Assembly (NCBI RefSeq): GCF_022818495.1
Contig: NZ_CP089291.1
Coordinates: 3,241,501 to 3,305,500, forward strand
Direction of reading: 5' to 3'
DNA from: Fodinisporobacter ferrooxydans
GTDB taxonomy: Bacteria; Bacillota; Bacilli; Tumebacillales; MYW30-H2
DNA: 64,000 nucleotides
In this document: piece after piece, positions 1-64,000 of the stretch
Layout of the letters: every line of letters starts with the position of its first letter
Position numbering within the stretch: the stretch's first letter is position 1
Made by a program: the position numbers and the translations under genes
Notes under the pieces: generated by a model
Databases searched by the model: none
What the model was told of the DNA's origin: nothing
What the model saw: the letters and a program-made list of their open reading frames with translations, nothing else

Positions 1-2
1 AA

Positions 3-155
3 GCGCCGACAGATGAGCTCGCCAAATTATATGCGACAGTCATTTATGATGAAGAAACGTGGGCAGAAATGTGCGTCGTTCGCAAAGATGATTTGCACTG
101 GGTCGTTCGGATCGAAGGTTTATTTGCTAAGGAAGGTGGCAAAGTCCATGCATGA
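3..155 (+). CDS. paaB: PaaB-like phenylacetyl-CoA epoxidase subunit, C-terminal end (partial)
   Basis: The window opens inside this gene; the last 50 codons are visible and end in TGA. The peptide has the pattern of the PaaB end: a DELAKLYATVIYDEE helix, then an EMCVVRKDD strand. PaaB is a small non-catalytic subunit of the multicomponent epoxidase that converts phenylacetyl-CoA to its ring epoxide in the cytoplasm. Its stop overlaps the next gene's ATG by eight bases, so the two are translationally coupled. The assignment rests on this short tail plus the paaC-like gene and zinc ribbon that follow. The N-terminus and the catalytic subunit paaA would lie upstream of the window. Confidence 0.6.
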   Translation, partial: APTDELAKLYATVIYDEETWAEMCVVRKDDLHWVVRIEGLFAKEGGKVHA

Positions 156-762
156 TGTTAAATTGGGGATTGTAGATGTAATTGAAGCGATTGCTGATAA
201 TAAGTTTTTGCTGGGTGATCAGCTTGTTGAAATCGGGTTCAGCGGCCCGGATTTACGTGCCTCACTGGCAGCGATTGCATTGGCACAGTCGGAATTGGGG
301 CATGCCCGGCATCTCTATAATTGGTCGTTTGCATTACAGAATATCGATAGAGAAGTAACGGAACAAACAGGCAATGGATTTCAGCAAATTGCGCAAATTG
401 GCAACTGGGTTGAGTTGATGACTTGGCTGTATACGGTAAATGTTGCTGCAAAAATTGTTTTGGCCGCGTTGTATGAATCAGAAGATCCTGATGTTGCAAA
501 GAGAGTTCCAAAAATGCTGCGTGAATTGGACGAACCGATCACATTTGGTCGTGAATGGTGCACGGTATTTACAAATGAAAGCGGTTCGATTCCGAAAGTT
601 TTTTCCGAGACATTCGGGGAAGCAAATGCACAAATTGAAAAATGGTTGGAAGCGGTCGAACATTCAGAAGCACTCAAACAGGCGCACTATCTGAAAAGCC
701 AACGTTTAACACAGCAATATCGGGAGTCTGTAAAGAAATTCGACCTTGTCATTACAAGCTAA
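148..762 (+). CDS. paaC: PaaC-like phenylacetyl-CoA epoxidase subunit
   Basis: A 204-residue protein of the phenylacetic acid catabolic (PF05138) ferritin-like family. ATG 148 is chosen over the longer open frame because a GGAAGGTGG site lies just before it and it overlaps the paaB end by eight bases. Helix one carries LLGDQ and helix two AQSELGHARHLYNW, an ExxH arrangement like the diiron-type subunits; E. coli PaaC is a structural subunit without metal, so which role this protein plays is open. It is shorter than typical PaaC (about 250). Neighbours paaB, a zinc ribbon and an enoyl-CoA hydratase support a ring-epoxidation and CoA-thioester degradation operon. The substrate, phenylacetyl-CoA or a related aryl-CoA, is inferred. 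Confidence 0.7.
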   Translation: MHDVKLGIVDVIEAIADNKFLLGDQLVEIGFSGPDLRASLAAIALAQSELGHARHLYNWSFALQNIDREVTEQTGNGFQQIAQIGNWVELMTWLYTVNVAAKIVLAALYESEDPDVAKRVPKMLRELDEPITFGREWCTVFTNESGSIPKVFSETFGEANAQIEKWLEAVEHSEALKQAHYLKSQRLTQQYRESVKKFDLVITS

Positions 763-780
763 ACGAATGGACTGATCCGG

Positions 781-948
781 ATGATAAGAATAAAAGAAGA
801 AATAAAAAAAGAAGAACATGTTGTCGTTTGTCCCTTTTGTCAATCGGAACAGGTTCATCGCATCTCGGGCTTTGGGAGAGCCCAATTGGTAGAGCAACTT
901 CGCTGTTCCGACTGCAAAAGTGTGTTTGAGCGCATCAAGTGGCAATAG
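781..948 (+). CDS. stand-alone PaaD/PaaJ-type zinc ribbon protein (55 aa)
   Basis: This short frame reads from ATG 781 to TAG. It carries two CxxC pairs (CPFC near residues 17-20 and CSDC near 40-43) about 20 residues apart, with GFGRAQ between them and FERIKW at the end. That is the layout of the C-terminal zinc ribbon of PaaD (PaaJ), the accessory protein of phenylacetyl-CoA epoxidase. Normal PaaD is about 160 residues and begins with a MIP18/DUF59-type domain, absent here. The frame is the same as paaC after its TAA stop, and no strong ribosome site precedes ATG 781, so start and expression are uncertain. It is either a naturally split subunit or the remnant of a longer paaD. Confidence 0.55.
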   Translation: MIRIKEEIKKEEHVVVCPFCQSEQVHRISGFGRAQLVEQLRCSDCKSVFERIKWQ

Positions 949-1097
949 TGTCGCAATCATGCAACAGCCCACATTACGGATTCACAGGTCCGATTGGGGT
1001 CTTGCGAACAATATGAACCACACAACCCAATGCGTTGATTCATTATAAAACTACAGTCTAAAGATTGCAACAAACATATTTGGGGAGGGCTTTTGCC

Positions 1098-1895
1098 ATG
1101 ACAGCAACAGTACAAACAATGAAGAGTGTAACATTGAAAAAGGAAAATGGGATTGCGGAAATCCATTTGAATGTGAACAAAACAAACGCGTACGATTTTG
1201 ATGTATACCGGGAACTGAATACAGCGATCGATGACATTCGTTTGGATAATGAGATTCATGTTGCCATTCTGATGAGCGACGTGCCGAAGTTTTTCTCGGT
1301 AGGCGCCAATATCAACTTTTTGAAGTCTGCGGAACCGCGCTATAAGACACAATTTTGCCTCTTTTGCAATGAGACGCTTGATAAAATTGCACGTTCCCCC
1401 AAAATTTTCATTGCCATGCTGGAGGGACACACAGTGGGTGGCGGTTTGGAAATGGCGATGGCTTGCGACCTTCGTTTTGCAGGCGATGGCGACTATAAGA
1501 TTGGTCTGCCGGAAGTGACATTGGGCGTATTGGCAGGAACTGGCGGAACACAGCGGATGGCCCGTCTGATTGGCTATTCCAAAGCGCTGGATCTGTGCAT
1601 CACAGGGGATACGCTGTCGCCAAAAGAAGCAAAAGAATGCGGGTTGGTTGACCGTTTGTATGCATTGGATGAAGTGCGGGAACAGACATTTGCCTATGCG
1701 CGCAAGTTGGTGGAAGGGCCGACGTATGCGGTTTCCAATATCAAACTGTCGATCATGAACGGCAAGGAAATGCCGCTGAATGTTGCCGTGCGATATGAAG
1801 GGGAATTGCAGAACCTGTTATTCCGTTCGCAGGATGCCAAAGAAGGCTTGAGTGCATTCCTGGAAAAACGCCAAGCTGAATTTCAAGGCTTATAA
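1098..1895 (+). CDS. enoyl-CoA hydratase/isomerase (crotonase family)
   Basis: A 265-residue crotonase-fold protein that hydrates or isomerises enoyl-CoA thioesters. The start is ATG 1098, nine bases after GGGGAGGG; the longer frame from 1065 lacks a site. The oxyanion-hole segment SVGANINFL and the EGHTVGGGLEMAMACD block are present. Both glutamates used by true hydratases are kept (GGGLEMA and LPEVTLGVL), followed by GTGGTQRM. It follows the epoxidase subunits at about 150 bases, so a role in processing the ring-epoxide or ring-opened CoA intermediates (PaaF/PaaG-like) is likely, but general fatty acid oxidation cannot be excluded. A strong terminator follows. Confidence 0.85.
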   Translation: MTATVQTMKSVTLKKENGIAEIHLNVNKTNAYDFDVYRELNTAIDDIRLDNEIHVAILMSDVPKFFSVGANINFLKSAEPRYKTQFCLFCNETLDKIARSPKIFIAMLEGHTVGGGLEMAMACDLRFAGDGDYKIGLPEVTLGVLAGTGGTQRMARLIGYSKALDLCITGDTLSPKEAKECGLVDRLYALDEVREQTFAYARKLVEGPTYAVSNIKLSIMNGKEMPLNVAVRYEGELQNLLFRSQDAKEGLSAFLEKRQAEFQGL

Positions 1896-1914
1896 TCGAT
1901 TCATCGGGTCATAT

Positions 1915-1953
1915 AAAGATGCAATATCGAAATGTTCTCGATATTGCATCTTT
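1915..1953 (+). terminator. strong hairpin after the enoyl-CoA hydratase gene
   Basis: Arms AAAGATGCAATATCGA (1915-1930) and TCGATATTGCATCTTT (1938-1953) are perfect 16-base complements around a seven-base loop. It ends the paa-like operon. The T-run is short, but the A/T flanks allow it to work on both strands. Confidence 0.75.
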
Positions 1954-2075
1954 GCCTTAGAACCTATTGCCTTATGAATTGAAAAAAGGGTCCTGAAGAA
2001 TTTTATCAACGTATTGTAAAAATAATCGTATTCTTTCACGCCAATTTATCTTGTTGTCACAAAAGGGTGGAAAAT

Positions 2076-2906
2076 TTGCATCAGACTCTAAAAAACATTT
2101 ATTTTTCAATGCCTTTTTTTCAGAATGTATTTCCGGAAGACGCACATATATTGCTATGTGATACCGAAAAAGTACTGGTTTCTCTCAGCGGGAAAAACCT
2201 CGACATGGGAGTACAAGAAGGAACACGAATCTCCGACCTAAAAGGCACCGCAGCTGAACAGGCGCTGACGACTAGAAAAATTATCAGAGACGAGAAGGGA
2301 CCGGAGAAATTTGGTATTCCTTATATAGGCATGGGCGTCCCATTGTTTGAAGATGATCAACTCATAGGAGTTCTATCTATCGCGATGTCCAACACTCGAT
2401 ATGAAAAACTGCGCAATGATGCAACTGAACTTACTGCGATGGTAGAGGAATTGTCAGCTACGACTGACGAAATTTCGACTGCTTCCACGCATGTGGCGGT
2501 AATGGCTCAGGAGGCATCGCAGTTGGCTGACGAAATGAGCAAATTCGTAAATCAAATTGACCATATTGCAGGGTTCGTTCATAACGTATCTACTCAAACG
2601 CATCTCTTAGGGTTGAATGCGACAATTGAGGCCGCCCATGCAGGTGAAAGCGGCCGGGGCTTTACAGTCGTAGCTCAGGAAATACGCAAACTGGCAGAAC
2701 AAAGCAAACAAGCAACCAAAGAAATCAGCAACGAATTAACTCGCATACAAGAACAAATGCAAAAAATGGTTGCCGTGCTACATAGTATTTCGGCAGATAC
2801 TGAAGAACATGCTGCGAGTATTCTAAATCTAAAAGTAATTTTTGAGCATATATCCGGAACAGCTGATGACATGATGTCATTATCCAATGTTACTGCTTCA
2901 TCATAA
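2076..2906 (+). CDS. soluble methyl-accepting chemotaxis-like protein (YfmS type)
   Basis: About 276 residues with no membrane segment. The N-terminal 115 residues form a small sensor-like domain ([19 protein letters not shown] resembles the last strands of a PAS/GAF-like fold). A helical signalling domain follows, with the hairpin tip [20 protein letters not shown] and [18 protein letters not shown], which contact CheA and CheW. B. subtilis YfmS has the same size and layout. Start: TTG 2076 has AGGGTGG five bases upstream; GTG 2067 is in frame but has no site. The coiled coil is much shorter than in membrane chemoreceptors. The ligand is unknown; the single-gene setting gives no clue. Confidence 0.8.
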
Positions 2907-2982
2907 AACAAAGCATCACTACCATACCACCATAGACTCGTCGAACATCTTATCCTCTTTGTATTTTTAGCCCACTTGAAAA

Positions 2983-3012
2983 AATCCCAGTCTGAAGATT
3001 GGGATTCTGTTT
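2983..3012. terminator. bidirectional terminator hairpin
   Basis: Arms AATCCCA and TGGGATT flank a loop. A T-rich tail follows on the plus strand, and an A-run precedes it so that the minus-strand copy has the better U-tract. It separates the chemoreceptor gene from the convergent transporter operon. The rest of 2907-3348 holds no gene I can support. Confidence 0.55.
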
Positions 3013-3217
3013 GTTATATAACATGAAAATAATAAAATCATTTATAAGTTGTAACGAACATTAACGTATCAGCTCCTGTTTCCATGGATACATTCATGGC
3101 TTTTCATAGGTATCTTTTTGTATGGCCCGATGTAGGAGCGGCATATAATCTTTGATCATATAAAAGGCTTTTATTCACTGAGCTTAGTTACGTATCTTGC
3201 TCGATAGGATCGCGGCA

Positions 3218-3246
3218 ATAAAAAAGCTGCCCTTTGCAGAGCAGCT
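3218..3246 (-). terminator. terminator of the amidohydrolase-transporter operon
   Basis: Read on the minus strand, AGCTGC and GCAGCT arms are followed directly by a run of six T. It lies about 100 bases after the stop of the MFS gene. Confidence 0.6.
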
Positions 3247-3348
3247 ATGCTGTTGTCTCTTAGGCAATACCTGAATTTGAATATGAATGTGTTCGAAAAT
3301 TTGAATGAAACTTCGTTAAAATAGTCAACCATCAGCTTCTGATAAGGA

Positions 3349-4632
3349 TTATACAGTTCTAACCATATCCCTGCCATCATGTGCTAGTGCCCGTGCAAAA
3401 CCATCCTGTGTTTGCGGCAAGGCAAGAGAACTTGCTGCTGCCAATAGTGCGCCAAACACAAGAAACCAAAACGCAGCTTGAAACGAGGAAGCGCTGACTA
3501 ATGCGCCCATGATCATTGGTGAAAGTACGCCGCCAAATTGCCCGCCGAAGTTCACCATAGCACTGCCAAGCCCTACAATTTCCGGAGAGAGCATACGCAT
3601 CGGCATTCCGAATATGGGCATGAAGCATGCGTTTAAGAAAAAGATCGCTATCGTTTCATAGACAACAAACTCACTAAGGCCAGTTGCGCTCAACATGAAA
3701 ATCAAAAAGACTGCAGCGATCAACATGCATGGTATAATAATCCATCTTTGGCGGTTATAAAAGTACCGGTCATAAATCCAACCACCGAGAAAAACAGAAA
3801 TCATTGAGGCAAAGTTAGGAATGGAAGCCAGAATTCCAGTATGAACCATGTTAATATGCCGTATTTCAAGCAGATACGTGGGCATCCATGCGTTAATTCC
3901 CCACTGTACGATGTCGAGTCCGCAGAACATCAGGAACAGCTTCCACATTACACCGCTCTTCAATAACTGAGAAATTCGAGCATTTACTCCCGAAACTTCA
4001 TTTTCTAACTGTGCAGATGTAAACTCTGGTTCTTTTTCTTGATTTTCCACGGACAATTTGCGCGGCAATGCAAACCAAAGAATGACGGCCATTATTACGC
4101 CAAATCCGGCCACCCAGATAAATGCCCCTTTCCAACCGACAGAAACGATTAAAGGTGCCGCGATTAACGGCGCTATGGCTACACCCAGTGGATTTGATGC
4201 CATCATCGCGCCCTGGGCTGTCATCCGGTTTTTTCGGATCGTCCTCTCCGCGATGGCTTTGTATGTGGCGGCCGGAAAGATCCCTTCAAAAATTCCGAAG
4301 AGGAACCGTACGACAAGCAACGAAACATAATTCGTTACAGCGCCAGTGAGAGCTGTAAAAGCAGACCAAGCAACTAGTGCAAACGCCATGGTCCTCTTGG
4401 AGCCAAAGCGATCTGCTATCAAACCGCCGGGAATTTGGAATATGGCGTAGGCAAAGAAGAAAGCACTTATGATTGCACCCAGTTCGACTGGATTTAGATG
4501 ATATTGCTTACCAATCGAAGGCAATGCCATTGTTATGACGAGTCTATCAATATAGTCGATGAGCCACGCGAAAAATAAAAGAGTTACAGTTGCATTGGTG
4601 ACTTTCTTGATCTCTGAAGGTATTGTAGTCAT
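3349..4632 (-). CDS. MFS transporter, anion:cation symporter-like
   Basis: A 427-residue membrane protein with twelve predicted segments and the MFS signature GGLIADRFGSKRTM between segments two and three. The N-terminus (AWLIDYIDRLVITMALP) and the RFLFGIFEGIFPAATYKAIAE block are typical of the ACS family that takes up organic anions such as glucarate, hexuronates and phthalate. The gene begins three bases after the stop of the M20 amidohydrolase, so both are on one transcript. It probably imports the substrate or product of that enzyme: an N-acylated amino acid or a related carboxylate. The exact substrate cannot be read from sequence. Confidence 0.85.
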   Translation of the reverse strand: MTTIPSEIKKVTNATVTLLFFAWLIDYIDRLVITMALPSIGKQYHLNPVELGAIISAFFFAYAIFQIPGGLIADRFGSKRTMAFALVAWSAFTALTGAVTNYVSLLVVRFLFGIFEGIFPAATYKAIAERTIRKNRMTAQGAMMASNPLGVAIAPLIAAPLIVSVGWKGAFIWVAGFGVIMAVILWFALPRKLSVENQEKEPEFTSAQLENEVSGVNARISQLLKSGVMWKLFLMFCGLDIVQWGINAWMPTYLLEIRHINMVHTGILASIPNFASMISVFLGGWIYDRYFYNRQRWIIIPCMLIAAVFLIFMLSATGLSEFVVYETIAIFFLNACFMPIFGMPMRMLSPEIVGLGSAMVNFGGQFGGVLSPMIMGALVSASSFQAAFWFLVFGALLAAASSLALPQTQDGFARALAHDGRDMVRTV

Positions 4633-4635
4633 ATC

Positions 4636-5808
4636 TTATCTTTCCCCCTCCAACAATTTTAGAGCTGCATTGATAAACATCTTGATACCAATCTCCAAAG
4701 CATCCTCATCCACTGTGAAACGGGGGTGATGATGGGGAAAATCGCTGCCTTTGTCAGGATTGCGCGCGCCTATGTTGAAATAAGTTCCAGGCGCTTTTTG
4801 TTGAAACGCTGAAAAATCCTCACTTCCCATGTTTGGCCCAAGTACTATAAGTGACTCTTCCCCAAAAACTTCCCGTACGGTTTCCTCAACAACATGTGTA
4901 ATTTCTAAATCGTTCACGACCGGACGATATCCAAACTCATAATTTAGTTCATACGATGCGCCATGCGCTTTCGTAATTCCCCTTATAATTTGTTCCATTT
5001 TATTAGGAATGGACTCTCGAAGATCCACATCGAAACAACGCACAGAACCGCGCAATTCAACAGTACTAGGGATCACATTAAAATTGTTTCCGCCGTGGAT
5101 ACTCGTGATTGAAATCACCAGATTTTTTAGAGGGTCTGTATTTCTGGAAACAATTTGCTGAAGATTGCCCACTACCTGGCTGGCAATAACGATGGGATCG
5201 ATCGTTTCATGCGGATTCGCACCGTGTCCCCCGCTACCCTTGATCGTAATCGAAAAAATATCCCGGGCAGCCATCATCGGTCCGTAGGCGATACCAATTT
5301 TTCCGATTTCGAGTGTCGACATCAGGTGGGCGCCAATAACCAGATCCACACCCTCCATCACTCCTGCCTGAACCATTTCTTCCGCTCCACCCGGATGCTG
5401 TTCTTCGGCATGTTGAAAAAGAAAACGAATCTCACCTTTGATTTGTTCCTTCATACCGCATAAGATCTTGGCTGTTCCCAATAACATTGCGGTATGTCCG
5501 TCATGTCCGCAAGCATGCATGACACCGGGAGTTCTCGATATAAATTCAAATGTATTTTCTTCGTATATCGGCAAAGCGTCCATATCTGCACGAATCGCCA
5601 ATACTCTGCCTGGCCGTTGTCCAATGATGCGAGCCATTACGCTTGTTTCTGTCGGACGCGACACCTCTAATCCGCCAAATGACAGAAGCGTCTCATAGAC
5701 AAACTGCGATGTTTTGTACTCTTTGAAAGATAATTCCGGATTTTCATGCAGATATCGTCTCCACCCAATCACTTCGTTCGTACTATGTTCCAGATTTTTG
5801 ATTGCCAT
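4636..5808 (-). CDS. M20-family amidohydrolase (N-acyl amino acid / hippurate hydrolase type)
   Basis: A 390-residue cytoplasmic metallopeptidase-fold enzyme of the M20D amidohydrolase group that cleaves an amide bond to release a free amino acid or carboxylate. Visible metal-site motifs: RADMDALPI, ACGHDGHTAMLLG, LFQHAEEQHPGGAEEM and GSEDFSAF, in family order; length is normal. The start ATG 5808 is preceded by a GGGAGGC site on the minus strand. It is the first gene of an operon with an MFS importer and is divergent from a PucR-like activator. A cre-like site lies between them, which fits scavenging of an acylated nitrogen source under carbon catabolite control (inference). Confidence 0.85.
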   Translation of the reverse strand: MAIKNLEHSTNEVIGWRRYLHENPELSFKEYKTSQFVYETLLSFGGLEVSRPTETSVMARIIGQRPGRVLAIRADMDALPIYEENTFEFISRTPGVMHACGHDGHTAMLLGTAKILCGMKEQIKGEIRFLFQHAEEQHPGGAEEMVQAGVMEGVDLVIGAHLMSTLEIGKIGIAYGPMMAARDIFSITIKGSGGHGANPHETIDPIVIASQVVGNLQQIVSRNTDPLKNLVISITSIHGGNNFNVIPSTVELRGSVRCFDVDLRESIPNKMEQIIRGITKAHGASYELNYEFGYRPVVNDLEITHVVEETVREVFGEESLIVLGPNMGSEDFSAFQQKAPGTYFNIGARNPDKGSDFPHHHPRFTVDEDALEIGIKMFINAALKLLEGER

Positions 5809-5873
5809 GAAAAATGCCTCCCTGTCCCTTATCTGAATTGAACTTACGTAACCTTGCTTTCACATCCACTTTA

Positions 5874-5887
5874 AGAAAGCGTTTACA
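5874..5887. promoter_or_regulatory. probable cre (CcpA) site in the divergent promoter region
   Basis: AGAAAGCGTTTACA matches the cre consensus TGWAANCGNTNWCA at every defined position but the first. It sits in the 240-base spacer between the amidohydrolase operon and the PucR-like regulator gene, so either promoter may be under carbon catabolite control. Confidence 0.6.
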
Positions 5888-6048
5888 TTAAAGTAATATG
5901 TTTTAATGCGGTTTCATTATATTTCCCCTTTGCATAAGACTGTCTTCCTTTGCTTTATGTTATAAAATATTGAAAATTCAATCAATGTGTGTGTACACTA
6001 TAATTAATTGTTTTTATTGTTGCTATCAACAATGGAGGGTGAAATTGA

Positions 6049-8163
6049 GTGATGGAGAAAATCGTTGAAAATGTATATTTATTTTTAGAAAACAAATTTA
6101 AGAATATCCCTATTCAAATTTGGATTTGCAAACCGCAAACTAGCCGCCCCGATTTACTTTATAAGCATGGCGAAATCGGGTTTATCCCGAAACCGGGCTT
6201 TCCTATCGGAACAGGAAATGACAGATATATTCTCGATCAACAACACAATACAACGATTCTTTCACTTTTTTATCCAAGTAATTACCAAATTATCATCTGT
6301 TTTTTAGACAAACAGATGGTTCTTGATAATAAAACAATCGAATATTTATATATGCTACTTTCTATTACGTACGCGAATGAGAGGATTCAATTAAAAGAGA
6401 GGGAATCAGAAACTTTAGTTGAAAGCATTCGCTCGATTACATCGTCGCTTGACGTAAACGAGTTGTTGATAAAAATAATAAGGAATGCGCTCGCGGTTAT
6501 TCATGCAGCCGATGCAGGCTATTTGCAATTATATGACCCTGAAACCGATTGTTTACTTCCTAAAACAGCCGTTGGTTTTAATGAAAACATTCAATCATTC
6601 AAAGTAAAAATCGGTGAGTCGATTACAGGGAGGGTTTTTCAGGAAGGAACCCCTGTAATATACCATTCCAGATCAGAAATATACAATGCAATGAGCAAAA
6701 TATCCAAAGAAAACTTTCTTCATATTCAACACGCAACGGATAATAAATACCTAAAAGCTCTAATAAGTGTACCGATAACGATGGGGAAAAAACGAATCGG
6801 GGTGATGACGGTACACCAATTCCATCAAGAGGGAAAACTCACGGATCACGACGTAAGTTTACTTCAAGGCTTTGCTGCTCAAGCGGCAATCGCCATCCAT
6901 AACGCTCAATTGTATACGGAACTAAAAATGCGGTTAGAAGACGTTACCGAATTAACAAATCAATTAATGGAGAAGAATCAATTCCTGTTAAAGAGAAATG
7001 AAGTACACCAAACCCTGACACAGCTTTCTTTACAAAATAAAGGCCAAGATGTAATCATTTCGGAATTGGCAAGAATGATGGATCGAGATGTTTTCTTCTA
7101 TGATTACTTGGAAGCAGAATATTATCCTAAAACAAAAACCACTTATCCGTATTTTGTCATTGCTGAAATTTCTAAGATTCTTAAAAAAAATCGTGAACCT
7201 TTCTACTTTGACGGAAGTGAATCGAAAACAGCAAATTATTATATCTATCCCATTTTATCTGGCACTGTTTTTTTAGGTTGTTTCATAGTCGATTTGCAAC
7301 GAAAGCTTTCGCAGTTGGATCAAATCTCAATCGAACAGGGCGGATCAATTCTTGCTTTGGAATTGGTCAAGAAACGGACACAAGCGGAGGTCTACTATAA
7401 AAAATCACATGAAATTTTTAAAGAATTACTGCAAAATAAAGATCCAAAATTCTTATTGACAAAAGGAAAAGAACTTAGACTGAATCTATCTTCCTTTTTA
7501 TTAGTTGTGTTGTTTGAAATTGTTTATTACCAGGATTTGCAAAATTTAGAAGCTACGGTCCATAGACTGGTCTCCGGAATCAAAAGAAAAATATCCGCCA
7601 GTGCCGCACTCGTTTTTGGATTTCATAATAAAGTAACCATGCTCTGTTCATTTGCAGACTCAACACGAATTGAAGAATTTATTAACCTTTTAAAATCGAT
7701 TTTGAAGGAATGGGAAAATAACGATGATCCTGCTTTATGTGTTGGAGTAAGTACTTCATATATTGGAATTGAAAATATTTCAATATGTTATGATGAGGCA
7801 AATAAGGCACTTTCCTATTTAACAGACCGAAATAAAATTGGCATTATGAGATATGATGAGATTGGGATTAATCGCCTATTTTTAAACCAGCCGCCTCAAG
7901 AAATCCAGAATTTCTTGGATGAAATTTTTTATCCGTTGCGAACCGAGAAAGCGAAATCGAACGATCTGGAAAATACGCTTTTCACTTATATTAAATTAAA
8001 CCGATCCACTATCCAAACAGCTGAAAAACTTCATATTCACACCAACACACTTTATCACAGAATCAAAAAAATTGAAGAGTTATTGAATATTAATATGAAT
8101 GATTTGGAGGATCTTTTAAAAATCCTATTGGCATGTCATTTGCAGGAAAGCTTTAAAAAATAA
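6049..8163 (+). CDS. PucR/CdaR-type transcriptional regulator with GAF domain
   Basis: 704 residues. A GAF domain spans roughly residues 120-290 (ADAGYLQLYDPETDCLLP, then LKALISVPITMGKKRIGVMT, then HDVSLLQGFAAQAAIAIHNA). A central PucR-like linker follows. The C-terminal helix-turn-helix is of the PucR_2 type (LENTLFTYIKLNRSTIQTAE followed by LHIHTNTLYHRIKKIEELL). GTG 6049 or ATG 6052 is the start, with GGAGGGTG upstream. Such proteins activate catabolic genes upon sensing their substrate. Its gene is divergent from the M20 amidohydrolase-MFS operon, the obvious candidate target. The inducer is unknown. Confidence 0.85.
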   Translation: MMEKIVENVYLFLENKFKNIPIQIWICKPQTSRPDLLYKHGEIGFIPKPGFPIGTGNDRYILDQQHNTTILSLFYPSNYQIIICFLDKQMVLDNKTIEYLYMLLSITYANERIQLKERESETLVESIRSITSSLDVNELLIKIIRNALAVIHAADAGYLQLYDPETDCLLPKTAVGFNENIQSFKVKIGESITGRVFQEGTPVIYHSRSEIYNAMSKISKENFLHIQHATDNKYLKALISVPITMGKKRIGVMTVHQFHQEGKLTDHDVSLLQGFAAQAAIAIHNAQLYTELKMRLEDVTELTNQLMEKNQFLLKRNEVHQTLTQLSLQNKGQDVIISELARMMDRDVFFYDYLEAEYYPKTKTTYPYFVIAEISKILKKNREPFYFDGSESKTANYYIYPILSGTVFLGCFIVDLQRKLSQLDQISIEQGGSILALELVKKRTQAEVYYKKSHEIFKELLQNKDPKFLLTKGKELRLNLSSFLLVVLFEIVYYQDLQNLEATVHRLVSGIKRKISASAALVFGFHNKVTMLCSFADSTRIEEFINLLKSILKEWENNDDPALCVGVSTSYIGIENISICYDEANKALSYLTDRNKIGIMRYDEIGINRLFLNQPPQEIQNFLDEIFYPLRTEKAKSNDLENTLFTYIKLNRSTIQTAEKLHIHTNTLYHRIKKIEELLNINMNDLEDLLKILLACHLQESFKK

Positions 8164-8349
8164 AGACCTCTTCCCTAAAGAGAAAAAGAATTCAGACCGA
8201 CCAACATCTTATTGCGCATTACCGCGTAGCTTCATAAGGTGTAAAGCCCCATGGCCATAGTAGACACGATCTGAAGAAAATGTATAATACAATCCATTCC
8301 GATCTGAGGTGTAAACGATGAAACGACATCGATTGATTTCAAAAAACAA

Positions 8350-8378
8350 TTGACAATATGAAATGGATCAATTATCTT
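8350..8378 (+). promoter_or_regulatory. candidate promoter of the glycine operon
   Basis: TTGACA (8350-8355) and TATCTT (8373-8378) are 17 bases apart, about 40 bases before the first glycine aptamer. A TATAAT at 8378-8383 is also present but spaced 22 bases. Upstream, 8164-8349 holds no gene I can support. Confidence 0.45.
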
Positions 8379-8413
8379 ATAATTACGAAATATCTAAATA
8401 TGTACATGCGGTT

Positions 8414-8640
8414 GAATATTGCGGGAGAGACTGAACGATACGTTTGGCACCGAAGGAGCAAATTCTAAAAATCCTTAGGATGTAACTCTCAGGTAAAAGG
8501 ACCGCAATTGGACGCACCTCTGGAGAGAGCGATGAGCCACCAAAGGGGAATCTCTTTAAGAAGAGCGAATGAAAAGAATAATATTCTTTTCAAATGCTTA
8601 ACAAAGGAGTTTAATCTCTCAGGTAAAAAGGACAGAGGAA
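8414..8640 (+). promoter_or_regulatory. tandem glycine riboswitch, copy 1
   Basis: Two glycine aptamers in tandem. The first has the P1 pairing ATTGCGG (8418-8424) with CCGCAAT (8502-8508), the GGAGAGAC segment, GGCACCGAAGGAGCAAA and ACTCTCAGGTAAAAGGAC. The second starts GGACGCACCTCTGGAGAGAG (from 8510), has CCACCAAAGGGG, and ends CTCTCAGGTAAAAAGGAC. The short linker between aptamers is characteristic. The 3' end of aptamer two runs into the terminator stem, so glycine binding should prevent termination (the usual ON switch). An open frame through this region is a coincidence. Confidence 0.93.
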
Positions 8641-8686
8641 GGGTAGAATTCGAGTCAATTTCTATCTTTCCTCTGTCCTTTTTGTG
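8626..8686 (+). terminator. riboswitch terminator, copy 1
   Basis: GGACAGAGGAA (8630-8640) pairs with TTCCTCTGTCC (8668-8678), extended by AAAA/TTTT, and is followed by a T-run. Its 5' arm overlaps the end of the second aptamer. Confidence 0.88.
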
Positions 8687-8767
8687 TTTGAAAAGGAAGC
8701 GGAATGGAGATAGATTTTTAGGAAACTTGGGAATTTTTTATAAGATGAACTGCATATCATAGCGGAT

Positions 8768-8990
8768 GAGTATTGTGTGAGAGACCGGATGATCAATCGG
8801 CACCGAAGGAGCAAATCCTAAAAAATCCTTAGGATGTAACTCTCAGGTAAAAGGATCACAATAGGACGCACCTCTGGAGAGAGCATGATGCCACCAAAGG
8901 GGTAAAATCCAGCAAGACATTCATCGAGAAGGAATCTGGAATGCCAAGATGAATGCTCGCAGGATCAGACTCTCAGGTAAAAGGACAGAG
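8768..8990 (+). promoter_or_regulatory. tandem glycine riboswitch, copy 2
   Basis: A second complete two-aptamer glycine riboswitch about 85 bases after the first terminator. Aptamer one pairs TATTGTG (8771-8777) with CACAATA (8857-8863) and contains GGCACCGAAGGAGCAAA and ACTCTCAGGTAAAAGGA. Aptamer two has ACGCACCTCTGGAGAGAG, CCACCAAAGGGG, a long variable arm (AAGACATTCATC with GATGAATG) and ACTCTCAGGTAAAAGGACAG. It closely resembles copy 1 in conserved parts but differs in the variable arms. No clear promoter lies between the two copies, so they may act in series on one transcript. Confidence 0.93.
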
Positions 8991-9035
8991 GAAAGATAGG
9001 TAAAATTACTTTACTATCTTTCCTCTGTCCTTTTT
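8979..9035 (+). terminator. riboswitch terminator, copy 2
   Basis: AAGGACAGAGGAAAGATAG (8981-8999) pairs perfectly with CTATCTTTCCTCTGTCCTT (9014-9032), then a T-run. Its 5' arm overlaps the second aptamer. It stands 40 bases before glyA. Confidence 0.92.
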
Positions 9036-9073
9036 GTTTGGGGGAAGGTAGAACTCAGGGAGGTTTTATATCG

Positions 9074-10324
9074 ATGAGCCTAATGATCAATGATCAAGAG
9101 ATCTATGCAGCGATCGAACAGGAGCGGCAACGACAGAATAGTACTCTGGAATTGATTGCCTCAGAAAACTTTGTCAGCGAAGATGTAATGGCCGCAATGG
9201 GTACGGTTTTAACCAATAAATATGCAGAAGGATACCCTGGAAAGCGGTACTATGGCGGATGTGAATATGTTGACATAGCCGAAAAGTTGGCGATCGATCG
9301 GTTGAAAAAGCTGTTTGGCTCAGCCTACGCCAATGTGCAACCGCATTCAGGCGCACAGGCCAATATGGCTGTGCTATTCGCCTTGCTTCGCCCAGGAGAT
9401 ACGATCATGGGAATGAACTTATCCCATGGCGGACATTTAACGCACGGAAGTCCTGTCAGCATGTCGGGAAAATGGTTTGATGTAGTGGCCTATGGCGTAA
9501 AAGAAGATACACATCTGATTGATTATGATGGAGTTGAACAGCTGGCCCAGAAGCATCGCCCGAAATTGATCATTGCCGGAACAAGCGCCTATCCACGTTT
9601 TATCGACTTTGCGCGATTCAGGGATATTGCGGATAAAATCGACGCCTATCTGATGGTGGACATGGCTCACATTGCAGGTCTGGTGGCGGCAGGCTTGCAT
9701 CCTTCCCCGGTTCCTCATGCACATGTGGTAACGAGCACAACGCATAAGACGCTGCGTGGACCACGCGGAGGCATCATCCTTACAAACGATGAAGAATTCA
9801 ATAAGGCAATCAATAAAGCTGTCTTTCCGGGCATTCAAGGTGGCCCGCTGATGCATGTGATTGCCGCGAAGGCAGTCTCTTTCAAGGAAGCTCTGCAACC
9901 AAGTTTTCAGGAATATGCACAGCAAGTCGTAAAAAATGCTGCTGTTTTGGCGGAAACATTAAAAGGGGAGGGAGCCGCGCTGGTATCGGGAGGTACGGAT
10001 AATCACCTGCTATTGGTTGATGTTCGACCTTGGGGACTGACCGGCAAGGACGCCGAGCGGTTGCTGGAGGAAGCCGGAATTACAGTGAATAAGAATACGA
10101 TACCATTTGATCCTGCCAGCCCGTTTGTGACCAGTGGAATTCGTATCGGAACCGCCGCTATCACCACCCGTGGCATGAAGGAACAGGAAATCGTGAACAT
10201 CGGCCGATATATTGCTTCCGTATTGGAAAGTGGCGGGGAACATACGGTTGTCCAGCAGGTAAGGAATAGCATATCGCAAGTATGTCAGAGTTTCCCTCTC
10301 TACGAAAAAGCGGCAATCAAGTAA
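9074..10324 (+). CDS. glyA: serine hydroxymethyltransferase
   Basis: A 416-residue PLP enzyme that interconverts serine plus tetrahydrofolate with glycine plus methylene-tetrahydrofolate in the cytoplasm. Visible are the N-terminal [42 protein letters not shown] and the PLP-lysine segment [16 protein letters not shown], all in place and of normal length. Start: ATG 9074 with GGGAGG ten bases upstream. It is the first gene after two glycine riboswitches and is followed by serine dehydratase and glycine-cleavage genes. Here it probably runs in the glycine-consuming direction, making serine that SdaAA/SdaAB turns into pyruvate. A second housekeeping glyA elsewhere in the genome would be expected. 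Confidence 0.95.
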
Positions 10325-10337
10325 GGAGGCAAGAACG

Positions 10338-10889
10338 ATGATCTATAACAGCTGTTTTGATATTATTGGCCCGATCATGGTTGGTCCATCCAGTTCTCAT
10401 ACGGCTGGTGTTGTTGCCATTGGCAAGTTTGTACATGATTTTCTGGGGGGAGTGCCGGAACGTGTTTTCATAGTACTGTACGACTCCTTTGCCGAAACGT
10501 ACAAAGGACATGGTACAGATAAGGCTATCGTAGGTGGTCTGATTGGAATGGACACGAATGATCTGCGGATCAGGCAGGCTATGGAAACGGCTTTTTTGAG
10601 GAATATGAGAGTGGAATTTGCCTTTGAAGAAACATGTCCCTTCTTTGATCATCCGAATACGGTACTGATCCGGGCAAAACGAGGAAACGATGAGGTGTTG
10701 ATCGGCGGGGTTTCTCTTGGCGGGGGCATATCGAAAATCTGTTACATGAATGGACTTCCTGTCAATGTGATGTTAAATGCATCGTATGATTTGGAACAGT
10801 TAAAACAATTTGCGCTGGAAGCATCCGTTTGCGGGGCAGTGGTAAGGAGTCGGGGATATGGACTTCAAAACCATGCAGGAATTGCTTGA
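10338..10889 (+). CDS. sdaAB: L-serine dehydratase beta subunit, apparently lacking the ACT domain
   Basis: 183 residues; the B. subtilis homologue has about 220. The N-terminal 145 residues match the family (CFDIIGPIMVGPSSSHTAG, FAETYKGHGTDKAIVGGLIG, FDHPNTVLIRAKRG, GGVSLGGGISKICYMNG). After NGLPVNV the expected ACT regulatory domain is missing and is replaced by about 38 residues that do not look like it (NASYDLEQLKQFALEAS...). The frame runs 32 bases into sdaAA. The beta subunit helps form the iron-sulfur serine dehydratase that deaminates serine to pyruvate. Because neighbours gcvT, gcvPA and lipA are internally deleted, I suspect a deletion here too. Start ATG 10338 has AAGGAGG upstream. 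Confidence 0.8.
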   Translation: MIYNSCFDIIGPIMVGPSSSHTAGVVAIGKFVHDFLGGVPERVFIVLYDSFAETYKGHGTDKAIVGGLIGMDTNDLRIRQAMETAFLRNMRVEFAFEETCPFFDHPNTVLIRAKRGNDEVLIGGVSLGGGISKICYMNGLPVNVMLNASYDLEQLKQFALEASVCGAVVRSRGYGLQNHAGIA

Positions 10890-11808
10890 TTGCTGCGAAC
10901 AACAACAACTGAGTATCGCTGAAGTCATGCTGCAAAGGGAATCCCAAATATCGGGCCGATCCAGGCAGGAAATCATTGACATGATGAAGGACCGCCTGAT
11001 CACGATGAAGGAAGCGGTGGACGCAGGAGTGAGTGATGCAAGCAAGACGTCTAGCGGGATATCCGGCGGTGATGCGGTATTGATGGGTCGCTATCGGGAA
11101 AATGGAGACTCTTTGAGTGGAGAGCTCATTTCTGACGCGATGCGTTTCGCCTTTGCCACTTCGGAAACAAATGCCCGAATGGGGGTCATTGTGGCAACTC
11201 CGACAGCCGGTTCCGCAGGTATACTTCCCGGTTGTCTTTTCTCGCTGCATGAAAATGCGGGATTGACATTTGAACAGCTGGTAATGGGTCTATTCACCGC
11301 TAGTGCCATTGGCTATGTGATCGCCAATCAGTCCTTCATTTCAGGGGCAGCCGGCGGATGCCAAGCGGAGGTTGGATCCGCAACGGCGATGGCAGCAGCG
11401 GCCATTGTGGAACTGAAAGGTGGAAGTCCACGACAGGCGGTTGAAGCGACGGCTATTTCCTTAAAATCAATGCTCGGATTGGTATGCGATCCAGTGGCTG
11501 GCCTGGTCGAAGTGCCGTGCATTAAACGCAATGTGATCGGTGCGGCCATTGCGTTTTCAGCGGCGGATCTAGGTCTCGCCGGGATTTGCAGCAGGATTCC
11601 TTGTGATGAGGTAATCGGCGCTATGTATGAGATCGGCAAGAATATGCCCCGTACATTGCGGGAAACAGCTCTGGGGGGACTGGCCACTACACCCACCGGG
11701 CAGCAGATGAAAAGCCGGGTGCTGAACGCTCGGCAGGAGTATCCCCCGTGTCATGTGGGAACAGGCTCTGGGCTGATTCACTATCCATCCGACGGTGCAG
11801 CAGATTAA
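10858..11808 (+). CDS. sdaAA: L-serine dehydratase alpha subunit, iron-sulfur type
   Basis: 316 residues; catalytic subunit of the [4Fe-4S] serine dehydratase (serine to pyruvate and ammonia). Conserved segments are in order: VATPTAGSAGILPG, ISGAAGGCQAEVGSA, MLGLVCDPVAGLVEVPCIKR and ICSRIPCDEVIGAMYEIG, which include the family's cluster cysteines. ALGGLATTPTGQQMK closes the core, and about 25 extra residues follow. Start ATG 10858 has AAGGAG nine bases upstream and lies inside the end of sdaAB. Together with GlyA it gives a glycine to serine to pyruvate route, sensible behind glycine-ON riboswitches. This gene looks intact. Confidence 0.93.
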   Translation: MDFKTMQELLDCCEQQQLSIAEVMLQRESQISGRSRQEIIDMMKDRLITMKEAVDAGVSDASKTSSGISGGDAVLMGRYRENGDSLSGELISDAMRFAFATSETNARMGVIVATPTAGSAGILPGCLFSLHENAGLTFEQLVMGLFTASAIGYVIANQSFISGAAGGCQAEVGSATAMAAAAIVELKGGSPRQAVEATAISLKSMLGLVCDPVAGLVEVPCIKRNVIGAAIAFSAADLGLAGICSRIPCDEVIGAMYEIGKNMPRTLRETALGGLATTPTGQQMKSRVLNARQEYPPCHVGTGSGLIHYPSDGAAD

Positions 11809-11850
11809 AAACAGCGGACGATGAACGAGATATTGGAGGGAGACGGACAA

Positions 11851-12521
11851 ATGCAAACGCAAACTTTAAAGAGGACACCGCTGTTCCCGCTCTATGAGAA
11901 GTACGGTGGGAAAACTATCGACTTCGGCGGATGGGATTTACCAGTACAATTTTCTAGTATTCTGGATGAGCACCAAGCTGTGCGCACAAAGGCCGGACTG
12001 TTTGATGTATCCCATATGGGTGAAGTAGTGATAAAGGGATGGGGGAGCAGATATTGGAAGCCGGTCGGGGACAAGGAGTTGTTCCATGCGGCTTGGGTGC
12101 CCGGGATACGTTGCGGTTTGAAGCAGGTCTTCCATTATACGGGCAAGAATTGAGCAAGGATATCAGTCCCTTGGAAGCGGGAATTGGCTTTGCGGTTAAA
12201 GTGGAAAAGGAAGCCGATTTTATCGGCAAGGAGGCTTTGAGGAAACAGAAGCAGCAGGGAATTCCACGGAAACTTGTCGGCATTGAAATGATTGGCAGAG
12301 GAATCCCTCGCAGCGGGTATCCGGTATTTGCCGAAGGATCTTCTGAACCGATCGGATATATCACTTCCGGAACCCAATCGCCGACCCTCAAGAAAAATTT
12401 GGGTTTGGCACTATTGGATGTCGCATATTCTAAGCTGGCAACACCGTTGGAAGTAGAAATCCGCGGCAAGAGAATTGCGGCATGTACGGTGAAATCGCCT
12501 TTTTATAAAAGAATGAAATAG
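11851..12521 (+). pseudogene. gcvT: gcvT, aminomethyltransferase, internally deleted and frameshifted
   Basis: Two parts of one gene survive in different frames. Residues 1-63 read from ATG 11851 (GGAGGGAG upstream) through [10 protein letters not shown] and [15 protein letters not shown], then leave frame. From about 12039 another frame resumes at a point about two thirds along a normal GcvT ([33 protein letters not shown], then the C-terminal barrel) and continues to the stop at 12521. About 160 codons of the folate-binding core are gone. GcvT moves the aminomethyl carbon from H-protein to tetrahydrofolate, so this copy cannot work. Downstream gcvH is intact. Confidence 0.9.
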
Positions 12522-12554
12522 CCAACTGAAAAACAGGATAAGGAGAAGTGTAAA

Positions 12555-12944
12555 ATGAGTCAAGTTGCTGCAGAATTGCTATACAGCAAGGAACACGAGT
12601 GGGTACAGGTTTTGAGTGAAACAAAGGTAAAAGTGGGCATTTCCGATTTTGCCCAAAGCGAGCTGGGAGATATCGTTTTTGTGGATTTGCCTGAACCAGG
12701 TGCTGATGTTGTTGCCAATCAAAGCATGGGCACGATCGAATCTGTAAAGGCGGTTTCTAATATATTCTCACCTGTGAGCGGGAAAATCATAGAAATGAAT
12801 CCGGTACTCGCAGACTCTCCAGAGACCATTAACAGTGATCCCTATAGCGAAGGATGGTTGGCGGTCATTCAACTAAGCCACCCGGATGAATTGAAGGAAT
12901 TGATGTCGTCAGATCAATATGCGGGCTTTGTTAAGGAGGAATAA
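12555..12944 (+). CDS. gcvH: glycine cleavage system H protein
   Basis: 129 residues, the lipoyl carrier of the glycine cleavage complex. The lipoylated lysine sits in GTIESVKAVSNIFSPVSG, and the N-terminal YSKEHEWVQV and C-terminal EGWLAVIQL segments are normal. Start ATG 12555 follows AAGGAGAAG. The gene is complete although its partner genes gcvT, gcvPA and lipA around it carry deletions. The following gene begins two bases after its stop. Confidence 0.95.
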   Translation: MSQVAAELLYSKEHEWVQVLSETKVKVGISDFAQSELGDIVFVDLPEPGADVVANQSMGTIESVKAVSNIFSPVSGKIIEMNPVLADSPETINSDPYSEGWLAVIQLSHPDELKELMSSDQYAGFVKEE

Positions 12945-12946
12945 GG

Positions 12947-13981
12947 ATGAAATATCGCTATTTGCCCATGACTGCGGAGGATCGGACAGAAATGCTGTCC
13001 TTCCTCGGAATAACCGACGTGGAAGATTTGTTTTCTGATATCCCGAAGCAAGTCCGTTTTAAAGGAATGTTAAACATTCCGGACGCACTGTCAGAACCGG
13101 AAGTGGTGAAGCATTTCAGCCATTTGGCCGGAAAGAATGTGAACAGCAGCGAATATGCGTATTTCCTTGGCGCGGGAATCTATAACCACTATATTCCCAG
13201 TACAGTCAATCATGTGATTTCGCGCTCCGAGTTTTACACCGCCTATACTCCCTATCAACCGGAGATCAGCCAGGGGGAATTGCAGGCGATATTCGAATTC
13301 CAGACGATGATATGTGAATTGACGGGGATGGATGTAGCGAATTCTTCCATGTATGATGGACCGACCGCTTTGGCCGAGGCAGCGAACCTGGCTGTTGGCG
13401 GCGCACAGCCGTTCGGTATTCCAATGCAGCTAGGCGGTCCTTCTTGTGGATTTTTTGCTGTAAAAGAAAAGTTCATGCGCAAGATTCCGGGGAGAATTGT
13501 CGGGCAAACAGTCGATCATCATGGCCGGCGTGGTTTTGTGCTCACACTGCAGGCACGTGAGCAGCATATCCGCAGAGAGAAGGCCACATCCAATATTTGT
13601 TCGAATCAGGCGCTGAATGCTTTGGCTGCTTCCGTTGCCATGACGGCACTTGGCAAGCAAGGAGTACAGGAAATGGCTTGGCAGAATGTCCAGAAAACCC
13701 AATACGCCAAGAGCCGAATCGCGCGCCTAGACGGTTATAAAGTCACCTTTGACGTGCCGGTTTTCAATGAGTTCGTCGTACAAGTTCCAACAAGCGTATC
13801 CGAGATGAATCGGGGTTTATTGAAACGCAAGATCGTCGGGGGCTATGATTTGGGACGCAATTATCCGGAGCTTGCCGGACACATGTTGTTGACAGTCACC
13901 GAAGCCTGCACAAAGGAAGAGATTGATTTACTTGTCAAAGGACTGGAGGAGATGGAAAGTGCTTGCAACCAACCAATCTGA
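12947..13981 (+). CDS. gcvPA: glycine dehydrogenase subunit 1 with in-frame internal deletion
   Basis: 344 residues where the two-gene-type P-protein subunit 1 normally has about 448. The N-terminal third ([18 protein letters not shown], then [38 protein letters not shown]) and the C-terminal half ([52 protein letters not shown]) are well conserved. About 100 residues between NLAV and GGAQPFG are absent without a frame change. The lost part belongs to the large PLP-fold domain, so activity of the P-protein complex is doubtful. The reading frame remains open, unlike gcvT and lipA. It overlaps gcvPB by 23 bases. Confidence 0.88.
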
Positions 13982-15470
13982 AAAAGCACTGATTTTTGAA
14001 TTCAGCAAGCCGGGGCGTGTGGCATACAGTTTACCGGATTGCGATGTTCCGGAAGTGGATGTGGAAGCAGTCTTTCCTTCAAAATATTTACGCCAGGCGC
14101 CTGCAGAGTTGCCGGAAGTTTCTGAACTGGATCTCATGCGCCACTATACGGAATTATCCAAGCGCAACCATGGGATCGATTCAGGTTTCTACCCGTTGGG
14201 TTCATGTACGATGAAATACAATCCGAAAATCAATGAAGATGTCGCGCGCTGCCCGGGATTTGCCAAAATCCACCCATATCAGTCTGAGGATACAATTCAG
14301 GGCGCATTGCAAGTCTTGTATGATTTGCAGACCGAGTTAGCTGAAATCACCGGGATGGATGCGATCAGCTTGCAGCCGGCTGCGGGAGCACAAGGCGAAT
14401 GGACATCGCTGATGATGATCCGGGCTTACCACGAAAGCAGAGGCGAAAAGCGTACGAAAGTCATCATTCCTGATACCGCACATGGTACGAATCCGGCCAG
14501 TGCAACGGTTGCCGGACTGGATACGGTGACGATATCTTCCGATGAAAACGGAAATGTCAATTTGGATGAACTGCGCGAGGCGGTGGGTCCGGATACGGCT
14601 GCACTGATGCTGACAAATCCGAGTACGCTCGGTCTGTTCGAGGAAAATATTTTAGAGATTGCGGATATCGTCCATCAGGCAGGCGGCTTGCTGTACTATG
14701 ACGGAGCCAATACCAACGCCATCTTGGGCATTGCTCGCCCTGGAGATATGGGCTTCGACGTTGTGCACTTGAATCTGCACAAGACGTTTACCGGCCCGCA
14801 TGGAGGCGGCGGTCCCGGCTCCGGACCAATCGGCTGCAAGAAGGAACTGATTCCCTTCATGCCTCGACCACATGTTGTGAAGGTGGGTGACACATACCGT
14901 CTGGATGACGACAGACCGGAATCGATCGGCCGAGTGAAAGCCTTCTACGGAAATTTCGGAATCAACCTGCGTGCTTTCGTGTATATCCGTTCTAATGGTC
15001 CGGAGGGCTTGCTGCGCGTATCTCAAGAGGCCGTTCTGAATGCCAACTATATGATGAGAAAACTGGCTCCCTACTACGATTTGCCGTATGGCAGGATCTG
15101 TAAGCATGAATTCGTTCTCTCTGGTCGCCGCCAAAAGAAGCTAGGGGTTCGTACACTCGATATCGCCAAGCGGTTGCTGGATTTCGGTTACCACCCACCG
15201 ACGATCTACTTTCCGCTCATTGTGGAGGAGTGCATGATGATCGAGCCGACAGAGACGGAATCCAAGGAAACTCTTGATCAATTCATCGATGTCATGATCC
15301 GGATTGCCCAAGAAATCGAAGAAAATCCTGCTGTCGTGCAAGAAGCGCCACATCATACCGTGATTACCCGATTGGATGAAGTGGCGGCAGCCCGCAAACC
15401 AATCTTGCGTTATAAATCTGACAAAGTTCAACAAAAAAGGGGTGAAGTATATGAGGTCTCCACGGCCTGA
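13959..15470 (+). CDS. gcvPB: glycine dehydrogenase (decarboxylating) subunit 2
   Basis: 503 residues, the PLP-carrying subunit of the two-gene P-protein, which decarboxylates glycine and loads the aminomethyl group onto GcvH. The PLP lysine lies in [20 protein letters not shown]. Other family blocks are [31 protein letters not shown] and [20 protein letters not shown]. The start is GTG 13959 with GGAGGAG upstream, inside the end of gcvPA. It looks complete. Without an intact gcvPA and gcvT at this locus it can only work if those subunits are supplied from elsewhere in the genome. Confidence 0.95.
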
Positions 15471-16159
15471 GGCCAAACCTGAATGGTTAAAAATTAAACT
15501 TCATACCAACGAACAGTTTAAGGAAATTAAGGGGATCATGCGCGGGAAAGAACTCCATACCGTATGTGAAGAAGCCAAGTGCCCCAACATTTATGAATGT
15601 TGGAGTAACCGGACGGCCACATTTATGATTTTGGGAAAGATATGTACCAGAGCATGCCGTTTCTGTGCCGTTACAACGGGGCTCCCTACCGAACTGGATC
15701 TGCAGGAACCAGAGAAAGTAGCTATGGCCACAAAACAGATGGGACTTACGCACGTTGTTGTGACATCGGTGGCTCGGGACGATTTGAATGATGGCGGTGC
15801 TTCCATTTTTGCCGAAACAATCCGTTTCATACGAAAATTAAATCCGTTTACAGGCGTTGAAGTACTCATACCTGATTTTGGCGGTTCGATCGATTCACTT
15901 GCAGTTGTACTGGAAGCAAAACCTGATATTCTCAACCATAACATTGAAACTGTGGAACGTCTATCTGATCACGTACGAGCAAAAGCGAAATATCGCCGTT
16001 CTTTGGAATTCCTCTAAAAAATATTATACACCCGAGGAATTCAAACACTTCAAAGAAATAGGTCTGGAAATAGGATTTTCTCACGTGGATTCAGGCCCTC
16101 TGGTGCGCAGTTCCTATCACGCACATGAACAGGTCAAACAAGCGGCAGCGGGAAGGTAA
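15451..16159 (+). pseudogene. lipA: lipA, lipoyl synthase, internally deleted and frameshifted
   Basis: LipA inserts sulfur into octanoyl groups on carrier proteins such as GcvH. From ATG 15451 (AGGGGTGA upstream, overlapping the gcvPB end) the frame shows the auxiliary cluster cysteines [12 protein letters not shown], the radical-SAM motif CTRACRFC, and continues to [20 protein letters not shown], then stops at TAA 16015. A second frame resumes with [20 protein letters not shown] and ends with the conserved [10 protein letters not shown] at 16159. Roughly 60 codons between the parts are missing. GAATTCCTC and GAGGAATTC form an inverted pair at the junction (16005-16042). The gene is not functional as read. 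Confidence 0.9.
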
Positions 16160-16169
16160 TTATCGTTTG

Positions 16170-16199
16170 TAAGCCTTCCGGATTCATCCGGAAGGCTTA
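16170..16199. terminator. perfect hairpin after lipA
   Basis: Fourteen-base arms TAAGCCTTCCGGAT and ATCCGGAAGGCTTA around a two-base loop, ten bases after the lipA remnant stop. There is no long T-run, so its strength as a terminator is uncertain. Confidence 0.6.
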
Positions 16200-16208
16200 T
16201 CCTGACCA

Positions 16209-16345
16209 TGTCGGGGATTGGAGCGATTATTGGAACGGGAATCTTTGTATTAATACCACCATTGTTATTATTAAAGTCGCAGTTGTCCTCCTGTTTATTG
16301 CCGTAGGTGTAGGGTACTTGTTTCAAAAAAAATTTTCAAGAATGT
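16209..16345 (+). pseudogene. remnant of an APC-family amino acid permease
   Basis: From ATG 16209 the frame reads MSGIGAIIGTGIFVL, the hallmark first membrane segment of amino acid-polyamine-organocation permeases. It then shifts by one base into TTIVIIKVAVVLLFIAVGVG, a later membrane segment of the same family, before ending. Most of the roughly 450-residue gene is gone. The two pieces are joined directly, so this is again an internal deletion. It lies between the lipA remnant and the convergent TRIC-family gene. Confidence 0.6.
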
Positions 16346-16956
16346 TCTGTGAAGTTTTTTCTTCTGTTTATGGAAACATGGGGTAGTTTCCACCCATAAA
16401 TGACTGAAATTACGCGCAGGGTAACTATACACCCGAAAAGGGCATAGAGTTCAAGTGGTTTTGTTGCCCATCCAAACCCAATTACGCATCCCGCCAGGAG
16501 TGCCCAAACGGCATAGATTTCGTCATAAAAGACGAGTGGTTTTTTAGTGGCTAAAATATCGCGAATTACCCCCCCGCCAATCCCAGTTAATACGGAAGCA
16601 ATTAAAACAGCACTTAGAGGAAATCCTTTCGATTGTACATATAAGGCGCCTTGAACTGCGAACGCCCCCAATCCAATCGCATCAAATACCATCCAATATT
16701 TTTTAAATTTAAACCATACGCTGGGAAAAATGAAAACAGCAGTAATGGAAATCAAGGAAATTTTAATCAACCCAGATTCACTCCATAGAGAGGTAGGTAA
16801 AATCAAAAGCATATTCCGTACGATCCCACCACCAAAAGCCGTCACCAATCCAAATGCATAAATACCCCAAATATCGTATTTTCGCTCAATTGCAATGCTT
16901 GCACCACTCACAGCGAACGCAATGGTTCCAATAATGTTAAATACGTCCCAAGCCAA
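16336..16956 (-). CDS. TRIC/UPF0126 family membrane protein under glycine riboswitch control
   Basis: 206 residues with about seven membrane segments in two repeats, each with the family glycine signature (FAVSGASIAIE..., GGGIVRNMLL; later GAFAVQGALYV, GIGGGVIRDILA). The family (YadS/UPF0126) contains trimeric cation-channel-like proteins and has been linked to glycine uptake in bacteria. Start: TTG 16956 with AAAGGAG seven bases upstream; the longer frame would run through the riboswitch terminator. A tandem glycine riboswitch directly upstream makes glycine transport the best guess. Confidence 0.85.
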   Translation of the reverse strand: MAWDVFNIIGTIAFAVSGASIAIERKYDIWGIYAFGLVTAFGGGIVRNMLLILPTSLWSESGLIKISLISITAVFIFPSVWFKFKKYWMVFDAIGLGAFAVQGALYVQSKGFPLSAVLIASVLTGIGGGVIRDILATKKPLVFYDEIYAVWALLAGCVIGFGWATKPLELYALFGCIVTLRVISVIYGWKLPHVSINRRKNFTEHS

Positions 16957-16978
16957 GTTAAAACTCCTTTCCCATGAA

Positions 16979-17030
16979 ATAAAACAGACAGAAAATGGGC
17001 ACAATACAGTACCAATTCTCTGTCTGTTTA
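16979..17030 (-). terminator. riboswitch terminator before the TRIC-family gene
   Basis: On the minus strand AAACAGACAGAGAA pairs with TTTTCTGTCTGTTTT and a T-rich stretch follows. The 5' arm overlaps the end of the second glycine aptamer (CTCTCAGGTAAACAGACAG). Confidence 0.8.
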
Positions 17031-17170
17031 CCTGAGAGTTTAACACCTTGGGTGGCAAATATGCCTTTCCAGAGTTACGTCCGCTTGTGGTCCTTTTACC
17101 TGAGAGATTCCGCTTCTTACGCTTGCTCCTTCGGTGCTAAAACATGTTTTAGTCTCTCCCACAATCATCA
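17024..17170 (-). promoter_or_regulatory. tandem glycine riboswitch, copy 3
   Basis: Read on the minus strand: ATTGTGGGAGAGACT, GCACCGAAGGAGCAAG, ATCTCTCAGGTAAAAGGAC and the P1 partner CCACAA form aptamer one (about 17083-17168). ACTCTGGAAAGGC, GCCACCCAAGGTG and ACTCTCAGGTAAACAGAC form aptamer two. It is followed by a terminator and the TRIC-family gene. Its sequence differs clearly from copies 1 and 2 in this window, so it is not a recent duplicate. Confidence 0.92.
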
Positions 17171-17331
17171 TCCGTACATTTTATTCTGTTTTAGTATTTT
17201 ATCAGAATACGTATTTCGACAACAATTACAAAATTCCTTCTGTTATTTTATTTCATTTTTTTCAACCCATTCGATGTTAATATTATCCTAGTAAAGTTAA
17301 TATAGTCCTTTTTGTTTTGAAATAATACGAG

Positions 17332-17357
17332 TATAATCACTTTTGTAAACGTATTCA
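17332..17357 (+). promoter_or_regulatory. uidA promoter -10 and cre-like operator
   Basis: TATAAT at 17332-17337 is followed six bases later by TGTAAACGTATTCA (17344-17357), which matches the cre consensus TGWAANCGNTNWCA except at position 10. A cre site right after the -10 fits roadblock or exclusion repression by CcpA. The -35 is not clear. Confidence 0.5.
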
Positions 17358-17447
17358 AACGTAAATGATTCATAAATAAAAATTTAAATAGCGGAAACTC
17401 TTACTAGAGTACATTGTCATTTAAAATTTTTAAAGGAGTGTTTTGCC

Positions 17448-19253
17448 TTGTTATATCCAATTATCACAACGTCTCGGGGAGTCATCGATTTAAATGGAAT
17501 TTGGAATTTTAAACTAGACACAGGAAAAGGGTTCGAAGAAAAGTGGTTTAAAACAAAACTAAAAGAAACTCAGAGTATGGCGATTCCATCTTCTTACAAT
17601 GATGTGGGAGTAACAGCCGATATACGAAACCATGTCGGGTGGGTATGGTACGAACGAGAGTTTACAATGCCAAACCTGTTTGCTTCACAACGGATCGTCT
17701 TGCGATTTGGCTCAGCTACACATATGGCGAAGGTTTATGTGAATGGTGAGTTTGTTGTTGAACATAAAGGCGGGTTCACTCCGTTCGAAGCTGAAATCAA
17801 TTCATTTTTAAAAACCGGAAGCAACCGGCTGACAGTGGCTGTGAATAATATTTTGGATGAAACTACACTGCCCGTTGGAAATTATACAGAAAGGGAAATT
17901 GAAGGTATAGGGAAAGTTATTCGCAATAGCCCGAATTTTGACTTCTTTAACTATGCGGGGATTCATCGACCTGTCAAGATCTACACAACACCACAAACGT
18001 ATGTCGAAGATATTTCCGTTGTTACAGATATAGAAGGTACAGTGGGTATTGTCCATTATACTGTGAGCTTTACGGGCGATGCAAAAGTAAAAGCAACAGT
18101 TATGGATCAAGACGGTTCTGCCGTTGCAGAAGCAAATGGATTGAATGGTATGTGCCGAATTCAAGATGTAAAACTGTGGGAACCAATGAATGCATACTTA
18201 TACACATTGAAAGTGGAACTTTTGCAAAACGGTGAAACAATCGATATCTATGAGCAGCCGTTTGGTGTACGAACCATTGAAGTAAAAGATGGAAAATTTC
18301 TTATTAACAATAAACCATTTTACTTTAAAGGGTTCGGCAAACATGAAGATTCACCGATACATGGCAGAGGATTTAACGAAGCTGGCAATGTCATGGACTT
18401 TAACCTGATGAAGTGGATTGGAGCCAATTCATTCCGTACCTCACACTACCCATATTCAGAAGAATTGATGCGGTTGGCAGACCGTGAAGGATTGGTTGTA
18501 ATTGATGAAACGCCCGCGGTTGGCGTGCATTTGAATTTTGCTGCAACACTGTTTGGGCAAAAGGAAAGAAGAAATACATGGGAACATATTCAGACGTTTG
18601 AACATCATCGTGATGTGATTCAGGAACTAATCGCCCGTGATAAAAACCATCCCAGTGTGGTCATATGGTCAATCGCCAATGAAGCAGCTACGGAGGAAGA
18701 GGGAGCCTATGAGTACTTCAAGCCGCTTGTGGATCTTGCGAAGGAATGCGACCCGCAGAAACGGCCTGTAACAATCGTTATCCACCTGTGGGCTACACCT
18801 GAAACCGATAAAGTAGCTGAACTGGTAGACGTGCTTGCGTTAAACAGATACTACGGCTGGTATGTAGAAGGTGGAGAATTGGCTATTGCAAAGGTCAAAC
18901 TTCGTGCTGAGCTTGATGGCTGGAGCAAGCGGTGTCCGGGCAAGCCGATTGTAATGACCGAGTATGGCGCGGATACTGTCGCCGGATTCCATGATATCGA
19001 TCCAGTGATGTTTACCGAAGAGTATCAAGTCGCCTTTTTACGGGCGAATCACGAGGTCTTTGACGAGTTTGATAACTTCGTCGGCGAGCAGGTGTGGAAT
19101 TTTGCTGATTTTAGCACCAGTCAAGGAGTTATGCGGGTACAAGGCAACAAAAAGGGCGTGTTTACGAGAGAAAGAAAACCAAAATATGCAGCACATGAAT
19201 TGCGTAGAAGGTGGTTAGGCATTCCTGATTTCGGATATAAGCGAGAACGTTAA
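17448..19253 (+). CDS. uidA: beta-glucuronidase (GH2)
   Basis: 601 residues, intracellular (no signal peptide). The GH2 domains run in order: jelly roll (about 1-180), immunoglobulin-like (180-275), TIM barrel (275-600). The acid/base E412 lies in SIANEA and the nucleophile E505 in VMTEYGAD, almost the same positions as E. coli E413 and E504. The NxK motif that binds the glucuronate carboxylate is present as N567-K568-K569-G570. That marks it as a glucuronidase and not a galactosidase. Start TTG 17448 has AAAGGAG nine bases upstream. It releases glucuronate for the downstream uxaC pathway. Confidence 0.95.
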
Positions 19254-19449
19254 ACAGTGTGAGGTGGTAACGAGCGTTTAAGTTATTTTGTGTATGCGGG
19301 AGGCTAAAACTGCGAGCAAATTGTCAAACGTTTGGTCCTCCCGAGTACAACATTTTGGGGGCGGAGGGGTACCCATGAATCAAGTTCAGTTCTTGAAATT
19401 GCTAGTAAGAGTCTAGAAGACTCTAATCTTGAAATCGAGGTGTGTAAAC

Positions 19450-20571
19450 ATGATGGAGCAAGTTGAGAAGAAAGTTGAACAGGCAAGTCAAAAGCAAACT
19501 GTGACACAACACGTATTTAAGTTCATTTCAAGCAGCTTTGGACCGCTCATCCCAGTGTTTGCGGGTTCAGCTACCATCAAGGCGTTGCTGGCATTATTGA
19601 CAATGTTACACTGGTTGTCGCCCGGGAGCGGCACGTACTTGATCTTAGCGGCCGCTGGTAACTCTGTATTCTTCTTCATGCCCATTTTATTAGGTATCAC
19701 TGGGTCTATGGCCTTGGGGGCTAACCCGTACATCGGTGGTGCCATTGGAGCAGCTTTGATGGAACCGAACTTTACGGGATTGCTACATCACGGTTCCGTG
19801 TCATCGTTTCTTGGGATACCCGTTGTACTGGCTAATTACGCCTCAACGATTTTTCCTATTTTTTTTGCGATACCTATCTACGCTGTCCTTGAAAAGTTTC
19901 TTAAAAAGATCATCCATCGAGATATTCAGCTCTTCATGGTTCCGATGTTGTCACTCATTATTATCGTACCACTAACAGCTATGGTTGTAGGACCGTTTGG
20001 AACCTATGCTGGTCAACTGGTCAGTACTATTGTGTTGTTCCTCTTTTCCAAAAGCGGTCTACTGGCAGGGGCCGTTCTCGGTGCTGCATGGACTTTTCTC
20101 ACTGTAATAGGACTTCACATGGCACTGGTACCTGTTGCTATCACCGACATCAGCCACGGTGGGGATCCGCTGATGGCAACTGCATCCGCAGGGGTCTTTG
20201 CGCAAATAGGATTTGCACTTGGTATGTTGATTAGAACACGAGATGTTGGTCTAAGGTCGCTCGCAGGAGCAAGCCTGATCCCAGGTATTCTGTCCGGAGA
20301 GACAAGACCAATTCTCTACGGCCTTTTCTTGCCTTATCGGCGAACCTTTGTATTCGTAGTTATTGCAGGAGCTGCTGGCGGCGCGATATCTGGAGCTGCT
20401 GGCGTAAAAATGACTGCCTTAGCATTTCCAAGTTTCTTGTCGATTCCTCTATTCGCACCTATGGTCCCCTATGTCATCGGCATGTTGGTCGCGTTTCTTG
20501 CGGCAATGGTTCTCACAATCTTATTTGGATATGAAAAAACGGGGAAAACACGAGAGTCATCAGGAAAATAA
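19450..20571 (+). CDS. PTS transporter EIIC domain, single-domain, glucose/glucoside superfamily
   Basis: 373 residues with about ten membrane segments. The core blocks are SSFGPLIPVFAGSATIKAL, FFMPILLGITGSMALGANPY and IGGAIGAALMEPNF. In the second half the EIIC signature is visible as GILSGETRPILYGLFLPYRR (the GxTEPxLYG-like loop). No EIIB or EIIA domain is fused, and none is seen nearby. Start ATG 19450 follows GAGGTG. It lies between uidA and gnd, so it may import a glucuronide. However, C6 of a glucuronide is a carboxylate and cannot be phosphorylated as in normal PTS glucosides, so transport without phosphorylation, phosphorylation elsewhere, or another substrate must be considered. Confidence 0.8.
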   Translation: MMEQVEKKVEQASQKQTVTQHVFKFISSSFGPLIPVFAGSATIKALLALLTMLHWLSPGSGTYLILAAAGNSVFFFMPILLGITGSMALGANPYIGGAIGAALMEPNFTGLLHHGSVSSFLGIPVVLANYASTIFPIFFAIPIYAVLEKFLKKIIHRDIQLFMVPMLSLIIIVPLTAMVVGPFGTYAGQLVSTIVLFLFSKSGLLAGAVLGAAWTFLTVIGLHMALVPVAITDISHGGDPLMATASAGVFAQIGFALGMLIRTRDVGLRSLAGASLIPGILSGETRPILYGLFLPYRRTFVFVVIAGAAGGAISGAAGVKMTALAFPSFLSIPLFAPMVPYVIGMLVAFLAAMVLTILFGYEKTGKTRESSGK

Positions 20572-20950
20572 GGAGGTTTTTAGGTTTTCCGGCTCCCACG
20601 GTAGCACTAGGAACTGGAATCAGCAATCAAAGAGCGATTTTTTCCGTAGCGGAACATATTGCACATGACAGCAATTGGCTTTAACAAGGTACATCGCTTT
20701 AAAAAGTTAGACATACGGCCTCTCCCACTTATGCAAGAAAGGCCCTTTCATAGAGCATGCAAGGAGTTGCACACCGTATCACGGGTTACCAAGCGTACTA
20801 GCAAGGTGGCTTGAGTCCCACATTGTTTCAATTTCCTACGGACGCCATAGCAGCCATGGTATTTGACATACTGGGTGTGTCGCTTACGAACAAAGAAAAG
20901 TACGTGTTGTCCAAAATCGTCCCATTGTCCTTTAATTATTCAAAAAGTGA
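20572..20950 (+). other. 379 bases without an intact gene; possible coding remnants
   Basis: After an AGGAGG site, one frame reads VALGTGISNQRAIFSVAEHI before a stop. Near 20830-20955 another frame reads FPTDAIAAMVFDILGVSLTN and on to NYSKSEN and a stop. Both look protein-like and could be ends of degraded genes, but I do not recognise the families and they are not continuous. Otherwise I see nothing here except the gnd promoter further on. Confidence 0.3.
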
Positions 20951-20985
20951 GAATTGACGGAAAAAATCAAGCGTGATAAGTTATA

Positions 20986-21022
20986 TATAATTCTTTATTT
21001 AATTTGTTTTGTAAACAAATTA
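20986..21022 (+). promoter_or_regulatory. gnd promoter -10 and ROK-type operator
   Basis: TATAAT (20986-20991) is followed by the inverted repeat TAATTTGT (21000-21007), spacer TTTGTAA, ACAAATTA (21015-21022). The core matches the operator before uxaC and resembles the XylR operator type of Bacillus. This suggests control by the XylR-like ROK protein encoded after gnd. Confidence 0.65.
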
Positions 21023-21131
21023 TTTGATTGTTTAGTTGAAGTTGTTAGAGTGTATTAGATTTATGCTTTCTGTCGGCTGGTACAATGTATATTTTACTTA
21101 AAAATCAGAGGATTAAGGGAGGAAATGGGTT

Positions 21132-22544
21132 TTGTCAAAACAACAAATCGGTGTCATTGGTCTAGCGGTTATGGGGAAAAATCTTGCATTGAATATTGAA
21201 AGCCGTGGATATTCTGTCTCTGTGTATAACCGTTCAAATGAAAAAACCGAAGCATTTTTAAAGAACGAAGCAGTTGGTAAAAATTTTGTTGGCGCATATT
21301 CTGTTGAGGAATTTGTTAATACCTTAGAAAAGCCTCGGAAAATTTTATTAATGGTCAAAGCTGGTGCGGCAACTGACACTACGATCGAGTCTTTAAAGCC
21401 ATACCTTGAGAAAGACGATATTCTGATTGATGGTGGCAATACATTTTTCCAAGATACGATTCGGCGGAACAAAGAATTGGAAACTTCAGGAGTTCATTTT
21501 ATTGGAACAGGTGTCTCTGGCGGAGAGGAAGGCGCATTGAAAGGTCCTGCTATTATGCCAGGCGGAAAAAAAGAAGCGTATGAACTGGTACAGCCAATTC
21601 TTGAGGCAATTTCTGCGAAAGTAGAAGGCGATCCTTGCTGCACATATATTGGACCAAACGGTGCCGGTCACTTTGTGAAAATGGTTCATAATGGGATTGA
21701 ATATGGAGATATGCAATTAATTTCCGAAGCCTACTTTATATTGAAACATGTGCTAAATTTAAGCGTAATGGAGCTTCATGAAGTATTTAAAGAGTGGAAC
21801 AAGGGTGAATTGGACAGTTATTTAATTGAAATTACTGCAGATATCTTTACAAAGATCGATCATGAAACTGGTAAACCACTGGTGGACATGATATTGGATA
21901 CAGCTGGACAGAAGGGTACAGGCAAATGGACAAGTCAAAATGCTTTAGATTTGGGTGTTCCGTTGCCGATTATTACAGAATCTGTATTTGCACGTTTTAT
22001 TTCGGCCATGAAAGACGAGCGTGTAAAGGCGAGCAAATTACTCAAAGGTCCTGATAGGAATCAAAATAAGGTCAATAAACAAGAGGTAATTGAAGCTGTA
22101 CGTAGAGCTTTGTATATGAGTAAAATCTGTTCGTATGCACAAGGTTTTGCTCAAATGCGTGCAGCATCTGAAGAATATGACTGGAATCTTCGTTATGGGG
22201 ACATCGCTATGATCTTCCGTGGCGGTTGCATTATACGAGCACATTTTCTGCAAAAAATTAAGGAGGCATATGACCGGGACCCAAACTTGGCCAATCTGTT
22301 ATTAGATCCGTATTTTAAAGAAATTGTGGAAAGCTACCAATATGCGTTGCGTCAAGTATTAGCAATCGCCATTGAACGTGGTATACCAGTTCCGGCATTT
22401 TCTAGCGCGATCGCTTATTATGACAGCTATCGTACAGAGACTCTGCCAGCGAATTTGCTGCAAGCGCAACGAGACTATTTTGGGGCGCACACATACCAAC
22501 GTATAGATAAAGAAGGAATCTTTCATACGAATTGGCTGGAGTAA
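21132..22544 (+). CDS. gnd: 6-phosphogluconate dehydrogenase, decarboxylating, NADP type
   Basis: 470 residues, normal length. The nucleotide-binding loop [18 protein letters not shown] and the following YNRSNEKTE are of the NADP-preferring GndA kind. The substrate segment [20 protein letters not shown] and the catalytic block [20 protein letters not shown], with the active-site lysine and histidine, are intact. Start TTG 21132 has GGGAGGAAATGG upstream. It converts 6-phosphogluconate to ribulose 5-phosphate, CO2 and NADPH. Being under the same operator as uxaC and close to gntK, it is probably the last step of the glucuronate route here and not only the housekeeping pentose-phosphate enzyme. 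Confidence 0.95.
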
Positions 22545-22567
22545 GCTACGAGTATTCAAAAGGATAG

Positions 22568-22600
22568 ATAGGCGGCTTCCGGCAGATGAAGCCGCCTAGA
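22568..22600. terminator. hairpin between gnd and the convergent ROK gene
   Basis: AGGCGGCTTC (22570-22579) and GAAGCCGCCT (22588-22597) pair around an eight-base loop. No T-run follows on either side, so a weak, shared terminator is all that can be said. Confidence 0.5.
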
Positions 22601-22628
22601 TAAAGACGAGTGATACGTTGTAAAGCAT

Positions 22629-23798
22629 TCAATCGAATTCATCAATTGTCAAGCTTAATTCAGTAATGTCTAAAAAATTCTTGATGGCCAACGAACAAGC
22701 CCCCATTGCACATGCTTTATTCCCAAGTTCTGAGATCAGAAGTTCTTGATAATGGCTTATTGTAGAAGTCAGGTGTTTTTTTATTTCGATTATCGCGTCT
22801 GGGTACAACTGCAACAATTCACAATTCACAACTAAAATCTCAGGATTATAAAGATTAATAATATTATTTAAGCCAATGGATACATATTTAATAAATTGTT
22901 CAAGCTGATTCATTGTATTTGGTTCTAGCTCACTCACCCATTTCTTAATATCCCTGTAGTTAATATTTTGCTTGGTTTGCTTTTGGGATAATTGTGCAAA
23001 GAAGCTTGATTCGGATGCGTATTGTTCCCAACACCCTAAATTACCACAACTGCATGGTATCCCATCAGGAACCACGATCATATGTCCAATCTCCCCGGCA
23101 TACCCATTATATCCTTTTAGAAATTCGCCATTAGCCAAGATTCCAAGTCCAATTCCCGAAGAAATACTTACACATAATAAATTTTTACTTTGTTGATGTT
23201 TATATACTTGTTCAGCATATGAGCACAAATTGGCGTTATTTTCAACATAGAGATCAATTTCTATTTCTTTTTTTATGTCATCCTTTAAATTTTTATTTTG
23301 CCATTTATGTTGAGGGACAAAATAAATCATTTCATTTGTGTTTACGATACCATGAATTCCAATTACAGCTTCAACAAGCCCGTAACGAGTATACGAACAT
23401 TTTGTTTGATAATCCTTTATATGTTTTACTAATAATGCAAGAATTTCCTGATAATTTGATGATTGCAACTCAATGACATCTACAGTTACAGGATACCCAC
23501 GCAAATCCGTTAATCGAAAGGTGATGGTATTTTTGTCGAGATCAATTCCTAAAGCAAATCCAGCTTGATGATTAATCGAAAGCATGATCGGCCTTCTGCC
23601 GAGGTTTTTGTGTTCCTGTTGGGTTTCAATAATGAGTTCTTCATTCAATAAATCAGAAACTTGCACAGAAATTGTTGCTTTATTCAGTCCGGTAATTTTT
23701 GATAAGTCTGCCCTCGAAATCATTCCATTCTCAATAATCTTGCCTAAGATGACAGACCTGTTTATTTTTTTGATATATGTTTGATCGCCTGTAAGCAA
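22629..23798 (-). CDS. ROK-family transcriptional repressor, XylR-like
   Basis: 389 residues from TTG 23798, which has GGGAGG seven bases upstream (longer in-frame starts lack a site). The N-terminal winged helix is close to B. subtilis XylR (GDQTYIKKINRSVILGKI, then RADLSKITGLNKATISVQVS). The ROK part has the zinc/cysteine motif CSCGNLGCWE and the ATP/sugar-fold segments SISSGIGLGI and NGYAGEIGHM. It lies between two transcription units that carry XylR-type operators (before gnd and before uxaC). So it most likely represses glucuronate catabolism, released by glucuronate, fructuronate, gluconate or a phosphorylated intermediate; the effector is unknown. Confidence 0.88.
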   Translation of the reverse strand: MLTGDQTYIKKINRSVILGKIIENGMISRADLSKITGLNKATISVQVSDLLNEELIIETQQEHKNLGRRPIMLSINHQAGFALGIDLDKNTITFRLTDLRGYPVTVDVIELQSSNYQEILALLVKHIKDYQTKCSYTRYGLVEAVIGIHGIVNTNEMIYFVPQHKWQNKNLKDDIKKEIEIDLYVENNANLCSYAEQVYKHQQSKNLLCVSISSGIGLGILANGEFLKGYNGYAGEIGHMIVVPDGIPCSCGNLGCWEQYASESSFFAQLSQKQTKQNINYRDIKKWVSELEPNTMNQLEQFIKYVSIGLNNIINLYNPEILVVNCELLQLYPDAIIEIKKHLTSTISHYQELLISELGNKACAMGACSLAIKNFLDITELSLTIDEFD

Positions 23799-24016
23799 TT
23801 TGTAGCCTCCCGAATACATAACCACTTTATTTAGTCACACTATAAACAAGGGTAAAAAGGAATCCTATTTATAATCACCAATTTTCGGATTACAAAAGTA
23901 ACGTTTTTGCACATACGTATACCCTATTTCATTGTACTCGTATTAACCGCATAATTCATAATAATTCATATATTTTATCTTAAAATTTACGGTCATGACA
24001 GAAGAACGGAATATTA

Positions 24017-24082
24017 TTGACTTGAAGATTTTCTAATGATACTATACAATTAATTAATTTGTATTGTAAACAAATTAATTAA
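24017..24082 (+). promoter_or_regulatory. uxaC promoter with long inverted-repeat operator
   Basis: TTGACT (24017-24022) and TACTAT (24040-24045) are 17 bases apart. Directly downstream lies a perfect 13-base inverted repeat: TTAATTAATTTGT (24050-24062), spacer ATTGTAA, ACAAATTAATTAA (24070-24082). Binding of the ROK repressor there would block transcription of the uxaC-gntK operon. The rest of 23826-24155 holds no gene I can see. Confidence 0.7.
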
Positions 24083-24155
24083 CGAATATGATTTTAAAAT
24101 TATATTTAAATACAAACCATAGGTACTATGTGTAAAGATACTTGGAGGAGAACTT

Positions 24156-25568
24156 ATGAAACCATTTATAGATGAAAATTTTCTATTAGATAACGAAACG
24201 GCAAAAAACCTTTATTTTCATACAGCAAAAAGCTTGCCAATTTTTGATTTTCATTGCCATTTGAGCCCAGAAGAAATTTGGGAAAATCAATCATTCAGCA
24301 ATATTACGCAGCTTTGGCTTGCTGGAGACCATTATAAATGGCGGACAATGCGCATGCATGGAGTCGATGAACGGTATATTACAGGCGATGCGGAGGATTG
24401 GGAAAAATTCAAAGCTTGGGCGGAAACGGTTCCTCATTTAATTGGAAATCCAGTATACCATTGGACACATATGGAACTTAAGACATTTTTTCAGATTGAC
24501 AAACAATTGAGTCCCGAGACAGCTCGTGAAATCTGGGATGAATGCAATCAGAAATTGCAGGAACCAAAATTAAGGCCAAGGAAAATGATTGAACGGGCAA
24601 ATGTACAATTTATTGGTACGACAGATGATCCGACATCTACGCTGGAATATCATAAACGATTAAAGGACGACGTGACGTTTAAAACAATTGTTGCGCCAAC
24701 ATTTCGTCCCGATCAGGCACTTTTTATCGAAAGAGTGAGCTTTCCTAATTGGTTAAAAAAATTGGAGGAAGTCACAAATCGATCGATTGCTTCTTTCGAT
24801 GATTTCCTCGAAGCATTGCAAAAAAGAGTCGATTATTTTGATGAGAATGGTTGCCGTGCTTCAGACCACGATGTTCCGCAAATGGTCTTTAAGCCTATTT
24901 CCAAACAAGAAGCAGGTGACATTTTCAAAAAACGTTTAAGCAATGAGCCGCTTACAAACGAGGAACTCATTGGTTACCAATCATTTTTACGCTTTGAACT
25001 AGGCAGGATGTATGCAGAAAAACAATGGGTCATGCAGCTGCATATGGGTGCGATGCGGAATAACAATACGATCATGAAAGAGCGTATCGGATCTGATATT
25101 GGGTTTGATTCAATCGGTGAAGGTGACTTGGCTGAAGGACTCTCACGTCTTTTGGATGCGTTGGATCAAAACAAATGCTTGCCAAGGACTGTGCTATATA
25201 ACCTAAACCCAGTGCATAATGAGGTTTTGGCTGCCATGATCGGCAACTTTTATGAGTCTGGAATCCCTGGTAAAATTCAATTTGGCGCTGCGTGGTGGTT
25301 CAACGATCATATTGACGGAATGGTAAAACAGATGAAGGACTTGGCAAATATAGGGGTACTCAGTCACTTTATCGGAATGCTTACGGATTCACGCAGTTTC
25401 CTTTCGTATGTTCGTCATGACTATTTCCGAAGAATTTTATGCAATTTGCTCGGGGAATGGGTAGAAGCTGGAAAGGCGCCTAATGACCAGTTGTTACTAG
25501 AAAAAATGTTGCAAAATATTGGCTTTTACAATGCAAAAAGATATTTCACAGAACGTTCAGCAAAATAA
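24156..25568 (+). CDS. uxaC: glucuronate (uronate) isomerase
   Basis: 470 residues, normal for UxaC. It isomerises D-glucuronate to D-fructuronate (and galacturonate to tagaturonate). The amidohydrolase-like metal motif IFDFHCHLSPEEIWEN is near the N-terminus. Other family blocks include THMELKTFFQID, TTDDPTSTLEYHKRL, QLHMGAMRNNN, FGAAWWFNDHIDGM and FIGMLTDSRSFLSYVRHDYF. Start ATG 24156 has TTGGAGGAG upstream. It is the first gene of an operon with the LarA-like protein, an SDR reductase and gluconokinase, and takes the glucuronate released by UidA. Confidence 0.95.
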   Translation: MKPFIDENFLLDNETAKNLYFHTAKSLPIFDFHCHLSPEEIWENQSFSNITQLWLAGDHYKWRTMRMHGVDERYITGDAEDWEKFKAWAETVPHLIGNPVYHWTHMELKTFFQIDKQLSPETAREIWDECNQKLQEPKLRPRKMIERANVQFIGTTDDPTSTLEYHKRLKDDVTFKTIVAPTFRPDQALFIERVSFPNWLKKLEEVTNRSIASFDDFLEALQKRVDYFDENGCRASDHDVPQMVFKPISKQEAGDIFKKRLSNEPLTNEELIGYQSFLRFELGRMYAEKQWVMQLHMGAMRNNNTIMKERIGSDIGFDSIGEGDLAEGLSRLLDALDQNKCLPRTVLYNLNPVHNEVLAAMIGNFYESGIPGKIQFGAAWWFNDHIDGMVKQMKDLANIGVLSHFIGMLTDSRSFLSYVRHDYFRRILCNLLGEWVEAGKAPNDQLLLEKMLQNIGFYNAKRYFTERSAK

Positions 25569-25586
25569 AAAGAGGTGAAGCGTCTT

Positions 25587-26855
25587 ATGGGTATTCTTCA
25601 GGAATTATTGAAAGATATTCCAGTGCCCAAAATGGCAAAAGTCAAAGTAAAGTTTGACGATAATAGGATCGAAAATCTTGGGCAGGCATTAAATGAAAAA
25701 TTAAAACAAGAAAAAATTCAGCAAAAAATTAAACCAGGAATGGAGATTGCAATCGCGGTAGGAAGCAGGGGGCTTGATCGTATTGTGGAAATTACTGCAA
25801 CTACGGTGCAGTTTCTAAAAGAGTTAGGAGCAAAACCGTTTATTGTTCCGAGCATGGGAAGTCATGGTGGTGCAACGGCAGAAGGACAACGCGCAGTTTT
25901 GGAGCATCTTGGGGTGACAGAAGAGAGTGTCAAAGCAGAAATCCGTTCTTCAATGGAAGTTGTGAAGATCGGAGAGTTGCCAAACGGTTTGCCTGTTTAT
26001 GTTGATACATTCGCTTCAAAAGCTGATGGAATTGTGGTAATCAACCGTGTAAAACCACATACCGCATTTCGTGGGCCAGTTGAAAGTGGAATTATGAAAA
26101 TGATCAGTATTGGCTTGGGCAAGCAAAAAGGTGCCGAAGCGTGTCATCAGTTGGGATTCAAGTACATGGCTGAACATGTACCCGCGATGGCCAAGATGAT
26201 CATGGAAAAACTGCCAGTTCTATTTGGGGTAGCAACGATTGAAAATTCATTTGATAAAGTGGCGCGAATTGAAGTGCTTGCTGTTGAGGAAATCGCTGAA
26301 AAAGAGGTTGAGCTACAAAATATATCTAAACAATTGATGCCCAAACTTTTTTTTGATCAATTGGATGTTCTTGTAGTCGATGAGATTGGCAAAAATATCA
26401 GTGGGGATGGTATGGATCCCAATATTACGGGACGTTATCCAACTCCTTACGCTTTCGGAGGACCAGACATTAATAAGATCGTTGTACTAGATGTGACGCC
26501 ACAGTCAGAAGGAAACGCAAATGGAGTGGGAACAGCAGATTTTACGACAAAACGGCTTTTAGACAAAATGGATTTAGAAGGAACATATGCAAATGGTCTG
26601 ACGTCAACTGTTGTGGCTCCAACAAAAATTGCCACAACATTGCCTAATGACCACGAAGCGATTCAAGCAGCTATTAAGACAAGCAACATATTGGATTTTA
26701 AACAAGTGAAGATGGTACGCATCAAAAACACATTGCAGCTTAGTGAAATTGAGGTATCCGAAGCTTTACTTGAACAGGTGGCAGAACATTCAAATATGGA
26801 TAAGTGCTCAGATCTTTATCATTTACAATTCGACGAAAACGGAAATTTGTTTTAA
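25587..26855 (+). CDS. LarA-superfamily protein, likely nickel-pincer D-mannonate/D-gluconate 2-epimerase
   Basis: 422 residues of the DUF2088/LarA superfamily (nickel-dependent 2-hydroxyacid racemases and epimerases). ATG 25587 has AGAGGTG ten bases upstream. Residues that correspond by pattern to the LarA active site are kept: R61 (VGSRG), H93 (MGSHGG), H158 (VKPHTAFRG), K171 (GIMKM, the lysine position that carries the nickel-pincer cofactor) and H187 (EACHQLG), with the LarA lysine-histidine spacing of 16. The family includes an enzyme epimerising D-gluconate at C2, GntE. Set between the mannonate-forming SDR and gluconokinase, a mannonate to gluconate step is the natural reading. The function is inferred, not proven. 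The cofactor genes larB, larC and larE are not in this window. Confidence 0.8.
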   Translation: MGILQELLKDIPVPKMAKVKVKFDDNRIENLGQALNEKLKQEKIQQKIKPGMEIAIAVGSRGLDRIVEITATTVQFLKELGAKPFIVPSMGSHGGATAEGQRAVLEHLGVTEESVKAEIRSSMEVVKIGELPNGLPVYVDTFASKADGIVVINRVKPHTAFRGPVESGIMKMISIGLGKQKGAEACHQLGFKYMAEHVPAMAKMIMEKLPVLFGVATIENSFDKVARIEVLAVEEIAEKEVELQNISKQLMPKLFFDQLDVLVVDEIGKNISGDGMDPNITGRYPTPYAFGGPDINKIVVLDVTPQSEGNANGVGTADFTTKRLLDKMDLEGTYANGLTSTVVAPTKIATTLPNDHEAIQAAIKTSNILDFKQVKMVRIKNTLQLSEIEVSEALLEQVAEHSNMDKCSDLYHLQFDENGNLF

Positions 26856-26874
26856 ATTCGAAGGGAGTTTTCAA

Positions 26875-27645
26875 GTGAATTCGTTATTTGATTTGTCCGG
26901 AAAAACATCCGTAGCAATCGGCGGAAATAGTGTGTTGGGATCAGCCATGGCGAAAGGATTGGCTGAACATGGGGCCAAGGTGGCTATTGTTGGCCGCAAT
27001 TTGGACAAAGCTCAAGAAGTTGTCAAGGATATTGAACATACCGGAGGAGTAGCGAAGGCTTTTCAAGCTGATGTCAGCTCGCGTGATTCACTCGTAAACG
27101 TTGCAAAAGAAATTGAACAATGGTCTGGCGGCTGGGATATTCTTTTGAATGCACCGGGGAAAAATAGTTCAACACCTTTTTTTGAATTGGGAATGGACGA
27201 ATGGGATGACATTATGGACGTGAATTTAAAAGGAATTGTGTTAACATGCCAGATTTTTGCGAAGAAAATGATCGAGCAAAATAGGAAAGGCAGTATTATT
27301 AATATTTCGTCCGTTTCTTCCACGACGCCTTTGTCAAAAGTATTTACGTATTCTGTATCGAAAGCAGGTCTCAATAGTGTAACGCAGTTTTTGGCACGGG
27401 AATTTGCTGCATATGGCATTCGTGTAAATGCTATTATACCTGGGTTTTTCCCTGCTGAACAAAATCGGAAAATTTTAAGTAAAGACAGAATCGAGTCAAT
27501 TATGAAGCATACACCGATGAATCGTTTCGGTGAACCGGAAGAGTTGCAAGGCACAGCAATTTGGCTTGCTTCAGAACAAGCATCAAGTTTTGTTACAGGT
27601 ACATTGATTCGAGTTGACGGCGGTTTTGGGAGCATGACCATTTAA
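26875..27645 (+). CDS. uxuB: SDR oxidoreductase, D-mannonate/fructuronate type (UxuB-like)
   Basis: 256 residues, classical short-chain dehydrogenase. The glycine-rich site GGNSVLGSAMAKGLAEHGAK, the DVSSRDS loop, the NAPG strand and the catalytic S...YSVSK (INISSVSS, then YSVSKAGLNSV) are present. The C-terminus GTLIRVDGGFGSM is standard. GTG 26875 is the start, with AAGGGAG upstream; the longer open frame overlaps the previous gene and has no site. B. subtilis UxuB (YjmF) is also an SDR, reducing D-fructuronate to D-mannonate, and the position after uxaC supports that here. Cofactor preference is not clear from sequence. Confidence 0.8.
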   Translation: MNSLFDLSGKTSVAIGGNSVLGSAMAKGLAEHGAKVAIVGRNLDKAQEVVKDIEHTGGVAKAFQADVSSRDSLVNVAKEIEQWSGGWDILLNAPGKNSSTPFFELGMDEWDDIMDVNLKGIVLTCQIFAKKMIEQNRKGSIINISSVSSTTPLSKVFTYSVSKAGLNSVTQFLAREFAAYGIRVNAIIPGFFPAEQNRKILSKDRIESIMKHTPMNRFGEPEELQGTAIWLASEQASSFVTGTLIRVDGGFGSMTI

Positions 27646-27760
27646 ATGAGGACATGACTTATATGCCTGAATTTTTCTTGTACTTGAATTTAGAATAACT
27701 AAAGATCAGGTCTTTTCTGAATAGATAGAATGAAGCTTTTATTAAAGAGGGCGATGTGGC

Positions 27761-29233
27761 ATGACAAGAGAGTTTGTACTGGGTCTTGATATTGGGACAA
27801 CTAGTGTTAAAGCATGTATTTTTAATTTGAATGGTACATTGATTGCCGAAGCAGAAAAAATGATCACATCCTATTACCCACAACCTGGGTGGGTGGAGCA
27901 AAGTCCGGATGAAATCGAACACTCAGCCGTTTTGGCCGTAGAGGAAGCGATTTTGAAAGCAGACATTGGGAAAGAGGAGTTGATCTCTCTCGGATTTTCT
28001 GCTGCTATGCATTCACTTATTTGCATCGATGAGAATGGCAAGCCACTCTCTCCTGCGCTAATTTGGGCGGATGGAAGAGGGTCTGCTCAAGCAGAAAAAG
28101 TATCGGAAACAATTGGTGATAGGGTGTATGCCAAAACAGGGACGCCCATTCACCCAATGACACCATTCATAAAATTATTATGGATGAAGGAAACACAATA
28201 TGAACCGTATCGAAAAGCAAAATACTTTATGTCAATTAAGGAGTATATTCTCTTGCGTTGGTTCGGCCAAAGAGTGATTGACTATTCCATGGCATCTGCA
28301 ACCGGGCTGTTTAACCCTGGCACACTTCGCTGGGAAGAGGAATTGTTGGCGCTTGCGGGTATACGCAGTGAGCAACTTTCTGAAATTGTTCCGCCAACGA
28401 GACAATTAACTGGAATTGAGCAAAGTGTAGCTAAAGCTATCGGTATTTCCCATGAAATGCCGTTTGTAGTGGGAGCTGCCGACGGCCAATTGGCCAACTT
28501 GGGGATTGGAGCGATTCTTCCGGGAGAAGTTGCTGTTTCTGTTGGCACAAGTGGAGCAATCCGGCAATTAACAAAAGGAGTTAAAATAAATGAAACTCAT
28601 GAAACATTTTGTTACTCCTTTACTGAGGATTCTTCCATAATTGGGGGTCCCACGAATAATGGCGGTATCGCTTTACAATGGTTAAAAGAGCTTTTAAATT
28701 ACCAAGGAAGTTATGATCAATTTCTGGCAGAAGCGGAATCGGTTGCACCAGGTGCTGAAGGGATAATCTTTCTGCCTTATATAAATGGGGAAAGAGCACC
28801 GCTATGGAATCAGCGGGCCAAAGGGAACTTTTATGGTGTTACTATTTCGCATAAAAAAGAACATTTTATTCGTGCAGTCCTCGAAGGAATCACGTTTAAT
28901 CTTTATCAAATAGGAAAAGGATTAGAGCGATTGGCTGGGGAGCCTAGGAAAATTTTCGTGAACGGTGGTTTGGCCAGATCTTCACTGTGGCTGCAGATGA
29001 TGGCTGATGTATTTGAAACGGAAATTTACGTACCGGAAAGCTACCACAGTGCTGCATGGGGAGCGGCATGGGTTGCATTAGTTGCGATTGGCAAGGTTCA
29101 TTCTTTTGAAGAAATTAAAAGAAATATACCAATGGGAACGCCAATTGTACCAAATAAGGAAACCTGCGAAATTTATAAAAAAGTTTATGAAAACTATGAA
29201 AAGTTAACAAAAGATATCGCCAAGAACTTTTAA
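27761..29233 (+). CDS. gntK: gluconokinase, FGGY family
   Basis: 490 residues. The sugar-kinase phosphate loop GLDIGTTSVKACIFNLNG, SAAMHSLICID, TGTPIHPMTPF, IKEYILLRWF, DYSMASATGLFNPGTLRWEE, VGTSGAIRQL, GGPTNNGGIALQWLKE and NGERAPLWNQRAKGNFYG follow the B. subtilis gluconokinase closely, block by block, more than xylulokinase or glycerol kinase. It phosphorylates D-gluconate to 6-phosphogluconate, the substrate of Gnd, encoded upstream. Start ATG 27761 with GAGGGCG-type site. A gap of 115 bases separates it from the SDR gene, without an obvious terminator. Confidence 0.9.
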   Translation: MTREFVLGLDIGTTSVKACIFNLNGTLIAEAEKMITSYYPQPGWVEQSPDEIEHSAVLAVEEAILKADIGKEELISLGFSAAMHSLICIDENGKPLSPALIWADGRGSAQAEKVSETIGDRVYAKTGTPIHPMTPFIKLLWMKETQYEPYRKAKYFMSIKEYILLRWFGQRVIDYSMASATGLFNPGTLRWEEELLALAGIRSEQLSEIVPPTRQLTGIEQSVAKAIGISHEMPFVVGAADGQLANLGIGAILPGEVAVSVGTSGAIRQLTKGVKINETHETFCYSFTEDSSIIGGPTNNGGIALQWLKELLNYQGSYDQFLAEAESVAPGAEGIIFLPYINGERAPLWNQRAKGNFYGVTISHKKEHFIRAVLEGITFNLYQIGKGLERLAGEPRKIFVNGGLARSSLWLQMMADVFETEIYVPESYHSAAWGAAWVALVAIGKVHSFEEIKRNIPMGTPIVPNKETCEIYKKVYENYEKLTKDIAKNF

Positions 29234-29371
29234 TTCTCTCATAGTAATATAGAATAATACCTGAATCCGTGATTGGGATAGCCATATTAATAGATTTGAA
29301 ACGCATCATGGCGAATACTAAAGAAATAGAGAGTTATTCTTATATTTTGATTTTCACCTGTGAGGCGCGCC

Positions 29372-29545
29372 ATGACCGTTCGGTTTACTTTTGAACAATC
29401 AGATGAATTTCTAACCTCCCATTCGGGGCTTGCTTCCATCGGAGCCCTTCTTTCTCAAACGAATCTTTCTCAAAAAATTTCTCAGTCCAACGCTTCGGCA
29501 ACGTTTGGATCAGGCAGCCGCTACCAACGTGCGAACTCTACCTGA
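29372..29545 (+). pseudogene. remnant of a transposase N-terminus (IS1380-like)
   Basis: MTVRFTFEQSDEFLTSHSGL followed by ASIGALLSQTNLSQ resembles the start of IS1380-type transposases, but the frame soon becomes low-similarity and stops after 57 codons. No further transposase sequence or clear terminal repeats were found. Family assignment is from memory of the N-terminal pattern and is tentative. From 29546 to 29695 I see nothing coding. Confidence 0.4.
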
Positions 29546-29695
29546 AAAATGGACATCGATCCTCGGGAGGAGTCGATCCAGTTACAGTACCAGAAAATCG
29601 TTTATTAAACATATTCCATTAAGACAAGTATAGTTGCAACGATTATTGTTAGAAAAGTGGTACAGTTAAAAGTGTTCCTATCATAAAATCATTAT

Positions 29696-29962
29696 ATGAA
29701 AACGATACAGGAGGAATTTATGGGGGGAGGAACTCAACGGGGAGCTTATATCGGTCATTCCGTTGGCTTAGAAATTGATGAATGGCCCGTATTGGGACCG
29801 AAAGAGGAGGAAATGCTGCCCGAAAACGCAGTTATCACCGTTGAACCGAAATTTATGATTCCAAACGTAGGTGCTGTCATGGTTGAAGATAGCATTTTGA
29901 TTAAAGAAAACGGTTATGAATTACTTGGCTCCGTTGGGCATGAATTATTTGAAATTGGATAG
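29696..29962 (+). pseudogene. C-terminal fragment of an M24 (Xaa-Pro aminopeptidase-like) peptidase
   Basis: 88 codons matching the end of M24 metallopeptidases: the metal-binding histidine segment IGHSVGLEIDEWPVLGP, then the metal glutamates in AVITVEPKFMIPNVGAVMVE followed by DSILIKENGYELLG. A full M24 enzyme has about 360 residues, so the first three quarters are gone. The preceding DNA contains transposase remnants, which suggests loss after insertion. No function is expected. Confidence 0.75.
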
Positions 29963-30095
29963 GTTTGCAGACAAGGCCAGAAGATAGGGGGTTGTCCCAT
30001 AAGCAGAGTCTGCTGAACGATCCTAAGTTACGCCCATTTAACCCAAAATAAGTGTAGCCGCCGCTCCAGGTTCATAAGGGGAATTTGCAAGACAC

Positions 30096-30140
30096 GCATC
30101 GTTTCTGCCGCTGTTGAATCCAGAAACGATGCCTTTTTAT
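30096..30140 (+). terminator. rho-independent terminator
   Basis: GCATCGTTTCTG (30096-30107) and CAGAAACGATGC (30121-30132) are perfect 12-base complements, followed by CTTTTTATT. The stretch 29963-30095 includes GGTTGTCCCATAAG at 29992, similar to ends of some IS elements, but no partner end was found. Confidence 0.8.
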
Positions 30141-30213
30141 TACACGTTTTCATTTCACTATGAATATGCCAAAGCAAAAATTTTTCGGATCAATCCAATT
30201 TTCCGTAGAACCG

Positions 30214-31296
30214 TCAAAAAACAAATTGCGCAAGAAGTCCTGCCACGATTCCTGACATGCATACAGACAAAGCCAGAAATCCAAGAACCCGCCAGGAAAA
30301 TACACGACGAACCATTAGCATCGAAGGCAGGCTGATCACTGGCAGTGTAATCAGCAATGCGGCAGCCGGTCCCATTCCCAGGCCAAACTGCTGCAATGTC
30401 TGGATGATGGGAATTTCTCCAGCTGTCGGGATTACAAATAATGTGCCTGCAATCGCAAATCCGATGATGGCCAAAATGCTATGTGCGGCAACTGGTGATA
30501 GTTCAGGAAACAACCATGCCCGAGTCATCCCTAATATGAGTACAGAAATAAAATAAACAGGCAATACTTGAATGAGCATGATCATTAGTGATCGAAGCCA
30601 GCGAATCCCCCAGAAACCTGCTGTGTCCTGCGGTTCATGGCGAGACAAGATATCCGTCAATTGCTCTGGATCCCGAGCGGGTTGTTCCGTATCGAATCGA
30701 TTTGCCAAATATGCAACCCCAAACACAAGTATGATGCCAAATATCAACCGAATGATTGTAAACTTCCATGAAAGGACAAATGTCATAAAAACCAGAACAG
30801 CCGGATTCAGAGCTGTATTTCCCAGCCAGAATGCAACAGCGGCACCGACAGAACTTGTTTGTTTGCGAAGCCCCACTACCAGTGGTGCAGAACAACACGT
30901 TCACATCATTCCCGGCAATGCGGCCAATCCGGCAATCGCTGTCCCCGAAAATGTCCGATTACCCAAAAGACGGATAATCCAATCTTTTGGAACAATGATC
31001 TGGATGAGCGAACCAAGCACAACTCCAACAACCAGTGCTTGCCAGATTGCCTGATAATAGGAAACGCTGTATTGCCAAGCGGCATTCCACGACGGAGTGG
31101 GTGCAGCATTTGTTTTTCCGGATATAATGGATGCTCCGATGGAATGTTTTTGTATGGCGATAAATGCTTTATGGTAATACGGGTTCCATTTGACCAGGTA
31201 TAATCCGATGACGGCTACCATCAAAAAAACCAATGCCCCAAGCCAACGATACAGCGAACTGTTCGTTTTTGCCCTCATCTTTGCAGATGTATGCAA
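30214..31296 (-). CDS. DUF318-type permease with in-frame UGA at a CxC cysteine position (candidate selenoprotein)
   Basis: One continuous minus-strand frame of 361 codons, about eight membrane segments, of the DUF318/YraQ-ArsP permease family that exports metals or metalloids. Start TTG 31296 has AAGGAGGG six bases upstream. Codon 132 is TGA (30903-30901). It falls in GLAALPGMM-TGA-TCCSAPLVVGL, exactly where this permease subgroup has the first cysteine of its CxC-type motif. Both sides are well conserved with no other lesion. Immediately after the TGA a hairpin CCACT/AGTGG with loop GGT at bases 24-26 (U of UGA counted as 1) resembles a bacterial SECIS. Selenocysteine is therefore plausible; a single nonsense mutation is the alternative. 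The C-terminal half alone would lack its start. Confidence 0.7.
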
Positions 31297-31543
31297 TCGT
31301 ATCCCTCCTTCCTCGGATTTATTATACTATGATTCCATATTGCCTATAACAATTTTTTATGTATTTGATAGTTTTTTTTCATGGAATTTATTTTCGAGTT
31401 CTGATTCAATCTTTCATGATAAGAAAAACAGAAAGTTTGGGCTGACTAGTACCGCCTGCACTTTGTTTGAGGCGGGAGTAACTTAGATCATTGTCGATGA
31501 TGATATTGAAGGAAAATGTCGATTTGTGTAGAATAATAAACTA

Positions 31544-31584
31544 TTAGTAGTAAGTAGAAAGACTTTTAGTAGTAAATAGAAAGA
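31544..31584 (+). repeat. 22-base-period direct repeat upstream of the NlpC/P60 gene
   Basis: TTAGTAGTAAGTAGAAAGA (31544-31562) recurs as TTAGTAGTAAATAGAAAGA (31566-31584), one mismatch, two helical turns apart. It stands 24 bases before the hydrolase ATG and could bind a regulator dimer. The rest of 31297-31607 holds no gene. Confidence 0.5.
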
Positions 31585-31607
31585 TGTAATCGATTAAGGA
31601 GAACGGG

Positions 31608-32741
31608 ATGAAGTTACGTCGATTTATAAGCAGCAGTTTCATAATAGGTTGTACATTGTTTTCAACATCTGTGCATGCCGATACGATTGACCAATTGCAA
31701 AATTCACTAAATAATGCCAATCAACAGGTACAGGATGGCGAACAAAAGCAGAGCCAATTGCAATCACAAATCAACGATGTTCAGCAATCGATCCATCAAG
31801 TCAATCAACAAATGAGTATAAATAATCAGAAACTTGACAGTTTGACCAGCCGCATGAACAAGGTCAATCAAGAAATGAAAGACAATGTAAGTAAACTTCA
31901 TGAATTGCAAACCATCTTCGATCAGCAGTTGAAAGTGATGTACGAAAACGGGACGGTGGATTATTTGTCCGTTTTGCTCAATTCCACGAGCTTTAGCGAT
32001 TTTCTTTCACGTTTTGATGCACTTCGGTTAATCGCCAATCATAACCAAGACGTAATGAACCAGATCAAATCTTTAAAACTCACTCTTGCAGACCAAAAGA
32101 AACAAGTCGCAAATGATATGCAAACAATCAAGCAAAAGCAACAAGAGTTAGCTGTGTTGCAACAAACCAACGAAACATTGCAGAAACAAAAACAAACGCA
32201 GTTGGTATCTGTGCAAAGCACAATTGATTCCGCTAAAAAGAATGCAAATTATTTACAAGAACAAATTGCGTTTGCGAAACGGGAAGCAAAAATGAGCATA
32301 CAGCAACCGATCACGGAAACATATCCTGCCGGTGGTTCGGCTCTTGCGTCTAGAGGAAACAGCCTGCTTTCCGGTGTATCTGCAAATCAAATCGTTTCCA
32401 TTGCGGGACAGTATACGGGAGTTCCGTATGCATGGGGTGGAACCACTCCGAGCGGTTTTGATTGTTCAGGTTATACTCAATACGTTTTCAGTCAAGCGGG
32501 TGTTTCTTTAAATCGAACATCCCAAGGGCAATTTTCTCAAGGAATGAGCGTGTCGCGAAGCGAATTGAAACCTGGTGATTTGGTTTTCTTTTCTACATAC
32601 GGTCCCGGAGCGACACATGTCGGGATTTATATAGGGGCAGGATTGTTTATTGACGCGGAGGATAGCGGTGTGCGCGTCAGCAGTTTATCGAATACATATT
32701 GGGGACCGAGATATATTGGAGCGAGAAGAATCGTTCAATAA
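31608..32741 (+). CDS. secreted NlpC/P60 peptidoglycan endopeptidase with coiled coil (CwlO-like)
   Basis: 377 residues. A signal peptide ends near VHADTIDQL. Residues about 25-210 form a long heptad-rich coiled coil (QDGEQKQSQLQSQINDVQQS and onwards). A short linker leads to a C-terminal NlpC/P60 domain with catalytic cysteine in GGTTPSGFDCSGYTQYVF and histidine in GATHVGIYIGAG. CwlO-type enzymes cut the D-Glu to diamino-acid bond in wall peptides during growth and are often activated by FtsEX through the coiled coil. Start ATG 31608 follows AAGGAGAACGGG. It stands alone with its own terminator. Confidence 0.9.
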   Translation: MKLRRFISSSFIIGCTLFSTSVHADTIDQLQNSLNNANQQVQDGEQKQSQLQSQINDVQQSIHQVNQQMSINNQKLDSLTSRMNKVNQEMKDNVSKLHELQTIFDQQLKVMYENGTVDYLSVLLNSTSFSDFLSRFDALRLIANHNQDVMNQIKSLKLTLADQKKQVANDMQTIKQKQQELAVLQQTNETLQKQKQTQLVSVQSTIDSAKKNANYLQEQIAFAKREAKMSIQQPITETYPAGGSALASRGNSLLSGVSANQIVSIAGQYTGVPYAWGGTTPSGFDCSGYTQYVFSQAGVSLNRTSQGQFSQGMSVSRSELKPGDLVFFSTYGPGATHVGIYIGAGLFIDAEDSGVRVSSLSNTYWGPRYIGARRIVQ

Positions 32742-32758
32742 ATAAATATATGAGACAG

Positions 32759-32787
32759 AAAGGCGTTTCCGGTTGGAACCGCCTTTT
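32759..32787 (+). terminator. terminator of the NlpC/P60 gene
   Basis: AAAGGCG...TTCC pairs with GGAA...CGCCTTT around GGTT, ending in TTTT. Between it and the riboswitch (32788-33071) I see no gene. Confidence 0.65.
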
Positions 32788-33071
32788 CTACTGATGACGT
32801 GGCATTGCAGTTTATTACCCATGTCCAATAAAATGACCCAGCGATTCCGCCGATTGGCTACCTATACTTTCCTAAATTTGTTACAATACGTAAAGCCGAA
32901 CTTGGTGCTTCAGCACCTTGGGAGACTTATCCCTGATATGACAATGTTTTCGATGAAAAATAAAGATATAGACTCATCTGTTTTCAAATGTTCGTGTAAA
33001 ATTTTTTGCTTTTAACACTGTCTTAATGTATCTTTGGTATAATGTTCCTGAATTGAATAGTTTTATTTACT

Positions 33072-33168
33072 ATTTACGAAAATGGCAAACTTATCCGAAA
33101 GGTAAGGACGCAAAGCCGCGGGTCTAAGGTTGATAAACTATGATCGCCGGGTTACCGAAAATACGTAA
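33072..33168 (+). promoter_or_regulatory. cyclic di-GMP-I (GEMM) riboswitch
   Basis: The conserved core is clear: GGCAAAC near 33085, GAAAGG, the tetraloop-receptor segment GGACGCAAAGCCGCGGGTCT (33105-33124) and GATCGCCGGGTTACC (33142-33156). P1 can form between TTACG (33074-33078) and CGTAA (33164-33168). The 5' strand TTTACGAAAA (33073-33082) is also a perfect complement of TTTTCGTAAA (33196-33205) in the middle of the terminator that follows. Binding of c-di-GMP would hold P1 and allow termination, so an OFF switch is predicted for the acyl-CoA dehydrogenase operon. Confidence 0.88.
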
Positions 33169-33190
33169 TTATTTTTGGTATGGACTGCAG

Positions 33191-33218
33191 CTTCCTTTTC
33201 GTAAAAGGAAGTTTTTTT
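33191..33218 (+). terminator. riboswitch-controlled terminator
   Basis: CTTCCTTTT (33191-33199) pairs with AAAAGGAAG (33203-33211), followed by TTTTTTT. Its inner part can instead pair with the 5' strand of the riboswitch P1 stem. Confidence 0.88.
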
Positions 33219-33250
33219 ATTTTTGAAATTTAATGTTGAGGGTGATGAAA

Positions 33251-34450
33251 ATGGCATTTCAAAAAACTGGTCAACAATCGATGTGGATTCAAACGGTACG
33301 TACATTTATGGAGGATCATCATGTTGAGAGTGAGTTAAAAAACGAAACTGAGCAATTGCCTTGGAACATTCGGCAAGCGTCAGGCAAAGCGGGGTTAATC
33401 GGTCTTGACATTGCTTTAGAAGATGGCGGAGCGGGATTAAGTGCCTTGACTATGGGGCATTTGTATGAAGAATGTGGAAGATATGGATTGAATACACGGG
33501 AAGTGATTGGCGCAGGACATGGAAATATGATTGCGAAATTCGGCAATGCCGATCAAAAGAAACGCTATTTACCGAGACTTATGAGCGGGGACCTGCTGGT
33601 TGGCGTGGGATTAACCGAACCTGGTACCGGATCGGATCTTGCAAAAACACAAACCTTTGCCAGAAAAGAAGGTTCAAACTACATACTAAACGGGGAGAAA
33701 GAATTTGTCAGTCGGGTCAATGAGGCAGGGGTCTTTATTGTATTCGCTCAAACCAATACAGAAGCAGGTGCACGAGGATTAACAGCTTTTATCGTCGATA
33801 TGGATAGGCCAGGGGTTGAGAAATACAATTTGGAACCGATGGGATTAAAAGGTTGGTCGTATGGAGGATTCAGACTTCATGATGTTGTTGTGCCTGCGAG
33901 TAACAGATTAGGCGAAGAAGGAGAAGGATTTAAGATTTTCAATACACATTTTGGATACTGGCGTGTACTCATGGGAATCATTTGTGTCGGCAGTGCACAA
34001 CGAGCGATCGAACAAGCGATCGATTACTCCAAAGAGAGACAGGCATTTGGCGGACCAATTGGACGATTCCAGTCTGTGATGCACAAAATTTCCGAAAGTG
34101 CAACCAAACTCGAAGCAGCACGTCTTCTTTCCTTTAAGGCATTGGATTATTTGGATAAAGGGCATTCAAACGTGATGGAAGCGTCGATGGCAAAATGGTA
34201 TAGCACAACTGTAGCATATGAAGCAATTGATCATGCTCTCCAAATCCATGGAGCACGCGGATATGTGATCGATTATGGCTTGGAACAACGCCTGCGCGAT
34301 GTACGGGGGTTACAAATTGCCGATGGCAGCACAGACACGTTGAAATCCCTTATTGGTCGGGACTTGATGGGTAAAGAGATTTATGATGCGATGCTTGGCA
34401 GAACCGCAAAACCGAAACCAGCGGAAAAGGAACTGGAGTTCGCAGGCTAA
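33251..34450 (+). CDS. acyl-CoA dehydrogenase family protein
   Basis: 399 residues with all three acyl-CoA dehydrogenase domains: helical N-terminus, beta domain (GVGLTEPGTGSDLAKTQTFA, LNGEKEFVS) and C-terminal helical bundle (ERQAFGGPIGRFQSVMHKIS, HALQIHGARGYVIDYGLEQR, LRDVRGLQIADGSTDTLK). The position of the usual catalytic glutamate of the medium-chain class (the E of YEGT) is D358 here. Start ATG 33251 has GAGGGTGA five bases upstream. It is the first gene after the c-di-GMP riboswitch and is followed by a citrate-synthase-like gene and an MFS transporter. A short-chain or branched acyl-CoA substrate is plausible, but the acid change leaves the chemistry open. Confidence 0.85.
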   Translation: MAFQKTGQQSMWIQTVRTFMEDHHVESELKNETEQLPWNIRQASGKAGLIGLDIALEDGGAGLSALTMGHLYEECGRYGLNTREVIGAGHGNMIAKFGNADQKKRYLPRLMSGDLLVGVGLTEPGTGSDLAKTQTFARKEGSNYILNGEKEFVSRVNEAGVFIVFAQTNTEAGARGLTAFIVDMDRPGVEKYNLEPMGLKGWSYGGFRLHDVVVPASNRLGEEGEGFKIFNTHFGYWRVLMGIICVGSAQRAIEQAIDYSKERQAFGGPIGRFQSVMHKISESATKLEAARLLSFKALDYLDKGHSNVMEASMAKWYSTTVAYEAIDHALQIHGARGYVIDYGLEQRLRDVRGLQIADGSTDTLKSLIGRDLMGKEIYDAMLGRTAKPKPAEKELEFAG

Positions 34451-34488
34451 GAATCTAGCAATTTTAAATAATAGGGAGTGTCTTTTCT

Positions 34489-35583
34489 ATGATTACAGCG
34501 ATTGGCTTGCAAGACATAGTGGTGGCGGATACCGCCATCTCCTATGTCAATGGAGAAAAAGGTCAGCTTGTATATAGGGGGCATTGGGCAAAAGACCTGG
34601 CCGTTCATCATACATTTGAGGAGGTTGCCCACTTGATATGGTACGGGAGCCTGCCGAGTCCAGAGAAATTTGTTGAATTTCAAGCAAAGTTCGTCAAAGA
34701 ACGGGAACTGCCTGACTATATTCATTCGATTCTGAATGTGCTTCCGGCAGACATGACCATGATGGATGTGATTCGTACAGTCATTTCCGCACTCGGAACA
34801 TCCGGTTATGAGTATCCGCCGACATTCGATCAGGCGATTTCTCTAACGGCAAAACTTCCGACGATTATTGCTTATCGCTATCATCGTCTGCGTGGTCGGG
34901 AAATTGTCAAACCGAGAAAAGATTTATTGTATAGTGAAAATTACTTATACATGTTGAATGGGGAATGTGCACTTCCTGCACAAGTAAGGGCGCTTGACTC
35001 ATACATGGTTTTAACCATTGAGCATGGAATGAATTCGTCCACGTTTGCGGGAAGAGTCGTTGCATCCACACATTCGGATCTGGTATCTTCGATAACGGCA
35101 GCGCTTGGGGCTTTGAAAGGACCTTTGCATGGCGGTGCTCCAGCGCAAGTGACGGCCATGCTAGAAGCCATCGGAACAAAAGAAAATGCGGAACATTGGG
35201 TGCGAAATGCTTTGGAACAAGGAACGCGTTTAATGGGATTTGGTCATAGGATCTACAAAACAGTAGACCCGAGGGCTGTCGCACTACGCGACATTGCGCA
35301 ACAATTAGCAGGTGACGATTATTGGCTAGATCTTGCCATTCATACAGAAGATGTCATTCTACGGTTGTTGAAGGAATACAAGCCGAACTTAAAACTGAAC
35401 ACCAATGTTGAATTTTATTCGGCAGCGGTAATGAAAGCCGTTGGACTTGACGGGGATTTATTTACACCAACGTTTGCCGCAAGTCGCATGGTCGGATGGA
35501 CGGCTCATTGTATCGAAGCTGTAAGCAGCCGATTGATTTATCCGGAGTCTCGTTATATAGGCGATATGCCTGCAGTTGAATAA
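34489..35583 (+). CDS. citrate/2-methylcitrate synthase family protein
   Basis: 364 residues with the citrate-synthase fold blocks: RGHWAKDLAVH, IEHGMNSSTFAGRVVAST (first catalytic histidine), LGALKGPLHGGAP (second histidine), GTRLMGFGHRIYKTVDPRA, and the last catalytic region TNVEFYSAAVMKAVGL. In the last, the usual aspartate of NVDFYSA is E308. The enzyme condenses acetyl-CoA or propionyl-CoA with oxaloacetate; with an acyl-CoA dehydrogenase in front, a methylcitrate or other acyl-CoA salvage role is possible. Start ATG 34489. It is a second-line paralogue by context, not the TCA-operon gene, which is normally next to icd and mdh. Confidence 0.85.
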   Translation: MITAIGLQDIVVADTAISYVNGEKGQLVYRGHWAKDLAVHHTFEEVAHLIWYGSLPSPEKFVEFQAKFVKERELPDYIHSILNVLPADMTMMDVIRTVISALGTSGYEYPPTFDQAISLTAKLPTIIAYRYHRLRGREIVKPRKDLLYSENYLYMLNGECALPAQVRALDSYMVLTIEHGMNSSTFAGRVVASTHSDLVSSITAALGALKGPLHGGAPAQVTAMLEAIGTKENAEHWVRNALEQGTRLMGFGHRIYKTVDPRAVALRDIAQQLAGDDYWLDLAIHTEDVILRLLKEYKPNLKLNTNVEFYSAAVMKAVGLDGDLFTPTFAASRMVGWTAHCIEAVSSRLIYPESRYIGDMPAVE

Positions 35584-35613
35584 ACAATTGCGGATGGAAG
35601 AAAGGAGTTTTAA

Positions 35614-36759
35614 ATGATTCGATTACTCGTCATATTTCTTGCAACAACCAACGTTTTTATACTTTTATACGCTCCACAACCGTTGCTTCCTTTGTTTTCA
35701 AAGGAGTTTCATGTTTCTATTTCTATGGCGAGTCTTTCCATATCGTTAACGATTATTATGCTTGCTATTGCTTCCTTGCTTTTGTCACCTGTTTTAGATC
35801 GATGGGGCAGAAAACAAGTAGTTTTGCTATCAAGTGCATTATTAATCGTACCAAGCGTAATGCTCTCGTTTACACATACCTTTGCTTGGGTGCTTGTTTG
35901 GAGAACGTTATATGGGCTATTTATTCCAGGAGTGACAGCGATTCTTGTGGCTTATACATCTGAGGAGTTTCCAAAGGAAAAACGCGGCCGTGTTGTAGGA
36001 ACGTATGTAAGTGCAACTGTGATGGGCGGATTGCTGGGTCGCGTCATAGCTGGTCCAATCGCCGATGCGTATTCCTGGCAAGCTGTATTTGCCGTGATTG
36101 CAGGTTTCTCAACACTTGTTTGTTTGTTCGTTTGGTTGTTTCTTCCTAAATCACGGCATCAAACCAAAAGCGATCCAAAAAGTTTTGGCACCCATATGAA
36201 AAATCCTGCGCTCTTAGGCACGTTTTTTATTGGTTTTTCTCAGTTTTTTGCGTTTATAGCGTTTTTTACATATCTTCCTTTCTATGCGAGCAAGGAACTG
36301 AATTTAAATATTGTGCAAATATCGCTACTTTATATCACATATTTGTTTGGAGTGTTTTCAGCACCTGCCGCCGGGTTTTTATCCGATCGAATCGGCAGGC
36401 GTTCCACTATGGCAATCGGACATATCATTGGAGCGTTGGGAATTTTCGTAACATTGATTCCATCCATTACTTGTCTCGTTTTAGGTGCGTCATTATTAAC
36501 GCTTGGGAACTTTGCGTCACAATCAGCAACTACCGCTTATGTGACAGATATTGCAAAACACTCCAGGGGAGCTGCTTCTTCTCTTTATCTTGTTTTCTTT
36601 TATACGGGAGGAAGTTTAGGAGCATGGATTCCAGGAGTCATATGGAGGTCGTATGCTTGGCACGGGCTTGTAACGGTAAGCATAGGAACTATCCTATTTG
36701 CTTTGCTAAGCAATTTCATTCTTGCAGGCAAAACATTAGAAGCAAGAAGGATGCCGTAA
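35614..36759 (+). CDS. MFS transporter (YnfM-like)
   Basis: 381 residues and twelve membrane segments. The MFS loop motif appears as SPVLDRWGRKQVVLLSS in the first half and GFLSDRIGRRSTMAIGH in the second. YAPQPLLPLFSKEFHVS near the N-terminus and GRVVGTYVSATVMGGLLGRV are typical of the YnfM/Bcr-like drug and small-molecule exporters. Start ATG 35614 with GAAAGGAG upstream, 30 bases after the citrate-synthase-like gene, so it belongs to the c-di-GMP-controlled operon. The substrate is unknown; export of an organic acid made by the two enzymes would fit. Confidence 0.8.
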   Translation: MIRLLVIFLATTNVFILLYAPQPLLPLFSKEFHVSISMASLSISLTIIMLAIASLLLSPVLDRWGRKQVVLLSSALLIVPSVMLSFTHTFAWVLVWRTLYGLFIPGVTAILVAYTSEEFPKEKRGRVVGTYVSATVMGGLLGRVIAGPIADAYSWQAVFAVIAGFSTLVCLFVWLFLPKSRHQTKSDPKSFGTHMKNPALLGTFFIGFSQFFAFIAFFTYLPFYASKELNLNIVQISLLYITYLFGVFSAPAAGFLSDRIGRRSTMAIGHIIGALGIFVTLIPSITCLVLGASLLTLGNFASQSATTAYVTDIAKHSRGAASSLYLVFFYTGGSLGAWIPGVIWRSYAWHGLVTVSIGTILFALLSNFILAGKTLEARRMP

Positions 36760-36788
36760 TATACAAATGATAGGAGAACAATGGGGAA

Positions 36789-38753
36789 ATGGCTATGAAA
36801 GGACTTACAATAAAAAACAGATTAATTGGATCATTTGCAGCAATATTAATCATTCCTAGCATCACTATCGGTTATTTATCCTATTCCGACGCACAAACTC
36901 AAATCAAACAGCAACTGGTTCGATCGGCTGATCAAAATGTGGGACTGCTGAATTCTATCATCACAAACACATTAAAAGGGAAATTTCAAGATTTGGATCG
37001 ACTATCAAAACTCATCACACAGACGGATTATCAAGGAAATGAAACATCTGTTGCCGCGCAAAAACTGGAAAATTATGCGGCATATCAAGAAGACATAAAA
37101 AGCGCATTTGTCGTTACGAACACAGGGGATATCATAACACCATCCACGCAAAAATTGCCGGGGAACTTTAACCCCAAAACGTCCACATGGTATCAGGAAG
37201 CCATGCGCCAAAAAGGGAAAGTAATACTGTCAGGGCCCTTTGTAAATCCGGCAGATAAGTCTCTGCTTGTGACTATCGCGAAAACGACAGCTGACGATAG
37301 CGGAGTAATCGGCATGAATTTTAATCTGAAAAATATAGCAGATCAAACAAAAAACATTAAGTTCGGGAATCAGGGATATATAGTAGTGTATGATGAGAAT
37401 AAAAAATTCTTGATTCATCCAACCATAGCTCCCGGCAAGAAAATACCGGCGTATGATGATGGTTTGTATCGACAGAAATCTGGTACAGTAAATTATATGT
37501 TCAACGGTCAGCCAAAGATGATGATCTTTGATACGAATCCTTTGACTGGTTGGAAAATTGCCGGCAATATGTCAACAAGCGAAATCACGGATTTAGCGTA
37601 TCCAATCTTATATAAATCATTTTTCGTAACAATGATCGCACTGATTATTGGTGGACTATTGGTATATTTCATCATTCGTTCGATATTGCGACCGTTAAAG
37701 CATATGCTTGGAGTTTCCAAGAAAATCAGTCAAGGCGACTTGACAGAAAAGTTAGAAATTAACTCAAATGATGAATTAAGTCAACTGAGTTTAAGTTTTA
37801 ATACGATGAGTGATTCGCTTCGTTCCATCGTATCTGAAATTGGCATGACAGTCAGACATCTGGCTTCATCTTCTGAGGAACTATCGGCAAGTACCGAACA
37901 AACAAGCAGAGCAACAGAACAGATTGCTGCATCGATTCAAGAAGTGTCCGCAGGATCTCAACAGCAGGCAAAGGATTTAGAACAAGCGTCGCAAACTGTA
38001 AGTGAAATGGCTTCCGGAATTCAGCAAATTTCCTATAGTTCAGAAACTGTTTCCACGACTGCTGCTGAAACATCCGAGGCGACGCTAGAGGGCAATAAAG
38101 CAATACATAAAGCCATCAATCAGATGAATTCCATCCATACAACAGTACTCGATGCATCTCAGTCGATTAAAGAATTAGGGGATTACGCCAAAAACATCGA
38201 TACAATCGTTGAAGTGATTACAAACATTTCTTCCCAAACGAATCTTTTGGCTTTAAACGCTGCGATCGAAGCGGCAAGAGCCGGCGAACACGGAAGAGGA
38301 TTTGCGGTAGTCGCCGACGAAGTGCGGAAACTGGCCGAACAATCGCAAAACTCTGCAAAACAAATTTCTGATTATATTGCAACGATTCAAGTTGGAATCA
38401 AGAAAGCAGTTGAATCCATGGATGCCGGAACAAAGGAAGTCAATTCCGGCATAGAAGTGGTGAATTTGGCGAAAAATTCCTTTGGTAAAATTTCTACATC
38501 TGTCGATGAGGTATTTCGACAAATTCAAGAAGTTTCTGCTACAACTGAACAAATGTCTGCGGGTGCAGAAGAAATTGTACGAGTGGTAGATCGTATCGTG
38601 GAAGCTTCAGAAACAACATCGTCGGCAACACAAACGGTATCTGCTGCGACGGAAGAACAACTGGCATCGATGGAAGAGATATCTTCATTTGCCAGTACTT
38701 TGGCGAAAACGGCGGAAGAACTGCAAAGTGTGATAAATAAATTCAGAGTCTAA
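36789..38753 (+). CDS. methyl-accepting chemotaxis protein with dCache sensor
   Basis: 654 residues. One membrane segment near the N-terminus ([20 protein letters not shown]), an extracellular double-Cache domain (about 35-275, including [20 protein letters not shown] and [13 protein letters not shown]), a second membrane segment (about 280-300), HAMP ([20 protein letters not shown]), then a long signalling coiled coil with tip [20 protein letters not shown] and [23 protein letters not shown] 36795 also fits with a GGGGAA site; 36789 uses AGGAG further up. It steers chemotaxis via CheA/CheW. Cache domains of this kind often bind amino or organic acids; the ligand is not readable. It follows the MFS gene by 29 bases and may be co-transcribed. 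Confidence 0.9.
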
Positions 38754-39049
38754 GTGCAAAAAACAAATTCTAACGACAAAACTTACCGACGGCGCTCGAT
38801 TATGGGCGCTTGTTTTCATAATTGTGCCAAAGTTGTTTATTGATGAGGTGACGAGTGGATTTTCAGTGGCTCAACAGCGGATCGTTTGATTTCCGTTATT
38901 TTTATAATAAGAGAACATTATCCTCATTATAATTATTCTCTATTTTCTAAAAAATGAAAACGGTGATATGATTCATGATTGTGGTTGGGTACAAACCCTT
39001 CTACGAGCATATCTTTTCCAATTTCCTTTAATTCAGCCAAAGTATTCTC

Positions 39050-39556
39050 TTAATCGTTGTCTGTTTTTAATGGATGAACGATTGGATCATTCTTTCGTAT
39101 CATCCGTAAGAATAATTTTTGAAAACGATGGGGTAAATCCATAATAAAATACGCAAGAACCGTTGCAAGAATTCCAGTTGCATAAAATCCGCATCCAAAA
39201 AGCATCCCGATTGCTGCAGTTACCCAGATTCCGGAAGCGGTCGGAATCCCTTTTATTACTTTGTTTTTATAAATGATTCCAGCACCAAGAAAACCGACGC
39301 CTGTAACGATTTGCGCGGCAACCCGGTCTGTTTTAAACCCAAACTTCGCCGCGATCACGAACAGACAGGAACCTATGCAGACAAGAGAATACGTTCGGAA
39401 TATCGCTCCGTATTGGGAAAATGGAAGATCGACAAAGCTTTCACGTTCCAAACCGATCAAACAACCGGCAATAAATGCAATCAAAACTCGAATGACGATA
39501 ATCGGGAAATATTGAAGTTCTATATCTAGATCGTAAAACAGTAAAATCGCCTTCAT
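39050..39556 (-). CDS. MgtC/SapB family membrane protein
   Basis: 168 residues with four to five membrane segments. The family signatures IAGCLIGLERES, FRTYSLVCIGSCLFVIA, AQIVTGVGFLGAGIIYKNK and GIPTASGIWVTAAIGMLFGCG are all visible. MgtC-like proteins affect magnesium and phosphate homeostasis and modulate F-type ATP synthase in some bacteria. It is short because the C-terminal soluble domain of longer members is absent. No neighbour helps to define a role. The region 38754-39049 between it and the chemoreceptor gene has no other gene I can support. Confidence 0.85.
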   Translation of the reverse strand: MKAILLFYDLDIELQYFPIIVIRVLIAFIAGCLIGLERESFVDLPFSQYGAIFRTYSLVCIGSCLFVIAAKFGFKTDRVAAQIVTGVGFLGAGIIYKNKVIKGIPTASGIWVTAAIGMLFGCGFYATGILATVLAYFIMDLPHRFQKLFLRMIRKNDPIVHPLKTDND

Positions 39557-39713
39557 TCGTATGCATTTTCTGATTGAAACACAGGAATAGTTTACACAAA
39601 TTGATACTGGAATAATCCAAATCAGTCGCAGGTTGGATATTTTGGCAGATTTCGTTGCTTATTTTATGTATGTGAGGACATAAGGCCGCTTGGCGGCCTT
39701 ATGCTGTGGTCGA

Positions 39714-39833
39714 TTAATAGACAGGGACTGTTTTACAAACTTGTGTGTATCCGGGAACAAGCAAGAAGAACAATACGAAGATGATTAAAAACACGACAGC
39801 CCACTGGGTATATCCGCCAAAAACGCCATACAT
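39714..39833 (-). CDS. small YjcZ-like hydrophobic sporulation protein (39 aa)
   Basis: Starts MYGVFGGYTQWAVVFLIIFV, continues as a single hydrophobic helix, and ends TQVCKTVPVY before TAA. GAGGAG lies nine to fourteen bases before the ATG on the minus strand. The Tyr/Gly-rich start plus one membrane helix is the layout of YjcZ/YhdX-family small sporulation proteins of Bacillus, but the polar tail with a cysteine is unusual. A GC-rich hairpin (39682-39700) follows the stop. Confidence 0.6.
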   Translation of the reverse strand: MYGVFGGYTQWAVVFLIIFVLFFLLVPGYTQVCKTVPVY

Positions 39834-40006
39834 GCTGTATCACTCCTCATTAAATAGAGATGGAATATACTATTTAAGGACAGATGGATACGTAGCGGTG
39901 AAAGCCTAGTGGATAAAAATTTATGCAAATGCACAGAGGGAACGCGACAATAGCTGCATGTAAGGCGAATGTTTCCTGCAACTGTTTGTTGGATTCATTT
40001 GTTGAA

Positions 40007-40540
40007 TTAAAATAAATCATGTTTTAAGATCAGATTTGTCCGGTCCTCGTGATATAAGTAATCACCCAAGGTAGCAGTTATTAAAAAATAGCCGGTTTCA
40101 TTTGCAGTCAAGCATAGCGTACAATATTGCGGGTCCTTGACAGATTCCAGGGATTTTGACTCAAAAACAGCCTGCAACAGTTGGCTTTCCAGCAAAAAAT
40201 ACTCTGCTTTTCCATCCGTGCCTTCCAATTCTGTTTTTTCTTCCAAGATCTTTGCATCTTTTGGCAAAATTTCGAGTGCTTTTTGTAGTGCTGCTTGTTT
40301 ATCGCTCAAGGGTTGGTCATTTTGGATAAACTGTACCATAATCGCTCGATCTTCAAAAAAACGAACGAATATCGAGTTGTCTTGAAATCTTCCCCATTCG
40401 GTTACACCTGAATTTTCTCCGTAACTTTTTTCAAACGTGTGGTACCGGTCACCCAAACCACCTGTGGAGGTAATTTGTGCAGGAATTTCCTCCGTGATGT
40501 TCGAAGTTGGTTTCTTATCTTTATTGAAAAGTTTAAACAT
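40007..40540 (-). CDS. uncharacterised protein (177 aa)
   Basis: I do not recognise the family. The sequence is soluble and acidic, without signal peptide or membrane segment. It begins MFKLFNKDKK, has an aromatic-rich central part (TEWGRFQDNSIFVRFFEDRA, then IMVQFIQND), a helix rich in Ala/Leu/Lys (KQAALQKALEILPKDAK), and a C-terminal part with two cysteines (PQYCTLCLTANETGYFLITA). The pattern of beta strands could be a small single-domain fold. Start ATG 40540 has GAGGTGAG upstream on the minus strand. It stands alone between a YjcZ-like gene and a divergent secreted protein. Confidence 0.7.
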   Translation of the reverse strand: MFKLFNKDKKPTSNITEEIPAQITSTGGLGDRYHTFEKSYGENSGVTEWGRFQDNSIFVRFFEDRAIMVQFIQNDQPLSDKQAALQKALEILPKDAKILEEKTELEGTDGKAEYFLLESQLLQAVFESKSLESVKDPQYCTLCLTANETGYFLITATLGDYLYHEDRTNLILKHDLF

Positions 40541-40758
40541 GGCTCACCTCTAGATCTGTTTGGTCGATATGCTTTCGTCCATTTCATTATACCAGTATAA
40601 AAGGGGCAAAAGTAAAACCAATTATTTCAGACGGAATATTTTCCACGCTGCTTTTCATTTTCCAAATTCATTACATATTTATTCCGAAAATTATGGGTAT
40701 AGTGGAAATATCAGCGCGAGCTTATTGCACATTTTAATGAAAATGGAGTGTGAAATGA

Positions 40759-41475
40759 ATGGTATCGAAAAAAGTCTTAGGATGGATCGCCGCGGCAACG
40801 ATTGCAGGTGTAGGCGCAAGTGCGGCAATTCCGGCATTTGCGGCATCCAATACAGCTGCCACAACCAATCAGCAGACAGGCGCTGCTGAACATCATCATA
40901 AACACCCGGATCATTTGAAAGAAGTAGCATCCGTTTTAGGTATCGATGCAAAAACATTGCGGGCAGATTTAAAAGCTGGCCAATCGATTGCTGACGTTGC
41001 ACAAAGCAAAGGAATTTCCGAACAAACCGTTATTTCCAAATTACAGGATGATTTAAAAAGCCATTTGGATGTGGCTGTGAAAAATGGAAAAATGACAGCA
41101 GACAAGGAACAAACCATTCTTGCAAAAGCGCCTGCGCGTATTCAAAAACTCGTGGAGCATAAAGGGCTCTTTAAAAAACACAAACATCATAAGCGGCAAA
41201 TGTTATTCAATGAGGTATCTTCGGTCATTGGCGTTGATAAACAAACATTGCGGGCAGATTTAAAAGCTGGCCAATCGATTGCCGAAGTTGCGCAAAGCAA
41301 AGGGATTTCCGAACAAACGTTAATCGCAGATCTGCAAGGGAAGTTACAATCCCGTTTGGATCAAGCTGTCGCTGACGGAAAGATAACAAAGGAAAAAGAG
41401 TCCCAAATCCTCTCACATGCGCAAACAAGAATTCAAAAGCTCGTGGAACATAAATTTGTCAAAAAACAAGCATGA
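40759..41475 (+). CDS. secreted protein with two copies of a helical repeat
   Basis: 238 residues. Signal peptide (KKVLGWIAAATIAGVGASAA, cut after IPAFA). Two roughly 80-residue repeats follow, each preceded by a His/Lys-rich linker (HHHKHPDHLK; KKHKHHKRQ). Each repeat reads EV(A/S)SVxGxDxxTLRADLKAG, then QSIA(D/E)VAQSKGISEQT, then a coiled part ending ARIQKLVEHK or TRIQKLVEHK. The repeats are similar also at the DNA level (about 40950-41030 and 41240-41320), so the duplication is fairly recent. I know this kind of repeat from uncharacterised exported proteins of Bacillales; the function is unknown. The histidine-rich linkers could bind metal. Confidence 0.75.
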   Translation: MVSKKVLGWIAAATIAGVGASAAIPAFAASNTAATTNQQTGAAEHHHKHPDHLKEVASVLGIDAKTLRADLKAGQSIADVAQSKGISEQTVISKLQDDLKSHLDVAVKNGKMTADKEQTILAKAPARIQKLVEHKGLFKKHKHHKRQMLFNEVSSVIGVDKQTLRADLKAGQSIAEVAQSKGISEQTLIADLQGKLQSRLDQAVADGKITKEKESQILSHAQTRIQKLVEHKFVKKQA

Positions 41476-41501
41476 CATTCATGATTCCTAAAGTGACGAT
41501 C

Positions 41502-41536
41502 AAAGCAGCCAGCCGTTCATTCGGTTGGCTGCTTTT
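41502..41536 (+). terminator. terminator after the repeat protein gene
   Basis: AAAGCAGCCAGCCG pairs with CGGTTGGCTGCTTTTT (with G-U and one imperfect base) around TTCATT, followed by a T-run. Confidence 0.75.
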
Positions 41537-41641
41537 TGCATGGAACAATCCTGTAATATGGTAAACTAATGAAGTAGAGGCGAATCCTGCCGAATCGATG
41601 TTTCATACGATTTTTCGTAGAATGGAGGAGAAACATTCAGG

Positions 41642-42820
41642 ATGATAAAAAAATCAATGGATGAATTTATACGAAACGACAGAGAGCAAGAGTTGATTCA
41701 AATGGTGGACACATTGGCTGCCCGTTTTGCAAAGCGTGCCGCAAAATATGATGTTGAAGGCAGCTTTCCATTTGAAAACTTTGCCGATTTAAAGAGCGCA
41801 GGGTATTTGAAGCTCACCGTGCCAAAGGAATTTGGCGGCGATGAGATTTCTCTATATGAAATGCTGCTTTTGCAAGAACGTTTGGCTACGGGTGACGGTT
41901 CAACGGCGTTGGCAGTCGGTTGGCACGTTGGACTGATGTTAAATTTACGTTATACGCGAAGTTGGCCGGATGGCTTGTATGCAGAATTCTGCCGGAATGT
42001 AGTAGAGAAAGGAACTATGCTGAATAATTTTGCGAGCGAGCCGACAACCGGCAGCCCCACGCGCGGCGGCAGGCCAGCGACGATTGCGGAACGGGTCGAC
42101 GGCGGTTGGGTAATTACAGGCAGAAAGACGTTCAGTACGTTAAGCCCGGTCTTGGATCAATTTGTCGTGACAGCAAGTATCGCAAATGAAGATTCCGTCG
42201 GCGAATTTCTTGTTGCAAAGTCAGAAGGTGTTCAGGTCGAAGAAACATGGGATACGTTAGGGATGCGCGGTACAGGCAGCCATGATTTGATCTTGCAGCG
42301 GGCATTTGTTGAAGACGGAAAATTGCTGCGGCGAGTGGTTCCGGGAGAAAAGTCTTTGCAGGATCAGTTGGGAAATGGCTGGCTTTTACATATACCCGCC
42401 TGTTATTTGGGCATTGCATTTTCTGCCCGCAATTTTGCCGTTCAATTTGCCAAGCGCCATCGACCCAACAGTCTGCAAGGATCGATTTCAGAACTTCCGC
42501 ACATCCAGTCACAAATCGGGCAAATGGAAGCGGAATTGCGGACTGCGCGCACGCTTATGTATTCGATAGCTGAGCGCTGGGATCAAGATATTGAGAATCG
42601 GCCGCATTTCAAAACCGAGTTGGGATTGGTCAAATATGTTGCGACAAATTCCGCATTGTCCGTTGTTGACAAAGCGATGCGTATCGTAGGCGGATTGAGC
42701 CTATATCGGACATTGCCGTTAGAACGTATGTATCGGGATGTGCGGGCGGGATTGCACAATCCGCCGATGGATGATGCGGTCATACGGGATTTGGCGAAAA
42801 CGGCGCTTTCTGAGGCGTGA
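41642..42820 (+). CDS. acyl-CoA dehydrogenase-like flavoprotein (YdbM/SfnC/DszC group)
   Basis: 392 residues with the acyl-CoA dehydrogenase fold: KSAGYLKLTVPKEFGGDEIS in the N-terminal domain, FASEPTTGSPTRGGRPATIA and WVITGRKTFSTLSPVLDQFV in the beta domain, MRIVGGLSLYRTLPLERMYR with DVRAGLHNPPMDDAVI at the end. The ending HNPPMDD in place of the EGT motif with its catalytic glutamate marks the YdbM/DszC/SfnC-type branch. That branch includes flavin monooxygenases and sulfur-compound enzymes as well as dehydrogenases. Start ATG 41642 with GGAGGAG upstream. It is a single gene; neither substrate nor partner flavin reductase is evident. Confidence 0.8.
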   Translation: MIKKSMDEFIRNDREQELIQMVDTLAARFAKRAAKYDVEGSFPFENFADLKSAGYLKLTVPKEFGGDEISLYEMLLLQERLATGDGSTALAVGWHVGLMLNLRYTRSWPDGLYAEFCRNVVEKGTMLNNFASEPTTGSPTRGGRPATIAERVDGGWVITGRKTFSTLSPVLDQFVVTASIANEDSVGEFLVAKSEGVQVEETWDTLGMRGTGSHDLILQRAFVEDGKLLRRVVPGEKSLQDQLGNGWLLHIPACYLGIAFSARNFAVQFAKRHRPNSLQGSISELPHIQSQIGQMEAELRTARTLMYSIAERWDQDIENRPHFKTELGLVKYVATNSALSVVDKAMRIVGGLSLYRTLPLERMYRDVRAGLHNPPMDDAVIRDLAKTALSEA

Positions 42821-42868
42821 AATCTGGAAAGAGCGGCTGCTGAAAGAGCAATTACACGGGAAAGCGAA

Positions 42869-42892
42869 CAAAGAGCCCATATGGGCTCTTTG
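42869..42892. terminator. perfect 24-base palindrome after the flavoprotein gene
   Basis: CAAAGAGCCCAT followed by ATGGGCTCTTTG; the hairpin ends in TTTG and a T-poor tail. It is likely to terminate both the flavoprotein gene and the minus-strand gerP-like genes. Confidence 0.65.
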
Positions 42893-42943
42893 TCGTTCGA
42901 CGGTGTCATATTCCTGTTGGAAACCTTCTGTTCGTGTCTTTCA

Positions 42944-43073
42944 CACATCCCTCCAGCGTTTGCGGCTGATGTTCTGTGGTGCTACACGTTGGGTGCCTTC
43001 GGCACATCCCTCCAGTTTCGAAGCTGAATGGTTATATGGCAACTACACGTTTGTGTGTTTCCACACCCTTCAG
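42944..43073. repeat. imperfect 59-base tandem repeat in the intergenic region
   Basis: CACATCCCTCCAG occurs at 42944 and 43003, and a decayed form CACACCCTTCAG at 43062, exactly 59 bases apart each time. Between them CTACACGTTGGGTGCCTTC and CTACACGTTTGTGTGTTTC are also aligned. Copies diverge strongly outside these blocks. There is no matching coding frame; 42821-43137 otherwise holds only the palindrome. Confidence 0.6.
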
Positions 43074-43137
43074 TTGGAAATCATCTCACCGTCTGAGGAT
43101 AGTATGTGTTGGGAGGACTTCTTTATACGAAAAATTT

Positions 43138-43341
43138 TCAGGTCTGGTTTTGTTGAGTTGGGCCGGGTTGTTTTGCAATCACTTGCGGTTGTTGCAGCGG
43201 TTGGCTGATCGAGTCGGTTTGCGGCGTTACCAGACATGAATCGCCAATAACCACCGTACTGGCGTTTGATACAGAATTTAGCTTGATTGTTCCGATGGAA
43301 AACGACTCATTTTGTACAGTCATACGCAATTTGCGGGACAC
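43138..43341 (-). CDS. GerPD/GerPB-like spore germination protein
   Basis: 67 residues. Core NESFSIGTIKLNSVSNASTV then VIGDS matches the short beta pattern shared by the GerP proteins (xIxVGxIxxNxVxxSSxxxIGDS). A Gln/Pro-rich tail follows. The start is GTG 43341 with GGAGG eight bases upstream; ATG 43323 is an alternative. It directly follows the GerPC-like gene (six bases apart). GerP proteins act in the spore coat and help germinants pass to the inner receptors. Confidence 0.7.
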   Translation of the reverse strand: MSRKLRMTVQNESFSIGTIKLNSVSNASTVVIGDSCLVTPQTDSISQPLQQPQVIAKQPGPTQQNQT

Positions 43342-43346
43342 ATATG

Positions 43347-43634
43347 TCACCTCCGCTTGATGGTGCGTAAAGTTTTTAGTGTTGGCTGATTGCGGCTCCT
43401 GATGGAAGTTTCGGCTGTGATGGATAGCTGATTTTGATATGCTGTTTCTTCCAATAATTGAATGCGAAGGTTTGCGCCGTCCACTTGTTCTTGTAGTTTC
43501 ATCAGTTGGTTTTTAAGATGTTCCACTTCATTTTGTAGAAACTTTAATTTTTCAAAGGATTCGCGATGCGACATTTGTGAATTCATGGAAGTGTTTTGAA
43601 AAGGATATCGAAACCACTGATCAAATGATTCCAT
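43347..43634 (-). CDS. GerPC-like coiled-coil spore protein
   Basis: 95 residues. The central part is one coiled coil (FEKLKFLQNEVEHLKNQLMK, then LQEQVDGANLRIQLLEETA), preceded by an aromatic start (MESFDQWFRYPFQNTS) and followed by a basic tail. GerPC of Bacillus also combines an aromatic N-terminus with a coiled coil but is longer (about 200 residues). The assignment rests on this layout and on the adjacent GerPD-like gene. It could be a truncated relative. Confidence 0.55.
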   Translation of the reverse strand: MESFDQWFRYPFQNTSMNSQMSHRESFEKLKFLQNEVEHLKNQLMKLQEQVDGANLRIQLLEETAYQNQLSITAETSIRSRNQPTLKTLRTIKRR

Positions 43635-43771
43635 ATGTTTTCTCCTTGGGATTTTTGTTACATGCTTCTGTATGTGTCAAAAGTTACAGATCATAGAAAG
43701 CCGATATTCAAAAGTGACCGAATTCGATGCATAGGCATATGATACACATTATCGTATGTGAGGTGTTGAAG

Positions 43772-44137
43772 ATGAGTGCGAAAAACAATCAATATATATT
43801 GTCTTCAAAAGAGATGGAGGAACTTGTGAAACAGTATATACAGGATGCCTTTCAAGGGGATTTTTTCAAATCGATGTTTGCAATGCGGGATCAACAATTG
43901 GAACGGGTAAAAGATTTGCAGCAAAAAGCGGGGAATCTCGATTCACTAGCTTTCTGGGATCTTGTGGGAACTGGTGATTCAGAACAATCGAACGGCATGA
44001 GTGCATCAAGTTCTGCAGAGGAGCAAGAGAATCCCGATCTGCAACAAATGGACGAAATGGCGGAACGGCTACAACAGCAAATCCACTCGTTTGTCGCGCG
44101 AGTATTGGCAAAATCCAATCCTTCCCATGACAAATAA
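43772..44137 (+). CDS. uncharacterised small acidic helical protein near gerP genes
   Basis: 121 residues from ATG 43772, with GTGAGGTG upstream (longer starts have no site). It is helical and charged: SSKEMEELVKQYIQDAFQGD, MRDQQLERVKDLQQKAGNLD, and a C-terminal helix EMAERLQQQIHSFVARVLA. No cysteines, signal peptide or membrane segment. I do not recognise the family. It is divergent from the gerPC-like gene and followed by two gerP-like genes, so it may be a spore-coat or sporulation protein by association only. Confidence 0.6.
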   Translation: MSAKNNQYILSSKEMEELVKQYIQDAFQGDFFKSMFAMRDQQLERVKDLQQKAGNLDSLAFWDLVGTGDSEQSNGMSASSSAEEQENPDLQQMDEMAERLQQQIHSFVARVLAKSNPSHDK

Positions 44138-44251
44138 CGTACACGACTCCTTATTGGTAGGCATATATTACGGATATAGAGCCTCTTGACATAGTGTCAG
44201 CATGCCGATTTGGTATTCTGTATACGGTTAAAGGATGGGTGGTGAACCGGT

Positions 44252-44473
44252 ATGCCTGCTATACTTGGAGCATTCAAAGTCATTAACGTTTCATCCGGAG
44301 GCGTCGTACACATCGGGGATGTCGGAGTCATCGCGCCGAAGACAACCGCCAAGACCTATGCGGGATCCGGCTCTTTTAATACAGGTGACTTTCCTACTAC
44401 GGGCAACCTTGTAAGTTCGACAAATACGAACGATTCGGATATTAGCGACGAAAACATTGTGAGCGGCATTTAA
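44252..44473 (+). CDS. GerPA/GerPF-like spore germination protein
   Basis: 73 residues, MPAILGAFKVINVSSGGVVH followed by IGDVGVIAPKTTAKTYAGSG. This is the GerPA/GerPF pattern (MPAIVGxxxVxxxxGGVVxxGD...SPKxxxKxYxGSGxxNTG). The start ATG 44252 is preceded by GGGTGGTG. The gene probably forms an operon with the GerPB-like gene that follows. It acts in the spore coat; expression is expected from a mother-cell promoter, which I could not locate with confidence. Confidence 0.85.
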   Translation: MPAILGAFKVINVSSGGVVHIGDVGVIAPKTTAKTYAGSGSFNTGDFPTTGNLVSSTNTNDSDISDENIVSGI

Positions 44474-44492
44474 GTGTCAAGGGGTGATAGCC

Positions 44493-44876
44493 ATGCGGGT
44501 GAATCAAAAAATCACGGTAGGCTCCATTACAATTAATTCTGTTCAAAATTCATCGATTGTTCAGATTGGCAGCAGCGGAATGATCCAAAGCCAGTCTGAA
44601 TCCCTGCAATCACCTCCGACTGCCAATGGAAATGGGGGACCTGCAAACGGGACATCGCCAAAGGGAGCGGCGCCGGCAGCATCCCCCACGCAACCAAACG
44701 GTTTGACTCCTCCAGGACTGCCAGGCAATGTGCCGGCCTGTCCGCCTGCTGGCACGGAAGTGAACGGATTCACCCCGAAGACGTATCCGTTCGTGAATGA
44801 AGCGCCGATGGGGCCTGTAGGCGGAATCGGCATTACGAGAGACGAGCAGGCGGATCAATCGGACACCCCGAGTTAA
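44493..44876 (+). CDS. GerPB-like spore protein with long Pro/Gly-rich tail
   Basis: 127 residues. The first 40 (NQKITVGSITINSVQNSSIV then QIGSSG) match GerPB. The remaining 85 are a low-complexity Pro/Gly/Asn/Ala tail (NGNGGPANGTSPKGAAPAAS...) with CPPAGTEVNGF and a final FVNEAPMGPVGGIG. Bacillus GerPB is only about 77 residues, so the tail is longer than usual. Start ATG 44493 has AAGGGGTGA upstream. Confidence 0.75.
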   Translation: MRVNQKITVGSITINSVQNSSIVQIGSSGMIQSQSESLQSPPTANGNGGPANGTSPKGAAPAASPTQPNGLTPPGLPGNVPACPPAGTEVNGFTPKTYPFVNEAPMGPVGGIGITRDEQADQSDTPS

Positions 44877-44904
44877 ATCGATTTTCATGAAAAAAAGACC
44901 TGCA

Positions 44905-46083
44905 TCAAAACCTGCCGCTTATGACTTGTGCCTGCAAACGCAATTGGCCGGCGATATGCTCTAATGCAGCACACAACGCATCGACGTTTTCTCTGGTGGT
45001 CGTTTTGCCGAGGGTGATCCGCAAGCTTTCCAGCGCGATTTCATTTGTCTTTCCCATCGCCAGCAAAACATAGGATGGTTCATGATCATGGGAACTGCAT
45101 GCAGAACCGCTGGACGTTGCAAACCCCAAGCGATCCAATTCCAACATGAGCGTCTGCCCTTCGATTTGGTCGATGCTGATATTTACATGTGTCGGTAAAC
45201 AGTTGTCCATGTCCCCATTGATCTTGCAACCAGGTATCGTATGAAGAAGCCTGTCGATCATACGTTTGCGCATGTCTTGCAGCCGCTGGAATTCCATCAT
45301 TTGTTCGTTATTTGCCAACTCCGCAGCTTTTGCAAATCCGACAATCCCCGGGACATTTTGTGTAGCCGACCGCATATTTCGCTCTTGTCCGCCTCCGTAA
45401 ATCAATGGATCGAGACGGATGCCTTTTCGAATATAAAGCGCTGCAACCCCTTTTGGTCCACCGATTTTGTGTGCATTCATCGTAAGCAAATCGACATTCC
45501 ATTGCGATACATCGATTGGAACTTTGCCATAGCTTTGCACTGCATCACAATGAAAAAGCACATCGCTTCCCTTTAAGCGGCTGCCAATTTCAGAAATGGG
45601 TTGCATGGTCCCCGTGACATTATTCCCATGCATGATACTCACAAGGATTGTTTCCGGTTCTACCGCGTTGATTACATCCTCCGCATTTACACGTCCGCTG
45701 CTGTCCACCGGTACAAATGTCACTTTAAATCCACTTCTTTGCAAATTTTTGCATGTTTCCAAAACAGATGGATGTTCAATCGCGCTCGTTATGATATGGT
45801 TGCCTTTGCCAAGCCGATGCAACCGCTTCGCAAGACCGATAATTGCCAAATTATTCGATTCAGTGCCGCTGGCCGTAAAAACAATTTCCTTGCTATGTGC
45901 CCCGATCGTCTTGGCTATCGTTGTCCTTGCAGCTTCCAGTGCGTCTCTGGCAGAAAAGCCGAATTGATGCAGACTTCCCGGATTTCCAAAGTAGATATCA
46001 AAAAATGGCAACATGGCTGTTTTTACTTCCGGACGTACCGGTGTTGTTGCGGCATGATCAAAATAGGTTCCAAAATCAGTCAT
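44905..46083 (-). CDS. cysteine desulfurase, NAD-biosynthesis associated (NifS type)
   Basis: 392-residue class V PLP enzyme that takes sulfur from cysteine. The start YFDHAATTPVRPEV, the PLP lysine in LTMNAHKIGGPKGVAALY and the catalytic cysteine in SSGSACSSHDHEPSYVL are visible. Divergence from nadB and nearness to nadA indicate the specialised desulfurase (nifS in B. subtilis) that helps build the [4Fe-4S] cluster of quinolinate synthase NadA. Length is normal. The ATG 46083 start has GGAGGAAATCCC upstream on the minus strand. Confidence 0.92.
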   Translation of the reverse strand: MTDFGTYFDHAATTPVRPEVKTAMLPFFDIYFGNPGSLHQFGFSARDALEAARTTIAKTIGAHSKEIVFTASGTESNNLAIIGLAKRLHRLGKGNHIITSAIEHPSVLETCKNLQRSGFKVTFVPVDSSGRVNAEDVINAVEPETILVSIMHGNNVTGTMQPISEIGSRLKGSDVLFHCDAVQSYGKVPIDVSQWNVDLLTMNAHKIGGPKGVAALYIRKGIRLDPLIYGGGQERNMRSATQNVPGIVGFAKAAELANNEQMMEFQRLQDMRKRMIDRLLHTIPGCKINGDMDNCLPTHVNISIDQIEGQTLMLELDRLGFATSSGSACSSHDHEPSYVLLAMGKTNEIALESLRITLGKTTTRENVDALCAALEHIAGQLRLQAQVISGRF

Positions 46084-46222
46084 TTGGGATTTCCTCCTTC
46101 ATTTCCAAACACAGCAAAATACGAAATGTTTGTATAGTAAACAGCGATTTACAGTTGAACGCCAATGTTCTTGGAATGGAAAAATAATGTGGATGAAATT
46201 TGAGTTGCTTTACAGTATATTT

Positions 46223-46261
46223 TACACCTGTATTGACAATATTCAATGGCAGATTTCATAA
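46223..46261 (+). promoter_or_regulatory. nadB promoter and candidate NiaR operator
   Basis: TTGACA (46232-46237) and CATAAT (46256-46261) are 18 bases apart. The -35 lies in TACACCTGTATTGACAATA (46222-46240), which resembles NiaR-type operators (CTGTxTTGACA pattern, from memory). niaR itself is the last gene of this unit, so autoregulation with nicotinate as co-repressor is expected. Confidence 0.5.
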
Positions 46262-46359
46262 TAGTGTTATAGATTTTCGGTTTTCTTGCATAAACGTTAT
46301 GGCGTGTAGGCGGTGCATTTCATTTTTAGACCAGGATGATCGGAACGGGGGCATATTGC

Positions 46360-47928
46360 ATGCAGATTGTGAACAATATGGAATGCATTGTGATTGGTTC
46401 GGGAATTGCCGGACTGACGCTCAGTATATTGGCATCTCGTCATGGACGGGTTGCGTTGGTTACGAAAGGTCCGCTCGTACAAAGCAATAGTTATTTGGCT
46501 CAGGGAGGAATTGCAACAGCCCTGTCAGATCAAGACAATCCGTGTTTGCATGCGGAAGATACCCTGCAAACCGGGCAAGGATTATGTGATGCAAAGACGG
46601 TGCAAATATTTGCCGAACAGGCATTGGAGACCATTGAGTTTTTGCAAAAACTAGGTGTGCATTTTGATCGCGATCAAAATGGCGTGCTTGCTTTGGGCAA
46701 GGAAGGTGCGCACAGCCGCAACCGGATCATTCATGCGGGTGGAGACGCAACTGGCAGAATCATCATTGAAACATTGCTTACGCACGTGCAAAACAATCCC
46801 AATATCGAGATCTTTGAGCAAACCACTATTACAGATTTGTGGATCGACGATGGTGAATGCAAAGGTGCGTTTGGAATCGATTCCGCAGGAGCTTCCATCG
46901 GATTTGGCGGCGGCAAAGTCGTACTAGCCAGCGGAGGACTTGGACAAATCTATCAATTTACTACAAATGCGGCGGGAGCAACCGGAGACGGTTACGCACT
47001 TGCATATGATGCCGGAGCTGTATTGCGGGATATGGAATTTGTCCAATTCCATCCGACCGCTCTTTATACCGGCAAGGATGGCGGTTCCTTGCCTTTGATT
47101 TCGGAAGCTGTTCGCGGGGAGGGAGCCAGACTCGTAAATTCCGATGGAGAACGCTTTATGCACCGGTATCATGAATGGGGGGAACTGGCTGCCCGGGATA
47201 TCGTGGCGCGATCGATTTATTCCGAGATGAATGCAGGGAAGCGAGTATTTCTTGATGCGAGACATATTCCTCATTTTTCCAGACGGTTTCCGACAATTGA
47301 TCAAATATGCCGCAGTTATGGCATCGATGCGAGTCAGGATCACATCCCTGTCGTCCCGGCCGCCCACTACACAATGGGCGGGATCCAGACGGATGATCGG
47401 GGAATGACCAATATTCCGGGGCTTTATGCAATTGGCGAAGCGGCATCGAGTGGTTTTCACGGTGCCAATCGGCTTGCGAGCAATTCGTTATTAGAAGGAC
47501 TGATCATGGCTGAACGGGTGATTCAACATATCGTTTCCGTGCCGACTCGCTTCACGCAGGATGTCCACACGCAGAAATTCCGGCGCGAGTTGGAACAGCG
47601 GGAAGCAGGCAGAAGCGTTGCAACAATGGATGTGAATCCGGACGCAATGCGGCGATTGCAACAATTCATGTGGACACATGCGGGGATTTTCCGGACGGAA
47701 ACGTTGCTGCAAAAGGCTCGGGAACAGTTGGAATCCTGGAGGCGGCAATCGGTCCGAGGCTCCTCGGAATACAGGATCGTAACGACAGCGTGGCTGGTAG
47801 TCTCCGCTGCACTCTGGAGAAAGGAAAGCAGAGGGGCTCATTTTCGCAATGACTATCCGCAGATGAGACAGGAGTACCAAATGCACTCCATTCAACAATG
47901 TCATATGTCACAACCGGTCATGAAGTAA
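46360..47928 (+). CDS. nadB: L-aspartate oxidase
   Basis: 522 residues, FAD enzyme oxidising aspartate to iminoaspartate for NAD synthesis. The dinucleotide site CIVIGSGIAGLTLSILASRH, SYLAQGGIATALSDQDNPCL, EGAHSRNRIIHAGGDATGR, LRDMEFVQFHPTALY and AAHYTMGGIQTDDRG are all present and in order. Start ATG 46360 follows the GGGGG stretch near 46346; the longer start at 46336 is less likely. It is followed by nadA at 81 bases. nadC, usually between nadB and nadA, is absent from this locus. Confidence 0.95.
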   Translation: MQIVNNMECIVIGSGIAGLTLSILASRHGRVALVTKGPLVQSNSYLAQGGIATALSDQDNPCLHAEDTLQTGQGLCDAKTVQIFAEQALETIEFLQKLGVHFDRDQNGVLALGKEGAHSRNRIIHAGGDATGRIIIETLLTHVQNNPNIEIFEQTTITDLWIDDGECKGAFGIDSAGASIGFGGGKVVLASGGLGQIYQFTTNAAGATGDGYALAYDAGAVLRDMEFVQFHPTALYTGKDGGSLPLISEAVRGEGARLVNSDGERFMHRYHEWGELAARDIVARSIYSEMNAGKRVFLDARHIPHFSRRFPTIDQICRSYGIDASQDHIPVVPAAHYTMGGIQTDDRGMTNIPGLYAIGEAASSGFHGANRLASNSLLEGLIMAERVIQHIVSVPTRFTQDVHTQKFRRELEQREAGRSVATMDVNPDAMRRLQQFMWTHAGIFRTETLLQKAREQLESWRRQSVRGSSEYRIVTTAWLVVSAALWRKESRGAHFRNDYPQMRQEYQMHSIQQCHMSQPVMK

Positions 47929-48009
47929 ATTGGCAGGATGTCAATCGCGTAATTTCAAATTCTTTATTGCTGAAACGAATTCACTTTTAGGATCGATAGG
48001 AGGATCGTA

Positions 48010-49128
48010 ATGGCTCTTTTCAATCATCAGGTATTGGCTCAATCAGAACAGATGGAACGGAAACTGACCGACCTTATAGAACTGTCTGCGGATGAATTAC
48101 ATGCAAGAATCATGGCGGCTAAAGAAAGTTTAGGCAAGGATTTGGTCATCCTTGGACATCACTATCAAAGAGATGATGTGATTTGTTATGCTGACTATCG
48201 CGGAGATTCATTAAAGCTTGCACAAATCGCGGCAAATATCCGGGATGCAAAGTATATTGTTTTTTGTGGTGTTCACTTTATGGCGGAAACTACAGATATT
48301 CTTGCATCAGATGAACAAATGGTCATATTGCCTGATTTGAACGCCGGATGTTCCATGGCGGATATGGCAGACGAACAGGAATTGGAAGAATGCTGGGATG
48401 TTATTACAGCATTGTATGGCGACTCGATCATTCCTGTAACGTATGTAAATTCAACTGCACAAGTAAAAGCGTTTGTCGGAAAACATGGAGGATTAACAGT
48501 GACTTCCTCCAATGCGGAACGTGTGCTTGCGCATGCGTTTGAAACAAAACAACGGGTGCTGTTTTTGCCGGATCAACATTTGGGGCGCAATACAGGTGTG
48601 AAACTCGGCATACCGTTACAACAAATGTGCGTATACGATCCCAAGGAAATGGAGATTGAATTTCCTGACGGTGAAGGGGACCCCAAGATGATCCTGTGGA
48701 AAGGTCATTGCTCGGTTCATACCAAATTCGAACCCGTTCATGTCCAAGAAGTTCGCGAGAAATATCCGGATATTCGTGTAATCGTACATCCGGAATGTCC
48801 CTATGAGACCGTTCGACTGGCAGATGCGAACGGTTCGACAAATTATATTATTCAACAAATCGAACGGGCGCCGGCTGGAACCAAGTGGGCGATCGGTACA
48901 GAACACAACTTGGTGCATCGGCTTGCCAAAGAACATCCGGAGCAAATGATCATATCTTTAAATGAACGGATTTGTCCATGCTTGACAATGAATCGGATTG
49001 ATCGTCCCCATTTATTGTGGGCACTGGAACAATTGTGTACGGATCGCTCGCAGCCTGTGATACGCGTTGATCAGGAAACTGCCAAGTGGGCGAAACTCGC
49101 TATTGACCGTATGTTGGAGATTTCGTAG
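48010..49128 (+). CDS. nadA: quinolinate synthase
   Basis: 372 residues, Bacillus-type NadA, condensing iminoaspartate with dihydroxyacetone phosphate to quinolinate. The N-terminal LVILGHHYQRDDVICYADYR and cysteines for the [4Fe-4S] cluster are seen in LNAGCSMADMAD, VIVHPECPYET and NERICPCLTMN. The start ATG 48010 has ATAGGAGG upstream. It depends on the cluster supplied by the desulfurase encoded two genes upstream on the other strand. Confidence 0.95.
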   Translation: MALFNHQVLAQSEQMERKLTDLIELSADELHARIMAAKESLGKDLVILGHHYQRDDVICYADYRGDSLKLAQIAANIRDAKYIVFCGVHFMAETTDILASDEQMVILPDLNAGCSMADMADEQELEECWDVITALYGDSIIPVTYVNSTAQVKAFVGKHGGLTVTSSNAERVLAHAFETKQRVLFLPDQHLGRNTGVKLGIPLQQMCVYDPKEMEIEFPDGEGDPKMILWKGHCSVHTKFEPVHVQEVREKYPDIRVIVHPECPYETVRLADANGSTNYIIQQIERAPAGTKWAIGTEHNLVHRLAKEHPEQMIISLNERICPCLTMNRIDRPHLLWALEQLCTDRSQPVIRVDQETAKWAKLAIDRMLEIS

Positions 49129-49170
49129 ACTTGAATCGAAATAGTTAACAAAGTTTTGGGAGGCTATTCC

Positions 49171-49686
49171 TTGCAGGAACGTAGACAACAACTGCTGAAA
49201 CTTTTACAATCTTCCGATACTCCTGTTTCCGGCACGCAACTTGCGGATCTTCTCGCTGTCAGCCGACAGACGATTGTGCAAGATATTGCTTTTTTGCGAA
49301 AAGACGGCTTCGAAATCGTAAGTACGACACTAGGGTACGTATTGCCGCAGGATGTGAAAAACAGTCATCGTGATGTATTGGGAATTGTCCACACACCGGA
49401 ACAGTTAAAGCGGGAATTGGAGATTTTGGTTGCACACCATGTTCGCGTCGAAGATGTTTTCATTGATCATCCTGTCTATGGGAGGATTCACGGTGAGCTC
49501 AACATTGCGACTCCTAAGGATGTAAAAACATTTCTGGAGAAACGTGCAAGTTCCATGGTGCCGCTTTTTTCGGAAGTAACCGGAGGATTGCATTACCATA
49601 CGATCGTTGCGGAAGATGCTGAAACGATTGCAGAAGCGAAGAAGGCCCTGGAAGAAGAAGGCTTTCAGTTGGCCGATCTTCCATAA
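49171..49686 (+). CDS. niaR: transcriptional repressor of NAD biosynthesis, NiaR
   Basis: About 171 residues. An HTH_11 winged helix (GTQLADLLAVSRQTIVQDIA followed by FLRKDGFEI) precedes a 3H domain named for its histidines (VAHHVRVEDVFIDHPVYGRI then HGEL, and GGLHYHTI). NiaR represses nad and niacin-uptake genes with nicotinate as co-repressor. TTG 49171 is seven bases after GGGAGG; an in-frame TTG 49156 overlaps that site and is less likely. It closes the nadBA operon, so the pathway is autoregulated. Confidence 0.9.
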   Translation: MQERRQQLLKLLQSSDTPVSGTQLADLLAVSRQTIVQDIAFLRKDGFEIVSTTLGYVLPQDVKNSHRDVLGIVHTPEQLKRELEILVAHHVRVEDVFIDHPVYGRIHGELNIATPKDVKTFLEKRASSMVPLFSEVTGGLHYHTIVAEDAETIAEAKKALEEEGFQLADLP

Positions 49687-49702
49687 TCCTATAAAAATCA
49701 AG

Positions 49703-49731
49703 GGAATACCTATGCACAGGTATTCTTTTTT
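49703..49731 (+). terminator. terminator of the nadB-nadA-niaR operon
   Basis: GAATACC and GGTATTC arms around TATGCACA, followed by TTTTTTCTTTTT. The region from here to 49989 holds no gene I can support. Confidence 0.8.
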
Positions 49732-49989
49732 CTTTTTAAAAATCCGGCAGGATGCCTCTGGAAAAACAAGTTATATGCAGATAAAACAGGATTTTGCTCT
49801 CTTGTATCGAATAATTCATAAAATATCTGTGCTTTCTTTCTATACTATCTATCAATTTTGTTCGATCCATCCATATCGTAAATGTATGATTTCAATACCT
49901 GGTTTACGAATATTTGCAGCGATTGATTCATACGTTGAATCGATACAGACTGGTATAGAAAGAGATCGTAAAGTGGAGTGAATGGATGC

Positions 49990-51525
49990 ATGAAGCAAAC
50001 AGTTACAACCCGATATCGAATCGGTGAACCTGTTGCTTTATCGGATACATCGTTGCAGATGTATCATGGTTTCGACCAGGCACTGAAACGTGATGTATGG
50101 GTAGAAGTGTACCCTCTGAAAAGCGAAGCCGAGAAAATTGACAAACAAGTGATCTATAACCGGATTCGCGAGCAAATCATTGGAATGAATGATTCCTTTC
50201 GAAATGTATTTGATGTATATGATGATGAGGATCATGTATATGTAGTAGGAGAATCATTGCGCACGTTTGTGCCTCTGATTCGTTTTTTGAAACGGCAAGA
50301 TATTGCCGAACCGGAACGCCTGGTATGTTTGTTGAAAGTTTTAGCAATGATTATCAAGTATTCTGCCAATACCCGTTTTTTGTTTCCTATAACAGCCGAT
50401 CGCATATTTGTCAATCATGATGTTGCAATCAAACTGGTGCCCAAATATGAGAATTCGGCTTCCGGGAATTTCGATTTGAAGTATCAGGCTTATGAAATAC
50501 TGAATCAAGTGGCAGAAGCCATTGAATTTCATTCCATGTATCAGGGGAAAATTCGCAATTGGCTGCACCATGCGGAAAAACACGGGAACATCATCGATCA
50601 AGTCGATGTACAGTTATGGATGGAAGAAATCAATCAAGTCCATAGCGTATCTGCGGAAGAAGACAAACAATTTCCGGATCGTCAAGGGGCGTCTTCATCG
50701 AAGCACACTCAAAAAAGCAGGCGAAACGAGTTGCGGCATTCCAATGCCGGGTTTTCGTTCCCGGATATTTTGGAACACCCGTTACAAGGTGAACTTCGTA
50801 AAAAGAAAATGTTGATACTGTTTCGCAAGCAACCGATATGGCTTCGGTTGGCGTTCGCCACGTTGCTGTTGTCGTTGATCGGATGGCTTGGCTATAATTG
50901 GTTAAATCCTTCCATCACCGTTCCGGAACTCAGAGGAAAATCCTATTTTGAAGCCATATCCATATTGCATCAAATGGGAATCAATGACAGCAAGATTGAG
51001 CGCGTGGATGATTATACGACATTACAGAAAAATGGCTATGTGTACGGTCAAGATCCGAATCCGGGAAATCGAATGCGGTTGTCTTCAGCGATTGTGCTTA
51101 AGGTTTCCAAAGGAGTACCGGAGATTTCTGTGCCGAATGTTGTGGGAATGACCGTAGAACGAGGAAAGGATCAGTTGGTACAAGCAGGTGTAGCGATCAA
51201 CCGGATCGTTATTCAGGGAGGTTCTGCAGCAGATGGAAAATCCCTTATCCTTTCACAACAGCCAAAAGCAAATACGATCCTTCGCGCAGGTCAATCCATC
51301 ACGTTGATTGTTGCCGCCAATCAGCAATCAAGCCTTGTGACCATGCCGGATTTAACTGGCATGTCGATACAGAAGGCTTCCGATCTGTTGTTAAAAATCG
51401 GTTTGCATTATGAATACCGCATCAATCCGTCCGATGCACCGAAAGGAACCGTATATCAGCAATCGGTGGAAGCGGGACAACAAGTGAGCAAAGGCACGAA
51501 AGTGAATCTTTCTGTTGCGCGATAA
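49990..51525 (+). CDS. PASTA-domain membrane pseudokinase (PrkC/PknB-like, catalytically dead)
   Basis: About 511 residues. The first 190 resemble a bacterial Ser/Thr kinase domain that has lost its chemistry. RYRIGEPVALSDTSLQMYHG then FDQALKRDVWVEVYPL aligns with the glycine loop and VAIK strand, but glycines and lysine are gone. The HRD and DFG regions correspond to TRFLFPITADRIFVN and AIKLVPKYENS, without the catalytic aspartates. A basic linker, one membrane segment (about 285-304) and three extracellular PASTA domains follow (PELRGKSYFEAISIL..., PNVVGMTVERGKDQL..., PDLTGMSIQKASDLL...). PASTA domains bind wall muropeptides or lipid II. It is a candidate scaffold or sensor for wall state or germination. 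Start ATG 49990. Confidence 0.78.
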   Translation: MKQTVTTRYRIGEPVALSDTSLQMYHGFDQALKRDVWVEVYPLKSEAEKIDKQVIYNRIREQIIGMNDSFRNVFDVYDDEDHVYVVGESLRTFVPLIRFLKRQDIAEPERLVCLLKVLAMIIKYSANTRFLFPITADRIFVNHDVAIKLVPKYENSASGNFDLKYQAYEILNQVAEAIEFHSMYQGKIRNWLHHAEKHGNIIDQVDVQLWMEEINQVHSVSAEEDKQFPDRQGASSSKHTQKSRRNELRHSNAGFSFPDILEHPLQGELRKKKMLILFRKQPIWLRLAFATLLLSLIGWLGYNWLNPSITVPELRGKSYFEAISILHQMGINDSKIERVDDYTTLQKNGYVYGQDPNPGNRMRLSSAIVLKVSKGVPEISVPNVVGMTVERGKDQLVQAGVAINRIVIQGGSAADGKSLILSQQPKANTILRAGQSITLIVAANQQSSLVTMPDLTGMSIQKASDLLLKIGLHYEYRINPSDAPKGTVYQQSVEAGQQVSKGTKVNLSVAR

Positions 51526-51626
51526 AGTGAAACTTGAATCAGGTGGAGTTTTTGCTCCATCTGATTTTCCGTTTTCTTTATCAGCAATCGCGTATAGTAG
51601 CAAAATGGAGATGCAATATGGAAAGC

Positions 51627-51656
51627 TTGCATCATGCGTTGAGTCTATGATATAAT
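51627..51656 (+). promoter_or_regulatory. rplS promoter
   Basis: TTGCAT (51627-51632) and TATAAT (51651-51656) are 18 bases apart, immediately before the rplS leader. Confidence 0.65.
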
Positions 51657-51727
51657 CTCAAATGGTTATCAAGGCGGTCCTCTGCAGAAGTTGCTTGCAT
51701 GAACGCCTGCAGGGAGGAGGACAATCG
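51657..51727 (+). promoter_or_regulatory. rplS leader, possible L19 autoregulatory structure
   Basis: CTCTGCAG and CTGCAGGGAG can pair so that the ribosome site GGGAGGAGG is sequestered, and GGCG and CGCC give a further stem. Position and layout fit the L19 leader of Firmicutes, in which r-protein L19 is thought to repress its own gene; the assignment is by structure and context only. Confidence 0.5.
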
Positions 51728-52066
51728 ATGAATCTCGTTCAACAAATCGCTCAAGAACAGTTGCGCAGCGATGTTCCGAGCTTTCGTCCTGGTGACACGG
51801 TGCGTGTGCACGTGAAAGTTCGAGAAGGTCAGCGCGAACGGATCCAGGTATTCGAAGGTGTTGTTATTAAGCGTCGTGGCAGTGGCGTAAGTGAAACTTT
51901 TACAGTGCGTAAAATTTCCTACGGTGTTGGCGTTGAGCGTGCATTTCCCATTCATACACCGAAGATTGACAAAATCGAAGTGATGCGTCGTGGTCGTGTG
52001 CGTCGTGCCAAACTTTACTATTTGCGCGAACTTAAAGGTAAAGCAGCGCGTATCAGAGAGCGCTAA
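51728..52066 (+). CDS. rplS: 50S ribosomal protein L19
   Basis: 112 residues of normal length, [60 protein letters not shown]. It binds 23S rRNA at the 30S-50S interface. The start ATG 51728 follows GGGAGGAGG. In many Firmicutes rplS is the last gene of rpsP-rimM-trmD-rplS; here it has its own promoter after a PASTA pseudokinase gene, and those partners are not adjacent. Confidence 0.97.
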
Positions 52067-52069
52067 TTC

Positions 52070-52107
52070 AAAAAACGGGAGCTTGCATCACGGGCTCCCG
52101 TTTTTTT
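52070..52107 (+). terminator. rplS terminator
   Basis: AAAAAACGGGAGC pairs with GCTCCCGTTTTTTT around ten bases. Strong, classic rho-independent form. Confidence 0.92.
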
Positions 52108-52176
52108 ATACGATCGGAAAGTATGAATGTTAGAGGTCGATCGTAAAAGCCACACAGGAAAATTGGAGGAACTTGA

Positions 52177-53091
52177 ATGACGATTCAATGGTTTCCCGGA
52201 CATATGGCAAAAGCTCGCCGGGAAATAACGGAAAAATTGAAGCTGATTGATGTGGTTATCGAGCTTGTTGATGCAAGACTTCCCTTGTCGAGTCGAAATC
52301 CGATGCTGCAGGAAATCATCCAGCAAAAGCCTCATTTGCTCGTCATGACGAAAGTGGATCTGGCGGATGAAACAAAAACGGCTGAATGGGTAAAGTATTT
52401 TCAGGATTCTGGTCTTGCGGTTGTTATGGTCAATGCAGAAAAAGGTGAAGGATTGCAAAAAATTTCTGCACAGGCGAAACGGCTGGTACAGGACAAGATG
52501 CAGGCAATGGCCCGTAAAGGAATACGTCCAAGGGCTGTTCGTGCATTAATCCTCGGCATACCAAATGTTGGAAAATCATCATTGATTAATCGCTTTGCAA
52601 AAAAATCGATTGCCAAAACCGGGGACAAACCGGGAGTCACACGGATGCAACAATGGATAAAAGTCGGAAAAGATTTTGAATTGCTTGATACTCCGGGAAT
52701 TTTATGGCCGAAGTTCGATGATCCTTTGGTCGGTTTTCGATTGGCTGCGTCCGGAGCAATCAAATCGGATATCTTAAACCAGGAGGAAGTCGCTTGCTTT
52801 TTGCTGCGGTGGTTGCAGACGCATTATCGGCAACAACTTTTCACTCGTTACAAACTGGATGTCATTCCCGAGCAAGAACAGGACGTATTGCTTCGAATTG
52901 CCGAAAAGCGCGGTTTGTTGCGCGCAGGCGGCGTTGTCGATGGTTCGGCTGCTGCTGAACTCATCTTGCGCGAGTATCAGACGGGAATGCTTGGCAGGAT
53001 ATCCTTGGAGTTTGCCGGTGATCATGGCGAGAGCCGCGGGGAAGTTTCCAACCCTGAAGCGGCAGGAGAAGTGGAAGGTGTTATCGAATAA
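52177..53091 (+). CDS. rbgA: ribosome biogenesis GTPase RbgA (YlqF)
   Basis: 304 residues, circularly permuted GTPase. The motifs come in the order G4 (VMTKVDLADE), G1 (LGIPNVGKSSLINRF), G3 (LLDTPGILWP), after the N-terminal IQWFPGHMAKARREITEKL. RbgA promotes late 50S assembly (L16 region). Start ATG 52177 with TGGAGG upstream. The C-terminal ANTAR-like RNA-binding region ends in an acidic, slightly extended tail. It leads the rbgA-rnhB-yraN group common in Bacillota. Confidence 0.96.
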   Translation: MTIQWFPGHMAKARREITEKLKLIDVVIELVDARLPLSSRNPMLQEIIQQKPHLLVMTKVDLADETKTAEWVKYFQDSGLAVVMVNAEKGEGLQKISAQAKRLVQDKMQAMARKGIRPRAVRALILGIPNVGKSSLINRFAKKSIAKTGDKPGVTRMQQWIKVGKDFELLDTPGILWPKFDDPLVGFRLAASGAIKSDILNQEEVACFLLRWLQTHYRQQLFTRYKLDVIPEQEQDVLLRIAEKRGLLRAGGVVDGSAAAELILREYQTGMLGRISLEFAGDHGESRGEVSNPEAAGEVEGVIE

Positions 53092-53157
53092 AGTCTTGAA
53101 TCATTTCCGATGGTTTGATTCTAACGATAGATGCAATGAGAAAAGGTTGATGGTTTA

Positions 53158-53943
53158 ATGGTTCATGATCGATTGCAAATACCGATTGCGAAAATTCGTC
53201 AACAACTGACAACCATGCATGCGGGTAAAACTTGGGATCGTTCGTTTATCGAACAATTAGAAGTGGATTCACGGGAAAGTGTGCGAAAACTTGCGGCCAC
53301 TTTTAAAAAGCGAATGGACAAGCAAGAACAGGAATATGCTCGAATTTCCGGTATGATCCAATTCGACCAATCCTATCGCGAATCACATGGTTCGCATGTA
53401 GCGGGAATCGACGAAGCAGGGCGAGGGTGTCTCGCCGGTCCGGTAGTTGCGGCTGCCGTTATTTTGCCGGTTGGGATTTATATTGATGGGCTGAATGATT
53501 CTAAGCAGATGTCGCCGCTTCTGCGCGAGTCTGTCTATGATGAGATACTTGCACACGCGGTTTCATATGGCATTGGAATTGTTTCTGCCGACGATATTGA
53601 TGCATATAACATTTTGCAAGCGACATATGAAGCGATGCGACAGGCGATCGGACAACTGTCTGTGGTGCCTGACGTATTGTTGAATGATGCGGTGCAGATT
53701 CCTGAAGTATCAATACAACAGATTTCCATTTTGCAAGGGGATGCAAAAAGTTTTTCCATTGCTGCGGCATCGGTGCTGGCCAAAGTTACAAGAGACCGTT
53801 TGATGCGGGAATACAGCATCCAATATCCGGAATATGGTTTTTCCAAACATGTGGGTTATGGCACAAGTGAACACATCGCCGCATTGCGAACATATGGTCC
53901 TTGTCCCATTCATCGACTGACATTTGCCAAAGTGACAGAGTGA
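53158..53943 (+). CDS. rnhB: ribonuclease HII
   Basis: 261 residues. The catalytic block VAGIDEAGRGCLAGPVVAAA gives D and E, with later acids in GLNDSKQMSPL and VLNDAVQIP; the family C-terminal KHVGYGTSEHIAALRTYGPC is present. It removes RNA from RNA-DNA hybrids and single ribonucleotides. The N-terminal 80-residue helical extension is of the Bacillus type. ATG 53158 is the start; only a modest AAAAGG-type site lies upstream. Confidence 0.96.
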   Translation: MVHDRLQIPIAKIRQQLTTMHAGKTWDRSFIEQLEVDSRESVRKLAATFKKRMDKQEQEYARISGMIQFDQSYRESHGSHVAGIDEAGRGCLAGPVVAAAVILPVGIYIDGLNDSKQMSPLLRESVYDEILAHAVSYGIGIVSADDIDAYNILQATYEAMRQAIGQLSVVPDVLLNDAVQIPEVSIQQISILQGDAKSFSIAAASVLAKVTRDRLMREYSIQYPEYGFSKHVGYGTSEHIAALRTYGPCPIHRLTFAKVTE

Positions 53944-53959
53944 TTTCGCCTATAAGTGC

Positions 53960-54015
53960 GTATTCAAAAAGTGGTGAAGTAGGGTTTTGTCTACTTTATG
54001 AACATCCTCTATAAA
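53960..54015. repeat. dispersed intergenic element, copy A
   Basis: GTATTCAAAAAGTGG at 53959 ... GAACATCCTCTATA near 54000-54013, with an internal hairpin (GAAGTAG with CTACTTT). It shares its ends with copy B at 55371: GTGTTCAAAAAGTGG ... GAACGTCCTCTA. Confidence 0.5.
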
Positions 54016-54023
54016 TTGAAGGG

Positions 54024-54389
54024 ATGATCCATATAAAAAATAAACGATCGTTCGGCAAATTGGGTGAAACAATCGCTAAGAATTATTTGGAGAACAAGGG
54101 ATATCAAATTCTTTCTGTCAATTGGCGATGTAAAATAGGGGAAATTGATCTGATTGCTTGCCAGGATCGTTATTTGGTCTTTGTAGAAGTGAAATCACGT
54201 ACATCGACTCGTTTTGGATCCCCCGCAGAAGCTGTCGATGTTCATAAACAGGGGCGAATTCGAAAGCTTGCAGAGTGGTATTTGGCGGAAAATAGCCAGA
54301 TTCGATTTGATTCGCTTCGTTTCGATGTTATCGGGATTCAGATGCATAACGGTAGTACGCAGATCCGGCATTATGAAGGTGCGTTTTAG
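54024..54389 (+). CDS. YraN family protein (UPF0102)
   Basis: 121 residues with an endonuclease-like (PD-(D/E)XK-type) core: GKLGETIAKNYLENKGYQIL, CKIGEIDLIACQDRYLVFVE and VKSRTSTRFGSPAEAVDVHK. The E...D...ExK pattern is intact. The biochemical role is not settled; the gene is conserved next to rnhB in many bacteria, as here. Start ATG 54024; the ribosome site is GAAGGGATG-like. Confidence 0.92.
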   Translation: MIHIKNKRSFGKLGETIAKNYLENKGYQILSVNWRCKIGEIDLIACQDRYLVFVEVKSRTSTRFGSPAEAVDVHKQGRIRKLAEWYLAENSQIRFDSLRFDVIGIQMHNGSTQIRHYEGAF

Positions 54390-54397
54390 TTCAAAAG

Positions 54398-54437
54398 ATG
54401 GAATCAGACATTTGAAAATGGAATCAGACATTTGAAA
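54398..54437 (+). repeat. perfect 20-base tandem duplication
   Basis: ATGGAATCAGACATTTGAAA occurs twice in a row (54398-54417 and 54418-54437), between yraN and the YneF-like gene. Probably slippage; no coding effect. Confidence 0.85.
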
Positions 54438-54450
54438 AAGGGGATTGCTT

Positions 54451-54657
54451 ATGGTATGGATCGTGGGTGTCGTTGCTTTGCTCATCGGACTGGGACTTGG
54501 TTTTGCAGGCGGTGTATGGTTTTTAAAACGGCAATTGACAAATATGCAGTTTGATGACAAGCAAATTGCGCAAATGGCAAAACGGATGGGAATGAACTTG
54601 AATCCAAAGCAATTGCAGCAAGTCAGCAAACAAATGAAAAACATGAAATTTAAATAG
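54451..54657 (+). CDS. YneF family small membrane protein (UPF0154)
   Basis: 68 residues. One N-terminal membrane helix (VWIVGVVALLIGLGLGFAGG), then KRQLTNMQFDDKQIAQMAKR and MGMNLNPKQLQQVSKQMK, the constant YneF pattern. ATG 54451 has AAGGGG upstream. The function is unknown; the protein is widely kept in Bacilli. A terminator follows. Confidence 0.9.
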   Translation: MVWIVGVVALLIGLGLGFAGGVWFLKRQLTNMQFDDKQIAQMAKRMGMNLNPKQLQQVSKQMKNMKFK

Positions 54658-54675
54658 ATGATTCGGTAAAAAGGT

Positions 54676-54722
54676 AAAAGAGGCTGTGGTGTACCTATCA
54701 TATACAACGCAGCCTCTTTTTA
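54676..54722 (+). terminator. terminator after the YneF-like gene
   Basis: AAAAGAGGCTG pairs with CAGCCTCTTTTT across a partly paired loop (GTGTA...TATAC), with a closing T-run. Confidence 0.8.
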
Positions 54723-54787
54723 TGGACAGCGTTATAAAACGTTGTTGAAACGTATCATGCCATATTTTCAAAGCGTTTGAATCAGCT

Positions 54788-55267
54788 TTAAAATTTAGGA
54801 ATGCGAAATCGGCTGATCATCAGAACCGATAAGCAAATCGCGACAATCGGGTAAGCGAAGTTGATAAAACTTAATGCGGCAATCACTGTTCCGGCAAATG
54901 TTATAGGAATGCCCTCGAAATATCCGTGAGTAGGTTTTGTATTAAAACGAGCCAATCGCAATGCCCCGCAAACAGGAAATAAAATTAATGCGAGTGTTGT
55001 CAAGATTCCCGGACCGTTTTGTGTATGGATGATAAGGGCAGGCGCAACTCCGAAACTTACCAAATCCGCCAAGGAATCAAGCTCCACTCCGAACTCGCTG
55101 TTTAATTTTAGACGGCGTGCAATTTTTCCGTCGAAATAATCGCAAATCACTGCGAACAGGATCAATACGGCAGCAGATACGTATAAATTATTCATCGTGA
55201 AGGTGATTGCAAATACTCCACAGACCAAATTGCCTAATGTAAACAAATGGGGGATGGATCGAATCAT
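54788..55267 (-). CDS. pssA: CDP-diacylglycerol-serine O-phosphatidyltransferase
   Basis: 159 residues with about six membrane segments. The CDP-alcohol signature DGx2ARx8Gx3Dx3D is visible as FDGKIARRLKLNSEFGVELD followed by SLAD. It makes phosphatidylserine from CDP-diacylglycerol and serine at the membrane, the first step to phosphatidylethanolamine. ATG 55267 has GAAGGGAGC upstream on the minus strand. A phosphatidylserine decarboxylase gene is not adjacent. Confidence 0.9.
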   Translation of the reverse strand: MIRSIPHLFTLGNLVCGVFAITFTMNNLYVSAAVLILFAVICDYFDGKIARRLKLNSEFGVELDSLADLVSFGVAPALIIHTQNGPGILTTLALILFPVCGALRLARFNTKPTHGYFEGIPITFAGTVIAALSFINFAYPIVAICLSVLMISRFRIPKF

Positions 55268-55370
55268 AAGTGCTCCCTTCAAAAAAAGGTGAATTTCTTC
55301 CACTGTAATCCATGCTAGTACTTGAAACTTTTTCCGTCAAGAGTGCAAAATATGCAATTTTCTTTAAGCA

Positions 55371-55410
55371 GTGTTCAAAAAGTGGGTATCTTTTTGAACG
55401 TCCTCTAAAC
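55371..55410. repeat. dispersed intergenic element, copy B
   Basis: GTGTTCAAAAAGTGG ... TTTTTGAACGTCCTCTA; TTCAAAAAG and CTTTTTGAA pair as a hairpin. The same ends as copy A at 53960. It overlaps the stop of comM. Confidence 0.5.
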
Positions 55411-56958
55411 GTATAGTAATGGCAGTGACGCGGAATCTGTATATTGCAGGCTTTCTGCCACGTCCTTCATTTCAATCGTGTTCCGCTCCGCCAGATCCGC
55501 AATGGTGCGCGCGACCCGGATGACTTGCTCCCGGCTGCGAGCACTTAACTTTCTTAGTATAGTCGTTTGTTCCCATAAATCAAGTGCATTTGCGGCAATT
55601 GGCCAGTCTGACAGGGATTCTGGGCCTGTCATGGCATTGGTAAAACCATCCGAATTGCGTTTTGTCTGAATTTCGAAGGCCTGTTCGACACGCTTGCGGA
55701 CGGTCGCTGACGATTCCCCGGAGGATGACGAATCAATGGGAGAGTCGAGTTGGCCTGTCGTTCCCAATTCTGGTGTCATCCATATATACATATGGAAGCG
55801 ATCGAGCAAAGGACCGGAGATGCGGGATTGGTATCGTTTGATTTGCTGCAGCGAACATCGACAAAGATTGGCAGATTGGTAAAATCCGCATGGACATGGA
55901 TTCATGGCAGCCAATAATTGAAACATGGAAGGCAACGTATATTGGTAGCGTGCTCTGGAAATGGTAATGGTTCCGTTTTCCAGAGGCTGCCGCAAATGAT
56001 CAAGAGTGGATTTGGGGAATTCGGGCAGTTCATCGAGAAATAAAACTCCGTGATGCGCAAGCGTGATTTCACCCGGTTGCGGCGGAACTCCTCCGCCTAC
56101 CAATCCGGCAATCGAGATGGAATGATGAGGCGCGCGAAACGGACGCTCCCTAAGCATGCGTTGGGAACGAATTTGCGGGAGTGCGACACTATACAATTGA
56201 TTGACGTGTAACGCTTCCTGATTTGTCAATTTCGGCAATATTCCTCGAATCCGATTGGCAATCATTGATTTCCCGCATCCGGGCGGACCGATTAACAGCA
56301 GATTATGTCCGCCTGCCGCGGAAATTTCCAATGCCCGCTTTGCGAGAACTTGTCCGCGCACATCCTGCAAATCCATTTTGATGGGAATGTCATCGTCTTT
56401 CAACGGTTCCAGCACCCTTGAGTTGATTTTTATCTGCTGTTTTCCGGACATATGATTCGCCAGTTCTGCCAAGGATGTTACGGGCACCAATTCAATCGTA
56501 TCCAAATATGTTTGAAACATTTCCAGTTCGACAATGGAATCGGTACTGATCGCCAATTTTCGAATCCCCGCCTGGATCGCTGCGATGGTCTGCGGCAGAC
56601 TTCCGTGAGTTTTTCGCGTCGTACCATCCAATGATAATTCGCCGATAATAGCCATTTGCTCCGTTTGTTGTGGAATTTGTCCTGTAGCGACTAAAATGCC
56701 TATGGCAATGGCCAAGTCGAGGCACGATCCCTCTTTTTTGTTGTCAGCCGGAGCCAGGTTGACTGTGATTCTCTGCATGGGAAAATCATATCCGCTGTTG
56801 AGGATGGCCGCACGCACCCGATCTTTTGATTCGCGTACAGAGGAGTCGGGAAGTCCGACGATGCTGAACATTGGCAATCCCGGATGTACATCCACTTCCA
56901 CATTGACGAGCAATCCATCAACGCCGTCTAGAGTGATTCCTAACGTTTGGGTAAACAA
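55405..56958 (-). CDS. comM: YifB/ComM family Mg chelatase-like AAA+ ATPase
   Basis: 517 residues. An N-terminal lon-like domain (GLPMFSIVGLPDSSVRESKD then RVRAAILNSGYDFP) precedes the AAA+ core (Walker A LLIGPPGCGKSMIANRI, Walker B GVLFLDELPEFPKS) and a Mg-chelatase C-terminal domain with SRAYHRILRVARTIADL-like SAR segment (LSARSREQVIRVARTIADLA). In other bacteria ComM drives branch migration during natural transformation. Start TTG 56958 has AGGAGG ten bases upstream; longer starts lie beyond that site. From 56959 to 57444 I see no gene I can support. Confidence 0.92.
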   Translation of the reverse strand: MFTQTLGITLDGVDGLLVNVEVDVHPGLPMFSIVGLPDSSVRESKDRVRAAILNSGYDFPMQRITVNLAPADNKKEGSCLDLAIAIGILVATGQIPQQTEQMAIIGELSLDGTTRKTHGSLPQTIAAIQAGIRKLAISTDSIVELEMFQTYLDTIELVPVTSLAELANHMSGKQQIKINSRVLEPLKDDDIPIKMDLQDVRGQVLAKRALEISAAGGHNLLLIGPPGCGKSMIANRIRGILPKLTNQEALHVNQLYSVALPQIRSQRMLRERPFRAPHHSISIAGLVGGGVPPQPGEITLAHHGVLFLDELPEFPKSTLDHLRQPLENGTITISRARYQYTLPSMFQLLAAMNPCPCGFYQSANLCRCSLQQIKRYQSRISGPLLDRFHMYIWMTPELGTTGQLDSPIDSSSSGESSATVRKRVEQAFEIQTKRNSDGFTNAMTGPESLSDWPIAANALDLWEQTTILRKLSARSREQVIRVARTIADLAERNTIEMKDVAESLQYTDSASLPLLYV

Positions 56959-57444
56959 CAGTGAAGAGCCTCCTGTCCAAAGATTAAAAAACAATAAAAA
57001 ACAATGCGTGGAAAAAATACTGAGCGGATTTATATAGTTTTTTAAAAACAACGGGCAAACGGTCTGCACATCCCGGAATGGCCGAATTGAAAGCATATGT
57101 GAGTGCAGGATGAAAAAACAGGGAGTAAGAGAAATATCAAGTTAGAAAAGAAAGGTAAAAAGTCAAAGGAAACGAGGATATTAAATCACAGGAAACATGG
57201 AATCGCAATTTTATAGCCGTTAAATAATAAAATGAATGAAATAATCATACCATAATACAGAAAATTTTGGAAGGCATCGTAATGCCTGATGATTTGTTTT
57301 TCGAAAAAGAAAAGCGTATTTTAATAATGGGTGTGAAGTTTGAATGAATCATATGGAATGGATGGCTATTTCTAACTCTTTGCAAACATTCGCAGAGGAT
57401 ATTCAAAATTTTAGTTTTGAACAGACTCGAATAGGAGGGAGTAC

Positions 57445-57630
57445 ATGGAGAAGGAGCAGCAACGGAACTTTGTCATCCAAAAGGTAGCGGATGAATTTGA
57501 TTTGGAGTATGAGTTTGTCAACCGCGTCCTTGCAAAAATGGAATCGGAGTCAGACACTCATTCCTATGGACATCAAACAATCACGAGTTTAGTAACAAAA
57601 ATTCTTGATTTGTTGGATCAAGATGAATAA
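57445..57630 (+). CDS. small uncharacterised protein (61 aa) before sucC
   Basis: 61 residues, acidic and helical (NFVIQKVADEFDLEYEFVNR, VTKILDLLDQDE); no cysteines or membrane segments. GGAGGGAG lies just before ATG 57445, a strong translation signal. It sits 110 bases before sucC. I do not recognise the family. Confidence 0.65.
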   Translation: MEKEQQRNFVIQKVADEFDLEYEFVNRVLAKMESESDTHSYGHQTITSLVTKILDLLDQDE

Positions 57631-57740
57631 CATTGTAATGGTTAGCAGGAATATGTGAAAAAAAAGCGAAATACTATTGTTGGTTGTCACAGTATTGTTG
57701 TAAACCGTTAGACTGATCTTTAATGTAGGGAGGATCATGC

Positions 57741-58898
57741 ATGAATATCCATGAGTATCAAGGCAAACAGGTCTTGAAACAGTATGGTGTTGCGGTTCCG
57801 GAAGGGAACGTTGCGTTTACTGTGGAAGAGGCTGTGGAAGCAGCGAAAGCATTAGGGGGCAAAGCGGTTGTAAAAGCGCAGATTCACGCTGGCGGCCGTG
57901 GAAAAGCAGGCGGTGTCAAACTTGCCCGTTCCCTTGATGAAGTAAAACAATATGCGGAACAATTGCTTGGCATGACGCTTGTTACACACCAGACAGGCCC
58001 GGAAGGAAAAGTTGTCAAACGTCTGCTTGTCGAGCAATTGTCCGACATCAAGAAAGAATATTACATAGGGTTAGTTGTAGACCGTAAAACACAACGTGTT
58101 GTCATGATGGCATCTGAAGAAGGCGGTACGGAGATTGAGGAAGTTGCCGCAAATACACCGGAGAAAATTTTCCGCGAAGTCATCGATCCGGCAGCAGGGT
58201 TGTTGCCTTTCCAGGCCCGCAAGCTTGCATATGCAATCAACATTCCAAATGAGTTGGTCAATAAAGCCGTGAAGTTTATGACTGCACTTTATCGTGCATT
58301 TGTCGATAAAGATTGCTCCATTGCGGAAATCAACCCATTGGTTGTTACAGGCGACGGAAATGTGCTGGCGTTGGATGCGAAATTAAACTTTGATTCCAAT
58401 GCATTGTATCGCCACTCGGATATTCTCGAATTGCGGGATTTGGATGAAGAAGATGCAAAAGAAATCGAAGCATCCAAGTTCGGACTTTCGTACATAGCGC
58501 TCGAAGGCAACATCGGCTGTATGGTAAACGGCGCCGGCCTTGCCATGGCAACAATGGACACGATCAAATATTTTGGCGGGCAACCGGCGAACTTCCTCGA
58601 TGTCGGCGGTGGAGCGACGACAGAAAAGGTTACGGAAGCATTTAAAATCATTCTTTCCGATCCAAACGTAAAAGGCATTCTCGTCAATATATTCGGTGGT
58701 ATCATGAAATGTGATGTAATCGCGAATGGCGTTGTTGAAGCTGCGAAACAAGTAGGTCTCGATCGTCCGCTGGTCGTTCGCCTCGAAGGTACGAACGTCG
58801 ATTTGGGCAAGAAAATCTTGAATGAATCCGGCCTCAATATCGTGGCTGCAGAATCACTCGCAGATGCTGCGAAACGCATCGTAGAGCTCGTGAAGTAA
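57741..58898 (+). CDS. sucC: succinyl-CoA synthetase, beta subunit
   Basis: 385 residues. ATP-grasp domain ([20 protein letters not shown]) and the C-terminal CoA-ligase domain ([60 protein letters not shown]) are complete. It joins succinyl-CoA hydrolysis to nucleotide phosphorylation in the TCA cycle. ATG 57741 with GGGAGGATC upstream. It is followed by sucD after 20 bases, the standard order. Confidence 0.97.
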
Positions 58899-58918
58899 TC
58901 GGAACGGGAGGAAAAGCC

Positions 58919-59821
58919 ATGAGTATTCTAATTAATAAAGATACAAAAGTTATTACGCAAGGAATCACCGGATCCACCGGTTTGTTCCATACAAAGCAAG
59001 CAGTCGAGTACGGTACAAAGATGGTTGGCGGCGTCACACCGGGTAAAGGTGGAACAGAGGTCGAGGGAATTCCTGTATTCAACACGGTTGAAGAAGCCGT
59101 GCAAGCGACAGGAGCAACTGTATCGGTCATTTACGTGCCGCCGGCATTTGCAGCGGATTCTATAATGGAAGCTGTCGATGCAGAGCTTGATTTGGTGATC
59201 TGTATTACGGAAGGCATTCCGGTTATGGATATGGTGAAAGTTCGAAAGTATATGGAAGGCAAGAAAACTCGCCTGATCGGTCCCAACTGTCCGGGTGTCA
59301 TTACGCCCGGCGAATGTAAAATCGGAATTATGCCAGGATATATCCATCAACCTGGGCATGTGGGAGTCGTATCCCGCAGCGGCACGCTTACATACGAAGC
59401 GGTACATCAATTGACTACGAGCGGCATCGGCCAATCCACCGCTGTCGGCATCGGCGGCGACCCGGTGAACGGCACCAATTTTATCGACGTATTGAAGTTG
59501 TACAACGAAGATCCGGATACGTATGCAGTTATCATGATCGGTGAAATCGGCGGTACGGCAGAAGAAGAAGCGGCTGAATGGATTCGCGACAACATGACGA
59601 AGCCGGTTGTCGGATTTATCGCCGGTGCTACAGCGCCTCCGGGAAAACGCATGGGACATGCCGGAGCCATTATCAGCGGCGGAAAAGGTACTGCAGCAGA
59701 GAAAATTGCCGCAATGGAAAGCTGCGGCATTCGCGTTGCGCCAACTCCTTCCGAAATGGGATCCACACTGGTGCAAGTGCTTCAGGAGCGCGGGTTATTG
59801 GAAAAATGCAAAACAAAATAA
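58919..59821 (+). CDS. sucD: succinyl-CoA synthetase, alpha subunit
   Basis: 300 residues. The CoA-binding Rossmann part ([20 protein letters not shown]) and the phosphorylated histidine in [20 protein letters not shown] are in place, with [20 protein letters not shown] and [17 protein letters not shown] 58919 with GGGAGGAAAA upstream. The long minus-strand open frame inside it is a shadow. Confidence 0.97.
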
Positions 59822-59867
59822 TTGCGTTTTGTATTATGCAACAACATACGATGGCAATGAAATGGGA

Positions 59868-59902
59868 AACAGCCTGATCCAAGTGATCAGGCTGTTTTTT
59901 TA
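59868..59902 (+). terminator. sucCD terminator
   Basis: AACAGCCTGATC and GATCAGGCTGTT arms around a five-base loop, then TTTTTT. Confidence 0.92.
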
Positions 59903-59940
59903 TACTATTGAAAAATGAATGAGCAAAGGAGAGTAAAAAA

Positions 59941-61065
59941 GTGAGTGAGCGTCAAAGTATATTATGTATGAGTCATATTCGCGGACTCGGTTCCAAACGT
60001 ATTGCGTCGATTTTAAAGCACTTGGGCGCAAAGGGATGGTGGAGTTGCACATATCAGGATCTGCTTGCAATACCGGGGATCGGCGAAGAGTTTGCGCGAA
60101 CCATTATTTGCAAGCGGGACTCTCTCGACCCGATAAAGATTGAACAATCATTGCGAACACAAGGCATTCATTTTCTGCTCCCGTCTGACAGGGGATATCC
60201 GGCAGCATTCCATGCTTTGCCGGAATCTCCATCCTACGTATTTGTGAAAGGAGAGATATTGGAACAAGACCGGATGGCAATCGCGATCGTGGGTACGAGA
60301 AAGCCTACCTACTACGGTTTGAAAGCGGCGCAATATTTGGGACAGCAAGCAGCAGAATCCGGGATTGCCGTTATTTCGGGTCTCGCCCGCGGGATCGACC
60401 GCATGGCACATGAAGCAGCGCTTGCGAATAAAGGGAGAACAATCGCGGTTTTGGCGCATGGATTGGATCAGATCTATCCAAGCGAACACGCCAAGCTGGC
60501 TGACAAAATCATGGAAAACGGTGCGCTGTTGTCTGAATTTCCGCCGGGGATGCCTGCCCGCCCGCAACATTTTACGGCAAGAAATCGTTGGATCAGCGGA
60601 CTTTCCCTGTGCACGATCGTTGTAGAAGCAGGTGCAAAAAGCGGTGCGTTGATTACCGCTCAATTCGCTTTGGAGCAAGGGAAAGATGTATTGGCTGTTC
60701 CCGGCTCTATTTTCGACGGAGCAAGTGTAGGTACGAACACACTGCTGTTTGAAGGAGCGACACCGGTTCGTTCGTTTGCCGATGTCATGGATGTCATTCA
60801 GGGAATGCAATGGATCGGGCAATCCCGTCTCGAGGGATCCGATCGAATCGGTTTCATGGATACGCAGGAAAAGCTGAGTGAACCGTGTGCGCCTGAGCAA
60901 AGGAAAATTCTAAGCTTACTCTCAAGCACTGGCATTACCGTGGAAGAATTGTTAAACTGTATGCCAGAACGGTCATTATCTGAACTGCATTTGCAAATGC
61001 TGCAGTTGGAGCTGGATGGATACATCATTCGCAAGGGAGAACGGATCTATCCTGCGCGCATTTAA
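59941..61065 (+). CDS. dprA: DNA processing protein DprA (Smf)
   Basis: 374 residues. N-terminal helix-hairpin-helix/SAM-like part (GIGEEFARTI), then the Rossmann-type DprA domain (AIAIVGTRKPTYYGLKAAQY, SGLARGIDRMAHEAAL, VLAHGLDQIYPSEHAKLA, VEAGAKSGALITAQFALEQG, VPGSIFDGASVGTNTLL) and a C-terminal winged helix. It loads RecA on incoming single-stranded DNA in transformation. GTG 59941 has AAAGGAGAG upstream. The order sucCD-dprA-topA-trmFO is that of B. subtilis. Confidence 0.95.
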   Translation: MSERQSILCMSHIRGLGSKRIASILKHLGAKGWWSCTYQDLLAIPGIGEEFARTIICKRDSLDPIKIEQSLRTQGIHFLLPSDRGYPAAFHALPESPSYVFVKGEILEQDRMAIAIVGTRKPTYYGLKAAQYLGQQAAESGIAVISGLARGIDRMAHEAALANKGRTIAVLAHGLDQIYPSEHAKLADKIMENGALLSEFPPGMPARPQHFTARNRWISGLSLCTIVVEAGAKSGALITAQFALEQGKDVLAVPGSIFDGASVGTNTLLFEGATPVRSFADVMDVIQGMQWIGQSRLEGSDRIGFMDTQEKLSEPCAPEQRKILSLLSSTGITVEELLNCMPERSLSELHLQMLQLELDGYIIRKGERIYPARI

Positions 61066-61134
61066 TTAAACACCTGGCAGAAAAACGCGAAACGTGTTTG
61101 AAGCAAAATTTGGAGCCGGGAGCTTGTTGCAAGT

Positions 61135-61164
61135 TTGACAGGATATGTATCTAGCCAGTAATAT
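61135..61164 (+). promoter_or_regulatory. topA promoter
   Basis: TTGACA (61135-61140) and TAATAT (61159-61164) are 18 bases apart, 58 bases before the topA start. Confidence 0.6.
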
Positions 61165-61222
61165 TAGGTGAGCAAAACATCTGAACGGTATTGGAAAGAG
61201 GTAGCAGAAAGGAGAGGGGTTT

Positions 61223-63322
61223 GTGGCTGATTATCTCGTGATCGTTGAATCCCCTGCAAAAGCCAAGACGATTGGTAAATATTTAGGGAAAAAATATATC
61301 GTCAAAGCATCTATGGGGCACGTGCGTGATCTGCCGAAAAGCCAACTCGGTGTTGACGTAGAGGATTCCTTCTCTCCCCGTTATATAACGATTCGTGGAA
61401 AAGGAAATGTGTTGAAAGAATTAAAAGATTCCAGTAAGAAAGTCAAAGCGATTTATCTGGCTGCCGACCCTGATCGCGAAGGAGAAGCGATTGCATGGCA
61501 TCTGGCACATTCTCTTGATATTGATGCACAAGAGCCTTGCCGCGTGGTGTTTAACGAAATTACGAAGCAAGCAGTCAAAGACGCTTTTCAACAGCCTCGA
61601 AAGATCAATATGGACTTGGTAAACGCACAACAAGCGAGGAGGATATTGGATCGCCTGGTCGGATATCAAATCAGTCCTCTCTTGTGGAAAAAAATCCGCA
61701 AAGGGTTAAGCGCCGGACGGGTGCAATCGGTAGCAGTTCGACTGATTGTCGATCGAGAGCAAGAAATTCGTGCGTTCAACCCGGAAGAATATTGGACGGT
61801 CACAGCGCAATTTAAAGAGCAAGGGCAAACATTTACTGCTGCGTTTTATGGATATGGAAAGAAGAAAACTCCATTGCCTTCCCGTGCGGAAGTGGATCAG
61901 TTATTGGAAGCGATTCGCGATCAGGAATTTTTCATTGAAGATGTGAAAAAGACGGAGCGCAGGCGCAATCCGTCGCCACCGTTCACAACGAGCAGTCTGC
62001 AGCAGGAAGCAGCTCGAAAGTTGAATTTTCGGGCCGCAAAAACGATGCAAGTCGCCCAACAGTTGTACGAAGGTCTTGATATTGGGGCGCTTGGAACGGT
62101 TGGTTTGATTACGTATATGCGTACAGATTCGACGCGGATTTCAACGCTTGCACAAGAAGAAGCAAAGGAATTTATCATCAGCGAGTACGGGCAGGATTTT
62201 TATCCGGCGACTTTACGCCAATATTCTACGAAAAGTGGAGCGCAAGATGCCCATGAGGCGATTCGCCCGACATCTGTATTGCATACGCCGGAAACGGTGA
62301 AGCCGTATTTAAGCCGCGATCAGCTTCGATTGTACAAACTGATTTGGGATCGGTTCGTAGCAAGTCAAATGGCTTCTGCTGTTCTTGATACGATGTCTGT
62401 TGATATGCGGATTGGAGAAGCCTTATTCCGCGCTACCGGATCGAAAATCAAGTTTCCCGGATTTATGTCTCTATATATAGAAGGAACAGATGAAAGCGAA
62501 GAGGAACAGGGATATTTACCCGATCTTCAGCCGCAACAACGATTAAAGCCGAATCAAATTGAGCCCAAGCAGCATTTTACGCAGCCGCCTCCGCGCTATA
62601 CGGAAGCCCGCCTTGTGAAGACGATGGAAGAGTTGGGGATTGGCCGACCGAGCACGTATGCCCCCACGTTAGACACCATTCAGAAGCGCGGATATGCATT
62701 AATGGAAGATAAAAAACTTGTGCCGACAGAGCTGGGCGAGATTGTTGTCGATATCTTAAAAGAATTTTTTCCGCAAATTATTGATGTGGAATTTACAGCC
62801 AATATGGAGAAAAACCTGGATGGTGTGGAAGATGGCGACGTAGACTGGGTTGCCGTGCTCGACCATTTTTACAAAGACTTCCAAGATGACCTTGCAGTGG
62901 CTGAGAAAGAAATGGAAAAAATTCAAGTGCAAGAAGAATTGGCAGACGAAGCATGTGAAAAATGCGGTCGGCAAATGGTATACAAGCACGGTCGCTTTGG
63001 AAAATTTTTGGCTTGCCCAGGTTTTCCGGAATGCAGAAATACCAAACCGATTTTGAAAGAAGTTGGAGTCCCTTGTCCGAAATGTGGCGGTGATCTTGTT
63101 GAGCGGAAGGGGAAACGGCGGAAAATATTTTATGGTTGTAAAAACTATCCGGAATGTGATTATATTCTGTGGGATCCGCCAGCCAATCGCAGTTGCCCGA
63201 CCTGTAAGTCCCCTCTTGTAAAAAAGAAGATTGCAAAAGGTGCGGACAAAGGCAAAACGTTAATCAAATGCTCCAACGAATCTTGCGAGTATACAGAATT
63301 GGAACCGACGGGGCAAGCGTGA
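61223..63322 (+). CDS. topA: DNA topoisomerase I
   Basis: 699 residues. The TOPRIM domain starts at the N-terminus ([39 protein letters not shown]), the active-site tyrosine lies in [14 protein letters not shown], and three C-terminal zinc ribbons follow (CEKCGRQM...[15 protein letters not shown]...[15 protein letters not shown]...CSNESC). It relaxes negative supercoils. GTG 61223 has AGGAGAGGGG upstream. The gene is intact. Confidence 0.97.
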
Positions 63323-63356
63323 TGTTTGCCTCCTTTTCGATTGGAGGATACAGGTA

Positions 63357-64000
63357 GTGTGTAAGCAAAAAAACGTAATTGTGATCGGTGCCGGTCTGGC
63401 AGGTTCGGAAGCCGCTTGGCAGTTGGCAAAGCGGAACATTCCGGTGACTTTGTATGAAATGCGGCCGGAACGCAAGACGCCGGCACATCGATCGGATCAA
63501 TTTGCCGAGCTTGTCTGCAGCAATTCATTGCGTGCAGCCGGTATTACAAATGCAGTCGGTTTGTTAAAAGAGGAAATGCGCACATTGGATTCTCTCATTA
63601 TGAAGGCTGCCGATCGACATGCAGTCCCGGCAGGCGGTGCGCTTGCCGTCGACCGAGAAGCGTTTTCCGCGGCAGTCACGCAACTGTTGAGCGATCATCC
63701 GAATATACGGGTGGTGCGTTCGGAACTGCATGAAATTCCTGTTTCCGAAGACAATATTGTCGTTGTAGCCACTGGTCCGTTGACTTCCCCGGACCTGAGC
63801 CGATCGATTCAAGCGTTGACGGGCAGCGAATACTTTTATTTTTATGATGCCGCAGCGCCGATTGTCCTGAAAGAAACGATCGATTTTGACAAAGTGTATA
63901 TGGCGTCACGCTATGGAAAAGGAGAAGCGGCATATATCAATTGTCCCATGGACGAAAACCAATTTCAGGACTTTTACGAAGCGCTGACGACAGCAGAAAC
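63357..64000 (+). CDS. trmFO: methylenetetrahydrofolate-tRNA-(uracil-5-)-methyltransferase TrmFO (partial, N-terminal)
   Basis: The open frame runs off the window after 214 codons; about half of the usual 435-440 residues are seen. The FAD site [40 protein letters not shown] and [20 protein letters not shown] are diagnostic. It makes 5-methyluridine-54 in the tRNA T-loop with methylene-folate as carbon donor. GTG 63357 has GGAGGA eight bases upstream, 34 bases after topA. Confidence 0.95.

Follow-up and report, generated by a model that had tools for sequence, protein, structure and literature searches.

Organization of the locus

The window, i.e., the whole stretch of 64,000 nucleotides analysed, carries on its minus strand the gene of a predicted membrane permease with an in-frame UGA and a SECIS-like hairpin shortly after it (Table 1). 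As claimed in the original prediction, which did not specify the strand, the gene is a single frame of 361 codons, stop included, and TGA at codon 132 is its sole internal stop. With selenocysteine (Sec, U) at this codon the context reads PGMM-U-TCC; the frame itself is terminated by a second TGA (30216-30214). In a scan of the entire window, 12 TGA codons, the permease one among them, were found to have stop-free stretches of 60 or more codons on either side, and the 228 codons following the permease TGA form the longest of the 12 downstream stretches, the next one having 156 codons. An Rfam scan of positions 29500-31700 gave nothing up to E 1, promoter and terminator scans yielded signals no more than in shuffled sequence, and a PHROGs search produced no match.

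Table 1. Features of the permease locus; coordinates refer to the window.
Feature	Coordinates	Strand	Remarks
Permease gene (YraQ-type, ArsP_1)	30214..31296	-	360 residues if UGA 132 encodes Sec; TTG start, TGA stop
Proposed selenocysteine codon 132 (in-frame UGA)	30901..30903	-	Among 99 distinct homologues, 95 have Cys and 4 have TGA here
SECIS-like hairpin GC-A-CCACU-GGU-AGUGG-G-GC	30870..30888	-	Five continuous pairs; two further pairs possible past an A/G mismatch
GGU apical loop	30878..30880	-	Bases 24-26, counting the U of UGA as 1
Shine-Dalgarno-like AAGGAGG	31304..31310	-	Seven bases 5' of the TTG start (31296), by inspection
Cys134-Cys135 (TGT TGT), invariant partners of residue 132, motif U/C-T-C-C	30892..30897	-	

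About 250 bases past the permease gene, on its 3' side, there is a decayed stretch (29370-29962), which, judging by eye, comprises a start resembling that of a transposase and a C-terminal piece of an M24-type peptidase (88 codons, 29696-29962). Elsewhere in the window, a 160-codon ORF (12039-12521) preceding gcvP-like genes resembles, again by eye, the glycine cleavage T protein in its C-terminal part only; the N-terminal part was not seen among window ORFs of at least 150 codons.

Family assignment

The permease scores 126.7 bits with the Pfam family ArsP_1 (PF03773), the gathering cut-off being 32.3. The nearest NCBIfam models are both distant, namely, the equivalog of the efflux transporter SaoE (NF040736), for which the permease has 55 of the 325 bits needed, and that of the SO_0444 Cu/Zn efflux family (NF033936), with 45.9 of 300 bits; SaoE is hence a distant homologue, and the permease lies far below its cut-off. 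Proteins from Escherichia, Klebsiella, and Enterobacter match the permease at 44-46% identity, and one of those from Klebsiella is annotated as yraQ, on which annotation our use of the name rests; yraQ is presumably also the name of the homologous gene of E. coli. The E. coli homologue (approximately 46% identity, with 94-95% of the query aligned) has PGMMCTCC as read from the DNA, and the Enterobacter one, similarly read, has PGMMCSCC; E. coli YraQ accordingly has cysteine at the position where the window protein is predicted to have Sec. Judging from these comparisons, the window protein is a YraQ-type permease of the ArsP_1 family. We know of no function assigned to YraQ.

A Sec-containing form of the SO_0444 family (WP_014809615.1, motif UxC) is related in sequence to the window protein, and NF033936 matches all 45 members of our alignment; the two proteins nevertheless differ in the motif, UxC vs. 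UTCC, and in the score of the window protein, far below the NF033936 cut-off. ArsP, the methylarsenite efflux permease, shares the Pfam family ArsP_1 with the window protein. Inspection by eye of the window ORFs, of at least 70 codons near the permease and at least 150 codons elsewhere, revealed no arsenic gene.

Exchange of Cys and TGA at codon 132

The site of codon 132 is occupied by Cys in 95 and by TGA in four of 99 distinct homologues (of 102 loci read, three that duplicate contigs already counted were excluded, and the partial homologues of G377 and G405, having no internal stop, were left out). The conserved cysteine assigned earlier to the site PGMM-TGA-TCC is thus confirmed, and the alignment of homologues, proposed at the same time as a check for Cys/Sec exchange, does reveal the exchange, with TGA in three orthologues besides the window gene. 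The four TGA genes come from the window genome (G000), from G350 and G400, which represent two species of one genus, and from G142, a member of another family of the class, whose permease is 55% identical to the window protein. None of the four genes has a further internal stop.

The named-genome sample (80 of 497 loci kept) is biased against TGA, one of the six seed peptides being PGMMCTCC. A less biased search with the whole protein in 200 relatives yielded close homologues in 11 genomes, of which two have TGA; the three same-order relatives that have a close homologue, which are the nearest genomes compared, all carry Cys at the site. In the maximum likelihood tree of the 99 rows, constructed with the site masked, the starred branches require a minimum of two Cys/TGA changes: G142 joins two Cys proteins (L021, L022), and the remaining three TGA genes cluster together with mixed support (98/34).

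These data bear on the simplest alternative, a broken gene or a sequencing error, with the TGA acting as a stop in a decaying permease. The decayed stretch beyond the 3' end would fit such a scenario, which we nonetheless regard as extremely unlikely, given that TGA is found at the same codon in four genomes with at least two changes on the tree, that the four genes lack any other stop, that the codons after the TGA evolve under purifying selection (dS 0.099 and dN 0.012 for G350 vs. G400), and that the window genome possesses the complete selenium machinery described below. The recurrence of TGA, the changes forced on the tree, and the dS and dN values after the TGA mean that a broken gene does not explain the observations.

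The TGA permeases of G350 and G400 (L145, L146) cluster with the window gene, apart from the Cys permeases of their own family, and their acquisition by horizontal transfer is suggested.

A pattern search in 398 genomes of the class produced matches in five genomes, and the reversed control pattern, in one; the same pattern in 398 genomes of the phylum matched the window genome only. The matches in G224 and G348 share CCCGCTATGATGTGATTCTGCTGC and were taken as chance ones, no ArsP-like protein being seen by eye among the frames listed for the G224 locus (L133). A match in G065 with two internal TGA codons was dismissed, as both of them precede, by eye, the likely start of an ordinary permease. 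The permease of G181 (C1:288884-289905) is split into two matches in different open frames of 81 and 314 codons, a possible frameshift.

Selenocysteine machinery

A search for selA, selB, selC, and selD, suggested along with the original prediction, found all four in the window genome. SelA scores 599 bits with TIGR00474; SelB has 387.5 bits, including its neighbours in frame (cut-off 242); tRNA-Sec has 60.5 bits in Rfam (gathering score 47) and the anticodon TCA according to ARAGORN; and selD is located directly behind selA. The window genome was the only one searched for SelB and tRNA-Sec. The alpha subunit of its formate dehydrogenase (fdhA) has an in-frame TGA as well, in RTUHAPS.

The selD gene of the window genome (L001:2642-3697) is itself Sec-coded, with TGA in AGUGCKIGP, and the same selD TGA occurs in G142, G008, and G004, in the last of these with a hairpin loop of another kind. 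In G142 (L184:344-5201), selU, selD, and selA lie within 5 kb, and an apparently unrelated gene on the opposite strand separates selD from selA.

SelA is present in 20 of the 24 genomes with a close permease homologue, that is, in the window genome, in seven out of 10 relatives, and in 12 out of 13 members of the G350 family (SelA of G403, found in two contig pieces, was counted, and a partial 44.9-bit match in G118 was not). The four genomes outside this count are G118, G147, and G095, the latter two having the permease and no SelA match, and G400, which is 65% complete and has fdhA with TGA. In four further genomes, lacking a close homologue, no full-length SelA was found, G224 having a partial match of 36.4 bits.

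The UGA could also separate two proteins, with a stop at codon 132 and a restart downstream, or be read through as Trp or Cys instead of Sec. A downstream ORF of 220 codons with a GTG start (30876-30214) would provide the second protein; the cut, however, falls exactly at an invariant cysteine, and the genomes concerned show signs of Sec use, namely, SelA in G000, G142, and G350, and the TGA-containing fdhA in G400. Moreover, the terminator of the permease gene being TGA too, general read-through is not in use. Both variants are thus very unlikely.

Hairpin downstream of the UGA

The RNA after the UGA can form CCACU-GGU-AGUGG with the loop at bases 24-26, and to this extent the hairpin described in the original prediction stands. 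Its proposed extension, UUGUU/AACAA, exists as letters only: it is part of the minimum-energy fold neither of the 64-base nor of the 44-base segment, and G350 and G400 lack the AACAA side. The energy of the 64-base fold is unremarkable (z -0.20), and the 44-base minimum-energy fold pairs the GGU instead of looping it. For comparison, the other two Sec-coded genes of the window genome have a six-pair stem with the GGC loop at bases 21-23 (selD) and a seven-pair stem with the GUU loop at bases 23-25 (fdhA). The permease genes of G350 and G400 form a continuous stem of eight pairs, and their loop matches that of the window gene in sequence and position.

A strict rule, requiring at least five pairs that close a three-base loop at bases 20-26 with G as its first base, is satisfied by three out of four TGA genes and none of the 95 Cys genes (Fisher p 2.6e-5). 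This value is post hoc, the hairpins of selD and fdhA having been seen before the rule was chosen; the selD of G004 fails the rule, and related sequences are not independent. Under a looser rule, combined with a pair score of at least 13, the counts are three out of four and nine out of 95, respectively. When codons are replaced by random synonymous ones, the p-values for the strict rule are 0.026 for the window gene, 0.003 and 0.004 for G350 and G400, and 0.32 for G142; across the codon-null tests, the values range from 0.026 to 0.029 for the window gene and are 0.32 and 0.17 for G142. Taken alone, the hairpin of the window gene is only modestly unusual.

The hairpin codons of the window gene are identical to those of G350 in six out of eight cases, compared to 62 out of 191 elsewhere (p 0.02), and to those of G400 in seven out of nine, compared to 61 out of 188 (p 0.009). 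There is no significant excess relative to G142 (p 0.41) or to four Cys relatives (p from 0.24 to 1). The TGA gene of G142 has no such hairpin, only a weaker stem with a five-base loop; since the selD gene of G142 can also form a stem with a five-base loop, the SelB protein of this genome may read another hairpin shape.

From the site, its equivalence to cysteine, the recurrence of TGA, and the presence of the decoding machinery, all of them read from sequence, we infer decoding and a role for the residue: UGA 132 is very probably decoded as Sec, making the permease a selenoprotein. At this codon, SelB carrying Sec-tRNA(Sec) would be recruited by the downstream hairpin, so that Sec is inserted and termination avoided. 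The product would be a YraQ-type membrane permease of 360 residues; without Sec-tRNA, only an N-terminal piece of 131 residues would be made.

Predicted structure and the CxC site

The AlphaFold2 model, built from 45 sequences, has the mean pLDDT of 89.6 and pTM of 0.90. In this model, Sec corresponds to construct residue 123 and is placed in a three-residue break before the predicted helix 124-136, following helical stretches 107-116 and 118-120. The construct columns C123, C125, and C126, which correspond to residue 132 and to the two cysteines at 134 and 135, do not vary among the 45 rows, where Sec was entered as Cys. In distant superfamily members, the first Cys of the CxC motif aligns with residue 132 in 19 out of 19 cases, the motif spanning U132-T-C134; none of the six scanned members of these 19 relatives belongs to the SO_0444 or SaoE equivalogs. 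The UxC of the Sec-containing SO_0444 protein is, by this alignment, probably the same site as U132. Hence, Sec132-Thr-Cys134-Cys135 would lie at the superfamily CxC site, at a helix break of the model, where the selenol and the thiols could bind a soft substrate crossing the membrane.

In a sequence search of PDB, the matches were metal-binding domains of copper ATPases at E 0.015 and weaker, taken to reflect a shared short motif. Foldseek gave no match to the model under E 0.001. In a second fold comparison, sodium-sulfate, dicarboxylate, and phosphate transporters matched with Z values as high as 11.0 (278 residues, rmsd 5.5), and ArsB with Z 8.1; for helical models, such values can reflect only a common arrangement, and they were not used as proof.

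Selenium genes in the neighbourhood of Cys homologues

After the permease itself, the commonest neighbour clusters at the 80 named loci are SelU, or 2-selenouridine synthase (29 loci), SelD (19 loci), and an ABC ATPase (17 loci), the identities of SelU and SelD being confirmed on two examples each with NCBIfam. A direct search of the same loci, with flanks of up to 4 kb, shorter at contig ends, found both SelD and SelU at 23 loci, SelU alone at eight, and neither at 49; thus 31 out of 80 loci are linked to these genes. Chance would give approximately 0.2% per locus, assuming one selD-selU place per 5 Mb genome and ignoring kinship. The linked loci span two phyla, with the Bacillota on one side and Burkholderiales on the other, and are distributed among families as follows: Bacillaceae, 13 out of 30; Paenibacillaceae, 12 out of 24; Fictibacillaceae, one out of one; Burkholderiaceae, five out of five; and others, none out of 20. 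The selenium genes are mostly divergent from the permease in Bacilli and co-directional upstream in Burkholderiales; at L071, L076, and L090 they are downstream. In G118, selD and selU also adjoin the permease.

The window contains no match to SelA, SelD, or SelU, and none was found near the TGA permeases of G142, G350, and G400. SelD and SelU are likewise missing from 17 out of 18 other fetched neighbourhoods and, within the flanks seen, from the entire group of 13 to which the window gene belongs in the tree. The 16 neighbour clusters inspected by eye include none that is arsenic-like; one, with six loci, looked like an iron-siderophore ABC permease.

Possible substrate and relation to known selenoproteins

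The protein was originally described as a metal or metalloid permease. This substrate label amounts to a guess from the family, and SelU and SelD as neighbours of the Cys homologues point to selenium. Given the repeated linkage of these relatives to selD and selU, we put the chance that a selenium species, and not a metal or an arsenical, is transported at about even.

It is also quite possible that the selenoprotein exports soft metals or organoarsenicals, like other ArsP_1 proteins, and that the linkage to selD and selU comes from co-inheritance or from the protection of selenium metabolism against metals. The common Pfam family and the identity of the nearest NCBIfam models, SaoE and the SO_0444 Cu/Zn efflux family, are consistent with a metal exporter, but the scores stay far from both equivalog cut-offs. 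Similarly, the window gene itself has no selenium neighbour, while among the 80 loci SelU and SelD are the commonest ones, and arsenic-like clusters were absent from those inspected. Published data on relatives, in the portions of the texts available, also conform to metal or organoarsenical export: ArsP exports trivalent organoarsenicals (PMC12607644), and a gene of the SO_0444 family rises under Cd and Cu stress (PMC10092412).

If the permease exports excess selenium, decoding of the UGA would yield the pump only when selenium is plentiful. One could then speculate, with considerable doubt, that YraQ-type proteins form a dedicated selenium transporter family, whose Sec-UGA form would tie its own synthesis to the selenium supply as a feedback switch.

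A 2026 review covering 119 families and subfamilies (PMC13188914), in its available part, already has an entry for a Sec form (UxC) of the SO_0444 Cu/Zn efflux family, annotated as such in GenBank. The original remark, to which the permease family was not known as an established selenoprotein, accordingly holds for the YraQ-type Sec form, which is absent from the table of that review, but not for the sister SO_0444 family. Relative to the available parts of these sources, the YraQ-type Sec form and the presence of selD and/or selU beside its Cys homologues are new, in a superfamily that already had one listed Sec member. The titles and abstract openings searched name no selenium link for this family, and a term search of PMC12013277 gave no hit, an earlier report by Haft being possible. 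The YraQ-type branch is hence added to the transporters predicted to use Sec. Two reviews, in the parts available (PMC13188914, PMC9312934), state that a selenium transport system that is specific or has a high affinity is yet to be identified. A family combining a Sec form, linkage to selD and selU, and a Cys member in E. coli makes the question of selenium transport directly testable in a standard laboratory strain.

Another membrane protein associated with SelD, as the YraQ-type family is, is YedE, proposed to be involved in selenium transport (Lin et al., 2015, PMC5322559, available portion); the main text of that paper contains none of the words permease, ArsP, and COG0701. A Sec-containing YeeE/YedE form (GUxSG) is included in the table of the review, as far as available (PMC13188914). 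Despite this parallel, YedE/YeeE proteins belong to a different Pfam family (PF04143) than the window permease. On a plasmid of Ligilactobacillus salivarius (L210:1-6059), the permease, here with PTMMCTCC, adjoins genes for YeeE/YedE, a TusA-family protein, and a rhodanese-like protein that is not SelU, as well as prdA.
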